This document shows positions 1 to 42,838 of a stretch of DNA of 42,838 bases, piece after piece. The translations under genes were made by a program, and so were the position numbers. Source of the stretch: Paeniroseomonas aquatica. Its GTDB lineage: Bacteria > Pseudomonadota > Alphaproteobacteria > Acetobacterales > Acetobacteraceae. Position 1 is the first letter of the stretch. Each line of letters opens with the position of its first letter. The notes under the pieces were generated by a model. It saw only the letters and a program-made list of their open reading frames with translations, searched no databases and was not told where the DNA came from. The stretch lies in contig NZ_JAUFPN010000102.1 of NCBI RefSeq assembly GCF_030409335.1, positions 1 to 42,838 on the forward strand, read 5' to 3'.

Positions 1-207
1 CCGCGCTCCGGCGCCCCGCGTCCGCAGGGCCGCCCCGCGGCCCCGCCGCGCGGCCCCGATGCCGGCCAGACCCGGCGCCGGGCCATGCCGGCCGCCATCG
101 CCACCGTCGGCCGCAAGGACCGCCGCTGGCGCGATGCCGACTTCCGCGAGAGCGGCGCGGCGCCGAGCGCGCGCGACGCCACCTGGCGCGTCGGCGGCGA
201 GGACTGA
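1..207 (+). CDS. C-terminal tail of an unidentified protein (5' end outside window)
   Basis: An open frame enters from the left edge and ends at TGA 205-207, giving 68 visible residues. The first half is rich in Arg, Pro, Gly and Ala, like the disordered basic tails of RNA-acting proteins. The end is more protein-like, with Trp and acidic residues (WRDADFRESG, then DATWRVGGED). The strong terminator 18 bases downstream supports this as the true gene end. I cannot name the family. A basic tail would suit a pseudouridine synthase or a DEAD-box helicase, but that is only a guess. Confidence 0.6.
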   Translation, partial: PRSGAPRPQGRPAAPPRGPDAGQTRRRAMPAAIATVGRKDRRWRDADFRESGAAPSARDATWRVGGED

Positions 208-224
208 TCGCCCACACCACCCGC

Positions 225-260
225 AAAAAAGCCCGGGGTCGCAGGACCCCGGGCTTTTTC
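225..260. terminator. Bidirectional Rho-independent terminator
   Basis: A perfect 10-bp stem, GCCCGGGGTC (231-240) with GACCCCGGGC (245-254), closes a GCAG loop. It is flanked by six A on the left (225-230) and five T on the right (255-259). It therefore has a U-tract in either direction and can end both the rightward gene finishing at 207 and the leftward rlpA-like gene finishing at 320. Confidence 0.93.
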
Positions 261-319
261 TTTGTCTGGACCGGACCGGCTGGCTGCGGTCCGGCCGGCG
301 TCACGGCATCGGCCGAGGC

Positions 320-799
320 TCAGCGCTGGGCGTAGCGCTCGTCCTGGTCCGGCACCTGCACCGGCGTCACCACGACCTGCGCGGTCCCCTGCTCCTTCAT
401 GCCCAGCTCCTGCGCGGTGCGCGGGCTGAGGTCGATGACGCGGTTGCGGGCATAGGGCCCGCGATCCTCGACCTTCACCTCGACGGAGCGGCCATTCTCG
501 ACATTGGTCACCCGCGCCGTGGTGCCCAGCGGCAGGGTGCGGTGCGCCGCCGAATTCGAGCGCGCGTCGAAGCGCTTGCCATTTGCCATGCGGCGGCCGT
601 TGAAGCGCTGCGCGTAGTAGCTGGCGGTGCCGCGCTGCGATCTGGCGGCACCCGGATGCTGCGGCTTGGCCGCCGCGGCGCGCTGCTGTTGCGGGTTCCG
701 CGCGCGCTCGGCGGCGTCGGCGGAGGACGAAAGATTCGGGGTGGCGACACCCAGAACCATGAGGGCCGCGCCTGCGGCCATGGCCATGATACGTGTCAT
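320..799 (-). CDS. RlpA-like septal ring/cell-wall protein (double-psi beta-barrel)
   Basis: This 159-residue exported protein starts with a hydrophobic signal segment (residues about 4-30, ending near SADAAERA). A Gln/Ala-rich linker follows, then the RlpA double-psi beta-barrel from GTASYYA through NGKRFDARS, LPLGTTARVTN and the diagnostic VEDRGPYARNRVIDLS. RlpA proteins bind or cleave denuded peptidoglycan at the septum. The C-terminal SPOR domain of classical RlpA is absent, so this is the short single-domain form. No lipobox cysteine is visible, so it is probably periplasmic rather than a lipoprotein. The start MTRIMAM at 799 places the signal peptide directly at the N-terminus. It diverges from the pseudouridine synthase gene across about 80 bases. 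Confidence 0.9.
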   Translation of the reverse strand: MTRIMAMAAGAALMVLGVATPNLSSSADAAERARNPQQQRAAAAKPQHPGAARSQRGTASYYAQRFNGRRMANGKRFDARSNSAAHRTLPLGTTARVTNVENGRSVEVKVEDRGPYARNRVIDLSPRTAQELGMKEQGTAQVVVTPVQVPDQDERYAQR

Positions 800-880
800 G
801 CCAGAACTTACGCCTCAACGCGCCGAAGGTTCAGTGCCGGAGTTCGCGGATTGCCCGCGGCCCGTGCTAGAGGGTGGCGC

Positions 881-1870
881 ATGACCATCCAGACCAGGAC
901 GGTGGCGGAGGCCGAGGCGGATACCCGTCTCGACCGCTGGTTTCGCCGCCACTTCCCGCAACTCACCCAGGGCGCGCTGCAGAAGATGCTGCGCACCGGC
1001 CAGATCCGCATCGACGGCAAGCGTGCCGAGGCCAATACCCGCCTCGCCGCCGGCCAGGAGGTGCGCATCCCGCCGCTGCCCGATGGCCCGCCGCCGGCGC
1101 GCGACCAGTTCCTCGTCTCCGGCGAGGACGCCGAATGGCTGCAGGGCCTCGTGCTGCACCGCGACGACAGCGTCATCGTGCTGGACAAGCCGCATGGCCT
1201 GCCGGTGCAGGGCGGCCCCGGCATCACCCGCCACCTCGACGGCATGCTGGACGCGCTGCGCTTCGGCTACGAGGACCGGCCGCGGCTGGTGCACCGGCTG
1301 GACCGCGACACCTCCGGCGTCCTGCTCATCGCCCGCACCCCGGGCGCGGCCGCCTTCCTCGCCAAGGAGTTCCGCGGCCGCGGCGTCGAGAAGACCTACT
1401 GGGCCGTGGTCATCCCGAAGCCCGAGCAGAACGACGGCCGCATCGACATCGCCCTGCTGAAGCAGGATGGCCCGCGCGGCGAGCGGGTGATGGCGATGGA
1501 CGACCCCGATGCCGGCGCCCGCGCCATCACCGATTTCCGCACGCTGGATGCCGCCAAGGGCCGCGCCGCCTGGCTGGAGCTGAAGCCGCTGACCGGCCGC
1601 ACCCATCAACTGCGCGTGCATTGCGCCGAGGGGCTCGGCACGCCGATCCTCGGCGACGGCAAGTATGGCGGCGCGGCGGCGCACATGGACGGGCTCTCCG
1701 CCGAGCTGCACCTGCATGCCCGGGCGCTGCGGCTGCCGCATCCCGAAGGCGGAACATTGGAGGCGGCGGCGGCCCTGCCGCCCCACATGAAGGGAACCTT
1801 CGATTTCTTCGGCTTCGAGGCGCCGAAGACCTTGAAGCCGCGACGGCTGGCCCCCGTTTCCCGGCGGTGA
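881..1870 (+). CDS. rluC: RluA-family 23S rRNA pseudouridine synthase (RluC-like)
   Basis: The 329-residue product has an N-terminal S4 RNA-binding domain (residues about 14-65: LDRWFRRHFPQ, LQKMLRTGQIRIDGKRA) followed by the RluA catalytic domain. The signature LVHRLDRDTSGVLL carries the catalytic Asp, and TGRTHQLRVH is the conserved late motif. Enzymes of this family isomerise uridines in 23S rRNA (RluC: positions 955/2504/2580 in E. coli). Length and S4 domain fit RluC better than RluA. The ATG at 881 is preceded by GAGGGTGG; the frame stays open far upstream, but that part is Arg-rich shadow sequence lying across the rlpA gene. It runs in the same direction as the AsmA-like and ATP12 genes. 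The exact target uridines cannot be read from sequence. Confidence 0.92.
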   Translation: MTIQTRTVAEAEADTRLDRWFRRHFPQLTQGALQKMLRTGQIRIDGKRAEANTRLAAGQEVRIPPLPDGPPPARDQFLVSGEDAEWLQGLVLHRDDSVIVLDKPHGLPVQGGPGITRHLDGMLDALRFGYEDRPRLVHRLDRDTSGVLLIARTPGAAAFLAKEFRGRGVEKTYWAVVIPKPEQNDGRIDIALLKQDGPRGERVMAMDDPDAGARAITDFRTLDAAKGRAAWLELKPLTGRTHQLRVHCAEGLGTPILGDGKYGGAAAHMDGLSAELHLHARALRLPHPEGGTLEAAAALPPHMKGTFDFFGFEAPKTLKPRRLAPVSRR

Positions 1871-1951
1871 ACCTCGTGACGGCTGCCGCCTTGACCGACG
1901 CCTCGGGGCGCTAGCCCGCCCCGCCGCGCCACCGCCCCTCCGGAGACGCCG

Positions 1952-4594
1952 ATGTCGGATGCCATGCCCCGCCCCACCCGCCGCCCCTGGTTGCGCTGGG
2001 GCCTGGGAGGCCTTGCCGTGGTGGTGCTGGTGCCGCTGGCCGGCGCCGCGATCTTCCTCGCCACCTTCGATACCGAGGCGCAGAAGCCGCGCATCATCGC
2101 CGCGGTGCAGGCGGCGACCGGCCGGGCGCTGACCCTGGCCGGGCCGATCGGGGTGAAATTCTCCCTGGTCCCGACCCTCACGCTCGAGGATGTGGCGCTG
2201 GCCAATGCCCCCGGCGGCAGCCGGCCGGAGATGGCCCGGGTGCGCCGGGTGGAGGTCGAGTTCGCCCTGCTGCCGCTGCTCTCCCGCCGGCTGGACGTCC
2301 GGCGGCTGGTGCTTCAGGCGCCCGACATCCTGCTCGAGACCGATGCCGAGGGCCGGCCGAACTGGGCCTTTGCGCCGGACCGCGGCCAGGCCGAAGCCGC
2401 CGCCGCCGATACCCCGGCCAACCCGACGGCCAGTCCGGCCGCCGCCCCGGCCGCCGCGGCGCGGGATGCCGGGCGGCGGCTCGGCATCGCGGTGGACCAG
2501 GTGGCGGTGACCGATGGCCGGCTCGGCTGGCGCGACGGCCGCACCGGCCAGACCCGCCTGCTGGAGATCGCCAGCCTGCAGACCAAGGCCGCCGGCGCCA
2601 CCGGCCCGCTGCAGCTGACCGGCCGCTTCGCCCTCGACGGCACCCCCTTCACCCTGGCCGGGGATACCGGCTCGCTGGCCACGCTCACCGACCCGAACCC
2701 CGCCAGCCCCTGGCCGCTCCGGCTGGTGCTGGAGGCGGCCGGGGCCCGCATCGCCGCCGAGGGCAGCATCGCCCGGCCGCTGCAGGCCAGCGGCTGGCGG
2801 CTGGCGCTCGATGCCCGGGTGCCGGAGCTGCAGCGCCTGGCGCCGCTGCTGCCGGATGTGCCCATGCCGCCGCTGCGCGACCTCACCTTGGTCGCCGGCC
2901 TGGCGGATGCCGGCGAGGCGCTGCCCACGGTCAGCGACCTGCGGCTGACGCTCGGCCCGGCAACGCTGGAGGCGCTGCTGCCAGGCCTGCAACTCGCGGG
3001 GCTGACCGCGACCATGCCGCGCCAGGACCAGCCGCTGGCCCTGACTGCGGAGGCCACACTGCATGGCCAGCCGCTGCGGCTCGAGGGCAGCCTCGGCGCC
3101 CCGGCGCTGGTGCTCGCCGCCCAGCCCTGGCCGCTCGACCTGAAGCTGTCCTCGGGCGCGGCGACCGCGACGCTGGCTGGCAGGATCGCCGATCCCCGGG
3201 GGATCACCGGCGTCGACTTGGTCCTGGCGCTGCGGGTGCCGGAACTGGCGGCGCTGGCGCCGCTGGCCGGTGGCCGGCCGCTGCCGCCGGTGCGGGACAT
3301 CGCACTCGACAGCCGCATCGCCGAGCGCGGCCCGGGCTTCGCCGCCGGCGCCTTCCTGCGGGACCTGCGCTTCGCCTCCTCGGCGGCGGATGCGGCCTCG
3401 CCGGAGCTGACCTATGTCATCGGCCAGCGGCGGGGCTTCGCCGGCAGCATCACCTCGACCCGCATCGACCTCGACGCGCTGCGCCCGCCCGAGGCCCCCG
3501 GCGCCGCCACGGCCGAGGCCCCCGCCGCGCCGCCGCCGGCGCGCGACCGCCGGGTGATCCCCGACCTGCCGCTGCCGCTGGAGGCGCTGCGGCTGACCGA
3601 CAGCAGCCTGCGCTGGCAGATCGGCACCCTGGTGACCAGCGGCATCACGCTTGCGGATCTCCGCGGCGCGCTGGTGATCCAGGACGGCAGGGCCCGGCTC
3701 GACCCCTTCACCGCCACCCTGCCCGGCGGTCCCGTCAGCCTGCGGGCGGCGGCGGATGTCACCACCACCCCGCCCTCGGTGCAGGTCGCGGCGCTGTCGG
3801 CCGGGCTGGACCTGCCGCCGCTGCTGGCGGCGCTACGGCTGCCGGCCGGCACGACTGGGCGGGCGGAATTCGACATCGACATCCGCGGCCAGGGCGACAC
3901 GCTGCGCGCCGTGGCCGCCGGCGCCGCCGGGCATGTCGGGCTGGGGCTGACCTCGGCACAGGTCGAGCAGGGCTCCGGCGGGCTGCTGGCGCGGCTCTTC
4001 GGCGACCTGCGGCGCGGCCTGCCCGAGCTCGGCAACCTCGCCGAGGGCAAGATCGGCATCGCCTGCCTCGCCGGGCGCTGGGCGCTCGAGGGCGGCATCG
4101 CCCATACCCAGGCCCTGCTGCTGGACACCACCCTGGGCCGGATCGGCGGCTCCGGCACCGCCAACCTGCGGGACGAGCGGCTGGCGATGCAGCTCAACCT
4201 CGACCTGCGGCTGCCGATTCCCGGGGTGAACGCGCTGCGGATCCGCGCGCCGGTGCCGCTCGGCGGCACCTTCGCCCAGCCGCGGCCGGAATTCGGCGCG
4301 GTCGCCGCCAGCGGGTTGCTCGGCACCGCCGATGGCCTGCTGCGGACCCCGGGCAACCTGGCCGAGGGCCTGCTCGGGGCGCTGGGCGGGCCGCAGGGCG
4401 TGGTGCCCGGGGCCAGCGCCGCGATCGCGGACTGCGGCACCGCGCTGGGCGCGGCCCGCAGCGGCCGGGCCGGGCCGGTGCCGGCCTCCGCGGTGCCGGC
4501 CGCGCCCACCCCGGCGCCGGCCGCCGAGGGCCGGGGCGGAACAGCCAACCCGACGCAGGAACTGCTGCGCGGGCTCTTCGGGCGGGGACGCTAG
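1952..4594 (+). CDS. AsmA-family protein
   Basis: This is a large 880-residue protein with one N-terminal membrane anchor (residues about 15-37, WGLGGLAVVVLVPLAGAAIFL). The typical AsmA opening follows: FDTEAQKPRIIAAVQAATGRALTLAGPIGVKFSLVP, then repeated beta-rich segments with LTLEDVALANAPGG and FALLPLLSRRLDVRRLVLQAPDILLE. The C-terminal AsmA_2-like part carries a low-complexity Ala/Pro tail (about 820-870). AsmA-like proteins sit in the inner membrane, extend into the periplasm and are implicated in lipid transport and outer-membrane homeostasis; the precise role here is inferred. A GGAG sits just upstream of the ATG. It ends 3 bases before the ATP12 gene, so the two are probably co-transcribed. 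Confidence 0.9.
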   Translation: MSDAMPRPTRRPWLRWGLGGLAVVVLVPLAGAAIFLATFDTEAQKPRIIAAVQAATGRALTLAGPIGVKFSLVPTLTLEDVALANAPGGSRPEMARVRRVEVEFALLPLLSRRLDVRRLVLQAPDILLETDAEGRPNWAFAPDRGQAEAAAADTPANPTASPAAAPAAAARDAGRRLGIAVDQVAVTDGRLGWRDGRTGQTRLLEIASLQTKAAGATGPLQLTGRFALDGTPFTLAGDTGSLATLTDPNPASPWPLRLVLEAAGARIAAEGSIARPLQASGWRLALDARVPELQRLAPLLPDVPMPPLRDLTLVAGLADAGEALPTVSDLRLTLGPATLEALLPGLQLAGLTATMPRQDQPLALTAEATLHGQPLRLEGSLGAPALVLAAQPWPLDLKLSSGAATATLAGRIADPRGITGVDLVLALRVPELAALAPLAGGRPLPPVRDIALDSRIAERGPGFAAGAFLRDLRFASSAADAASPELTYVIGQRRGFAGSITSTRIDLDALRPPEAPGAATAEAPAAPPPARDRRVIPDLPLPLEALRLTDSSLRWQIGTLVTSGITLADLRGALVIQDGRARLDPFTATLPGGPVSLRAAADVTTTPPSVQVAALSAGLDLPPLLAALRLPAGTTGRAEFDIDIRGQGDTLRAVAAGAAGHVGLGLTSAQVEQGSGGLLARLFGDLRRGLPELGNLAEGKIGIACLAGRWALEGGIAHTQALLLDTTLGRIGGSGTANLRDERLAMQLNLDLRLPIPGVNALRIRAPVPLGGTFAQPRPEFGAVAASGLLGTADGLLRTPGNLAEGLLGALGGPQGVVPGASAAIADCGTALGAARSGRAGPVPASAVPAAPTPAPAAEGRGGTANPTQELLRGLFGRGR

Positions 4595-4597
4595 ACG

Positions 4598-5302
4598 ATG
4601 AAGCGATTCTGGGATGAGGCGAGGCTGGACCCGCAGCCGGAGGGTTTCGGCATCCTGCTCGACGGCAAGCCGCTGCGGATCCCCGGCGGCGGGCCGCTGC
4701 TGATGCCGTCGCCGAGGCTGGCCGCGGCGGTCGCCGCCGAATGGGCCGCGGCCGGCGGCGGCGCCCGGGGCGGCGAGATGAGCATGGCCGAGCTGCCGCT
4801 CACCCGCCTCGCCGGCACCGCGCAGGAACGCATCGCCGCCGATCCGGCGCCGATGGTCGAGGGCCTGGCGAAATACGCCGAGACCGACCTGCTCTGCTAC
4901 CGCGCCGCGGATGAGAAGCTGGCGGCCTGGCAGGCGGCGGAATGGCAGCCGCTGCTCGACTGGGCGGCGCTGCAGCACGACGCGCCGCTGCGGGTCACCA
5001 CCGGCATCATGCCGGTGCCGCAGGACCCGTTGGCGCTGGCGGCGCTGCGCCGGGTGGTCGCCACGCTGTCCCCGACCGAGCTGGTGGCGATGGGCGTGCT
5101 GGTGCCCGCCTTCGGCAGCCTGGTGCTGGCGCTGGCCGTGGTGCAGGGCCATATCGCCGCCGCCGAGGGCCACCGGCTGGCGATCCTCGACGAAACCTAC
5201 CAGGAGGAATTCTGGGGCCTCGATGCCGAGGCCGCCACTCGGCGGCAGCGCATCGCCGAGGACGTGGCGGTGATCGCCCGGCTGCTGGAGCTGGCGGCGT
5301 GA
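4598..5302 (+). CDS. ATP12-family F1-ATPase assembly chaperone
   Basis: The 234-residue product matches the ATP12 family. It opens MKRFWDEARLDPQPEGFGILLDGKPLRIPGG and continues with AVAAEWAAAGG, MSMAELPLTRLAGTAQERI, YAETDLLCYRA and the C-terminal LDETYQEEFWGLDAEAATRR. In mitochondria ATP12 binds the F1 alpha subunit during assembly; alphaproteobacterial homologues are presumed to do the same in the cytosol. The start follows the AsmA-like stop after 3 bases. The acylphosphatase start codon overlaps its own stop by 4 bases (GTGA), so the three genes look like one transcription unit. Confidence 0.93.
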   Translation: MKRFWDEARLDPQPEGFGILLDGKPLRIPGGGPLLMPSPRLAAAVAAEWAAAGGGARGGEMSMAELPLTRLAGTAQERIAADPAPMVEGLAKYAETDLLCYRAADEKLAAWQAAEWQPLLDWAALQHDAPLRVTTGIMPVPQDPLALAALRRVVATLSPTELVAMGVLVPAFGSLVLALAVVQGHIAAAEGHRLAILDETYQEEFWGLDAEAATRRQRIAEDVAVIARLLELAA

Positions 5303-5565
5303 ACGCCCGTCACCTGCTGATCGAGGGCCGGGTCCAGGGCGTCGGCTACCGCGCCTGGATGGTGCGGGAAGCCCGCCGGCTCGGGCTCAGCGGCTGGGTG
5401 CGGAACCTGCCCGGCGGCAAGGTCGAGGCCGTGGTGGCCGGGCCCGAGCCGGCGGTGCAGGCGCTGCTGACCGCCTGCCGGCGCGGCCCGCTGCTGGCCC
5501 GGGTCGATGGCATCGAGGAGGATTTCGCCGCCCTGCCCGAGGCCGACGGCTTCCATCAGCGCTGA
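5299..5565 (+). CDS. acyP: Acylphosphatase
   Basis: The 88-residue protein has the full acylphosphatase signature. The phosphate-binding loop GRVQGVGYRAW contains the catalytic Arg, and GWVRNLPGGKVEAVVAG contains the catalytic Asn. The enzyme hydrolyses carboxyl-phosphate bonds such as acetyl- or 1,3-bisphosphoglycerate acyl phosphates. It starts with GTG at 5299, overlapping the ATP12 TGA by 4 bases, so translation is likely coupled. No ATG in frame would leave the GRVQGVGYR motif intact with a normal N-terminus, which supports the GTG start. It ends only 14 bases from the convergent amidase gene. Confidence 0.95.
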   Translation: MNARHLLIEGRVQGVGYRAWMVREARRLGLSGWVRNLPGGKVEAVVAGPEPAVQALLTACRRGPLLARVDGIEEDFAALPEADGFHQR

Positions 5566-5579
5566 CCGCGGCCGGCGCC

Positions 5580-7019
5580 TCAGCCCTCCACCGGCGGCAC
5601 CACCCCGGGCTTCGGGGCGATCGGCACCGCCTTGTCCAGCCCTGATGCCGCCTCGAACATCGCCGCCGCCCGCAGCGCCCGCGCATCCTGCCGCGGCGGT
5701 GCCGCGACCTGCAACCCGACCGGCCGGCCGTACTGGTCGAACCCCGCCGGCACCGCGACGGCCGGGCAGCCCGCCAGGGTGATCGCGGCATTCAGCATCG
5801 ACGCCGCCATGTAGTTCTCGAGCTTCTTGCCCGCGACGCTTTCGGGGTGCCGCAGCATCACGTCGAAGGCCGGCGTCGCCGCCCCCGGCGTCACCAGCAC
5901 GTCGAAGCGGCCGAAGAAGTCCGCCAGCCGGCGGTACCAGGCCGCCCGCTCACGCTCGGCCCAGGCCAGCTGGCTCGGCGTCGCGGCCAGGCCGCGTTCG
6001 GTGTTCCAGATGATGTCGGGCTTCAGCAGCGCACGGTGAGAGTGCAGCTGCAGCTCACGGTCCACCACGAAATGCTGGCTGCGCAGCACCAGAAAGGCCT
6101 CCTGCAGCGCGGCCAGCTCGGGTGCCGCGTGCTCCACCGTGCAGCCGGCGTCGGTGAAGCGCCGCACCGCCGCCTCGCAGATCGCCCGCGTCTCCCGGTC
6201 CACCGGCAGGGCGCCGTTGAAATCGGCGGTGAAGGCGACGCGCAGCGGCCGCGGCGCCAGGGAGGCCCCATAGGCGACCGCCGGCGCCTCATAGGTCAGC
6301 GGGTCGCGGATGTCCCAGCCCGCCATGGTATCGAGGAACAGCGCGACATCCGCCACGCAACGCCCCATCGGCCCCTGCACCGAGAGCGGCGAGAAGAGGT
6401 TGTTCGGCGTCCCCCGCGTCACCCGCCCCGGCGAGGGCCTGAGGCCCACCACGCCGCAATAGGTCCCGGGCCGCCGCAGGCTGCCGGCATGGTCGCTGCC
6501 ATGCGCCAGCCAGGCCTCCCCGGTGGCGACCGAGACGGCGCCGCCGCCGGTGCTGCCGCCGCAGGTCAGCGCGGTGTTCCAGGGGTTGCAGGTGCGGCCG
6601 AAGACCTCGTTGAAGGTGGAGCCGCCGGCACCGAACTCGGGCGTATTGGACTTGCCGATGACGATGCCGCCCAGCGCCTCGATCCGCGCGACCAGCGGAT
6701 GCGAGGCGGTCGGCACATGGTCGCGGAAGATCGGCGAGCCGTAGGTGGTCCGCACCCCCGCCACGTCGGTCAGGTCCTTGATGGACACGGGCAGCCCGGC
6801 GAGCCAGCCGGGATGCTCAGCGTTCTCCGCACCTTCCCCGGCCATGATGCGCTTCGCATGGTCCCGCGCCCGGTCGAGGCAGAGGGTCGGCAGCGCATTC
6901 ACCGCCGGCTCGACCTCGGCGATGCGGGCGGCAGCGGCCTCGACCAGCTCCAGCGGCGAGACCTCGCGGCGCTTCAGCCGGGCCACGGCCTCGGTGGCGG
7001 TCAGGGCGATGAGGGACAT
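5580..7019 (-). CDS. Amidase-signature (AS) family hydrolase
   Basis: This 479-residue enzyme belongs to the amidase-signature family (GatA, FAAH, aryl- and aliphatic amidases). The Ser-cisSer-Lys triad can be placed at Lys81 (PVSIKDL), Ser156 (CGGSTGG) and Ser180 (SDHAGSLRRP). The usual second Ser of GGSSGGS is Thr here, and GTDxGGS has become GSDHAGS, both tolerated variations. The C-terminal part NAAITLAGCPAVAVPAGFD is typical. The gene stands alone without gatB or gatC, so it is more likely a catabolic amidase than the tRNA amidotransferase subunit; the substrate is unknown. A GGAG lies 7 bases before the ATG. Confidence 0.93.
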   Translation of the reverse strand: MSLIALTATEAVARLKRREVSPLELVEAAAARIAEVEPAVNALPTLCLDRARDHAKRIMAGEGAENAEHPGWLAGLPVSIKDLTDVAGVRTTYGSPIFRDHVPTASHPLVARIEALGGIVIGKSNTPEFGAGGSTFNEVFGRTCNPWNTALTCGGSTGGGAVSVATGEAWLAHGSDHAGSLRRPGTYCGVVGLRPSPGRVTRGTPNNLFSPLSVQGPMGRCVADVALFLDTMAGWDIRDPLTYEAPAVAYGASLAPRPLRVAFTADFNGALPVDRETRAICEAAVRRFTDAGCTVEHAAPELAALQEAFLVLRSQHFVVDRELQLHSHRALLKPDIIWNTERGLAATPSQLAWAERERAAWYRRLADFFGRFDVLVTPGAATPAFDVMLRHPESVAGKKLENYMAASMLNAAITLAGCPAVAVPAGFDQYGRPVGLQVAAPPRQDARALRAAAMFEAASGLDKAVPIAPKPGVVPPVEG

Positions 7020-7106
7020 GGGCGCGCTCCGGCGTTGCGTCCCGCATTGCAGCCCCGGCCGGGCGCGGGCGCAATCCGCGCTGGAAAATCCTGCCCCACC
7101 ACCCTA

Positions 7107-7125
7107 TGCTATCACCCTGATAGCA
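7107..7125. promoter_or_regulatory. Operator-like perfect palindrome before the toxin-antitoxin genes
   Basis: TGCTATCA (7107-7114) and TGATAGCA (7118-7125) form a perfect 8-bp inverted repeat with a CCC spacer, 14 bases before the antitoxin ATG. Ribbon-helix-helix antitoxins bind such sites to repress their own operon. From memory, the half-site resembles the one reported for gonococcal FitA, where the two halves are further apart. The AT content is unusual against the surrounding sequence, which supports function. Confidence 0.7.
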
Positions 7126-7139
7126 ACCTGGGTGACCCG

Positions 7140-7379
7140 ATGCCCCAGCTTCTCGTCCGCAACCTCGACGACACCGTTGTCGCCAGGCTGAAGTCCATGG
7201 CCGCCGCGCACGGCCGCAGCCTGGAGGCCGAGGTGCGCGACATCCTTGGCCATGCCGCGCGAAACCGGCGGCAGGAGGCGCTGGAAGCGCTCCGCGTCAT
7301 CCGCGCCAAGAGCCGCCCGTGGCAGCCCGGTGAGCCGACCGCCGCGGAGATGATCCGCGAGGATCGCGACAGCCGTTGA
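7140..7379 (+). CDS. FitA-type ribbon-helix-helix antitoxin
   Basis: This 79-residue protein opens with a ribbon-helix-helix DNA-binding domain (MPQLLVRNLDDTVVARLKSMAAAHGRSLEAEVRDIL). The pattern of a beta strand with RNLDD and then GRSLEAEVR is characteristic of FitA antitoxins. The C-terminal part (about 45-79) would wrap and inhibit the toxin PIN domain. It overlaps the toxin gene by 4 bases (TTGA), giving the usual antitoxin-first coupled operon. A perfect palindrome directly upstream is the probable autorepression site. Substantial confidence for family, lower for naming after the gonococcal pair. Confidence 0.9.
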   Translation: MPQLLVRNLDDTVVARLKSMAAAHGRSLEAEVRDILGHAARNRRQEALEALRVIRAKSRPWQPGEPTAAEMIREDRDSR

Positions 7380-7774
7380 TCTTGGTTGTCGATGCCTCGC
7401 TGGCGGTGAAGGTCATCACCGCCGAGCCGGGCAGCGAGGCGGCCGATGCCTTCCTCGAGGGCCATACCCTCCTCGCGCCGGAACTGATCCTGGCCGAGGT
7501 TTCCAACGCCCTTTGGCGCAAGGTCCGGATGGGCAGCCTGACGCCGGCGCTGGCCCGGACGGCGGTGGCGCAGTTGCAGGACTGGCTCGAACCCCTCGTC
7601 CCCCTGCACGACCTCGCCGCCCAGGCCCTCGACCTCGCCCTCCGCCGCGACCACCCGGTCTACGACTGCACCTACGTCGCCCTGGCGATGCGGCAGGCGG
7701 CGCCGCTCGCCACCGGCGACCGCCGCCTCGCGGAGCGCTTCGCCGGTGACGCCGACATCCGGCTGATCAGTTAG
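7376..7774 (+). CDS. VapC/FitB-type PIN-domain toxin ribonuclease
   Basis: The 132-residue protein is a PIN-domain ribonuclease. Its acidic Mg2+-binding residues are all in place: Asp6 (LVVDASLA), Glu41 (ILAEVSNAL), Asp97 (VYDCTYVALA) and Asp115 (ATGDRRLA). VapC-type toxins cleave tRNA or rRNA when the antitoxin is degraded. The start is TTG at 7376 overlapping the antitoxin stop; an unusual start, but the PIN motif LVVDAS requires it and no ATG or GTG is available upstream. The active site looks intact, so the toxin is probably functional. Its 3' end overlaps the convergent alcohol dehydrogenase gene by 8 bases. Confidence 0.93.
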   Translation: MILVVDASLAVKVITAEPGSEAADAFLEGHTLLAPELILAEVSNALWRKVRMGSLTPALARTAVAQLQDWLEPLVPLHDLAAQALDLALRRDHPVYDCTYVALAMRQAAPLATGDRRLAERFAGDADIRLIS

Positions 7775-8828
7775 GCAGGATCACGCCCTTGCCGGTGTTC
7801 TGCTGGTCGAACAGCACATAGGCCTCGGCCGCCTGGTCCAGGGTCCAGCGATCGGTGAACAGCTTGTCCACCTGCACCCCGCGGTCGGCGATGTAGCGCG
7901 CGCATTCGCCCTGGATGACGGTCGAGAAGGTCCAGGACCCCACCAGCGTCACCTGCCGCCGCAGCATGTCCGGGCTGACGTCGAGCGTGACCTCGCCGCC
8001 CTCGCCGACGTAGCAGGCGGTGCCCCAGGTCCTGACGCAGCGCACCGCCTGCGCCCGCGCCTGCGGCGAGGACGACGCATCCAGCGACCGGTGCGCCCCG
8101 AGCCCATGCGTCGCATCCTTGATGGCGCCGACGATGTCGTTGCATTCCATCGGGTTGATCAGCACCTCGGCGCCGAATTCCTTGGCGCGGGCCAGCCGCT
8201 CCGGGCTGGTATCCAGCGCGATGACCCGCGCGCCCATGGCGGCGGCCAGCTGCGTCGCCGAAAGCCCGACCGGGCCCTGGCCGAAGATCGCGATGGTATG
8301 GTCGCCCTGCAGCCCGATCCGCTGCAGCGCCCCCCAGGCGGTGCCGGTGCCGCAGGAGATCGCTGCGCCGGTCTCGAAGGAGAGCTCGTCCGGCAGCGTC
8401 ACCACGGTGCGCGCCGGGCATTTCATGTACTTGGCGTGGGCGCCGTGGCCGGTCGCGCCGAAGACCTGGTCGACCCCGTCGTCGCAGAGCTGCATCCAGC
8501 CGGTCGAGCATTGCGGGCAGACGCCGCAGCCGACGTAGTGGTGCTGCATCACCCGCTGGCCGATATGCGCCTGCTTCGGCGAGACGTTCTTGCCGACCGC
8601 CACCACCACGCCGCAGGGCTCGTGTCCGCGGATGATCGGCCCGGAGATGCCCTTGGTGAAGCCGAGGTTGGCGGCGCCGCCCGAGGCCGGCGCGCGGTAG
8701 TACTTCAGGTCGCTGCCGCACATGCCGGAGGCCTTGATCTCCAGCACCACCTCATCCGGCCCCGGCGTCGGGTCCGGGAAATCCTGCAACGCCAATTGGC
8801 GGTCACCGAGAAAGACCACGCCCTTCAT
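7767..8828 (-). CDS. Zinc-dependent alcohol dehydrogenase (MDR superfamily)
   Basis: This 353-residue medium-chain dehydrogenase/reductase carries catalytic-zinc ligands in SGMCGSD and RGHEPCG. The structural-zinc cluster is CGVCPQCSTGWMQLC (C-x2-C-x2-C-x7-C). The nucleotide-binding fold is GQGPVGLSATQLAAAMGARV, followed by ALDTSPER, whose acidic residue suggests NAD over NADP. It would oxidise an alcohol or polyol reversibly; the substrate cannot be told. The start is set at 8828 because GGAGGA lies upstream at ideal spacing; the frame extends further upstream without features. The gene stands between the toxin and the lipocalin-like gene. Confidence 0.92.
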   Translation of the reverse strand: MKGVVFLGDRQLALQDFPDPTPGPDEVVLEIKASGMCGSDLKYYRAPASGGAANLGFTKGISGPIIRGHEPCGVVVAVGKNVSPKQAHIGQRVMQHHYVGCGVCPQCSTGWMQLCDDGVDQVFGATGHGAHAKYMKCPARTVVTLPDELSFETGAAISCGTGTAWGALQRIGLQGDHTIAIFGQGPVGLSATQLAAAMGARVIALDTSPERLARAKEFGAEVLINPMECNDIVGAIKDATHGLGAHRSLDASSSPQARAQAVRCVRTWGTACYVGEGGEVTLDVSPDMLRRQVTLVGSWTFSTVIQGECARYIADRGVQVDKLFTDRWTLDQAAEAYVLFDQQNTGKGVILPN

Positions 8829-8906
8829 GGATTGATTCCTCCGTTGCGGGCGGCTTGCCGTCGCCCGATGCCCGCATGATGGCGCAGCCGGGCGCGGTGG
8901 CAAGCC

Positions 8907-9287
8907 TCAGGCGAGCCTCTCCCAGACCAGCTCCGGCTGCTGCATCACCCCCTGGTGCAGCCGCGGCGGCGGCACCAGCACGACGTGCTCGCCCTCCGAC
9001 CGCACCTGGCGAATCTGGTCGGTGCCCATCCGCGCCGGGTCGGAACAGCCATCGACCCGCGTCACCAAGGTGGCGCCATCGAAGGTCCAGGGACCGGTGT
9101 AGGAGGTATAGAAACGCGCCTCACCCGCCGCCGGCGGCCGGCTGTCGCCCAGCACCGCCATCATCCGCGTGGGCTCGAAGGTCACCACCCCCATCGGCAG
9201 GTGGCCGTACTGGGACGGCACCTCCCGCCCCTCCGGATCGAAGGCGCGCACCGCCACCAGCCGCCAGGTGCCGAGCATCGAAAGCAT
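8907..9287 (-). CDS. Lipocalin-like domain protein
   Basis: The 126-residue protein resembles the lipocalin-like (Lipocalin_5) family. It opens with LGTWRLVAVRAFDPEGREV and contains GVVTFEPTRMMAVL and FYTSYTGPWTFDGATLVTRVDGCSDPARMGTDQIRQV, a small beta-barrel pattern. No signal peptide is present, so it is probably cytosolic. Members occur in many proteobacteria and a ligand is not known. It follows crcB on the same strand after 68 bases. Its purine-rich ribosome-binding site (GGGGGGAA) is the 3' arm of a small hairpin described separately. Confidence 0.8.
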   Translation of the reverse strand: MLSMLGTWRLVAVRAFDPEGREVPSQYGHLPMGVVTFEPTRMMAVLGDSRPPAAGEARFYTSYTGPWTFDGATLVTRVDGCSDPARMGTDQIRQVRSEGEHVVLVPPPRLHQGVMQQPELVWERLA

Positions 9288-9296
9288 GGATCATTC

Positions 9297-9313
9297 CCCC
9301 CATTTTCTGGGGG
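9297..9313 (-). promoter_or_regulatory. Leader hairpin covering the ribosome-binding site of the lipocalin-like gene
   Basis: On the minus strand CCCCCA, loop GAAAA, TGGGGG form a 6-bp GC-rich stem. The 3' arm is the probable Shine-Dalgarno of the lipocalin-like gene, about 9 bases before its ATG. Pairing would hide the ribosome-binding site. No U-tract follows, so it is not a classic terminator. The function is inferred. Confidence 0.35.
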
Positions 9314-9355
9314 CGATGGTGGCCGCACCCCGGCCGCAATGGAAGCCGCGGCGGA

Positions 9356-9736
9356 CTAGCCCTCGACCAGCCGTCGCGCCACCACGAAGCAGGCCCCGAA
9401 GGCCGCCAGCCCCAGCCCCAGGCTCGCCACCACATAGACCACGCCGAGCCACCATTCCCGCTCCCACAGCAGCCCCGTCTCCAGGCTGAAGGCGCTGAAG
9501 GTGGTGAAGCCCCCCAGCATTCCGGTCACCAGCAGCAGTCGCGGATTGCCGCCGAGTGCGATCCCGCCGCAGACCCCGATCGCCGCACTGCCGATGACAT
9601 TCACCGCCAGCGTCCCCCAGGGAAAGCCGGTGCCGAAGGCCTCCAGCGCCAGCAGGGAGATGACGTAGCGCAGCACCGAGCCGATCGCCCCACCCGCCGC
9701 CACCAGCAGCACCGGCACCAGTTCCAGCCCGGTCAT
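9356..9736 (-). CDS. crcB: Fluoride channel CrcB/Fluc
   Basis: This 126-residue four-helix membrane protein has the Fluc hallmarks GGAIGSVLRY (residues 15-24), WGTLAVNVIGS with the conserved Asn46, and GMLGGFTTFSAFSLE (72-86) with the pore phenylalanines. It forms dual-topology dimers that export fluoride from the cytosol. Its ATG overlaps the rarA stop by 4 bases (ATGA), so it is translated from the rarA transcript. I see no fluoride riboswitch before it, as the upstream sequence is rarA coding sequence. Control therefore seems to be through the rarA promoter. Confidence 0.95.
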   Translation of the reverse strand: MTGLELVPVLLVAAGGAIGSVLRYVISLLALEAFGTGFPWGTLAVNVIGSAAIGVCGGIALGGNPRLLLVTGMLGGFTTFSAFSLETGLLWEREWWLGVVYVVASLGLGLAAFGACFVVARRLVEG

Positions 9737-11103
9737 TGACGTGCCTTCTCCGCCCGGATCGCCGCCCAGCGCTCCAGCCGCTCGCCGATCGCCGCCTCCG
9801 CGCCGCGGTCGCTCGGCCGGTAGAAGGCCCGCCGCCGCATGCCCTCGGGGAAGTAATCCTGGCCGGAGAAGGCGCCGTCCGTGTCGTGGTCGTAGGCATA
9901 GCCGGCGCCGTAGCCGAGCCCCTGCATCAGCTTGGTCGGCGCGTTCAGGATATGCTTCGGCGGCATCAGGCTGCCGGTCTCCTTCGCCGCCCGCTGCGCC
10001 TCGCCCCAGGCGACATAGACCGCATTCGACTTCGGCGCGGTGCCGAGGTGCACCACGAGCTGCGCCAGCGCCAGCTCCCCCTCCGGCGAGCCCAGCCGCT
10101 CGTAGGTCTCCCAGGCGGCGATCGCCAGCGGCAGCGCCCGAGGGTCGGCCATGCCGACATCCTCCGCCGCGAAGCGGGTCAGCCGGCGGGCGATGTAGCG
10201 CGGGTCCTCTCCGCCCTGGATCATCCGGGCGAACCAGTAGAGGGCAGCATCCGGATCGGAGCCGCGCAGCGACTTATGCAGCGCCGAGATGAGGTTGTAG
10301 TGCTCCTCCCGGTCCTTGTCGTAGAGCGCCGCCCGCTTCGCCAGCAGCTCGCCGAGCCCCACCGCGTCCAGCACCGGCTGATCCGTGGGTAGCGCCAGCA
10401 ACTGCTCGGCCAGGTTCAGCAGGTAGCGCCCGTCGCCATCCGCCATGGCGCGCAACGTTGCCCGCGCCGTCTCATCGAGCGGCAGGCCGCGCCCGGCCTC
10501 CGCGGCCGCCCGCGCCAGCAGCAGCTCCAACGCCGCGTCGTCGAGGCGCTTGAGGACCAGCACCTGGCAGCGCGACAGCAGCGCGCCGTTCAGCGCGAAG
10601 CTCGGGTTCTCCGTCGTGGCGCCGACCAGGGTCACCGTCCCGTCCTCGACCACCGGCAGGAAGCCATCCTGCTGCGCCCGGTTGAAGCGATGGATCTCGT
10701 CGACGAAGAGCAGCGTCCCCTGCCCCGCCCGGCGCCGCTGCCGCGCCTCCTCGAAGGCCCGCTTCAGATCGGCCACGCCCGAGAACACGGCCGAGAGCGA
10801 GACGAAGACCAGCCCGGCACGCTCGGCCAGCAACCGGGCGATGGTGGTCTTGCCCACCCCCGGCGGCCCCCAGAGGATCAGCGAGGCGAGCGAGCCCCGC
10901 GCCAGCATGCCCGAGAGCGACCCGGCCGGCCCCACCAGATGGTCCTGCCCCACCACCTCCTCCAGCTCGCGCGGCCGCAGCCGGTCGGCCAGCGGGCGCG
11001 GCCCGACCGGCACCTCCACCCGGGGCGAGGGCGGCGCATCGGCGCCGAAGAGGTCGGGTGGGGCGGCGGGGGTGGCCGGGGGGGCAGGGCGGCGCGCGGG
11101 CAT
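9733..11103 (-). CDS. rarA: Replication-associated recombination protein RarA (AAA+ ATPase)
   Basis: The 456-residue protein is RarA/MgsA. After a Pro/Ala-rich leader comes PLADRLRPRELEEVVGQDHLVG, Walker A GPPGVGKTT (Lys85), Walker B LLFVDEIHRFNRAQQD and sensor 1 GATTENPSF. The RarA C-terminal part follows with YNLISALHKSLRGSDPDAALYW, RRLTRFAAEDVGMADP, and SLMPPKHILNAPTKLMQGLGYG. RarA acts at stalled or gapped replication forks as a clamp-loader-like tetramer. The overlap with crcB (ATGA) shows they share a transcript. It diverges from the Bug-family gene across about 107 bases. Confidence 0.96.
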   Translation of the reverse strand: MPARRPAPPATPAAPPDLFGADAPPSPRVEVPVGPRPLADRLRPRELEEVVGQDHLVGPAGSLSGMLARGSLASLILWGPPGVGKTTIARLLAERAGLVFVSLSAVFSGVADLKRAFEEARQRRRAGQGTLLFVDEIHRFNRAQQDGFLPVVEDGTVTLVGATTENPSFALNGALLSRCQVLVLKRLDDAALELLLARAAAEAGRGLPLDETARATLRAMADGDGRYLLNLAEQLLALPTDQPVLDAVGLGELLAKRAALYDKDREEHYNLISALHKSLRGSDPDAALYWFARMIQGGEDPRYIARRLTRFAAEDVGMADPRALPLAIAAWETYERLGSPEGELALAQLVVHLGTAPKSNAVYVAWGEAQRAAKETGSLMPPKHILNAPTKLMQGLGYGAGYAYDHDTDGAFSGQDYFPEGMRRRAFYRPSDRGAEAAIGERLERWAAIRAEKARQ

Positions 11104-11210
11104 GGCGGCAGTATAGCCCCGCTGCGCCCGGCTGGCGCCCCACCGGCCGCCGGGCTTGGCGCGACCGCTGCGGCGCCGGCATGATGCGGCCGGCAGGTGG
11201 GAGAGCCGAC

Positions 11211-12188
11211 ATGCGGCGCATCATCGGACGACGTTCGGCGCTGGCGCTCGCCGCCGCCGCAACCCCGGCCCTGGCCCAGTCCCCCTCCCCGGCCTGGCCG
11301 GTCCGGCCGCTCCGCATCATCGTCGCCTGGCCCGCCGGCGGCAGCGTCGATGCGCCGATGCGCCTCGTCGCCGGCCCGGTGCAGGCCGCCCTCGGCCAGC
11401 CCGTGGTCATCGAGAACCGCGCCGGCGCCGCGGGCTCCATCGGCGCCGCCGCCGTCGCCCAGGCGGCACCCGATGGCTATACGATCCTCGCCGATGCCAG
11501 CACCCAGGCCGCCAATCCGGCGCTGATGCAGGGGCTGTCCTTCGACTACGCCACCGCCTTCGCCCCGGTGACGCAGCTCACCGCCGGCCCCGGCATGCTG
11601 GTGGTCCGCGCCGATGGGGGGCCGGAGACGCTGGCGGCGCTCATCGCCCGGCTCCGCGGCGCCGGGGCGCCGCTGCCCTATGCCTCCTCCGGCACCGGCA
11701 CCGCCTCCCACCTCGCCTCGGTCATCCTGCTGCGCCAGGCCGGCGCCGCCGCCCAGCACATCCCCTATCGCGGCAGCCCGCTGCAGGTGCAGGCGATGCT
11801 CTCGGGCGAGGTGCTTTTTACCTTCATCAGCATCCCCGCCGTCGCCGGGCTGGTGCGGGAAGGCCGGCTGCGCGCCCTGGCGGTCTCCGGCGCCCGCCGC
11901 CTGGCCGGCTTCCCGGAGGTCCCGACCGTCGCCGAGCAGGGCTTCCCCGGCTTCGCCCTGACCGAGTGGCAGGGGCTTTTCGTCCCCGCCGGCACGCCGG
12001 CGCCCATCATCGCCCGCATCGCCGGGGCAGCCCATGCCGGGCTGCGCGACCCGCCGGTGCGGGAGAGGCTGCAGTCCCTCGGCCTCGAGGTGGTGGGCGA
12101 AGGCCCCGCGGCACTCGCCGCCTTCCTGGCGGAACAGCGCCGCCGCCTCGCCGCCCTGGTCGCGGCCGAGGGCATTCGCCTCGATTGA
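11211..12188 (+). CDS. Bug/TctC-family tripartite tricarboxylate transporter substrate-binding protein
   Basis: This is a 325-residue periplasmic solute-binding protein. The signal peptide MRRIIGRRSALALAAAATPALAQ contains a twin-arginine-like start. The family pattern follows: WPVRPLRIIVAWPAGGSVDAPMRL, VVIENRAGAAGSIGAAAVAQAAPDGYTIL, LPYASSGTGTASHL, HIPYRGSPLQVQAMLSGEV and LRALAVSGARRLAGFPEVPTVAEQG. Bug proteins bind small carboxylates or other metabolites and usually feed TctA/TctB. No such membrane subunits are nearby, so this is an orphan receptor as is common in Roseomonas-type genomes. The start at 11211 is supported by GGTGGGAGAG. Ligand unknown. Confidence 0.95.
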   Translation: MRRIIGRRSALALAAAATPALAQSPSPAWPVRPLRIIVAWPAGGSVDAPMRLVAGPVQAALGQPVVIENRAGAAGSIGAAAVAQAAPDGYTILADASTQAANPALMQGLSFDYATAFAPVTQLTAGPGMLVVRADGGPETLAALIARLRGAGAPLPYASSGTGTASHLASVILLRQAGAAAQHIPYRGSPLQVQAMLSGEVLFTFISIPAVAGLVREGRLRALAVSGARRLAGFPEVPTVAEQGFPGFALTEWQGLFVPAGTPAPIIARIAGAAHAGLRDPPVRERLQSLGLEVVGEGPAALAAFLAEQRRRLAALVAAEGIRLD

Positions 12189-12202
12189 GCGGCGCGGTCA
12201 CG

Positions 12203-12487
12203 ATGCGCGCCATCCGGCGTTGGGGGAGGATGAGCAGTCCCATCACCCTCCTGCCGCACCTCGCCTTCCTGGCGCTGGCCATCCTGGCCGCCGTCATCGC
12301 CGGCCTCGCCGCCGCCCGGGCACTGCAGCCGGGTCAGCACGCCCTCAACCTCGGGGCGGCGGTCTTCCTCGGCCAATTCCTCGGCTTCGTCGCCCTGGCC
12401 GCCCTCGGCCTGCCCAGCCTCCTGGCGCAGGGCACGGCGCTCGGCCTCGGGGTCGTCGCCAGCATGGCGAAGCCCGGGCCGGCCTGA
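12203..12487 (+). CDS. Small hydrophobic membrane protein, unknown function
   Basis: A 94-residue frame follows the Bug gene after 14 bases. It encodes two or three membrane segments: residues about 16-38 (LPHLAFLALAILAAVIAGLAA), 50-69 (NLGAAVFLGQFLGFVALAAL) and perhaps 73-89. Codon third positions are nearly all G or C, as in the neighbouring real genes. An alternative ATG at 12230 would sit too close to its GGGGGAGG, so the first ATG is used, although its own ribosome-binding site is weak. It is too short for a classical TctB subunit, but its place after a TctC-type protein is suggestive. It ends 6 bases from the convergent reductase gene. Confidence 0.55.
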   Translation: MRAIRRWGRMSSPITLLPHLAFLALAILAAVIAGLAAARALQPGQHALNLGAAVFLGQFLGFVALAALGLPSLLAQGTALGLGVVASMAKPGPA

Positions 12488-12493
12488 GCCCCG

Positions 12494-13663
12494 TCAGGCG
12501 CCCAGCGTCTCCCGGTAGGTGCTCGGCACCATGTCCTTCACCTGCCGCGCCCGCTTCTCCAGCCAATAGGCCTGGGGCGGCGGCACCAGGGCGAATTCCG
12601 GGTCGACGCCCAGCTTCTGTGCCGCATCCATCGGCCAGTTCGGGTTGTACAGCAGCTCCCGCGCCAGGGCGATCAGGTCGGCCTCGCCGCGCTGCAGGAT
12701 GCCCTCGGCCTGGTCGGCATGCACGATCAGCCCGACCGCCATGGTGAGGATTCCGGTCTCGCGCCTGATCTTGGCCGCATAGGGCACCTGGTAGCCGTAG
12801 GTGATCGGCCCGGCGCTCACCACCGGCGCCCCGCGCATGCCGCCCGAGGAGCAGTCGATCACATCCACCCCCTTGGCCTTGACCAGCGCCGAGAGGCGGG
12901 AGGAGGCATCCGGGTCCCAGCCCGCGTCGTCATCCACCGAGAGGCGCAGGAACAGCGGCTTGTGCTGCGGCCAGACCGCCCGCACCGCCTCGGTGATCTC
13001 GAGGCAGAAGCGCATCCGGTTGAGCTCGGTCCCGCCGTAGTCGTCGTTCCGCAGGTTGCTGAAGGGCGAGAGGAATTGGTGGATCAGGTAGCCATGCGCG
13101 CCATGGATCTCGAGCACCTCGAACCCCGCCTGGTCCGCCCGCCGCGCCGCATCGGCCCATCGCCCGACCAGCACCTGCACCTCCGCCCGGGTCAGCCCGC
13201 GCGGCACCGGGTCGCTGTCCGGGCTGTTGACCGCCGAGGGCGCCACCAGCTCCCACTCCTCCCAGGGGCCCGCCTCGGCCTCGACCGCATCGGTCCGGAC
13301 CAGCGGCCGCCCCCCTTCCCAGGGCCGGAACCGCCGCGCCTTGCGCCCGGAATGGCCGAGCTGGATGCCGGCGACCGAGCCATGCGTCCTGATGAACTCG
13401 ACGCAGCGCGCCAGGCCGGGGATATGCGCATCGTCCCAGAGCCCGAGGTCGCCCACGGTGCCGGCGCCGCGCCGCTCCACCTTGGTGCTCTCCATGATGA
13501 CGAGCCCGGCGCCGCCGGCGGCGTAGCGCCCGGCATTCATCAGGTGCCAGTCGGTGGCGAAGCCGCGGATGGCGGCATACTGGTGCATCGGCGCCACCAC
13601 GGCGCGGTTCTTCAGGGTCACCCCCCGGATGGTCATGGGCGTGAACAGCAGCGGCGCGGTCAT
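12494..13663 (-). CDS. NADH:flavin oxidoreductase (old yellow enzyme family, YqjM-like)
   Basis: The 389-residue FMN-dependent ene-reductase has the OYE pattern: LKNRAVVAPMHQYAA, TDWHLMNAGRYAAGGAGLVIMES, GIQLGHSGRKA, EIHGAHGYLIHQFLSPFSNLRNDDYGG (with the His pair that binds the substrate carbonyl) and ALARELLYNPNWP. OYE enzymes reduce activated C=C bonds with NAD(P)H. The Cys that tunes the flavin in YqjM-like enzymes (usually APMCQY) is His here (APMHQY). GAGGGGA before the ATG supports the start. It is divergent from the SDR gene across 107 bases. Confidence 0.93.
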   Translation of the reverse strand: MTAPLLFTPMTIRGVTLKNRAVVAPMHQYAAIRGFATDWHLMNAGRYAAGGAGLVIMESTKVERRGAGTVGDLGLWDDAHIPGLARCVEFIRTHGSVAGIQLGHSGRKARRFRPWEGGRPLVRTDAVEAEAGPWEEWELVAPSAVNSPDSDPVPRGLTRAEVQVLVGRWADAARRADQAGFEVLEIHGAHGYLIHQFLSPFSNLRNDDYGGTELNRMRFCLEITEAVRAVWPQHKPLFLRLSVDDDAGWDPDASSRLSALVKAKGVDVIDCSSGGMRGAPVVSAGPITYGYQVPYAAKIRRETGILTMAVGLIVHADQAEGILQRGEADLIALARELLYNPNWPMDAAQKLGVDPEFALVPPPQAYWLEKRARQVKDMVPSTYRETLGA

Positions 13664-13715
13664 CGGCGGGGTCCCCTCGGTGCTTCGCCGCCATGCTACG
13701 CCGCTTCGGCCGCAC

Positions 13716-13740
13716 GGAAACCCGCCCCGCCCGCCGCGTT
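13716..13740 (+). promoter_or_regulatory. Weak EcfG-like promoter candidate before the SDR gene
   Basis: GGAAA (13716-13720) and CGTT (13737-13740) are separated by 16 bases, one mismatch from the alphaproteobacterial general-stress consensus GGAAC-N16-18-CGTT. The site lies 30 bases before the SDR start. A single near-match in GC-rich DNA may be chance. Confidence 0.25.
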
Positions 13741-13770
13741 GCCGCGGCGGTAACCGAAGGACCGCAGCCC

Positions 13771-14478
13771 ATGCCCATCCCGCACCCCGTGGCCCTGGTC
13801 ACCGGCGCCGCCCGGGGCATCGGCCGCGCCGTCGCCGCCCGCCTCGCCCGGGACGGCTGGCAGGTGGTCGCCGCCGACCGCGACCCGGGCGAGGCCGCCC
13901 CGCCCGGCCGCAGCGTCCGCGCCGATGTCGCGGACGAGGCCGCGGTCGCCCGCCTGGTCCAGGGCATCGCCGAGCAGGAAGGCCGGCTCGACGCCCTGGT
14001 CTGCAACGCCGGCTTCATGATCCGCAAGCCGCTCGGCACGCTGACGCTGGCGGAGTGGAACGCCGTGCTCGGCACCAACCTCACCAGCACCTTCCTGCTG
14101 GTCCGGGCCGCCGAGGCGATGCTGCGCGCCGGCCGCGGCGCCGTCGTCACCATCGCCTCCACCCGCGCCCACCAGTCGGAGCCGGATACCGAGAGCTACA
14201 GCGCCTCCAAGGGCGGGCTGCTGGCCCTGACCCATGCCCTTGCCGTCAGCCTCGGCCCCGAGGTGCGGGCCAATTGCGTCAGCCCCGGCTGGATCGAGAC
14301 CAGGGGCGAGGCGCTGCGGCCCGAGGACCATGCCCAGCACCCCGCCGGCCGCGTCGGCACGCCGGAGGACGTGGCCGCCCTGGTCGCCTGGCTGGTCGGG
14401 CCCGAGAGCGGCTTCGTCACCGGCGCCGAGTTCCTGACCGACGGCGGCATGACGCGGCGGATGCGCTACGTCGAATAG
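13771..14478 (+). CDS. Short-chain dehydrogenase/reductase (SDR)
   Basis: This classical 235-residue SDR has the cofactor motif TGAARGIG (11-18), the structural CNAG motif (VCNAGF) and the catalytic triad Ser130 (TIASTRAH), Tyr143 and Lys147 (ESYSASKGG). The C-terminal ANCVSPGWIETRG and FVTGAEFLTDGGMTRRM are typical of tetrameric oxidoreductases. The residue after the second strand (AADRD) is acidic, favouring NAD(H). A GAAGGA precedes the ATG at 13771. Substrate cannot be predicted. It diverges from the OYE reductase gene. Confidence 0.94.
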   Translation: MPIPHPVALVTGAARGIGRAVAARLARDGWQVVAADRDPGEAAPPGRSVRADVADEAAVARLVQGIAEQEGRLDALVCNAGFMIRKPLGTLTLAEWNAVLGTNLTSTFLLVRAAEAMLRAGRGAVVTIASTRAHQSEPDTESYSASKGGLLALTHALAVSLGPEVRANCVSPGWIETRGEALRPEDHAQHPAGRVGTPEDVAALVAWLVGPESGFVTGAEFLTDGGMTRRMRYVE

Positions 14479-14559
14479 GGCCTGGCCCGCCCGGGCCGGC
14501 TTGACGCTTCCTCAACCACCTCGCGGCATCCTGCCCCGGCCATGGATGCGGAGGCGGGG

Positions 14560-14892
14560 ATGGAACTCGGCTACAGCCCGAACGGGGAGGCATTCGTCGC
14601 CCGCTACGAGCCCGGCGACATGGTGCTGCTGCACCGGAGCGAGCCCGGCGACCTGGCCCAGGGCCAGGTCGGCGACTGGGGCAAGGTGGTGGCGGTGGGG
14701 GCCGGCGGCCTGCTCACCATCCGCATCGCCGGCTATGCCCTGCCGAAGGACGCCGGGCTGGCGACGCTGTCCGACATCCCCGCCCGCCGCGTCCGCCCCT
14801 GCTCGCCCCGCGGGGAGGCGCTGATCCTGCCGCCCCGGATCCCCGACGGGAAGCTCTGGGGCGCCCGCATCGGCCGCCTGCCCAGCCGCTGA
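14560..14892 (+). CDS. Hypothetical protein, small beta-rich
   Basis: A 110-residue frame with strong coding bias but no family I recognise. The sequence alternates short hydrophobic strands and Gly/Asp turns (EAFVARYEPGDMVLLHRSEPGD, GDWGKVVAVGAGGLLTIRIAGYALP), suggesting a small barrel such as an SH3-like fold. No signal peptide, membrane helix or Cys motif. I chose ATG 14560 over ATG 14542 because GGAGG sits 5 bases before it. It follows the SDR gene by about 80 bases and precedes the RraA-family gene. Confidence 0.7.
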   Translation: MELGYSPNGEAFVARYEPGDMVLLHRSEPGDLAQGQVGDWGKVVAVGAGGLLTIRIAGYALPKDAGLATLSDIPARRVRPCSPRGEALILPPRIPDGKLWGARIGRLPSR

Positions 14893-14977
14893 ACCCCGCC
14901 GGGCCGCCCGTCTTGCCGCCCGTCTTGTCCCAGTGGGGCCGCCGCGCAAAGCTGCGCCACCTGCTGGGGGATCCGCC

Positions 14978-15667
14978 ATGCTCGACAACCCGCCGCTGCT
15001 GACCATCCACCGCGGCCACCGCCGCCCGGAGCCCGCCCTGCTGGACCGCTTCCGCGGCGCCCAGACCTCGCACCTGGTCGATGCCATGGCGGGACGCGGC
15101 GCCATGGACTGGCAGATCAAGCCGCTCGACCCCGGCTGCGCCGCCTTCGTCGGCCCGGCGCTCACCGCCTTCGCCTATCCCGCCGACATCGTCGGCGTCT
15201 ACGGCGCCATGGGCGAGGCCCGGCCCGGCGACGTGGTGGTGGTGGCGAACGACAGCTTCCGCGCCGCCGCCGTCTTCGGCGACCTGGTCGCCGGCATGAT
15301 GAAGAACATCGGCATCGCCGCCTTCGTCACCGAGGGCCTGGCCCGCGACAAGGCGGGCATCCTGGCGGTCGGGATGCCGGTCTTCGCCGCCGGCATCGTC
15401 CCGACCTCCCCCGCCGGCAACGGCCCGGGCGTGGTCGGCGCCCCCATCGTCTGCGGCGGCCTCGCGGTGCGCTCCGGCGACATCGTCGTCGGCGACGCCG
15501 ACGGCGTGGTGGTGGTGCCGCTGGAGCAGGCCGAGGTGGTGCTCGACGCCCTGGACGCCGTCCGCGCCGCCGAGGCCCGGGCGATCGCGGCGGTCGAGGC
15601 CGGCGCCACCGGCAACGACAGGATGCGCCGCCTGCTGGCCGAGGCGCGCATCCTCACCGCCGGCTGA
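14978..15667 (+). CDS. RraA-family protein (HMG/CHA aldolase-like)
   Basis: The 229-residue protein belongs to the RraA/4-hydroxy-4-methyl-2-oxoglutarate aldolase family. It has SHLVDAMAGRGAM, AMGEARPGDVVVVAND, the metal/substrate loop VTEGLARDKAGI with the Arg-Asp pair, PVFAAGIVP and the C-terminal GGLAVRSGDIVVGDADGVVVVP. Such enzymes cleave aromatic-pathway products (4-hydroxy-4-methyl-2-oxoglutarate or carboxy-hydroxyadipate) to pyruvate; other members regulate RNase E. The aldolase residues are present, so an enzymatic role is more likely. Its 3' end overlaps the convergent methyltransferase gene by 14 bases. Confidence 0.92.
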   Translation: MLDNPPLLTIHRGHRRPEPALLDRFRGAQTSHLVDAMAGRGAMDWQIKPLDPGCAAFVGPALTAFAYPADIVGVYGAMGEARPGDVVVVANDSFRAAAVFGDLVAGMMKNIGIAAFVTEGLARDKAGILAVGMPVFAAGIVPTSPAGNGPGVVGAPIVCGGLAVRSGDIVVGDADGVVVVPLEQAEVVLDALDAVRAAEARAIAAVEAGATGNDRMRRLLAEARILTAG

Positions 15668-16901
15668 GGACGAACAGCGCCCCGGCCACCGGCCGGCCCT
15701 TCTCGGTGCGCAGGCTGGCCTCGCGCTGCGCCACCGGCGCCAGCCCGGCCGCCGCGGCCAGCGCCAGCACATGCGCCGGGTCGTGGCGGAAGCGCATCGC
15801 CTCCCCCAGGGCGAAGGGCGCCCCCGCCCCGGCCTCGACCGAGAAGGCGGCCCAGCCGCCCGGCACCAGCGCCCCGGCGATCGCCGCCAGCGCCGGCCCG
15901 AGGTCGCCGAGGTAGTTCAGCACATCCGCCGCCGCCACCAGGCCGAAGGCGCCCGGCCGCCCCGGCAGCCAGTCCAGCAGGTCGGCCTCGTGCAGGGCAT
16001 GGTAGAGCCCGCGCCGGCGGGCCTCGGCCAGCATCCGCGGCGAGAGGTCGAGCCCTTCCAGCCGCCGCGCGAGGGGCGCCAGCGCCACCCCCGATAGCCC
16101 GGTGCCGCAGCCGAGGTCGAGCACCGCCAGCGCCCGGGCCGGCACCACCCCCGCCTCGGCCAGCAGCCCGGCCAGCAGCGCCGGCGTGGCATAGCCCAGC
16201 GCCCCGGTGAGCTCGGCCTCGAAGCGGGGGGCGAATTGGTCGAAGAGGTCGCGCACATAGGCCGCCGGCGCCCGGGCCGGCGTGGTGCCGCGGCCGAGGG
16301 CGGCCAGCAGGAACTCGGCCTGCGCCGCCAGCTCGGGCCGGTCCTCCGACCGCGCCAGCGCCGCCTCGGCCGCCGCCGCCGCCCCGGCCGCATCGCCCGC
16401 CTCCCGCCGGGCATGGGCCAGTGCCAGCTGCGGCTCCGGCGCCGCCGGCAGCAGCCGGGCGGCGGCCTCGCGCGCCGCCAGGGCGGCGGCGGCATCGCCC
16501 AGCGCGCAGAGCGCCTGGCCGAGGTTGCGCAGGGTCACCGCATCCTCAGGCCGCCGCGCCAGGGCGGCCCGCAGCGCCGCCACCGCCTCCGCCAGCCGCC
16601 CCGCCTCGGCCAGGGCGGCGCCGCGGTTGGCCAGGAAGATCGCGGTTTCCGGCTGCTGCGCCAGGGCGCGCTCGGTGTGCCGCAGCGCCCCGGCGACGTC
16701 GCCGCGCTGCCGCGCCAGCACGCCGAGCAGGTTATGCGCATTGGGGTCCTGCGGCGCCGCCTTCAGCACCTGGCGGTAGAGCCGCTCGGCCGCCGCCAGG
16801 TCGCCGGCGGCATGGCGGGCGGCGCCGGCGCGGAGCAGGGCCTGGGGATCACGCGTGGTGCTGGGGGAAGCCATGGCGGCAGTCTGCGGCGTGGCGCCCA
16901 T
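15654..16901 (-). CDS. TPR-repeat class I SAM-dependent methyltransferase
   Basis: This fusion protein of about 415 residues has tetratricopeptide repeats first (about 20-180: AAERLYRQVLKAAPQDPNAHNLLGVLA, ALRHTERALAQQPE, AVAALRAALARRPEDAVTLRNLG). A linker (YVRDLFDQFAPRFEAEL) precedes a class I methyltransferase domain with motif I VLDLGCGTGLSG, motif II LEGLDLSPRML and ALVPGGWAAFSVE. The TPR part probably recruits a protein partner. Substrate unknown. Two starts are possible, 16901 and 16874; neither has a convincing ribosome-binding site, and the frame is open further upstream into a more AT-rich stretch that looks like promoter DNA. The start is therefore uncertain. Confidence 0.9.
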   Translation of the reverse strand: MGATPQTAAMASPSTTRDPQALLRAGAARHAAGDLAAAERLYRQVLKAAPQDPNAHNLLGVLARQRGDVAGALRHTERALAQQPETAIFLANRGAALAEAGRLAEAVAALRAALARRPEDAVTLRNLGQALCALGDAAAALAAREAAARLLPAAPEPQLALAHARREAGDAAGAAAAAEAALARSEDRPELAAQAEFLLAALGRGTTPARAPAAYVRDLFDQFAPRFEAELTGALGYATPALLAGLLAEAGVVPARALAVLDLGCGTGLSGVALAPLARRLEGLDLSPRMLAEARRRGLYHALHEADLLDWLPGRPGAFGLVAAADVLNYLGDLGPALAAIAGALVPGGWAAFSVEAGAGAPFALGEAMRFRHDPAHVLALAAAAGLAPVAQREASLRTEKGRPVAGALFVLSRR

Positions 16902-17026
16902 GGCGGCAACGCCACAGTCGATCAAGGTTAAATCGAAATCACGTTTCTGTGGTTGCGGCGGCAGAATGCCACCCTTAGGTTGAAGCGCGGAGGCCAGTCC
17001 CACCCTGTGTCCATCCCGGTCCCTCG

Positions 17027-17275
17027 ATGCCCGAAAAGTCCAAACACAATGCCGCAGCCGTGGCGGAACCGTCGCCCGTATCCGAGCGTAAAGATCCGAT
17101 GTTGATCGCGATGCCGACACCCCCGCAGCCTCCGCCGCATTTCGCGTCCTCGGACGATGCCGTCTTCGACGCCTGGCTCCGCCGGGCGCTGGTGCAGGCG
17201 CATGACAGCGTCCTGCAGGATCCGGTGCCGGAGCGCCTGCTCCGCATCCTGCAGACCCCGTCGCAGAACTCCTGA
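17027..17275 (+). CDS. nepR: NepR-type anti-sigma factor
   Basis: The 82-residue product ends in the NepR signature. The helix DAWLRRALVQAHDSVLQDPVPERLLRIL matches the two sigma-binding helices joined by a DPVP turn. In the alphaproteobacterial general stress response, NepR holds EcfG inactive until phosphorylated PhyR sequesters NepR. The first 24 residues are low-complexity. A start at ATG 17099 (58 residues) matches the usual NepR length better and would leave an EcfG-like promoter element (17065-17090) in the leader. The EcfG-like sigma gene lies 16 bases beyond the stop but on the opposite strand, which is unusual. No phyR lies in the window. Confidence 0.85.
   Translation: MPEKSKHNAAAVAEPSPVSERKDPMLIAMPTPPQPPPHFASSDDAVFDAWLRRALVQAHDSVLQDPVPERLLRILQTPSQNS
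17065..17090 (+). promoter_or_regulatory. Candidate EcfG-type promoter of nepR
   Basis: GGAAC (17065-17069), 17 bases, then CGTA (17087-17090): one mismatch from the general-stress consensus. It lies within the longest nepR frame but just before the internal ATG at 17099. If real, nepR is autoregulated, its mRNA is nearly leaderless and the start is 17099. Confidence 0.35.
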
Positions 17276-17291
17276 GGCTGGGCGGCGGGCC

Positions 17292-17816
17292 CTAGGGGCT
17301 GCCACCCTCTTCCCCGGGCTCCAGGCCAATGCCCTGCCGGAGCGCCTCGCGGGCCCGCGACAGCCGCGACCGCAGCGTGCCCGGCGGCACGTTCAGGATG
17401 CGGGCGGCCTCGGAATAGTCGAGCCCCTCGACCACCACCAGCCAGAGCGCCTCGCGATGGATCGAGGCGAGCTGGCGGAAGGCATTCGCCACGTCCCGCA
17501 TGGCCTGACGTTCCTCCTGGCCGCCGGAGACGGCCGCTTCCGGCAGGGTCTCCGCCTCGAGGATCGGGCTGCGGGCGGCGCGCCGTGCCGCCGCGGCACG
17601 GGCATGACGGAGGATGGTGAAGAGCCAGGCGCGCAGGTTGGTGCCCGGCTCGAACTGAGCCTGGGCCGCGATGGCACGGAGCAGGGTTTCCTGCACCAGG
17701 TCGTCGGCTTGGTCCCCGCCCCGGGTCAGCACCCGGGCGAAGCGTCTCAGTCGGGGTATTTCGGCAGCGATCGCGGTCGCGAGTGCGTCCGGCCCGGGCG
17801 CCCTATCCTCCTGCAT
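17292..17816 (-). CDS. ecfG: EcfG-like ECF sigma factor (general stress response)
   Basis: The 174-residue product is an ECF sigma-70. Region 2 is ADDLVQETLLRAIAAQAQFEPGTNLRAWLFTILRH, with the FxPGTNLRAWLFTILR stretch characteristic of EcfG. Region 4 is LASIHREALWLVVVEGLDYSEAARILNVPPGTLRSRLSRAREAL. EcfG-class factors recognise GGAAC-N16-18-CGTT and drive the general stress regulon under NepR-PhyR control. The adjoining nepR gene strongly supports this assignment. The start at 17816 has AGAGGGGG about 13 bases upstream, a loose fit. No GGAAC-CGTT element lies upstream of the gene itself in the 182-base gap, so self-activation is not apparent. Confidence 0.88.
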   Translation of the reverse strand: MQEDRAPGPDALATAIAAEIPRLRRFARVLTRGGDQADDLVQETLLRAIAAQAQFEPGTNLRAWLFTILRHARAAAARRAARSPILEAETLPEAAVSGGQEERQAMRDVANAFRQLASIHREALWLVVVEGLDYSEAARILNVPPGTLRSRLSRAREALRQGIGLEPGEEGGSP

Positions 17817-17998
17817 ACGGTATCGGCAGCCCCCTCTACGCCTGGCATTGCGACGGGGGCGGACAGTAAACCAAGCCCGCGTCGGGATGGGCGGAGGTAG
17901 AGACACCCTTGCGTGTAGCCTAGGGGGGACGTCTGCACGCTTGCGTGGGAAAGCGGCAGCGGCGCGATCTCGGGGTCCGGCAGCGCGCCTTCCGGGGG

Positions 17999-19669
17999 TC
18001 AGAACAGCCCTTCGATGCCGCCTTCGGCATTGAGGCCGATGCTCTCGGCCGCCGGCCGGCGGGGCAGGCCGGGCATGGTCATGATCTCGCCGCAGATCGC
18101 AACAACGAAGCCTGCGCCTGCGGAAAGCCTGACATCGCGCACTGGCAGCACATGGCCCGTGGGGGCGCCGAGCGCCGTCGGGTCGGCGCTGAAGCTGTAC
18201 TGGGTCTTGGCGATGCAGACCGGGACATGCGCGAATCCCTGTTCCTCGAAGCGACGCAACCGTGCGGCGATCGCAGATGGGATCTGCACATCCGAAGCAC
18301 GATAGACCTCCCGCGCCACGGTGCGGATCTTCTCCGCCAGCGGCAGCGAATCGGGATAGAGCGGCGCGAAGCGTGCCTCCCCGGCCTCGAGCCGGCGCAG
18401 CACCGCGCGGGCCAGGTCGGCCGCGCCGCGGCCGCCATCCGCCCAATGGGTGCAATGCACCGCCTCGGTCCCGAGCGCCGCCATCGCCTCCTGCACCGCG
18501 GCGATCTCGGCCGGGGTGTCGCTGGTGAAGGCATTCAGCGCCACCACCACCGGCAGGCCGAATTTCTGCATGTTCTCGACATGCCGGGCGAGGTTCACCA
18601 TCCCCCGCCGCAGCGCCGCCACGTCCTCCGTCCCGAGCGCCGCCTTGGCGACGCCGCCATGCATCTTCAGCGCCCGGACGGTGGCCACCACCACGCAGGC
18701 CCCGGGCGACAGCCCGGCGCTGCGGCACTTGATGTCGAGGAATTTCTCCGCCCCGAGGTCGGCGCCGAAGCCCGCCTCGGTCACCACCACATCGGCCAGC
18801 GACAGGCCGAGCTTCGTCGCCATCACGCTGTTGCAGCCATGCGCGATATTGGCGAAGGGCCCGCCATGGACCAGCGCGGGCGAGCCCTCGATGGTCTGCA
18901 CCAGGTTCGGCGCCAGCGCATCCCGCAGCAGCGCCGCCATGGCGCCATCCGCCTTCAGGTCGCGCGCCGTGACCGGCACGCCCTCCCGCGTGGTGCCGAC
19001 GATGATCCGGCCGAGGCGGGCCTGCAGGTCCTCGAGGTCGGTCGCCAGGCAGAAGATCGCCATGACCTCGGAGGCCACGGTGATGTCGAAGCCGTCCTCG
19101 CGCGGGAAGCCGTTGGCGACGCCGCCGAGCGAGGTGACCGTGGCGCGCAGCGCCCGGTCGTTCATGTCCATGCCGCGCCGCCAGGTGATGCGCCGCTCAT
19201 CCAGGCCGAGGCTGTTGCCCCAGTAGATGTGGTTGTCGATCATCGCCGCCAGCAGGTTGTTGGCGCTGGTGATGGCGTGGAAGTCGCCGGTGAAGTGGAG
19301 GTTGATGTCCTCCATCGGCAGCACCTGGGCATAACCGCCCCCCGTCGCCCCGCCCTTCACCCCGAAGCAGGGGCCGAGCGAGGGCTCGCGCAGGCAGATC
19401 ATGGTCTTCGTGCCCAGCGCGTTCAGCGCGTCGCCGAGCCCGACTGTCGTGGTGGTCTTGCCCTCCCCGGCCGCGGTCGGGTTGATGCCGGTGACCAGCA
19501 CCAGCTTGCCCTCCCGCTGTGCCGCCTGGCCGGCCAGGAAGCCGAAATCCACCTTGGCCTTGTACTTGCCGTAGGGGATCAGCGCCGCCTCCGGGATGCC
19601 GGCGCGGGCGGCGATCTCGCCGATGGGCCGGAGGGTCGCGGCCCGCGCGATCTCGAGGTCGGATGCCAT
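17999..19669 (-). CDS. fhs: Formate-tetrahydrofolate ligase
   Basis: The 556-residue enzyme has the usual family length. Its nucleotide loop is [16 protein letters not shown], and it carries [44 protein letters not shown] and [22 protein letters not shown]. It makes 10-formyl-THF from formate, ATP and THF in the cytosol, feeding one-carbon metabolism and purine synthesis. GGGAGG lies 9 bases before the ATG at 19669; upstream in-frame codons are not needed. It stands alone between the sigma gene and DUF1289. No folD is adjacent. Confidence 0.97.
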
Positions 19670-19773
19670 GGCCTGTTGCCTCCCGGTTCTGGTCTGTGCT
19701 TCTGGCACCCGCGCTTATCGCCCCGTTGCGGGCCACGCAAGCGGGCAGGCAACCTTCGGCCCCGCCACGCCAT

Positions 19774-19995
19774 ATGACCGCCATGGCAAGCCCCTGCATC
19801 GATATCTGTCGCTACGACGAGGCCTCCGGCTGGTGCCTCGGCTGCGGAATGACCCGCAAGGACAAGAAGCACTGGAAGAAGGAGAAGGAGCGCCGGCCGG
19901 CGATCCTCGAGTCCCTGCCGGGCCGGCTGCTGTCGCTCGCCGCGGCGGGCCACCCCACCGGCGAGGCGGCCAAGAAGAAGAAAAAGAAGTCCTGA
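19774..19995 (+). CDS. DUF1289 small Cys-rich protein
   Basis: This 73-residue protein shows the DUF1289 pattern SPCIDICRYDEASGWCLGCGMT (C-x3-C-x8-C-x2-C), likely binding a metal such as zinc or iron. A Lys-rich tail ends in KKKKKKS and may bind nucleic acid or the membrane. Such proteins are widespread in proteobacteria with no settled function. ATG 19774 or ATG 19783 are both possible starts; only three residues differ. It diverges from fhs across about 100 bases. Confidence 0.85.
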   Translation: MTAMASPCIDICRYDEASGWCLGCGMTRKDKKHWKKEKERRPAILESLPGRLLSLAAAGHPTGEAAKKKKKKS

Positions 19996-20006
19996 CCGGC
20001 GCCCGA

Positions 20007-20031
20007 AAAACGCAGGTTCTCCCGGCGTTTT
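20007..20031 (+). terminator. Possible weak terminator after DUF1289
   Basis: AAAACGC (20007-20013) and GCGTTTT (20025-20031) can pair over an 11-base loop, with the T-run inside the stem rather than after it. The placement 12 bases after the DUF1289 stop is suitable, but the stem is AU-rich and weak. Confidence 0.3.
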
Positions 20032-20112
20032 GATTTCGCTCAAGGATCGGTCTGCCTCCCTCGCCTAGGGTCCCCCCGGCAGCAGCGGCTGCCTGGAATG
20101 GATGCGAGGGAC

Positions 20113-20775
20113 ATGCGCAAGACTTTATCGAAGCTGGCTGGTGCCCTGGCGCTGGCCGCCGCCATCGCCACGCCGGCCGCGGCCCAGGTGGGCTCGGATG
20201 TGGTGCGCGGCAAGCAGGCGGGCGACCTCGTCCTCGGCCTCGGCGCCATCGGCGTGCTGCCGAGCAACGGTGGCCGCGTGGATCTCATCGGCGGCAAGCC
20301 AGAGGCGAGCAACAGCGCCAGCCCGCAGCTCGACCTCTCCTACTTCGTCACCCCGCAGATCGCGCTGAACCTGATCGCCGCCACCACGCGGCACGATGTC
20401 AGCGTGAAGGGCTCGGCGCTCGGCAACCTCGACCTCGGCCATGTCTGGGTGCTGCCGCCGACCCTGACCCTGCAGTTCCACCCCTTCCCGGCCGCGCGCT
20501 TCAGCCCCTATGTCGGCGCCGGCCTCAACGTCAGCTTCTTCTACGGCGAGGGCGGCCGCCGCACCGAGCCGGTGAACCGCCTGGTCGTCGATACCGCCGT
20601 CGGCTTCGCGCTGAACCTCGGCGCCGACTACGAGATCGCGCCGAACTGGCTGGTCAATGCCGATTTGAAGAAGCTGTTCCTGCGCCCCGATGCCAGCGTC
20701 AACTCCGGCCTGGTGCATGCGCGGGTGGACCTCGACCCCTGGATCATCGGCGCCAGCGTCCGCTACCGCTTCTGA
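20113..20775 (+). CDS. OmpW-family outer-membrane beta-barrel protein
   Basis: The product is about 220 residues. A signal peptide (MRKTLSKLAGALALAAAIATPAAAQ) precedes an eight-strand OmpW-like barrel with ASPQLDLSYFVTPQIALNLIAATTRHDV, LGHVWVLPPTLTLQFHPFP, FSPYVGAGLNVSFFYGE and the C-terminal WIIGASVRYRF ending in aromatic Phe, as outer-membrane assembly requires. OmpW proteins form narrow hydrophobic channels. An ATG at 20098 would add five residues with two Asp before the signal peptide. I prefer 20113 for the cleaner n-region, though its GAGGG sits very close. Convergent with the aminotransferase gene. Confidence 0.92.
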   Translation: MRKTLSKLAGALALAAAIATPAAAQVGSDVVRGKQAGDLVLGLGAIGVLPSNGGRVDLIGGKPEASNSASPQLDLSYFVTPQIALNLIAATTRHDVSVKGSALGNLDLGHVWVLPPTLTLQFHPFPAARFSPYVGAGLNVSFFYGEGGRRTEPVNRLVVDTAVGFALNLGADYEIAPNWLVNADLKKLFLRPDASVNSGLVHARVDLDPWIIGASVRYRF

Positions 20776-20787
20776 CCGGCCCTGGCG

Positions 20788-21903
20788 TCAGGCGGCCTCC
20801 CGTCGCCTGACGCCGAGGTCGTCCAGCGCCCCGCCGATCGCCGCGACGGCGCCCCGCATGTCCTCGGGCGTAATGGCGCCGACGCAGCCGACGCGGAAGC
20901 TCGGCGCCTTGGTGTTGTGGAAATTGCTGATGAGCACGCCGCGCGCCTTCAGCGCATCGACGAAGCCCTGCAGCACGAAGGCCGGATCGGCCGGCTGGTG
21001 GACGGTGACGATCACCGGCCCCTGGTGCCGCGGCTCGAGGTAGGGGGTCAGCCCCAGCGCCTTCACCCCATCGTACAGCACCCGGCAATTCTCGCGGTAG
21101 CGCGCCAGCCGCGCCGGCTGCCCGCCCTCCTGCGCGAAGGCATCCAGCGCCACCCGGAAGGCCGCCAGCGCCTGCACCGGCGGGGTGAAGCGGAAGCTCC
21201 CCCAGCCCGCCCGCAGCGCATGCTGGTAGACATCCGAGAGGTCGAAGGACCAGGACCCGGCATTGCCGGCCGCCGCCAGCACGCTGTCGATCCGCGCCAC
21301 CGCGAAGCCGATCCCCGGCAGCCCTTCCAGGCACTTGCCGGAGGTGAAGAGCACCACGTCGACCTCCGGATGCGCGGCCAGGTTCACCGGCAGCGCCCCG
21401 AAGGCCGAGACGCTGTCGAGGATCAGCCGCCGCCCGGCCGCCCGCACCACCGGCCCGATGACCTCCGGGTCGTTGACGATGCCGCTGCCCGTCTCATGAT
21501 GGACGATGGCGACATGGGTGATGCCGGGGTCGGCGGCCAGCGCGGCGCCGATCTCTTCCGCCGTCACCGGCCGCGTATCCGGCCCGGGCAGGGTCACGAC
21601 CTGCCGCCCGGCCTCCGTCGCCAGCCGCACCGCCCGGTCCGCGTAGGAGCCGTTGTGGGCGATCAGCAGCTTGCCCGTCACCGGCACGAAGGTGCGGATC
21701 GCCGCTTCCATGATGAAATGCCCGCAGCCCTGCAGCGGCAGGGTCGCATGCACCCCCTCAACCCCGCCGGCGATCCTCCGCACGTCGTCCCGGATGCCGG
21801 CATAGACGGCGCGGAAGCCGAGGTCCCAGGGCGCGATGTCCTGCGCCATGGCGGCGCGGGTTTCCGCGCGGGTCTGCACCGGGCCGGGGATGAGCAGCAG
21901 CAT
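20788..21903 (-). CDS. PhnW-like class V aminotransferase
   Basis: This 371-residue fold-type I PLP enzyme resembles 2-aminoethylphosphonate-pyruvate transaminase. Shared features are LLLIPGPVQTRAETRAAMAQDIAPWD, HATLPLQGCGHFIMEAAI, HVAIVHHETGSGIVN, LILDSVSAFGALPVNL and the PLP lysine Lys190 in FTSGKCLEGLPGIGF. Alanine-glyoxylate and serine-pyruvate aminotransferases are close relatives, so the substrate is not certain. No phosphonatase (phnX) or phosphonate transporter is near, which weakens a phosphonate role. It is last in a tight operon after DUF1080 and DUF1194 (gaps of 6 and 12 bases). GAGGTG precedes the ATG. Confidence 0.88.
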   Translation of the reverse strand: MLLLIPGPVQTRAETRAAMAQDIAPWDLGFRAVYAGIRDDVRRIAGGVEGVHATLPLQGCGHFIMEAAIRTFVPVTGKLLIAHNGSYADRAVRLATEAGRQVVTLPGPDTRPVTAEEIGAALAADPGITHVAIVHHETGSGIVNDPEVIGPVVRAAGRRLILDSVSAFGALPVNLAAHPEVDVVLFTSGKCLEGLPGIGFAVARIDSVLAAAGNAGSWSFDLSDVYQHALRAGWGSFRFTPPVQALAAFRVALDAFAQEGGQPARLARYRENCRVLYDGVKALGLTPYLEPRHQGPVIVTVHQPADPAFVLQGFVDALKARGVLISNFHNTKAPSFRVGCVGAITPEDMRGAVAAIGGALDDLGVRRREAA

Positions 21904-21915
21904 GAAGGGGCACCT

Positions 21916-22578
21916 CTAGACGCCCGGGTGGAATACCGCATCCAGGCCGGACAGGAGAAGGCCGCCGATCTCCCGCAGCAGCTTGGCGCGGATCGCCGCG
22001 GCGAAATCGGCATAATCGGCGCAAGGCACGGCGAAGCTGCCGGGGCCGCCGATGACCTCCGCCCGGTAGTGATCCAGCAGGTCCGGCTCCTCGTTCAGCA
22101 CCGCCAGCCCGTTGATGGTGACCCCCGCCGCCACGCCGATATCCCGCACCGGCCCCGGCGCCCGCCCCTGGTTGTGCCGCCCGTCGCCCGAGACATCCAG
22201 CACCAGCCGCGTCGCCTCCGCCGGGCAGCGCGCCAGCAGCGCCAGGCCGGCCGCCATGCCCTGCCCCAGCGCGGTCGCCCCGGCCTGCGGCAGCCGTGGT
22301 GCCGCCTCCAGCGCCTCGGCCAGCGCCGCGGCCGCCGCCAAGCTGTCGACCCGCATCCAGGGCACCGCCACCTCCGGCCCGCCCTGCGGCGGCCCGGCCG
22401 AGGACCAGAAGACCGCCGCCACCGCCACCGCCCCGCGCGGCCCGCCGAGGCAGGCCGCCACGACCTCCCCATCCCGGAACGCCGCCGCCGTCCCGCCCAG
22501 CATCAACCCGAACTCGTCGTAGTCGATGCTGGCCGAGACATCGATCGCCAGGCACAGCGCGAGGTCGACCGGCTCCAT
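21916..22578 (-). CDS. DUF1194 von Willebrand A-like protein
   Basis: The 220-residue protein is a DUF1194/vWA protein. The metal-ion-dependent adhesion motif is AIDVSASIDYDEF (Asp13, Ser15, Ser17), with the later Thr in GATALGQGM and Asp in LVLDVSGDGRHNQG. The second half (GVTINGLAVLNEEPDLLDHYRAEVIGGPGSF) is typical of DUF1194. As I recall, relatives usually begin with a signal peptide, and none is seen here; it may have been lost or the protein may be cytosolic. It is the middle gene of the DUF1080-DUF1194-aminotransferase operon. Role unknown. Confidence 0.85.
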   Translation of the reverse strand: MEPVDLALCLAIDVSASIDYDEFGLMLGGTAAAFRDGEVVAACLGGPRGAVAVAAVFWSSAGPPQGGPEVAVPWMRVDSLAAAAALAEALEAAPRLPQAGATALGQGMAAGLALLARCPAEATRLVLDVSGDGRHNQGRAPGPVRDIGVAAGVTINGLAVLNEEPDLLDHYRAEVIGGPGSFAVPCADYADFAAAIRAKLLREIGGLLLSGLDAVFHPGV

Positions 22579-22584
22579 CTCGGA

Positions 22585-23205
22585 CTACAGCGTCCGGATC
22601 TCCACCTTGCGGAAGCGGACCACCCCGCGGTCGTTCGCCACGCCCTTGTCGTCCTTCAGCCCGTCACCGTGCTGCAGGGCGATCCGCCCGCTGGCATGCT
22701 TCGCATCCCGCGCCCCATCCACCGTCTTCTGCCCGTTCAGCACCACGGTGAAGCGGTCCCCCTTGGCGGTGATCTCGAAGGTGTTCCAGCGCCCGCCGGC
22801 CTTGGGCATGGGGTCGACCGCGCCGACATCGACGATGGCGCCGGTGCCGTATTTCGGCTCCGGCCGCTCGTCCCAGATGTTCACCTCGTAGCCGTTGGCG
22901 GAGGTGATGGTGGCGGGGTCGGTCGCCCGGATGAAGATGCCGCTGTTCGTCGCGGTATCCACCCAGAACTCCGCCCGCAGCTCGAAATCCCCGTAGGAGG
23001 CCTGGGAGACCAGGAAGCCGTTCCCCCGGTCGGCGACCAGCATCCCCTCCTCCACCCGCCAGTTGGCCGCGCCGAGCTTGTCCCAGCCCTCGAAGCCGGT
23101 GCCGTTGAAGAGAGCGGTCCAGCCGGCCTGCTGCGCCCGCGCCGGGCCCAGCGCCGCGCCGCCCGCCAGCGCCGCCACGGCAAGATTGAACGACCTTCGC
23201 TGCAT
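22585..23205 (-). CDS. DUF1080 (3-keto-disaccharide hydrolase-like) secreted protein
   Basis: This 206-residue exported protein has an N-terminal signal peptide (MQRRSFNLAVAALAGGAALGPARA, with a twin-arginine-like start) and one DUF1080 jelly-roll domain. Motifs are WTALFNGTGFEGWDKLGAANWRVEEGMLVAD, FELRAEFWVDTATNSGIFIRA, YEVNIWDE and GRIALQHGDG. DUF1080 members include 3-keto-glycoside hydrolases. The start at 23205 has GGGGAGGAA at ideal spacing. It heads the three-gene minus-strand operon. Activity on sugars is inferred from family only. Confidence 0.9.
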   Translation of the reverse strand: MQRRSFNLAVAALAGGAALGPARAQQAGWTALFNGTGFEGWDKLGAANWRVEEGMLVADRGNGFLVSQASYGDFELRAEFWVDTATNSGIFIRATDPATITSANGYEVNIWDERPEPKYGTGAIVDVGAVDPMPKAGGRWNTFEITAKGDRFTVVLNGQKTVDGARDAKHASGRIALQHGDGLKDDKGVANDRGVVRFRKVEIRTL

Positions 23206-23408
23206 GCTGCATTCCTCCCCACGCGCCCGGTTCGCTCCGGACGCCCGCCGCCTGGCGGTTGCGGGGAGACTAGGTCCGATCCACCATCGAACGGAAGCGC
23301 CGCCTGCCAATCGATAGCAGGCTATGCTTGGCCTGGGCCCCCGCCCGGGTATAGCCTTGCTGCCACGAAGCATCGCCTCGCGCCCTCAGCCGAAGAAGAT
23401 CGCCCCCC

Positions 23409-24914
23409 ATGTCCGAGAACGAGACCCTCGCCCGCCCGCCCGTCTCCCAGCCCACCACCCATGTCGACGTGCTGATCGTCGGCGCCGGCATCTCCGGCAT
23501 CGGCGGCGCCTGGCACCTGCAGCAGCAATGCCCTGGCAAGACCTTCGCCATCCTCGAGGCGCAGGACAGCTTCGGCGGCACCTGGCTGACCCATAAATAC
23601 CCCGGCATCCGCTCGGATTCGGACCTCTATACCTTCGGCTACCGCTTCAAGCCCTGGACCGGCGCCCCGATCGCCACCGCCGAGGAGATCCGCCGCTACA
23701 TGGGCGAGGTCATCGCCGAGGCCGGGCTCGACCAGCACATCCGCTACAACCACCGCATCGCCTCCGCCGCCTGGTCCAGCGAGCACCAGATGTGGACCGT
23801 CACCGCGACCCGCGGCGACACCGGCGAGGCGGTCCGGTTCACCGCCAACTTCCTCTGGATGTGCCAGGGCTACTACCGGCACGAGAAGGGCTACACCCCC
23901 GAATGGCCCGGCATGGAGAAATTCCAGGGCCAGCTCATCCACCCGCAGGAATGGCCGGAGGAACTCGACTACTCGGGCAAGCGCGTCATCGTCATCGGCT
24001 CCGGCGCGACCGCCGCGACGGTCGTCCCCGCCATGGCCGCCAAGGCCGCGCATGTCACCATGCTCCAGCGCACGCCGACCTACTTCCGCACCGGCCGCAA
24101 CGCCATCGCCATCGCGGACGAGCTCCGCAGCCTCGACATCGACGAGACCTGGATCCACGAGATCACCCGCCGCACCATCCTGCGCGACCAGGCGGTCTTC
24201 ACCCGCCGCACCTTCGAGGAGCCGGAGGTCGTCCGCCAGGAACTCCTCGCCAACGTGCAGACCTATGTCGGCAAGGATTACCCGGTCGACCCGCACTTCA
24301 CCCCGGGCTACCGGCCGTGGCGCCAGCGCCTCGCCTTCATCCCGGACGGCGACCTCTTCCAGGAAGTCGCCAAGGGCCGTGCCTCGGTCGTGACCGACGA
24401 GATCGAGGGCTTCACCGAAGGCGGCATCCAGCTCAAATCCGGCCAGCACCTCGAGGCCGACATCATCGTCACCGCCACCGGCTTCAACCTGAACGTCCTC
24501 GGCGACATCGCCTTCGAGATCGACGGCCAGCCGCTCGATTTCGGCAGCACCGTCACCTACCGCGGCATGATGTTCACCGGCGTGCCCAACATGGCCTGGG
24601 TCTTCGGCTACTTCCGTGCCAGCTGGACCCTGCGGGCGGATCTCGTCGGCGACTTCGTCTGCCGCCTGCTGCGGCACATGGACGCCATCGGCGCCAGGCA
24701 GGTGACGCCGGCGCTACGGCCCGAGGACGAAGGCCTGCCGCTGCTGCCCTGGATCGACCCGGAGAACTTCAACCCGGGCTACCTGATGCGCGGCATGCAC
24801 CTGCTGCCGAAGCGGATCGACAAGCCGGAATGGCAGCATACCCAGGACTACTGGGCGGAGAAGGACGAATTCCCGGCGATCGACCTGACGGATGCGGCGT
24901 TCCGGTATCGGTGA
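23409..24914 (+). CDS. Flavin-containing monooxygenase (Baeyer-Villiger type)
   Basis: The 501-residue FAD- and NADPH-dependent monooxygenase has two Rossmann motifs: GAGISGIG near the start and GSGATAA in the middle. Between them lies FQGQLIHPQEWPEE, matching the type I Baeyer-Villiger fingerprint FxGxxxHxxxW[PD]. Further typical segments are GGTWLTHKYPGIRSDSDLYTFGY and DIIVTATGFNLNVLG. These enzymes insert oxygen next to ketones or oxidise sulfur and nitrogen. It is followed after 66 bases by the PurD-like gene on the same strand. Substrate unknown. Confidence 0.93.
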   Translation: MSENETLARPPVSQPTTHVDVLIVGAGISGIGGAWHLQQQCPGKTFAILEAQDSFGGTWLTHKYPGIRSDSDLYTFGYRFKPWTGAPIATAEEIRRYMGEVIAEAGLDQHIRYNHRIASAAWSSEHQMWTVTATRGDTGEAVRFTANFLWMCQGYYRHEKGYTPEWPGMEKFQGQLIHPQEWPEELDYSGKRVIVIGSGATAATVVPAMAAKAAHVTMLQRTPTYFRTGRNAIAIADELRSLDIDETWIHEITRRTILRDQAVFTRRTFEEPEVVRQELLANVQTYVGKDYPVDPHFTPGYRPWRQRLAFIPDGDLFQEVAKGRASVVTDEIEGFTEGGIQLKSGQHLEADIIVTATGFNLNVLGDIAFEIDGQPLDFGSTVTYRGMMFTGVPNMAWVFGYFRASWTLRADLVGDFVCRLLRHMDAIGARQVTPALRPEDEGLPLLPWIDPENFNPGYLMRGMHLLPKRIDKPEWQHTQDYWAEKDEFPAIDLTDAAFRYR

Positions 24915-24980
24915 TTTTGGGGGTTCAAGGCCGAGGGCGCTGGCCTCGGGCTCCCGCCGTGAGTGAGGAACGGAACACGC

Positions 24981-26267
24981 ATGCGGATCCTTGCCATCGG
25001 GCCTCGCGCCTATCTCGGCGATATCTACCTGACGCTTCGCCGGGAGGGCCACGAGGTCCGGGTCTTCGCCGAGGATCCGCCGGAGCAGCGGGCCTTCGGC
25101 GGGCTGATCGACTGCATCGCGGACTGGCGGGCGGAGCTCGACTGGGTCGGGCGGGACGGCGTCATCCTCTTCGAGCGGGTCGGCCGCGGCACGCTGCAGG
25201 ATGAGTTGCGCGCCCGAGGGTTCCGCGTCGTCGGCGGCAGCGCCTTCGGCGACCGGCTGGAGCAGGATCGCGCCTTCGGCCAGGCCATGCTGCGGGAGGC
25301 CGGGCTCGCCATCGCCGAGAGCCATTCCTTCGCCCGTCCCGCGCTCGCCCTCGCCTGGCTCGGGCAGCATCCCGGGCGCTACGTGCTGAAGCACGACGAC
25401 ACCGCGCGCACCACCTTCGTCGGCGACCACCCGGAGGGCGCCGACCTCGCCTTCATGCTCCGCCGTGCCGGGGAGGGCCGCGTGCTGCTGATGGAGCGGC
25501 TGGAGGGGGTCGAGGTCGGCGTCGGCGCCTATTTCGACGGGACCCGCTTCCTCCGCCCCGCCTGCATCGACTTCGAGCACAAGCGCTTCTTCCCCGGCGA
25601 GATGGGCGAGATGACCGGCGAGATGGGGACGCTTGCCGCCTACGACGGATCCGAGCCGCTGTTCGCCGCGACGCTCGGCCGCCTCGCGCCGCGCTTCGCC
25701 GCGGCCGGGCACGTCGGCTACGTCAACCTCAACATGATCGTCGACGAGCGCGGCGCCTGGCCGCTCGAATTCACCTGCCGCTTCGGCAATCCCGGCTTCG
25801 CCGTGCTCGCCGCGCTCCAGCCGGATGGCTGGGGCGACCTGCTCGCCCGCATGGCCAGTGGGGGGGCCGGCGGCGCCCCGGCCGGCACGCCGGCGCGCTT
25901 CGCCACCCGCCCGGGCTGGTCCGTCGCCATCGTACTGACGGTGCCGCCCTTTCCCGCCCATACCGAGACCGCCACGCCGGAGGAGGACCCGCCGGTCTTC
26001 TTCCTCCGCCCGCCCGTAGGGGCCGAGCTGGACCGCTACCACCTGGTGGACATGCGGATGGAGGGCGGCCAGCTGCTGGGCCGCCGCCGCTCCGGCCACC
26101 TGATGATCGTCACCGGCACCGGTGACACCGTGCCCGCGGCGCAGGAGGAGGCGAGGGCGCGGGCCCGCAACGTCGTCGCGCCCGAGCTGCGCTGGCGCGG
26201 CGACATCGGCGACCGTTTCCTGAACGGCGAGCGCGAGCGGCTGCGGGCGCTGGGCTGGCTGGGCTGA
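24981..26267 (+). CDS. PurD-like ATP-grasp ligase, non-canonical
   Basis: The 428-residue protein resembles phosphoribosylamine-glycine ligase (PurD) in its ATP-grasp core: GRYVLKHDDTARTTFVGDH, EGVEVGVGAYFDG, FEHKRFFPGEMGEMTGEMGT and GYVNLNMIVDERG followed by FTCRFGNPG. The PurD N-terminal GxGGREHA loop, which binds phosphoribosylamine, is replaced by MRILAIGPRAYLGDIYL. The enzyme therefore probably joins other substrates, such as an amino acid and a carboxylate. The start 24981 was chosen over GTG 24963 because the conserved fold starts there. It faces an aminotransferase gene (convergent) and follows a monooxygenase gene. Confidence 0.85.
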   Translation: MRILAIGPRAYLGDIYLTLRREGHEVRVFAEDPPEQRAFGGLIDCIADWRAELDWVGRDGVILFERVGRGTLQDELRARGFRVVGGSAFGDRLEQDRAFGQAMLREAGLAIAESHSFARPALALAWLGQHPGRYVLKHDDTARTTFVGDHPEGADLAFMLRRAGEGRVLLMERLEGVEVGVGAYFDGTRFLRPACIDFEHKRFFPGEMGEMTGEMGTLAAYDGSEPLFAATLGRLAPRFAAAGHVGYVNLNMIVDERGAWPLEFTCRFGNPGFAVLAALQPDGWGDLLARMASGGAGGAPAGTPARFATRPGWSVAIVLTVPPFPAHTETATPEEDPPVFFLRPPVGAELDRYHLVDMRMEGGQLLGRRRSGHLMIVTGTGDTVPAAQEEARARARNVVAPELRWRGDIGDRFLNGERERLRALGWLG

Positions 26268-26294
26268 GCGAACTGGCCTGACCACCCGGCGCGG

Positions 26295-27458
26295 TCAGGC
26301 GGAGGCCGCCCGCAGCCGCGCCTCCATCGAGGCGATGCCGGCTTCCGCCACATTGGCGAAGGCGATGCGGAGATGCGCCTCCTCCCCGGCGAAGGCGGGG
26401 CCGGGCAGGCACAGCAGCCCGTGCCCGGCGGCCAGCCGCTCCGCCACCCGCCAGGCGGAGGTGTCCCCGAAGGGGTGCCGCACATAGGCGAAGTAGGCGC
26501 CGAGCGACTGCAACTCCCAGCCCGGCAGGCGGTCGAAGGCGGCGCGCACGGCCGCCGCCCTGGCCTGCATCTCCGCCCGGTTCGCGGCCCGCCAGTCCGC
26601 CAGCGCGCCGAGCCCCCAGGCGAGCGCGGCCTGGGCCGGCCGCCCGGCGCAGATCTGCACGCAGTCCATGACCTTGCCGAGTTCCGGGAAGAGCGCAGCC
26701 GGCGCGCCCAGGGCGCCGAGCCGGTGCCCCGGGATGGCGAAGGACTTCGAGAAGCTGTGCAGCTGTACGAGGTTCTCCGGCCAGGTCTCGCCGGAGAGCA
26801 GGCCGTGCGGCCGGTCATGGCCGGGCGGCAGGAAGTCCCGGTAGGTCTCGTCCAGCACCAGCCAGATGCCCCTCTCCCGGCACAGGGCATGGAAGCGGGC
26901 GATCACCTCGGGCGGGTAGATCGCACCGGTCGGGTTGTTCGGCGTGACGAGGACGATGGCCCGCACCCGCGCGTCGATCAGCGCCGCCGCGGCCTCCGGG
27001 TCGGGCACGAAGCCCGCCTCCGCGCGGCAGGGCAGCGGGCGCGGCTCGACGCCGAGCATGTCGAGCGTCATGCGGTGGTTGAAGTACCAGGGGGTCGGCA
27101 GCAGCACCGCGTCGCCGCGCTGCGCCAGCGCCATCATGGCGACGAAATAGGCCTGGTTGCAGCCGGCGGTGATGGCCACCTCCGCGGCATCGATCCGGCC
27201 CCCGTAGAGCGCGCCGAGATCGGCGGCATAGGCTTCCCGCAGCGCCGCCTCACCCAGGATCGGGCCATAGGTGGCGGAGGCCGGATCCCCCGCCGCGCGG
27301 GCGAGGCGTTCGAGCATGCCGGGTGCCGGCGCATGCGACGGCACCGCCTGGCACATGTTGAGCAACCCGCCCCGGCCCGCATAGCGGGCGCCCCAGGCCT
27401 GGATCTCCGGAATGGGTGGGCTGCCGGTATCGAGGAGGCGGGGGTTCAGCGGCGTCAT
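26295..27458 (-). CDS. Class I/II pyridoxal-phosphate aminotransferase
   Basis: This is a 387-residue fold-type I aminotransferase. It has the cofactor-binding AGCNQAYFVAMMALAQRGD and VTPNNPTGAIYPP, the Asp of LVLDETYRDF, the PLP Schiff-base Lys238 in HSFSKSFAIPGHRLG and the C-terminal Arg in HLRIAFANV. The substrate class resembles aspartate/aromatic transaminases but cannot be fixed. Its 3' end lies 27 bases from the convergent ATP-grasp gene. Confidence 0.93.
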   Translation of the reverse strand: MTPLNPRLLDTGSPPIPEIQAWGARYAGRGGLLNMCQAVPSHAPAPGMLERLARAAGDPASATYGPILGEAALREAYAADLGALYGGRIDAAEVAITAGCNQAYFVAMMALAQRGDAVLLPTPWYFNHRMTLDMLGVEPRPLPCRAEAGFVPDPEAAAALIDARVRAIVLVTPNNPTGAIYPPEVIARFHALCRERGIWLVLDETYRDFLPPGHDRPHGLLSGETWPENLVQLHSFSKSFAIPGHRLGALGAPAALFPELGKVMDCVQICAGRPAQAALAWGLGALADWRAANRAEMQARAAAVRAAFDRLPGWELQSLGAYFAYVRHPFGDTSAWRVAERLAAGHGLLCLPGPAFAGEEAHLRIAFANVAEAGIASMEARLRAASA

Positions 27459-27666
27459 GCATCATCCTGTCGGGCGAGAGACAGCCAACGCACGGCCGCA
27501 GGGCTTTTTGCCGCAGCCCAGGAGATTTGCCGCATCCGCCGCGGAAGTGATCCGGACCCGGCCCGCGACGCCACGCCGTCCACCGCGAAGGTCGCCCCGG
27601 CGGCGCCATCGCGGCCCTGCACCAGGTCGCTGCGAACCTACCCGCGCCGCTGCCGTTACACCCGCC

Positions 27667-28395
27667 ATGCCCCTCCCCCGCCCGGCGCCCGCGCCCGATG
27701 CCACCAAGCGCGACCTGGCCCTGGAGGTCCACCGTCGCCTCTGCGCCGAATACGGCTGCCCCGTCCTGTACTTCCACGCCCTGTCCCCGCTCGACGAGCT
27801 GGTCTCCTCCCTGCTCTCCCACCGCACCAAGAACGCCGACAGCGCCCGCGCCTTCGCCAGCCTGCGCGCCGCCTTCGAGGACTGGGCCGCCGTCCGCGAC
27901 GCCCCCGTCGCCGAGGTCGAGCGCGCCATCGCCGGCGTCACCTGGCCCGAGGCCAAGGCCCCCGCCCTGCAACGCACCCTGCGGGCGCTGACGGAGCGCC
28001 AGGGCCTGCTCGACCTCTCGCATCTCGCCGGCATGTCGGTGCCGGAGGCGACGGCCTGGCTCGCCTCCCTGCCCGGCGTCGGGCCGAAGACGGCGGCGGC
28101 GGTGCTCTCCTTCAGCACCTTGCGCGGCCGCGCCCTGCCGGTGGACAGCCATCACCACCGCGTCGCCGCCCGGCTCGGGCTCATCCCGAAATCCCTGGCG
28201 GTCGGCCCCTCTCACGCGGTGCTGGAAGCCCTGCTGCCGGAGGACTGGGATGCCCAGGGCTTCTACGACCACCACCAGATGCTGATGCGGCACGGCCAGC
28301 GCTGCTGCTTCTTCCGTGGCCCGGCCTGCGGCCGCTGCGTGCTGCGGGACCTGTGCCCGGAGGGGCAGTCGCGCCTCGGCACCACCCCGGCCTGA
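27667..28395 (+). CDS. Endonuclease III-like DNA glycosylase (HhH-GPD, Fe-S)
   Basis: The 242-residue protein is in the Nth superfamily. The helix-hairpin-helix motif LPGVGPKTAAAVL holds the Nth-type catalytic Lys, the catalytic Asp lies in PVDSHHHRVAARLGL, and the C-terminal [4Fe-4S] ligands are C-x6-C-x2-C-x5-C (CFFRGPACGRCVLRDLC). The N-terminal LVSSLLSHRTKNADSARAF corresponds to Nth LLSAQTTD, but the usual Gln-Thr is His-Arg, so damage specificity may differ. A near-match to the EcfG promoter (CGAAC-N16-CGTT at 27633-27657) precedes it at leaderless distance. A second Nth-like gene lies at the window end. Confidence 0.9.
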   Translation: MPLPRPAPAPDATKRDLALEVHRRLCAEYGCPVLYFHALSPLDELVSSLLSHRTKNADSARAFASLRAAFEDWAAVRDAPVAEVERAIAGVTWPEAKAPALQRTLRALTERQGLLDLSHLAGMSVPEATAWLASLPGVGPKTAAAVLSFSTLRGRALPVDSHHHRVAARLGLIPKSLAVGPSHAVLEALLPEDWDAQGFYDHHQMLMRHGQRCCFFRGPACGRCVLRDLCPEGQSRLGTTPA

Positions 28396-28467
28396 TGCCG
28401 CCCCTCCCCCATCTGGCCACTCCGGGCGCGCTCCCCTAATCTTCGGGGCATCCAGGGAGGAAACCCC

Positions 28468-29685
28468 GTGCCCGAAGCCCCGACCGACCCCAAACTCATG
28501 GCGGAAACCCGCCTGCCCCTCGCCGGCCTCCGCGTGCTCGACCTCACCCTGGCCCGCGCCGGCCCCACCTGCGTCCGCCACCTGGCCGACTGGGGCGCCG
28601 ACATCATCCGGGTCGAGCCGCCCGGCCAGGGCGACGGCCTCGGCGGCGCCCGCGACGGCTTCGACCAGGTGAACCTGCACCGCAACAAGCGCGGCCTGTC
28701 GATCGACCTGAAGAACCCGGCCGGCCTCGCCGCCTTCCTCAAGGTCGCGGCCACCGCGGACATCCTGGTCGAGAACATGCGGATGCAGGTCAAGCACCGC
28801 CTGAAGATCGCCTATGACGACCTGAAGGACCTCAACCCCCGCCTGATCTACGCCTCCATCTCCGGCTTCGGCCAGACCGGCCCCTATTCCAAGCGCGGCG
28901 GCGTCGACCAGATCGCCCAGGGCATGGGCGGCCTGATGACCATCACCGGCGAGCCCGACCGCGGGCCGATGCGCGTCGGCATCCCGATCAACGACCTCAC
29001 CGCCGGCAACCTGCTGGCGATGGGCATCATGATGAAGCTCTATGACCGCGAACGCACGGGCCGCGGCGGCTACGTCCACACCTCCCTGCTGGAGGCCCAG
29101 GTCTTCATGCTGGACTTCCAGGCCAGCCGCTTCCTAATGGATGGCGAGGTCGCGGGACAGGCCGGCAACGACCACCCCGTCAACATCCCGATGGGCGTCT
29201 TCCCGACCAAGGACAAGCCGATCAACATCGCGGCCTCCTCGGCCAAGCTCTGGACCAATTTCTGCAAGGCCGCCGGCCATGAGGAATGGCTCGAGGTCGA
29301 GGAATGGAAGACCAACGGCGGCCGCTCCAAGGACCGCAAGCGGATCAACCAGGTCATCGCCGAAGTGACGAAGCAGCAGTCGTCCGAGTACTGGATCGAC
29401 AAGCTCGAGGAAGCCGGCATCCCCTGCGGCCCCGTCAACAACATCCGCGAGGTCTTCGAGGACCCCCAGGTCCAGCACCTCGAGATGGCCATGCCGATGC
29501 AGCACCGCACCCGCGGCGACATCAAGGTCGTGGCGCAGCCGGTGAACATCGAGGGCGTCGACACCGGCTTCTACCGCGACATGCCGAACCTCGGAGAGCA
29601 CAACGACGAAATCCTGGCCGAGGCCGGGCTGACGCCTGCCGACATCGCCGAATTGAAAGCCAAGGGAGCCCTTGGCGGAGCATGA
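28468..29685 (+). CDS. CaiB/BaiF family III CoA-transferase
   Basis: The 405-residue enzyme is a formyl-CoA-transferase-type protein. It opens LAGLRVLDLTLARAGPTCVRHLADWGADIIRVEPP, then NKRGLSIDLKNPAGL, LIYASISGFGQTGPY, the catalytic Asp176 in GIPINDLTAG, and GRGGYVHTSLLEA. It would move CoA between carboxylic acids, preparing a substrate for degradation. The start is GTG at 28468, with AGGGAGG 7 bases before it. Its stop overlaps the ATG of the crotonase-fold gene by 4 bases (ATGA), so the two probably act in one pathway. Confidence 0.95.
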   Translation: MPEAPTDPKLMAETRLPLAGLRVLDLTLARAGPTCVRHLADWGADIIRVEPPGQGDGLGGARDGFDQVNLHRNKRGLSIDLKNPAGLAAFLKVAATADILVENMRMQVKHRLKIAYDDLKDLNPRLIYASISGFGQTGPYSKRGGVDQIAQGMGGLMTITGEPDRGPMRVGIPINDLTAGNLLAMGIMMKLYDRERTGRGGYVHTSLLEAQVFMLDFQASRFLMDGEVAGQAGNDHPVNIPMGVFPTKDKPINIAASSAKLWTNFCKAAGHEEWLEVEEWKTNGGRSKDRKRINQVIAEVTKQQSSEYWIDKLEEAGIPCGPVNNIREVFEDPQVQHLEMAMPMQHRTRGDIKVVAQPVNIEGVDTGFYRDMPNLGEHNDEILAEAGLTPADIAELKAKGALGGA

Positions 29686-30485
29686 GCACCATGGAACTCG
29701 CCGACGGTAAGATCCTCGCCAGCAGCGCCGACGGCGTCGGCCGGATCACCTTCAACCAGCCCGAGAAGCGCAACGCCATGTCGGTCGCCATGTGGACCGG
29801 CATGGGCGAGGCGCTGGAGATGTTCGCCGAGGATGCATCCGTCCGCTGCGTCATCCTCCAGGGCGCCGGCGACAAGGCCTTCGTCTCGGGCGCCGACATC
29901 TCGCAGTTCGAGAAGGTCCGCAACAACGCCGATGCCCAAGGCCAATACGACAAGCTGACCAGCGCCGGCCGCGCCAGGCTCTCGGCCTACAGGAAGCCGG
30001 TCATCGCCCAGATCCGCGGCTTCTGCATGGGCGGGGGCTTGGGCATCGCGATGTCGACCGATATCCGCATCGCCTCGGACGACAGCCAGTTCGGCATCCC
30101 GGCCGCCAAGCTCGGCATCGCCTATGGCTTCGACATGGTCCGCGCCCTGGTCGACCTGGTCGGCCCCGCCCATGCCCACATGATCCTGATGACCGGCGAG
30201 CGCTTCGATGCGAAGGAGGCCGAGCGCTTCGGCCTGGTCAACAAGGTGGTCCCGGTCGCCGAGCTCGAGGCGACGGTCGCCAAGCTGGCAGCGACCATGG
30301 CCGGCAACGCCCCGCTCTCCCTGCTGACCAACAAGCAGACCGTGAAGCAGGTGCTGATGGACCGCGCCGACCGCGACATGGACGCCTACAAGCGCGCGCT
30401 CGCCGCCTGCTTCGACAGCGCCGACTACAAGGAAGGCCGCCGCGCCTTCATGGAGAAGCGCAAGCCGGCCTTCACCGGAAGCTGA
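29682..30485 (+). CDS. Crotonase-fold (enoyl-CoA hydratase/isomerase-like) protein lacking the hydratase glutamates
   Basis: This 267-residue crotonase-superfamily protein has the CoA-binding and oxyanion segments FVSGADISQFE and IRGFCMGGGLGIAMSTDIRIAS. The two catalytic glutamates of classical enoyl-CoA hydratase (GGGxEL and PExxxG) are replaced, giving GGGLGIAM and GIPAAKLGIAYGFDM. It therefore belongs to the subgroup with a different reaction (isomerase, decarboxylase or C-C hydrolase types). The coupled CoA-transferase upstream suggests it acts on the CoA thioester that enzyme makes. The ATG overlaps that gene's stop. Confidence 0.92.
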   Translation: MSTMELADGKILASSADGVGRITFNQPEKRNAMSVAMWTGMGEALEMFAEDASVRCVILQGAGDKAFVSGADISQFEKVRNNADAQGQYDKLTSAGRARLSAYRKPVIAQIRGFCMGGGLGIAMSTDIRIASDDSQFGIPAAKLGIAYGFDMVRALVDLVGPAHAHMILMTGERFDAKEAERFGLVNKVVPVAELEATVAKLAATMAGNAPLSLLTNKQTVKQVLMDRADRDMDAYKRALAACFDSADYKEGRRAFMEKRKPAFTGS

Positions 30486-30638
30486 AACGACCCAAGGACC
30501 CGTGTCCAGGTTCGCGCGAAAATCCCGGTGCATGACGCGCCGGGAGTGACTAGGATGCCGCCAGCCGTGACACAACCGGAACCAATCCGGACGCGGCGGT
30601 CGGCACGTTACGTCTGGGCATGAGGTCAATATCTGGGA

Positions 30639-31292
30639 ATGGACGGCAACGTCGAAACGCCGATCGTCGGCGCGCAGGTTGGTTCATGCGGGCGTACCGC
30701 GGGGGCACCCATCTCCCGCATCGTGGCCGAGGTGGCGGCGCGCTTCCCCGGCGAACGCATCACCCTCGGCGAGATGGCCGAGGCCTTTGGCGACCGCGCC
30801 TTCGGCCTGCTGATCCTGCTGCTGCTGCTGCCCTCGCTGCTGCCCGGCATGGCCTCGGTCTTCGGCCTGCCGGTGCTGATCCTCGGCGTGCAGATGGGGC
30901 TCGGCCGCCGCACCCCGAAGCTGCCCGCCTTCCTCGCCCGGCAATCGGTCAAGCGCACCGACCTGCTGCGCCTCTCCGGCAATGGCTCCAAATGGATGAC
31001 CAAGGTCGAGCAATACGTTCGCCCCCGCCCCGGCTTCTTCACCTCGCCGCTCGGGGACCGGCTGTTCGGCTGGCTGACCGCCTATGTCGCGCTGATGCTC
31101 ATCCTGCCCGGCCCCGGCACCAACGGCCCGCCGGCCTTCGGCAACATCGTCATGGCCCTCGGCCTGGTGGAGCACGACAACCGCACCACCGCCTGGGGCG
31201 TCGGGCTGACGCTGGCCGGCTGCGCCTTCGCCACCTTCGTCCTCGTCGCACTCGGCTGGCTCGGCATCAAGGCGCTCGGCTGGATCTTCTGA
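30639..31292 (+). CDS. exoD: ExoD-family membrane protein
   Basis: The 217-residue protein fits the ExoD family, named from rhizobial exopolysaccharide mutants. A soluble N-terminal part (SRIVAEVAARFPGERITLGEMAEAFGDRAFG) is followed by three or four membrane helices (residues about 55-85, 145-165, 185-215), with LLLPSLLPGMASVFGLPVLILGVQM typical. A helical pair is linked by a basic stretch. Function is poorly defined. It stands alone, preceded by a 153-base gap. A GAGG is far from the ATG, so the ribosome-binding site is weak. Confidence 0.88.
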   Translation: MDGNVETPIVGAQVGSCGRTAGAPISRIVAEVAARFPGERITLGEMAEAFGDRAFGLLILLLLLPSLLPGMASVFGLPVLILGVQMGLGRRTPKLPAFLARQSVKRTDLLRLSGNGSKWMTKVEQYVRPRPGFFTSPLGDRLFGWLTAYVALMLILPGPGTNGPPAFGNIVMALGLVEHDNRTTAWGVGLTLAGCAFATFVLVALGWLGIKALGWIF

Positions 31293-31357
31293 ACGGTGGC
31301 CTGGCCGCCTGCGGCGCCAGGGCCACAGGCCCTGTGACTTCCGTGCCGGGATGGCCC

Positions 31358-31378
31358 GGCGGGGGCTGTTCCCCCGCC
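31358..31378 (+). terminator. GC hairpin after exoD (possible terminator)
   Basis: GGCGGGGG (31358-31365), loop CTGTT, CCCCCGCC (31371-31378) is a perfect 8-bp stem. No U-tract follows, so termination would rely on Rho or on the stem alone. A preceding stem GCCGGG/CCCGGC (31345-31350/31355-31360) overlaps it and would compete, and CAGGGCC/GGCCCTG lies at 31318-31334. Confidence 0.4.
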
Positions 31379-31399
31379 GCAATCCTGCTATCGGCCCTG

Positions 31400-31605
31400 C
31401 ATGCGCCGGTGGCCCGCAAGGGCTGAAACGGGAATGCGGCAGGCGGTGAAGACCGCCGGTCCGCGGCTGCCCTCGCAACTGTAGGCGGTGAGGTCCTGCC
31501 CAGAGCCATTGCGCCCTCGCGGGCGTGAGAAGGCGGCAGGCCCATGGGTCCCGGGACATCGCCCCGGCGCCCCCACCGCGAGCCAGGAGACCGGCCGGCG
31601 CAGAG
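31400..31605 (+). promoter_or_regulatory. Cobalamin (B12) riboswitch
   Basis: The leader of the BtuB-like gene contains the ordered conserved blocks of the cobalamin riboswitch. These are GGGCTGAAACGGGAATGCGG, GGTGAAGACCGCCGG, CGGCTGCCCTCGCAACTGTA, a GCCATTG with GTGAGAAGG, and AGCCAGGAGACCGGCC near 31581-31596. Adenosyl- or methylcobalamin binding should shut off expression of the B12 receptor. The expression platform lies in 31606-31752. Boundaries are approximate. Confidence 0.94.
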
Positions 31606-31752
31606 TTGTCTCGCGCGTGCCGGGCGAGGTGCACCGGCGCACCGGAGTATGGGCCCGCCGCCCCGCGGCAGGCCTTCCGATTGCGGGAACGACGCCCGTC
31701 GCCCCTCCCCTCGCCGGGCGGGGCAGTGTCGTCACCGCATCCGGAGGACCCG

Positions 31753-33726
31753 ATGCGCCACCTGTCCCTGTTCCTCGCCAGCGGCCTCGCCGCCCTGGCC
31801 AGCCAAAGCCATGCCCAGCAGGCCATCCCCGACACCATCGTCACCGCCACGCGGATCCCGACGCCGGCCGAGCGCGTCCCCGCCGCCATCACCGTCATCA
31901 CCCGGCAGGACATCGAGGAGCGCGGCTACCAGTCGCTGGCCGAGGCGCTCACCGCCGTCCCCGGCATCAACCTCGTCGGCCAGGGCGGCCTCGGCGGCCA
32001 GACCAGCGCCTTCACCCGCGGCACCAACAGCAGCCATACCCTGGTCCTGCTGGACGGGGTGCCGATCAACGATGCCTCCACCCCCGCCGGCGCCTTCAAC
32101 TTCGGCCAGGACCTGCTCGGCAACCTCGACCGGATCGAGGTGGTCCGCGGCCCCGCCGCCTCGCTCTACGGCAGCGCAGCGCTCGGCGGCGCGATCAACC
32201 TCGTCACCCGCCAGGCGCCCCAAGGGGGTCCGGGGGGCAAGGTCTTCGCCCCCTTCGGCGAGGTCGCCGGCGGCAGCAATTCCACCATCCGCGGCAACCT
32301 CGGCGCCACCGGCCGGGTGGAGGCCTTCGACTACCTCGTCTCCGGCCAGTCGCTCTCGACCCGCGGCTCCAATGCCCTGGCGCCGCGGCTGCAGACCACC
32401 AACGGCGAGCGCGACGGCTTCCGCGGCCAGTCCACCATGGCCCGGCTCGGCTGGACCCCGGTCGAGGGCAGCCGGCTGGAGGGCATCGTCCAGTGGCGGC
32501 AGAACAATTTCGGCCTGGACGGCAGCAACAACGCCTTCCGCCAGGCCGATGACCCGAACTACTCCGGCGAGGACCGCCGCTGGTTCGGCCAGCTCCGCGG
32601 CGAGACCCGGCTGCTGGACGGCGCCTGGACCACCGGCCTGCGCGGCTTCACCACCGAGGACCGCCGGCGCTACGTGAACCGTCCCAACCCCGGCGCCTCC
32701 GGCATCGCCGACGACCTCTACCGCGGCAGCCGCACCGGCCTCGACTGGGGCAATACCGTCCGCCTGCCCGGCTTCGGCGCCTTCGCCGACGGGGCGCTGG
32801 CCTTCGGCGTCACCCATGCGCTGGAGGAGAGCCGCAGCCTCAGCGGCAGCCCGGCCTCGCGCACCCGGGTCTTCGCCCAGCAGCATGTCACCGCCGGCTA
32901 TGCCTCGCTGCAGTACCGCGCCTGGGAGCGGCTCGACCTGACCGCCGGCCTGCGCCAGGACAGCACCACCGGCTTCACCGATGCGACGACCTGGCAGCTC
33001 GGCGCCGTGCTGGCGCTGCCCGAGGTGGCCAGCCGCCTCCGCATCTCCGCCGGCACCGCCTTCCGGGCGCCCTCGCTGTACGAGCGCTTCGGCACCAATG
33101 CCTCGACCCTCGGCAACCCCGCGCTCAAGGCGGAGCGCAGCACCGGCTGGGAGATCGGCGCCGATACCGACGTGGCGCTGTTCGGCCGGCCCCGCGCCGC
33201 CACCGCGAGCTGGACCTTCTTCCAGAGCCGCATCACCAACCTGATCAACTCGGTCCGCGCCCCGCTGCCGGGCTTCGTCTTCACCTCGGTCAACGTGGAC
33301 CGCGCCGACATCCATGGCGCCGAGCTGGGCCTCACGCTCCGCCCGGCCCCCTGGCTGGAGACCACGGCGAACTGGACCATCACCGAAGCGGAGGACGCCA
33401 TCACCGACCGCCGCCTGCTGCGCCGGCCGGAGCATGTGGTGAGCATCACCGCCCGGGTGGTGCCGACGCCGCGCCTGGTCATCGCGCCCACGGTGCTCTT
33501 CACCGGCCGGTCGAGCGACTTCCTGATCACCAATACCGGCGACTTCGGCTCGCGCGGCGCCGTCCGGGGCGGCACCGTGGTCAACCTCGGCGCCACCTAC
33601 AAGGCGACCGAGGTGGTCAGCCTCTTCCTCGAGGGCCGCAACCTCGGCAACAGCCGCTGGGAGCCGACCAGCGGCTATGTCACGCCGGGCCGCAGCCTGC
33701 TCGTCGGCACCCGCTTCGCCTTGTAA
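31753..33726 (+). CDS. btuB: BtuB-like TonB-dependent vitamin B12 receptor
   Basis: The 657-residue outer-membrane receptor has a signal peptide ([22 protein letters not shown]). A TonB box follows in [11 protein letters not shown], then a plug domain ([78 protein letters not shown]) and a 22-strand barrel with [15 protein letters not shown]-like [18 protein letters not shown], ending VGTRFAL. The cobalamin riboswitch upstream identifies the ligand as B12. GGAGG precedes the ATG by 6 bases. YnfA follows 28 bases later. Confidence 0.95.
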
Positions 33727-33754
33727 TCGCCGAGGCGGCGGGGGAAGCCGGGGC

Positions 33755-34084
33755 ATGATCCATGCCCTGGCCCTCTACCCCCTCGCCGCCCTGGCGGAAA
33801 TCGGCGGCTGCTTCGCCCTCTGGTCGGTGCTCCGGTCCGGCGCCTCGCCCTGGTGGCTGCTGCCGGGCGCGGCGGCACTGGCAGCCTTCGCCTGGCTGCT
33901 CACCCTGGTCGACAGCGAGGCCGCCGGCCGCACCTATGCCGCCTATGGCGGGGTCTATGTGGTGGCCTCGCTGCTCTGGCTCTGGGCGGTGGAGGGGCGG
34001 ATGCCCAGCGGCACCGACCTCGCCGGGGCGGCGCTCTGCCTGGCCGGCGCCGGCGTCATCCTCGGCGGGGCGCTGCGCGGCTAG
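33755..34084 (+). CDS. YnfA/UPF0060 membrane protein
   Basis: The 109-residue protein has four predicted membrane helices and the UPF0060 signature. It begins [24 protein letters not shown], continues [21 protein letters not shown] and then [26 protein letters not shown]. The family is distantly related to small multidrug-resistance exporters. GGGGGAAG precedes the start. The gene lies 28 bases after the B12 receptor and could be read from the same transcript. Its stop is 5 bases from the convergent polyprenyl synthase gene. Confidence 0.92.
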
Positions 34085-34089
34085 GGCGG

Positions 34090-35091
34090 CTACCGCGCCC
34101 GGGCGATGCAGAAGGCCACGATCCCCGCCAGCGCCCGGCGCACCGGGCCATCCGGGAAAACCGCCAGGGCCTCCAGCGCCGCATCGCCGTAGCCCTGCGC
34201 CCGCGCCACCGTGTCGCGCAGCGCGCCGTGGCGCTCGATCAGCTCCTGGGCGCGGGCCAGATCCTCCGGCGCCTGCTCCTTGTCCTCCAGCGTGCGGCGC
34301 CAGAACTCGCGCTCCGCCGCATCGCCGCGGGCATGCGCCAGCAGCACCGGGAGGGTGATCTTGCCCTCGCGGAAATCGTCGCCGACCGTCTTGCCGAGCC
34401 GCTCCTGCTCCGCCGCATAATCCAGCGCGTCGTCGACCAGCTGGAAGGCGATGCCGAGGTTGTGCCCGAAGGCATCGAGCGCCCGCTCCTCCGCCTCCGG
34501 CCGGTCGGCGACCACCGCGCCGATGCGCGTCGCCGCGGCGAAGAGCGCGGCGGTCTTGCCCTCGATCACCGCGAGGTACTGCGCCTCGGTGGTCGAGATG
34601 TCGTTCTGGGTGACGAGCTGCAGCACCTCGCCCTCGGCGATGGTCGCCGCCGCCTGGGACAGGATGCCGAGCACCTTCAGGCTGCCGTCGTCGGTCATCA
34701 ACTGGAAGGCGCGCGCGAACAGGAAGTCGCCAACCAGCACGCTGGGCTTGTTGCCGAACAGCGCATTCGCGCTCGCCTGGCCCCGCCGCAGCGAGCTCTC
34801 GTCGACCACGTCATCGTGCAGCAGGGTGGCGGTGTGGATGAACTCGACGCAGGCGGCGAGCGCCACGTGCCGGTCGCCGCGGTAGCCGCAGAGCTGCGCC
34901 GCCGCCAGGGTCAGCAGCGGCCGCAGCCGCTTGCCGCCGGCGGCGACGATATGCGCGGCCAGTTGCGGGATCAGCGCGACCGGGGAGTGCATCCGCTGCA
35001 CGATCAGGCGGTTGCAGGCCTCCAGGTCCGCCTGGACGAGGGCGATGAGCGCGGTCAGCGCATCCTCGCCGCCAGCGGCCGGCCTCTTCAT
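34090..35091 (-). CDS. ispB: Polyprenyl diphosphate synthase (octaprenyl-type)
   Basis: This long-chain trans-prenyl synthase (333 residues) has the first Asp-rich motif LLHDDVVDESSLRRG, the second QLVDDALDY, KRLRPLLTLAAAQLCGY, EFIHTATLLHDDVVD and NKPSVLVGDFLFARAFQL. It makes the ubiquinone side chain. The start is uncertain: ATG 35091 has a weak ribosome-binding site, and an ATG at 35163 would add 24 residues. The first is used because the domain starts soon after it. It is divergent from DUF2007. Confidence 0.94.
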   Translation of the reverse strand: MKRPAAGGEDALTALIALVQADLEACNRLIVQRMHSPVALIPQLAAHIVAAGGKRLRPLLTLAAAQLCGYRGDRHVALAACVEFIHTATLLHDDVVDESSLRRGQASANALFGNKPSVLVGDFLFARAFQLMTDDGSLKVLGILSQAAATIAEGEVLQLVTQNDISTTEAQYLAVIEGKTAALFAAATRIGAVVADRPEAEERALDAFGHNLGIAFQLVDDALDYAAEQERLGKTVGDDFREGKITLPVLLAHARGDAAEREFWRRTLEDKEQAPEDLARAQELIERHGALRDTVARAQGYGDAALEALAVFPDGPVRRALAGIVAFCIARAR

Positions 35092-35216
35092 CGGGGAATT
35101 ATCCGGCACTAGACGGGCAACCGCTGGCACTACACTTGACCCTGGCTTGGGGGGCGGCACCATAGCCACCGTGCCACTTGGCGACAAGCGCTGGAAAAAC
35201 AAGGATTTCACCGACC

Positions 35217-35432
35217 ATGCGGCTCATCGTGCAAAGCGTGGACCCGGTGCGCATCAGCTTCCTCATGGCCTTGCTGAAGGATGCCGGCATCGCCTGCATC
35301 CTGCTGGACCAGCATATCAGCGCGCTCGAAGGCGGCATCGGCGCCTTCCCCCGTCGCCTCGCGGTCGCCGAGGAAGACCTCGCCGCCGCCCGCCGCCTGC
35401 TGCGGGAGGCCGGCGAGGACCACGACGCGTGA
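35217..35432 (+). CDS. DUF2007 small protein
   Basis: The 71-residue product (MRLIVQSVDPVRISFLMALLKDAGIACILLDQHISALEGGIGAFPRRLAVAEEDLAAARRLL in short blocks) matches DUF2007, a GlnB-like ferredoxin-fold family proposed to be signal-transducing. Its stop overlaps the methyltransferase start by 4 bases (GTGA), so the two genes are coupled. It diverges from ispB. AAGGA precedes the ATG. Confidence 0.88.
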   Translation: MRLIVQSVDPVRISFLMALLKDAGIACILLDQHISALEGGIGAFPRRLAVAEEDLAAARRLLREAGEDHDA

Positions 35433-36160
35433 CCCATTCGGACGACACGCTGCTCGGCGGCCGGGTGCGGCTGCGACAGCCGGTGCTCGGCCTGCGCGCC
35501 GGGCTGGACACCGTGCTGCTGGCGGCCGGCATCCCGGCCCGCCCGGGGCAGCAGGTGCTGGAAGCCGGCTGCGGCAGCGGCGCCGCCTTCCTCTGCCTCG
35601 CCGCCCGGGTGCCCGGACTCCGGATCATCGCGGTGGAGCGCGACCCGGCGCTGGCCGCGCTCGCCGCCGCCAATGCCGCCGCCAACGGGGTCGCGGCCGA
35701 GGTCATCACCGGCGACATCCGCGATGCCGCGCTGGCCCGGCGGCTGCCGCCCTGCGACCACGCCTTCGCCAACCCGCCCTTCTGGCCGCATGGCACCACC
35801 CCGCCGGTGCCGCAGCGCGGCAGCATGACGCATGCGCCCGCCGGCGCCGCCAGCCTGGCCGACTGGGCCCGCTTCCTCGCCACGCCGCTGTCCCGGCGCG
35901 GCACGCTGAGCCTGATCCTGCCCGCGGTGCTGCTCGATTCCGCCATGGCGGCGCTCGCCGCCGCCGGCTGCGCCGGCACCCGGCTGGTGCCCTTCTGGCC
36001 GCGCGGCGGGATGCCGGCCAAGCGCATGCTGCTGCAGGCCCGGCGCGGCAGCCGCGGCCCGGCCCGCATCGCCCCGGGGCTGGTGCTGCACGCCGAAGAC
36101 GGCTTCACCCCGGCGGCGCAGGCCATCCTGCGCGATGCCGCAGCGCTCGAGGCCGGCTGA
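35429..36160 (+). CDS. TrmN6-like class I methyltransferase (tRNA N6-adenine type)
   Basis: The 243-residue enzyme has SAM motif I (LEAGCGSGAAFLCLAA), an acidic motif II (IIAVERDPALAALA) and the N6-adenine catalytic motif ANPPFW, as in TrmN6 (tRNA1-Val A37 methyltransferase). It opens LLGGRVRLRQPVLGLRAGLDTVLLAAG, the usual family start. GTG at 35429 overlaps the DUF2007 stop. DUF2007 plus TrmN6-like, divergent from ispB, is an arrangement I recall from other alphaproteobacteria. Confidence 0.9.
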   Translation: MTHSDDTLLGGRVRLRQPVLGLRAGLDTVLLAAGIPARPGQQVLEAGCGSGAAFLCLAARVPGLRIIAVERDPALAALAAANAAANGVAAEVITGDIRDAALARRLPPCDHAFANPPFWPHGTTPPVPQRGSMTHAPAGAASLADWARFLATPLSRRGTLSLILPAVLLDSAMAALAAAGCAGTRLVPFWPRGGMPAKRMLLQARRGSRGPARIAPGLVLHAEDGFTPAAQAILRDAAALEAG

Positions 36161-36162
36161 CC

Positions 36163-36447
36163 TCAGCCCGAGGCCGTGTCCGGGTGGCGGAGATGCCACA
36201 GCCGCTCATGCGCCGCGACCAGGCTTTCCATGTTGCGGCGCCGGTTGGTGTCCGGCGAGACCGGGCGGCGCGTCAGCATCATCTCGAGGATGCGCAGCAA
36301 TTGCTCCGCCACCTCGTAGTCGCCCTGGTCGCAGGCATGATGGAAGGCGATCAGGATCTTGTCGGACAGACGGCGGCTGTGCCGCGGCGCCGCCGCACCA
36401 CGTCCGGTCCCCCCCGCGCCATCCTGGTCCGAGTCGTCGTCCGCCAT
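36163..36447 (-). CDS. Conserved-looking hypothetical protein
   Basis: The 94-residue protein has a disordered acidic start and a helical core (KILIAFHHACDQGDYEVAEQLLRILEMMLTRRP, then NRRRNMESLVAAHERLWHLRHP). The composition is like small conserved alphaproteobacterial proteins of unknown function; no cysteines or membrane helix. It lies 2 bases from the convergent methyltransferase stop. A TACAAT (minus strand, 36500-36495) about 50 bases upstream may be its -10 box. Confidence 0.75.
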   Translation of the reverse strand: MADDDSDQDGAGGTGRGAAAPRHSRRLSDKILIAFHHACDQGDYEVAEQLLRILEMMLTRRPVSPDTNRRRNMESLVAAHERLWHLRHPDTASG

Positions 36448-36539
36448 ACTGCCTTCTCCGGTTGCGGCCAGCCTGAACCCAGGGCAGTTCCGCTATTGTA
36501 GCCTAGCCGATCATGCGGGGCCTTGCAGCGCCGCCCGTG

Positions 36540-37226
36540 TCATCCGCCGCTGCCGGTGCGCCCGACCTGCGCCGTCACCGCCGCGGCGATCGCCTCCGGC
36601 GACAGCTCCGGCCGGAACAGCGTCCTCACCTTGGCGTCCGGCCCCACCAGATAGATGAAGCTGGAGTGGTCCATGAGATAATCGGTCATCTCGGGCCGCT
36701 GAACCTTGGCGTAATAGACCCTAAACCGCCGCGCCGCATCTGCCACCTGTTCCGGCGTGCCGGTCAGCCCCTGCATGCGGGGATGGAAGCGGCTGACGTA
36801 ATCGGCGAGGTGCTCCGGCGTGTCGCGCTGCGGATCGACGGATATGAAGGCCGGCACCACCGCCTCCCCCGCCCGCCCCATCGCATCCAGCGCCGCCGCC
36901 AGGGTGCCGAGCTCGGTGGGGCAGATGTCCGGGCAGAAGCTGTAGCCGAAATACACCAGCATCCAGCGCCCGGCGTAGTCGCGCTCGGTCACCGCCCGGC
37001 CGGTCTGGTCGGTCAGGCTGAAGGGGCCGCCGAGCGACATGCCTTGCGGCAGCTGCACCCCGCCGGAGGAAACCGGACTGCCCTCGCCGCCGAAGATCTG
37101 CCCGAGCCGGCCGACGAAGGCATCCGCCAGCCCCTCGTCCGGCGCCCGGGTCACCCAGGCCAGGGCCCAGACGCCACCCAGCAGCAGGCACAGCAACAGG
37201 GCGATGAGGCGAATGGTGCGCAGCAT
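36540..37226 (-). CDS. SCO1/SenC-family copper chaperone
   Basis: The 228-residue protein has one N-terminal membrane helix (about 7-24) and a periplasmic thioredoxin-like domain. Copper ligands are Cys98 and Cys102 in FCPDICPTEL and His187 in LMDHSSFIYLVGPD. Conserved FSLTDQTGR and SVDPQRDTP also match SCO. It delivers copper to the CuA centre of cytochrome c oxidase subunit II. No oxidase gene lies in the window. Confidence 0.94.
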   Translation of the reverse strand: MLRTIRLIALLLCLLLGGVWALAWVTRAPDEGLADAFVGRLGQIFGGEGSPVSSGGVQLPQGMSLGGPFSLTDQTGRAVTERDYAGRWMLVYFGYSFCPDICPTELGTLAAALDAMGRAGEAVVPAFISVDPQRDTPEHLADYVSRFHPRMQGLTGTPEQVADAARRFRVYYAKVQRPEMTDYLMDHSSFIYLVGPDAKVRTLFRPELSPEAIAAAVTAQVGRTGSGG

Positions 37227-37336
37227 GCCGCCTGCATAGCCGGGGCCACGCCGCGCCGCCAGGGTGGCCGGTGCCGATCGCCGCCGACTGTGCCCTTTGG
37301 GTGCGCCGACACGTCACAGCATCGGCGGAGCGAGGC

Positions 37337-38218
37337 TCACCCGCCGTCGCGCGGCCGGAAGTCGGCCATGCGGGTGAAGTCGGCCGCATCCGGCACCGCC
37401 GCGTGGCTGTCGGCCCAGAGTGCTGCGACCTTGCCGCTGAGCGGCAGGTCGAGCCCCACCTCCCGCGCGAGCTCCGCGGCGAGGCCGACGTCCTTGCGCA
37501 TCAGCCCGGCGGCGAAGCCGCTGTCGAAGCGGCCGGGGATCACCCATTTCGGGAAGAAGGCCTCGCTGACCGCGCTGCGTCCGGTCGCCGCATTGACCAC
37601 CGCCAGCACCGCCTCCGCCTTCACCCCCGCCGCCTCGGCCAGGCGGAAGGCCTCGCCGTTGGTGATCAGGTGCGCGGCGACCAGCATGTTGTTGATCAGC
37701 TTGGCGACGTTGCCGGCGCCGGAGGGGCCGACATGCAGCGCCGTGGCCGACAGCGCCGCGAGCACCGGCTGCGCCGCGGCGACATCCGCCTCGCTGCCGC
37801 CGACCATCATGGTGAGCTGGCCGGCGGCCGCGCCCGCCGGGCCGCCGCTGACCGGCGCATCCAGGTGGCCATGCCCCGCCGCCTCCAGCAGCGCCGCCAG
37901 CCGCCGGCTGGTGCCCGGGTCGGCGGTCGAGGTGTCGACCAGCGTCACCCGGCGGTCCCGGCGCGCCAGCAGCCCGCCCGGCGTCCGCACCAGCGCCTCC
38001 ACGTCCCGGCCGTAGGGCAGCGAGGAGACCACCGCGTCGGCCGCCTGCAGCAGCGCCGCCGCCTCCGCCACCGGGCGGATGCCCTCAGCGGCGGCGAGGT
38101 CGCGGCGGGCGGCGCTGAGGTCGAAGCCCAGTACCTCGAAGCCCTGGCGGGCGAGGCTCGCCGCCATGGGCAGGCCCATGTTGCCGAGGCCGACGACGCC
38201 GACGATCCTGATGCTCAT
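37337..38218 (-). CDS. 3-hydroxyisobutyrate dehydrogenase-family oxidoreductase
   Basis: The 293-residue beta-hydroxyacid dehydrogenase has the NAD-binding GLGNMGLPMAASL, the substrate motif DAPVSGGPAGAAAGQLTMMVGG and the catalytic Lys173 in GAGNVAKLINNML. Members oxidise 3-hydroxyisobutyrate, tartronate, threonate or similar acids, or reduce succinic/glyoxylic semialdehydes; I cannot choose. An AGGAC precedes the ATG. It diverges from the carboxymuconolactone decarboxylase-like gene. Confidence 0.92.
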   Translation of the reverse strand: MSIRIVGVVGLGNMGLPMAASLARQGFEVLGFDLSAARRDLAAAEGIRPVAEAAALLQAADAVVSSLPYGRDVEALVRTPGGLLARRDRRVTLVDTSTADPGTSRRLAALLEAAGHGHLDAPVSGGPAGAAAGQLTMMVGGSEADVAAAQPVLAALSATALHVGPSGAGNVAKLINNMLVAAHLITNGEAFRLAEAAGVKAEAVLAVVNAATGRSAVSEAFFPKWVIPGRFDSGFAAGLMRKDVGLAAELAREVGLDLPLSGKVAALWADSHAAVPDAADFTRMADFRPRDGG

Positions 38219-38355
38219 GCTGTCCTGTCCCCTGGTCCCGGGCCGCGTTCCAGCCGCGGTGTAGCGCGTCGGGCGGCGGCGGCAACACCGGCCCGGGCGG
38301 CCTTGCCGCCCGGCCGCCGGGCCGCGACACTCGGGGCTTTCAGCGACAGGACCGG

Positions 38356-38751
38356 ATGCGCATGACCAGCGATCGTCTCGAGGAAGGCAAGCGGCGCCGC
38401 GCCGAGGTCATCGGCCAGGGGCGGCACGATGCGGCGATGCAGGCGGCGACCGACTTCGACCTGCCCTTCCAGGAGCTGGCGCTGCGCTACTGCTGGGGCG
38501 AGGTCTGGGGCCGCCCCGGGCTCGACCGCCGGACCCGCAGCCTGGTCAACCTCGGCATGCTGATCGCCCTGGGCAGGCCGAACGAGCTGCGGATCCACCT
38601 CCGCGGCGCCCTGACCAATGGCGCCACCCGGGCGGAGATCCAGGAGGTCCTGCTGCAGAGCTGCGTCTATTGCGGCGTGCCCGCGGCCGGCGAGGCCTTC
38701 GGCATCGCCCGGGAGGTGCTCGCCGAAGCCGAGTTCGCCGGGGCGCGCTAG
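38356..38751 (+). CDS. Carboxymuconolactone decarboxylase-family protein
   Basis: The 131-residue protein is a CMD/AhpD-like all-helical protein: LALRYCWGEVWGRPGLDRRTRSLVNLGMLIALGRPNELRIHLRGALTNGATRAEIQEVLLQ then YCGVPAAGEAF. The family contains the protocatechuate-pathway decarboxylase PcaC; this member matches PcaC pattern better than AhpD, as the CxxC of AhpD is absent. No other pca genes are near. ATG 38356 or 38362 can start. A GC hairpin follows. Confidence 0.9.
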   Translation: MRMTSDRLEEGKRRRAEVIGQGRHDAAMQAATDFDLPFQELALRYCWGEVWGRPGLDRRTRSLVNLGMLIALGRPNELRIHLRGALTNGATRAEIQEVLLQSCVYCGVPAAGEAFGIAREVLAEAEFAGAR

Positions 38752-38761
38752 CTGGCCCCGG

Positions 38762-38787
38762 CCCTGCCTGCGGTCGCGCAGGCGGGG
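38762..38787 (+). terminator. Strong GC hairpin after the CMD-family gene
   Basis: CCCTGCCTGCG (38762-38772), loop GTCG, CGCAGGCGGGG (38777-38787) pair over 11 bp with one G-U. It sits 10 bases beyond the stop codon but has no U-tract. Its last bases coincide with the -35 box of the promoter that follows. Confidence 0.5.
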
Positions 38788-38811
38788 AACTGTCCGCGCC
38801 ACCGATACGTT
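38786..38811 (+). promoter_or_regulatory. EcfG-consensus promoter of the KaiC-like/histidine kinase operon
   Basis: GGAAC (38786-38790), 17 bases, CGTT (38808-38811): a full match to the alphaproteobacterial general-stress promoter GGAAC-N16-18-CGTT. The predicted transcription start is about 38818, leaving a leader of about 145 bases before the KaiC-like ATG. The cognate sigma factor candidate is encoded at 17292-17816. Confidence 0.75.
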
Positions 38812-38964
38812 CTGCGGCGGTAGAACCCCCGGGGATCCGTCTCCGCCGAATGCGTGCAATCCCACTGATTTTTCCCGTCATGGTTGTGTTATCCTGGGGC
38901 AGGAACATGCTGGGGAAGACTCGGGCGCTCGACCAGGCGATCCTGCCTGGCGCAGGGAGCAATG

Positions 38965-40491
38965 ATGGCTGACCCGCAGCAGAGGGCGACGACGCCCGAA
39001 GACGATCCCCCCCGCATATCGACCGGCAGCGCAGGGCTCGACGACATCCTCGGCGGTGGCGTCGACGCCGACCGCCTCTACCTGGTGGAGGGCCGCCCCG
39101 GCGCCGGCAAAACCACCCTGGCGCTGCAATTCCTCTTCGCCGGCCTCGCCCGGCACGAGACGGTCCTGTACATCTCCCTGTCCGAGACCGAGCGCGAGCT
39201 GCGCCTGGTGGCGAAGCGCCACGGCTGGAGCCTCGACGGGATCGCGGTCTTCGAGCTGGTCCCGCCCGAGGCCAGCCTCGATCCCAACCGGGAGCTGACG
39301 GTCTTCCATCCCGCCGAGATGGAGTTGAGCGAGACCACCCAGATGGTCTTCGACCGGGTCGCCGCGCTGAACCCGTCCCGCATCGTCTTCGACAGCCTGT
39401 CCGAGCTGCGGCTGCTGGCGCAGAATTCGCTGCGCTACCGCCGGCAGATCCTGGCGCTGAAGCATTTCTTCACCGGCCGGTGCTGCACCGTGCTGATGCT
39501 GGACGACATGTCCTCCAAGGCGGACGACCTGCAGCTGCACTCCATCGCCCATGGCGTGGTGCTGCTCGAGCAGGTCGCGCTCGACTACGGCGGCGAGCGC
39601 CGGCGGCTGCGGGTGGTGAAGATGCGCGGCATGCCCTTCCGCGGCGGCTTCCACGACTTCACCATCCGGCGCGGCGGGCTCGAGATCTATCCGCGCCTGG
39701 TCGCCGCCGAGCACCGGCAGGAGGTCGCCACCGCCAAGGTCTCGAGCGGCCGCGCCGAGCTGGATGCGATGGTCGGCGGCGGGCTGGAGCGCGGCAGCAG
39801 CGCGCTGCTGCTGGGCGCCGCCGGGGTCGGCAAGTCCTCGGTCGCGCTGACCTATGCCATCGCCGCCGCAGAGCGCGGCGAGAAAACGGTCTTCTACGCC
39901 TTCGACGAGGGCCGGGCGACCATCCTCTCCCGCTGCGCGGCGCTCGGCCTGCCGCTGCAGGACGCCCTCGACGCCGGGCTGATCCACATCCAGCAGATCG
40001 ACCCGGCCGAGCTCTCCCCCGGCGAATTCGTCCACCTGGTCCGCCAGGCGGTGACCCGGGACGGCGCCCGGATCGTCATCATCGACAGCCTGAACGGCTA
40101 CCTCAGCGCCATGCCGGACGAGCGCTTCCTGATCCTGCAGATGCACGAGCTGCTGAGCTACCTGAACCAGCTCGGTGTGCTCACCATCCTGGTGCTGGCG
40201 CAGCACGGGCTGGTCGGGCCGATGCAGACGCCGATCGACATCAGCTACCTCAGCGACGCGGTGCTGATGCTGCGCTACTTCGAGTTCGAGGGCTCGGTGC
40301 GCCGCGCCCTGTCGGTGGTGAAGAAGCGCAGCGGCGCCCACGAACGCTGGATCCGCGAATTCCGCCTGAGCGGCCGCGGCCTCGCCATCGGCCCGCCGCT
40401 GCAGCAGTTCAGCGGCATCTTCACCGGCACGCCGGTCTATACCGGCACCCGCACGCCGCTGCTCGCCGATGACGACAGTGCTGACGGGTAG
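38965..40491 (+). CDS. KaiC-like two-domain RecA-superfamily ATPase
   Basis: This 508-residue protein carries two KaiC domains. Domain 1 (about 15-245) opens ISTGSAGLDDILGGGVDADRLY with Walker A GRPGAGKTT (Lys49), SLSETERELRLVAKRHGW and Walker B IVFDSLSEL. Domain 2 (about 255-475) has Walker A GAAGVGKSS (Lys290), YAFDEGRATIL and Walker B IVIIDSLNGYL. KaiC relatives outside cyanobacteria act in stress adaptation and timing without KaiA. The Ser-Thr phosphorylation pair of cyanobacterial KaiC is not obvious. ATG 38965 is preferred because GGAG lies 5 bases before it. It overlaps the histidine kinase gene by 23 bases. Confidence 0.93.
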   Translation: MADPQQRATTPEDDPPRISTGSAGLDDILGGGVDADRLYLVEGRPGAGKTTLALQFLFAGLARHETVLYISLSETERELRLVAKRHGWSLDGIAVFELVPPEASLDPNRELTVFHPAEMELSETTQMVFDRVAALNPSRIVFDSLSELRLLAQNSLRYRRQILALKHFFTGRCCTVLMLDDMSSKADDLQLHSIAHGVVLLEQVALDYGGERRRLRVVKMRGMPFRGGFHDFTIRRGGLEIYPRLVAAEHRQEVATAKVSSGRAELDAMVGGGLERGSSALLLGAAGVGKSSVALTYAIAAAERGEKTVFYAFDEGRATILSRCAALGLPLQDALDAGLIHIQQIDPAELSPGEFVHLVRQAVTRDGARIVIIDSLNGYLSAMPDERFLILQMHELLSYLNQLGVLTILVLAQHGLVGPMQTPIDISYLSDAVLMLRYFEFEGSVRRALSVVKKRSGAHERWIREFRLSGRGLAIGPPLQQFSGIFTGTPVYTGTRTPLLADDDSADG

Positions 40492-42151
40492 GGCGCGGGG
40501 CGCGCGGGTCCTGGTGCTCGCCCCCACCGGCCGGGACGGCCCCGCCTCGGCCGAGCTGCTGCGCCGCGCCGGGCTCGATGCCGGCGTCTGCGACAGCCTG
40601 GACTGCCTGGTCGCCTGCCTCGAGGCCGGCGCCGAGGCGGTCTTCGTCGCCGAGGAGGCGCTGCACCGCCAGCCGATCGAGCCGCTGGTCCGCTGGGTCG
40701 AGGACCAGCCGCCCTGGTCCGACATGCCCTTCGTCGTCCTGACCAGCCATCGCCAGCAGCCCGTGGTGGTGGCCGAGCGCGGCCGGCTGGTGGGCGCGCT
40801 GCGCAACGTCTCCCTGCTCGAGCGGCCGGTGCAGACCCTGACGCTGACCACCACCATCCAGGCCGCGGTGCGCGCCCGGCGCCGGCAATACGAGGTGCGG
40901 GCGCATCTCGCCGCCGGCGAGAGCGCGGCGCGCCACCTCGAGGAGCAGGTCATCGCCCGCACCCGGGAGCTGGAGGCGGCCAATGCCGCGCTCCGGGCGC
41001 AGATCGCCGAGCGCGAGCGGGTCGAGGAATCGCTCCGCCACGCCCAGCGCATCGAGGCGATCGGCCAGCTCACCGGCGGCGTGGCGCACGACTTCAACAA
41101 CCTGCTGATGGTCATCTCGGGCGGGCTCGACATGCTGGGCCGGCAGAAGGACCCGGCGCGGCAGCGGCGGCTGATGGACGGCATGCGCCAGGCGGCCGGG
41201 CGCGGCGCGGCGCTGACCCGCCAGCTGCTGGCCTTCTCCCGCCGCCAGGCGCTGCAGGCGGAACCGGTGGACCTGCGCCGGCAGATCGGCTCGATGCGCG
41301 AATTGCTCGACCGCAGCCTGAGCGGCGACGTGCACGTGGCGCTCGACTTCGGCCTCGGGCTCTGGCCGGTCGAGGTCGACCCGGGCGAGCTGGAGCTGGT
41401 GATCCTGAACCTCGCGGTGAATGCCCGCGACGCCATGCCCGAGGGCGGCACCATCAGCATCCGCGCCAGCAACCTGGCCGGCTGGGACGCCGACGGGCTG
41501 CACGGCGACTTCGTCCGCCTGGCGGTGATCGACACCGGCACCGGCATGCCGCCCGAGGTCGTCGCCCGGGTCTTCGAGCCCTTCTTCACCACCAAGGACA
41601 TCGGCAAGGGCTCTGGCCTCGGCCTGGCGCAGGTCTATGGCTTCGCCCGGCAATCCGGCGGCACCGTGCGGATCGACACCGCGGTCGGCCGCGGCACCAC
41701 CATCGAGCTGCTGCTGCCGCGCTCGGCCCGGCCGCCGGCGGCCGAGGTGCGGGCCACGGCCGAGCCGCGCCGGGTCGAGGCGCCGGGCAGCCGCGGCCAT
41801 GTGCTGCTGGTCGAGGACGACGACGAGGTCGCCGCCCTGGTCGGGCAGATGCTCGGCGAGCTGGGCTTCGAGGCGACCCGGGCGGCCAGCGCCGCGGCGG
41901 CGCTCGGGGCGCTGGCCGATGGCCGGGCCATCGACCTGGTCTTCTCCGACGTGCTGATGCCGGGGGGGATGAACGGGGTGGAGCTGGTCCGCGAGGTGCG
42001 CCGCCGCCGTCCGGAACTGCCGGTGGTGCTGACCACCGCCTATGCCGGCACCGCGAAGCACGACGCCGAGGCGGAGGGCATCGCCCTGCTGCCCAAGCCC
42101 TACCGGCTGGACGAACTGGCGGCGATCACCCGGGCGGCGCTCGGCCGGTGA
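40469..42151 (+). CDS. Hybrid sensor histidine kinase with N-terminal pseudo-receiver
   Basis: The 560-residue protein has four parts. First comes a receiver-like domain without the phospho-accepting Asp (about 12-130: RVLVLAPTGRDG, DMPFVVLTSHRQQP). Second is a coiled coil (about 140-195). The kinase core follows, with phospho-acceptor His207 (GGVAHDFNNLLMVISGG) and ATP-binding motifs LNLAVNARDAMP, DTGTGMP, FEPFFTTK and GSGLGLA. Last is a C-terminal receiver with acceptor Asp494 (VFSDVLMPG) and Lys in PKPY. No sensor or membrane segment is present, so input is cytosolic, probably the KaiC-like partner encoded by the overlapping gene. Confidence 0.94.
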   Translation: MTTVLTGRARGARVLVLAPTGRDGPASAELLRRAGLDAGVCDSLDCLVACLEAGAEAVFVAEEALHRQPIEPLVRWVEDQPPWSDMPFVVLTSHRQQPVVVAERGRLVGALRNVSLLERPVQTLTLTTTIQAAVRARRRQYEVRAHLAAGESAARHLEEQVIARTRELEAANAALRAQIAERERVEESLRHAQRIEAIGQLTGGVAHDFNNLLMVISGGLDMLGRQKDPARQRRLMDGMRQAAGRGAALTRQLLAFSRRQALQAEPVDLRRQIGSMRELLDRSLSGDVHVALDFGLGLWPVEVDPGELELVILNLAVNARDAMPEGGTISIRASNLAGWDADGLHGDFVRLAVIDTGTGMPPEVVARVFEPFFTTKDIGKGSGLGLAQVYGFARQSGGTVRIDTAVGRGTTIELLLPRSARPPAAEVRATAEPRRVEAPGSRGHVLLVEDDDEVAALVGQMLGELGFEATRAASAAAALGALADGRAIDLVFSDVLMPGGMNGVELVREVRRRRPELPVVLTTAYAGTAKHDAEAEGIALLPKPYRLDELAAITRAALGR

Positions 42152-42181
42152 TCCGCGGCCCGCGCCGGGCGTTCGGCCGGG

Positions 42182-42838
42182 ATGCCCCAAGCCGCCGACG
42201 CCGCCCCCGCCCCTGACCCCTTCGACATCGACCAGGCCTTCCGCCTGCTGCGCGAGGCCGTCGCGCCGCTGCCCAAGGCGGCGATGTTCGAGCTGCGCGA
42301 CCGCGGCCATGCCAGCCCCTTCGAGCAGCTGGTCGCGGCGCTGATCTCGGCCCGCACCCGGGACGAGACCACCACCCCGGTCTGCCTGCGGCTCTTTGCC
42401 GTGGCCCGCACCCCGGCGGCGATGGCGGCGCTGGCGGAGGAGGCGCTGGTCGGCCTGCTGCACGGCGCCACCTTCCCCGAGCCCAAGGCGCGCGACATCC
42501 TGGCGCTGTCCCGGAGCATCGCCGCGGCGGGCACGGTACCCGACACGGCGGAGGGGCTGATGGCGCTGCGGGGCGTCGGCCCGAAGATCGCGGCGCTGAC
42601 GCTCGGCGTCGGCTTCGGGGTGCCGGCGATCTCGGTCGACATCCACGTGCATCGCATCGTCAACCGCTGGGGCTATGTGGCGGCCGGCACGCCGGAGCGG
42701 ACCATGCGGGCGCTGGTGGCGGTGCTGCCGGAGCGCTACTGGATAGAGCTCAACGAGAGGCTGGTGCCCTTCGGCAAGGCCATCTGCACCGGGGAGAGGC
42801 CGCGCTGCTCGGGCTGCCTGCTGCGGCGGCTGTGCCGG
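42182..42838 (+). CDS. Endonuclease III-like DNA glycosylase (3' end outside window)
   Basis: An open frame of 219 codons reaches the right edge without a stop. It has FEQLVAALISARTRDETT, the helix-hairpin-helix LRGVGPKIAALTL with catalytic Lys, the Asp in SVDIHVHRIVNRWGY, and a C-terminal iron-sulfur set C-x6-C-x2-C-x5-C (CTGERPRCSGCLLRRLC). Nth enzymes remove oxidised pyrimidines. It begins about 30 bases after the kinase gene and may be in the same operon. It is a second Nth-like gene beside 27667-28395, and its ARTRD is closer to the canonical AQTTD. Confidence 0.93.
   Translation, partial: MPQAADAAPAPDPFDIDQAFRLLREAVAPLPKAAMFELRDRGHASPFEQLVAALISARTRDETTTPVCLRLFAVARTPAAMAALAEEALVGLLHGATFPEPKARDILALSRSIAAAGTVPDTAEGLMALRGVGPKIAALTLGVGFGVPAISVDIHVHRIVNRWGYVAAGTPERTMRALVAVLPERYWIELNERLVPFGKAICTGERPRCSGCLLRRLCR

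Follow-up and report, generated by a model that had tools for sequence, protein, structure and literature searches.

Upon stress, phosphorylated PhyR binds NepR and frees EcfG, the sigma factor of the alphaproteobacterial general stress response; this sequence of events has been established in species other than the one considered here. The promoters of EcfG (ECF15) regulons are built from the boxes GGAAC and CGTT. The consensus is given with a spacer of 16 nt in the consulted portions of two papers (PMC3892343, PMC7083833), and a variant, GGAAC-N17-20-GTT, in the consulted portion of a third (PMC6599016). The locus described below resembles such regulons in its two boxes and their 16- or 17-nt spacer, in its setting within a genome that has PhyR, EcfG and NepR, and in the occurrence of OsmC, LigD, CsbD and PRC-barrel genes behind copies of the same motif. 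It differs from them in its target, a KaiC-like ATPase and a kinase, and in that the core stress locus of the host's family, where nepR follows ecfG, is devoid of the consensus.

Legionella offers a precedent for kai genes under a stress sigma factor, RpoS in the case of its kaiBC; there, however, the host is a gammaproteobacterium, the sigma factor belongs to another class and kaiB is included. A stress role of Legionella KaiC2 is mentioned in the portion of PMC5520375 consulted. The clock KaiC of cyanobacteria shares with the present protein the double KaiC domain, both P-loops and a serine at the position of S431, whereas in our protein tyrosine stands in place of Thr432, the scores lie far under those of circadian models and no KaiB was found in the genome. 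The nearest described system seems, by analogy, to be kaiC2-kaiR2 of Methylorubrum (Methylobacterium) extorquens AM1. The likeness, drawn from published descriptions, is that a KaiC-family gene lies beside a single partner gene and kaiB is missing; the difference is that 28 of 30 Methylobacterium loci are without the promoter motif. According to the consulted part of PMC8069551, AM1 KaiC2 is phosphorylated on a single serine and affects UV and heat resistance as well as leaf colonisation; the same text treats PhyR one section before KaiC2 and, in that part, draws no link to EcfG or PhyR. No report of EcfG control of a kaiC gene was found in the literature searched, which included the consulted portions of PMC3892343, PMC6599016, PMC7083833, PMC5520375, PMC12573535 and PMC8069551; such a link could exist in transcriptome tables, because the primary Bradyrhizobium and Methylorubrum EcfG transcriptomes fell outside the coverage of the search.

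The stretch of DNA analysed here, referred to as the window, comprises 42,838 nucleotides of Paeniroseomonas aquatica. A preliminary description of it had placed a GGAAC-N17-CGTT element, agreeing with the EcfG consensus at all conserved positions, in the gap before a KaiC-like gene. We find this element as an exact match on the forward strand at 38786-38811, reading GGAAC-TGTCCGCGCCACCGATA-CGTT, with the -35 box GGAAC at 38786-38790, the -10 box CGTT at 38808-38811 and a spacer of 17 nt, within the 16-17 nt of EcfG-type promoters. A scan of both strands of the whole window gives no second exact match, and similar sites occupy like positions in relatives. The putative promoter sits in a 210-nt gap between a CMD-domain gene that ends at 38751 and the KaiC-like ATG at 38962, which lies 150 nt beyond the end of CGTT; a transcript would be expected to start about 5-8 nt past the -10 box. 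A scan of 38700-39020 returned neither a sigma-70 promoter-like nor a terminator-like match. Over the whole window, 0.15 matches with spacer 17 are expected by chance, rising to 0.77 when spacers of 14-20 are allowed, and at least one match occurred in 12 of 100 shuffles in the first case and in 52 of 100 in the second. Since 12 shuffles in 100 also contain one, the window match by itself is only suggestive. Together with its recurrence, described below, the match makes it very probable that an EcfG-class promoter operates here, ahead of the operon that follows.

The first gene of this operon (38962-40491, forward strand; a second possible ATG lies at 38965) encodes a protein of 509 aa with two KaiC/RecA-type domains (Pfam PF06745, E 1.1e-64; PDB KaiC 8zn5, E 4.4e-55), each with a P-loop, starting at residues 44 and 285. 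The word "clock", which the preliminary description had offered as one of two options for this protein, finds no support. The cut-offs of the circadian KaiC models TIGR02655 and PRK09302 are not reached (159.3 against 546.25 bits and 239.1 against 408 bits), and the Ser-Thr phosphorylation pair of circadian KaiC is replaced by S428-Y429, which aligns with S431/T432. Likewise, a search for KaiB returned no match to PF07689 in the host genome, which is 98.65% complete. The Ser-Tyr pair is present in 42 of the 62 rows of the protein alignment, another pair occurs in 2, and 18 could not be read by the residue pattern. Tyrosine at the second phosphosite is known from some KaiC3 proteins, as stated in the consulted portion of PMC5520375.

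The second gene (40469-42151, forward strand) overlaps the first by 23 nt and encodes a hybrid histidine kinase of 560 aa, whose layout, established from Pfam, motif positions and a structural model, consists of a receiver-like N-domain without the Asp, a coiled coil, HisKA (H207), HATPase_c and a receiver (D494). The N-terminal part had no match in a Pfam search at E 0.001. An AlphaFold model of residues 1-200, built on a 20-row alignment, reached a pLDDT of 88.5 and led Foldseek to receiver domains; as an Asp at residues 57-63 is present in none of the 20 rows, the modelled domain looks like a pseudo-receiver. The pairing of the two genes is nearly constant, a homologous kinase (45-81% identity) adjoining the KaiC-like gene in 69 of 71 relatives. 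The exceptions are locus L105, where there is no kinase within 1.5 kb up to the contig end, and an Acidobacteria locus, where the kinase match is partial (29% identity). Next after the kinase comes an HhH-GPD (endonuclease III-like) gene (42182-42838, forward strand; Pfam PF00730), cut by the contig end. A homologue holds the same place in 5 of 10 Acetobacterales loci, and it is possibly a third gene of the operon.

A search of a species-genome collection with the KaiC-like protein as query gave the 71 loci just mentioned. Over the 300 nt that precede the aligned start, a strict form of the motif (GGAAC-N16/17-CGTT) was found in 17 and a relaxed form (GGAAC-N16/17-NGTT) in 47 of the 70 usable loci; L112, where the contig begins at the gene, was left out. 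Against expectations obtained from shuffles, the strict form is present in 6 of 10 Acetobacterales loci (0.01 expected), 9 of 37 Bradyrhizobium loci (0.14) and 2 of 15 loci of Rhizobium and Neorhizobium types (0.02), and the relaxed form in 7 (0.07), 36 (0.38) and 3 (0.10), respectively, counts that include close relatives and are hence not independent. An even draw of 385 genomes across the class yielded 22 strong homologues in 20 genomes; among the 21 counted, the window being excluded, 6 had the strict form (0.05 expected) and 9 the relaxed form (0.12). Motifs with wrong spacing number 0/10 in Acetobacterales, 0/15 in the Rhizobium types and 0/21 in the class sample, and in Bradyrhizobium 3/37, slightly over the 0.81 expected. 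The mirrored motif is absent from all four groups, and relaxed matches 301-600 nt upstream number one in Bradyrhizobium, two in the Rhizobium types and none in Acetobacterales or the class sample. In the upstream alignment of the Acetobacterales the two boxes are conspicuous and the flanks align poorly. This recurrence removes most of the doubt about a chance match.

The expectation, voiced in the preliminary description, that the same element would precede the same gene elsewhere was thus borne out in Acetobacterales, Bradyrhizobium and the class-wide sample, and failed in 12 of the 15 Rhizobium-type loci and in Methylobacterium, where KaiC homologues occur in 94 of 99 genomes and where, of the 30 loci taken for the motif counts, none has the strict form and 2 have the relaxed one (0.20 expected). 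The motif is also absent from 3 of the 10 Acetobacterales loci. NepR was found wherever tested in the Rhizobium-type and Methylobacterium genomes. Mapped onto a 63-row tree of the protein, the motif must change state 12 times, and well-supported branches force at least 10 of these changes; in the clade of the window itself, starred on the tree, the motif is present in all 6 rows. Many Methylobacterium genomes (loci L269-L298) carry at least two KaiC paralogues, and given how few of these loci have the motif, the paralogues may answer to different cues.

The distribution of NepR provides a natural control. Among genomes with the KaiC-like locus, the motif is present in 26 of 54 that bear NepR and in 1 of 11 that lack it (Fisher p 0.02), with repeat genomes (G001, G002, G003, G005, G006, G007) counted once and G095 dropped along with L112. 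The sole NepR-less genome with the motif is a 75%-complete assembly, and its omission gives 0 of 10 (Fisher p 0.004). The other NepR-less genomes with a stated completeness are at 99-100%, apart from G118 at 85%; for genomes reached through named loci, a missing NepR could be an assembly gap because their completeness is not given. The NepR-less set includes two Xanthomonas genomes (L060, L062), whose kaiC-like/kinase operon lies without the motif and whose KaiC-like proteins are nested in the alphaproteobacterial clade. Their operon was probably acquired by transfer, and the absence of the motif is what one would expect if a transferred operon loses a promoter unreadable in its new host. A separate oddity is a record titled Mycobacterium sp. 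KBS0706 (L094), which has NepR and an operon of the alphaproteobacterial type, so that the organism name looks wrong.

The host genome encodes PhyR, EcfG and NepR. NepR scores above the Pfam cut-off once in the genome, on contig C105, where its gene adjoins two sigma genes and that of PhyR (259.1 bits against an NCBIfam cut-off of 240). The order there (L006, G000:C105) is phyR followed, divergently, by a sigma gene, ecfG and nepR, and it is the same elsewhere in the host's family (L179-L191). EcfG was named from its position beside NepR and PhyR and from its sigma domains, not from a curated model. The short divergent promoter region of this locus is without the EcfG consensus: among 12 genomes of the family, the phyR/ecfG/nepR locus has the exact site in none and lacks even a one-mismatch site in 11, so that autoregulation there, if any, uses another sequence. 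In 8 of the 12, TGATATTGA precedes the first sigma gene. Similarly, 6 of 8 Bradyrhizobium nepR loci show no site in the 3 kb covered, and the site at each of the other two matches on both strands.

The preliminary description was also right in substance in reporting NepR and an EcfG-like sigma factor within the window. The latter, an ECF sigma factor of 174 aa (17292-17816, reverse strand; Pfam sigma regions and PhyR_sigma2), is paralogous to the EcfG of this genome (37% identity; 42% to the sigma neighbour of EcfG) and has homologues 71-86% identical in 11 related genomes. Convergent with it, the pair spanning 17027-17816, is a gene for a small NepR-like protein of divergent sequence (17027-17275, forward strand, in an open frame at 16979-17275; the start may be the ATG at 17027, 17099 or 17111). 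The protein matches a lineage profile made from 7 NepR sequences, 5 of them distinct (E 8.4e-9), and misses the Pfam gathering score (16.2 against 25.7 bits). A NepR-like frame adjoins the sigma gene in 6 of 11 related loci (E 0.01 or better), and the two probably constitute an additional sigma/anti-sigma pair within the stress system.

Further copies of the motif are scattered through the host genome. With spacers from 15 to 18 there are 58, against 116 for the reversed pattern, that is, no bulk enrichment, and we therefore compared their positions relative to genes. Thirty of the 58 copies are intergenic, against 8 of 30 places of the reversed pattern, and 20 of the 58 are intergenic with a same-strand gene start within 200 nt, against 3 of 30 (p 0.02); this control is rough, because 30 of 118 places were examined and the gene caller, a custom one trained on ten window genes, gives 34% non-coding in the control loci against 8% in the window. 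Copies with spacer 16 or 17 tend to stand in such positions more often than those with 15 or 18 (15 of 33 against 5 of 25), with a p of only 0.055. Besides kaiC, 19 genes follow the motif, including those for PRC-barrel, OsmC, a LigD ligase, CsbD and a YflT match below cut-off; OsmC, CsbD and LigD belong to stress regulons. Four of the 19 are without any Pfam match, and several code for enzymes, glycosyltransferases among them, that have no obvious part in stress. For Sphingomonas melonis, the consulted portion of PMC6599016 names PRC-barrel and Ku genes as EcfG targets.

One could envision a genuine promoter that serves an ECF sigma factor other than EcfG, for example the one encoded in the window or the second sigma factor beside ecfG. 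The genome does contain several related ECF sigmas, the window factor is related in sequence to EcfG and its neighbour and has a NepR-like partner of its own, and at cut-off no NCBIfam model marks any of the three as EcfG. Against this, genes of the kind found in EcfG regulons lie behind the motif in the host genome, and across genomes the motif tracks the presence of NepR. We regard a different reader as possible, if somewhat unlikely; promoter overlap between sigma paralogues is itself possible, and such a reader would then be compatible with the role of EcfG that we favor.

A quite different proposal would make the element a palindromic transcription factor site (GGAAC...GTTCC) and no sigma promoter at all. 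Many Bradyrhizobium sites (L058-L117) indeed read GGAAC...GAGTTCC, which makes them EcfG-type on either strand, and relaxed antisense matches occur in 24 of 37 upstream regions in that genus, 3 of 10 in Acetobacterales, 0 of 15 in the Rhizobium types and 2 of 21 in the class sample, a result of the partial complementarity between the two boxes. Strict antisense matches are confined to one in the class sample, with none in the other three groups. The window site, however, reads CGTTCTG at its end and is without a match on the opposite strand, nine of the Bradyrhizobium sites show CGTT behind a 17-nt spacer, and the spacer varies by one base, a change tolerated by sigma factors and usually not by dimeric regulators. 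A palindromic operator is thus very unlikely. Mere coincidence is more improbable still: the shuffles do produce exact matches and the genome-wide copies are not in excess, but recurrence exceeds the shuffle expectation at least 30-fold in four of five groups (10-fold in Methylobacterium, 2 against 0.20 and none strict) and is complete in the window's own clade.

We consider it highly probable, therefore, that an EcfG-class promoter of the general stress response drives a two-gene operon for a KaiC-like ATPase and a hybrid histidine kinase. From what is directly observed (the promoter sequence, its recurrence, the gene order and the presence of PhyR, EcfG and NepR) we infer transcription from the site, its reading by EcfG and not by a paralogue, and all steps after translation. 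Under stress, PhyR would be phosphorylated and bind NepR, freeing EcfG; RNA polymerase with EcfG would read GGAAC-N17-CGTT and begin transcription just 3' of the site, and the two overlapping genes would be made together. The KaiC-like protein could then work as a phospho-switch powered by ATP, with S428 as the probable site, and determine how active the kinase is by way of the kinase's receiver-like N-domain; the kinase would relay the signal by phosphorelay. It is tempting to speculate, though we think it rather doubtful, that the pair times or brakes the general stress response: a phospho-cycle driven by ATP, in a protein made under EcfG, would gate the kinase, whose feedback onto PhyR would let alphaproteobacteria limit or pace the response by means of a KaiC module that needs no KaiB.

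Judged from sequence, the KaiC-like/kinase operon is very probably a new and testable member of a known regulon. KaiC relatives are widespread beyond cyanobacteria, few of them with a known cue, and a stress promoter that recurs before the genes supplies a definite input for one module of this kind. The shared switch ties the KaiC-like/kinase pair to the general stress response, a link that is easily testable, as the module occurs in manipulable genera such as Bradyrhizobium. In plant symbionts and leaf colonisers, this link would make a KaiC switch part of the stress response that they use.
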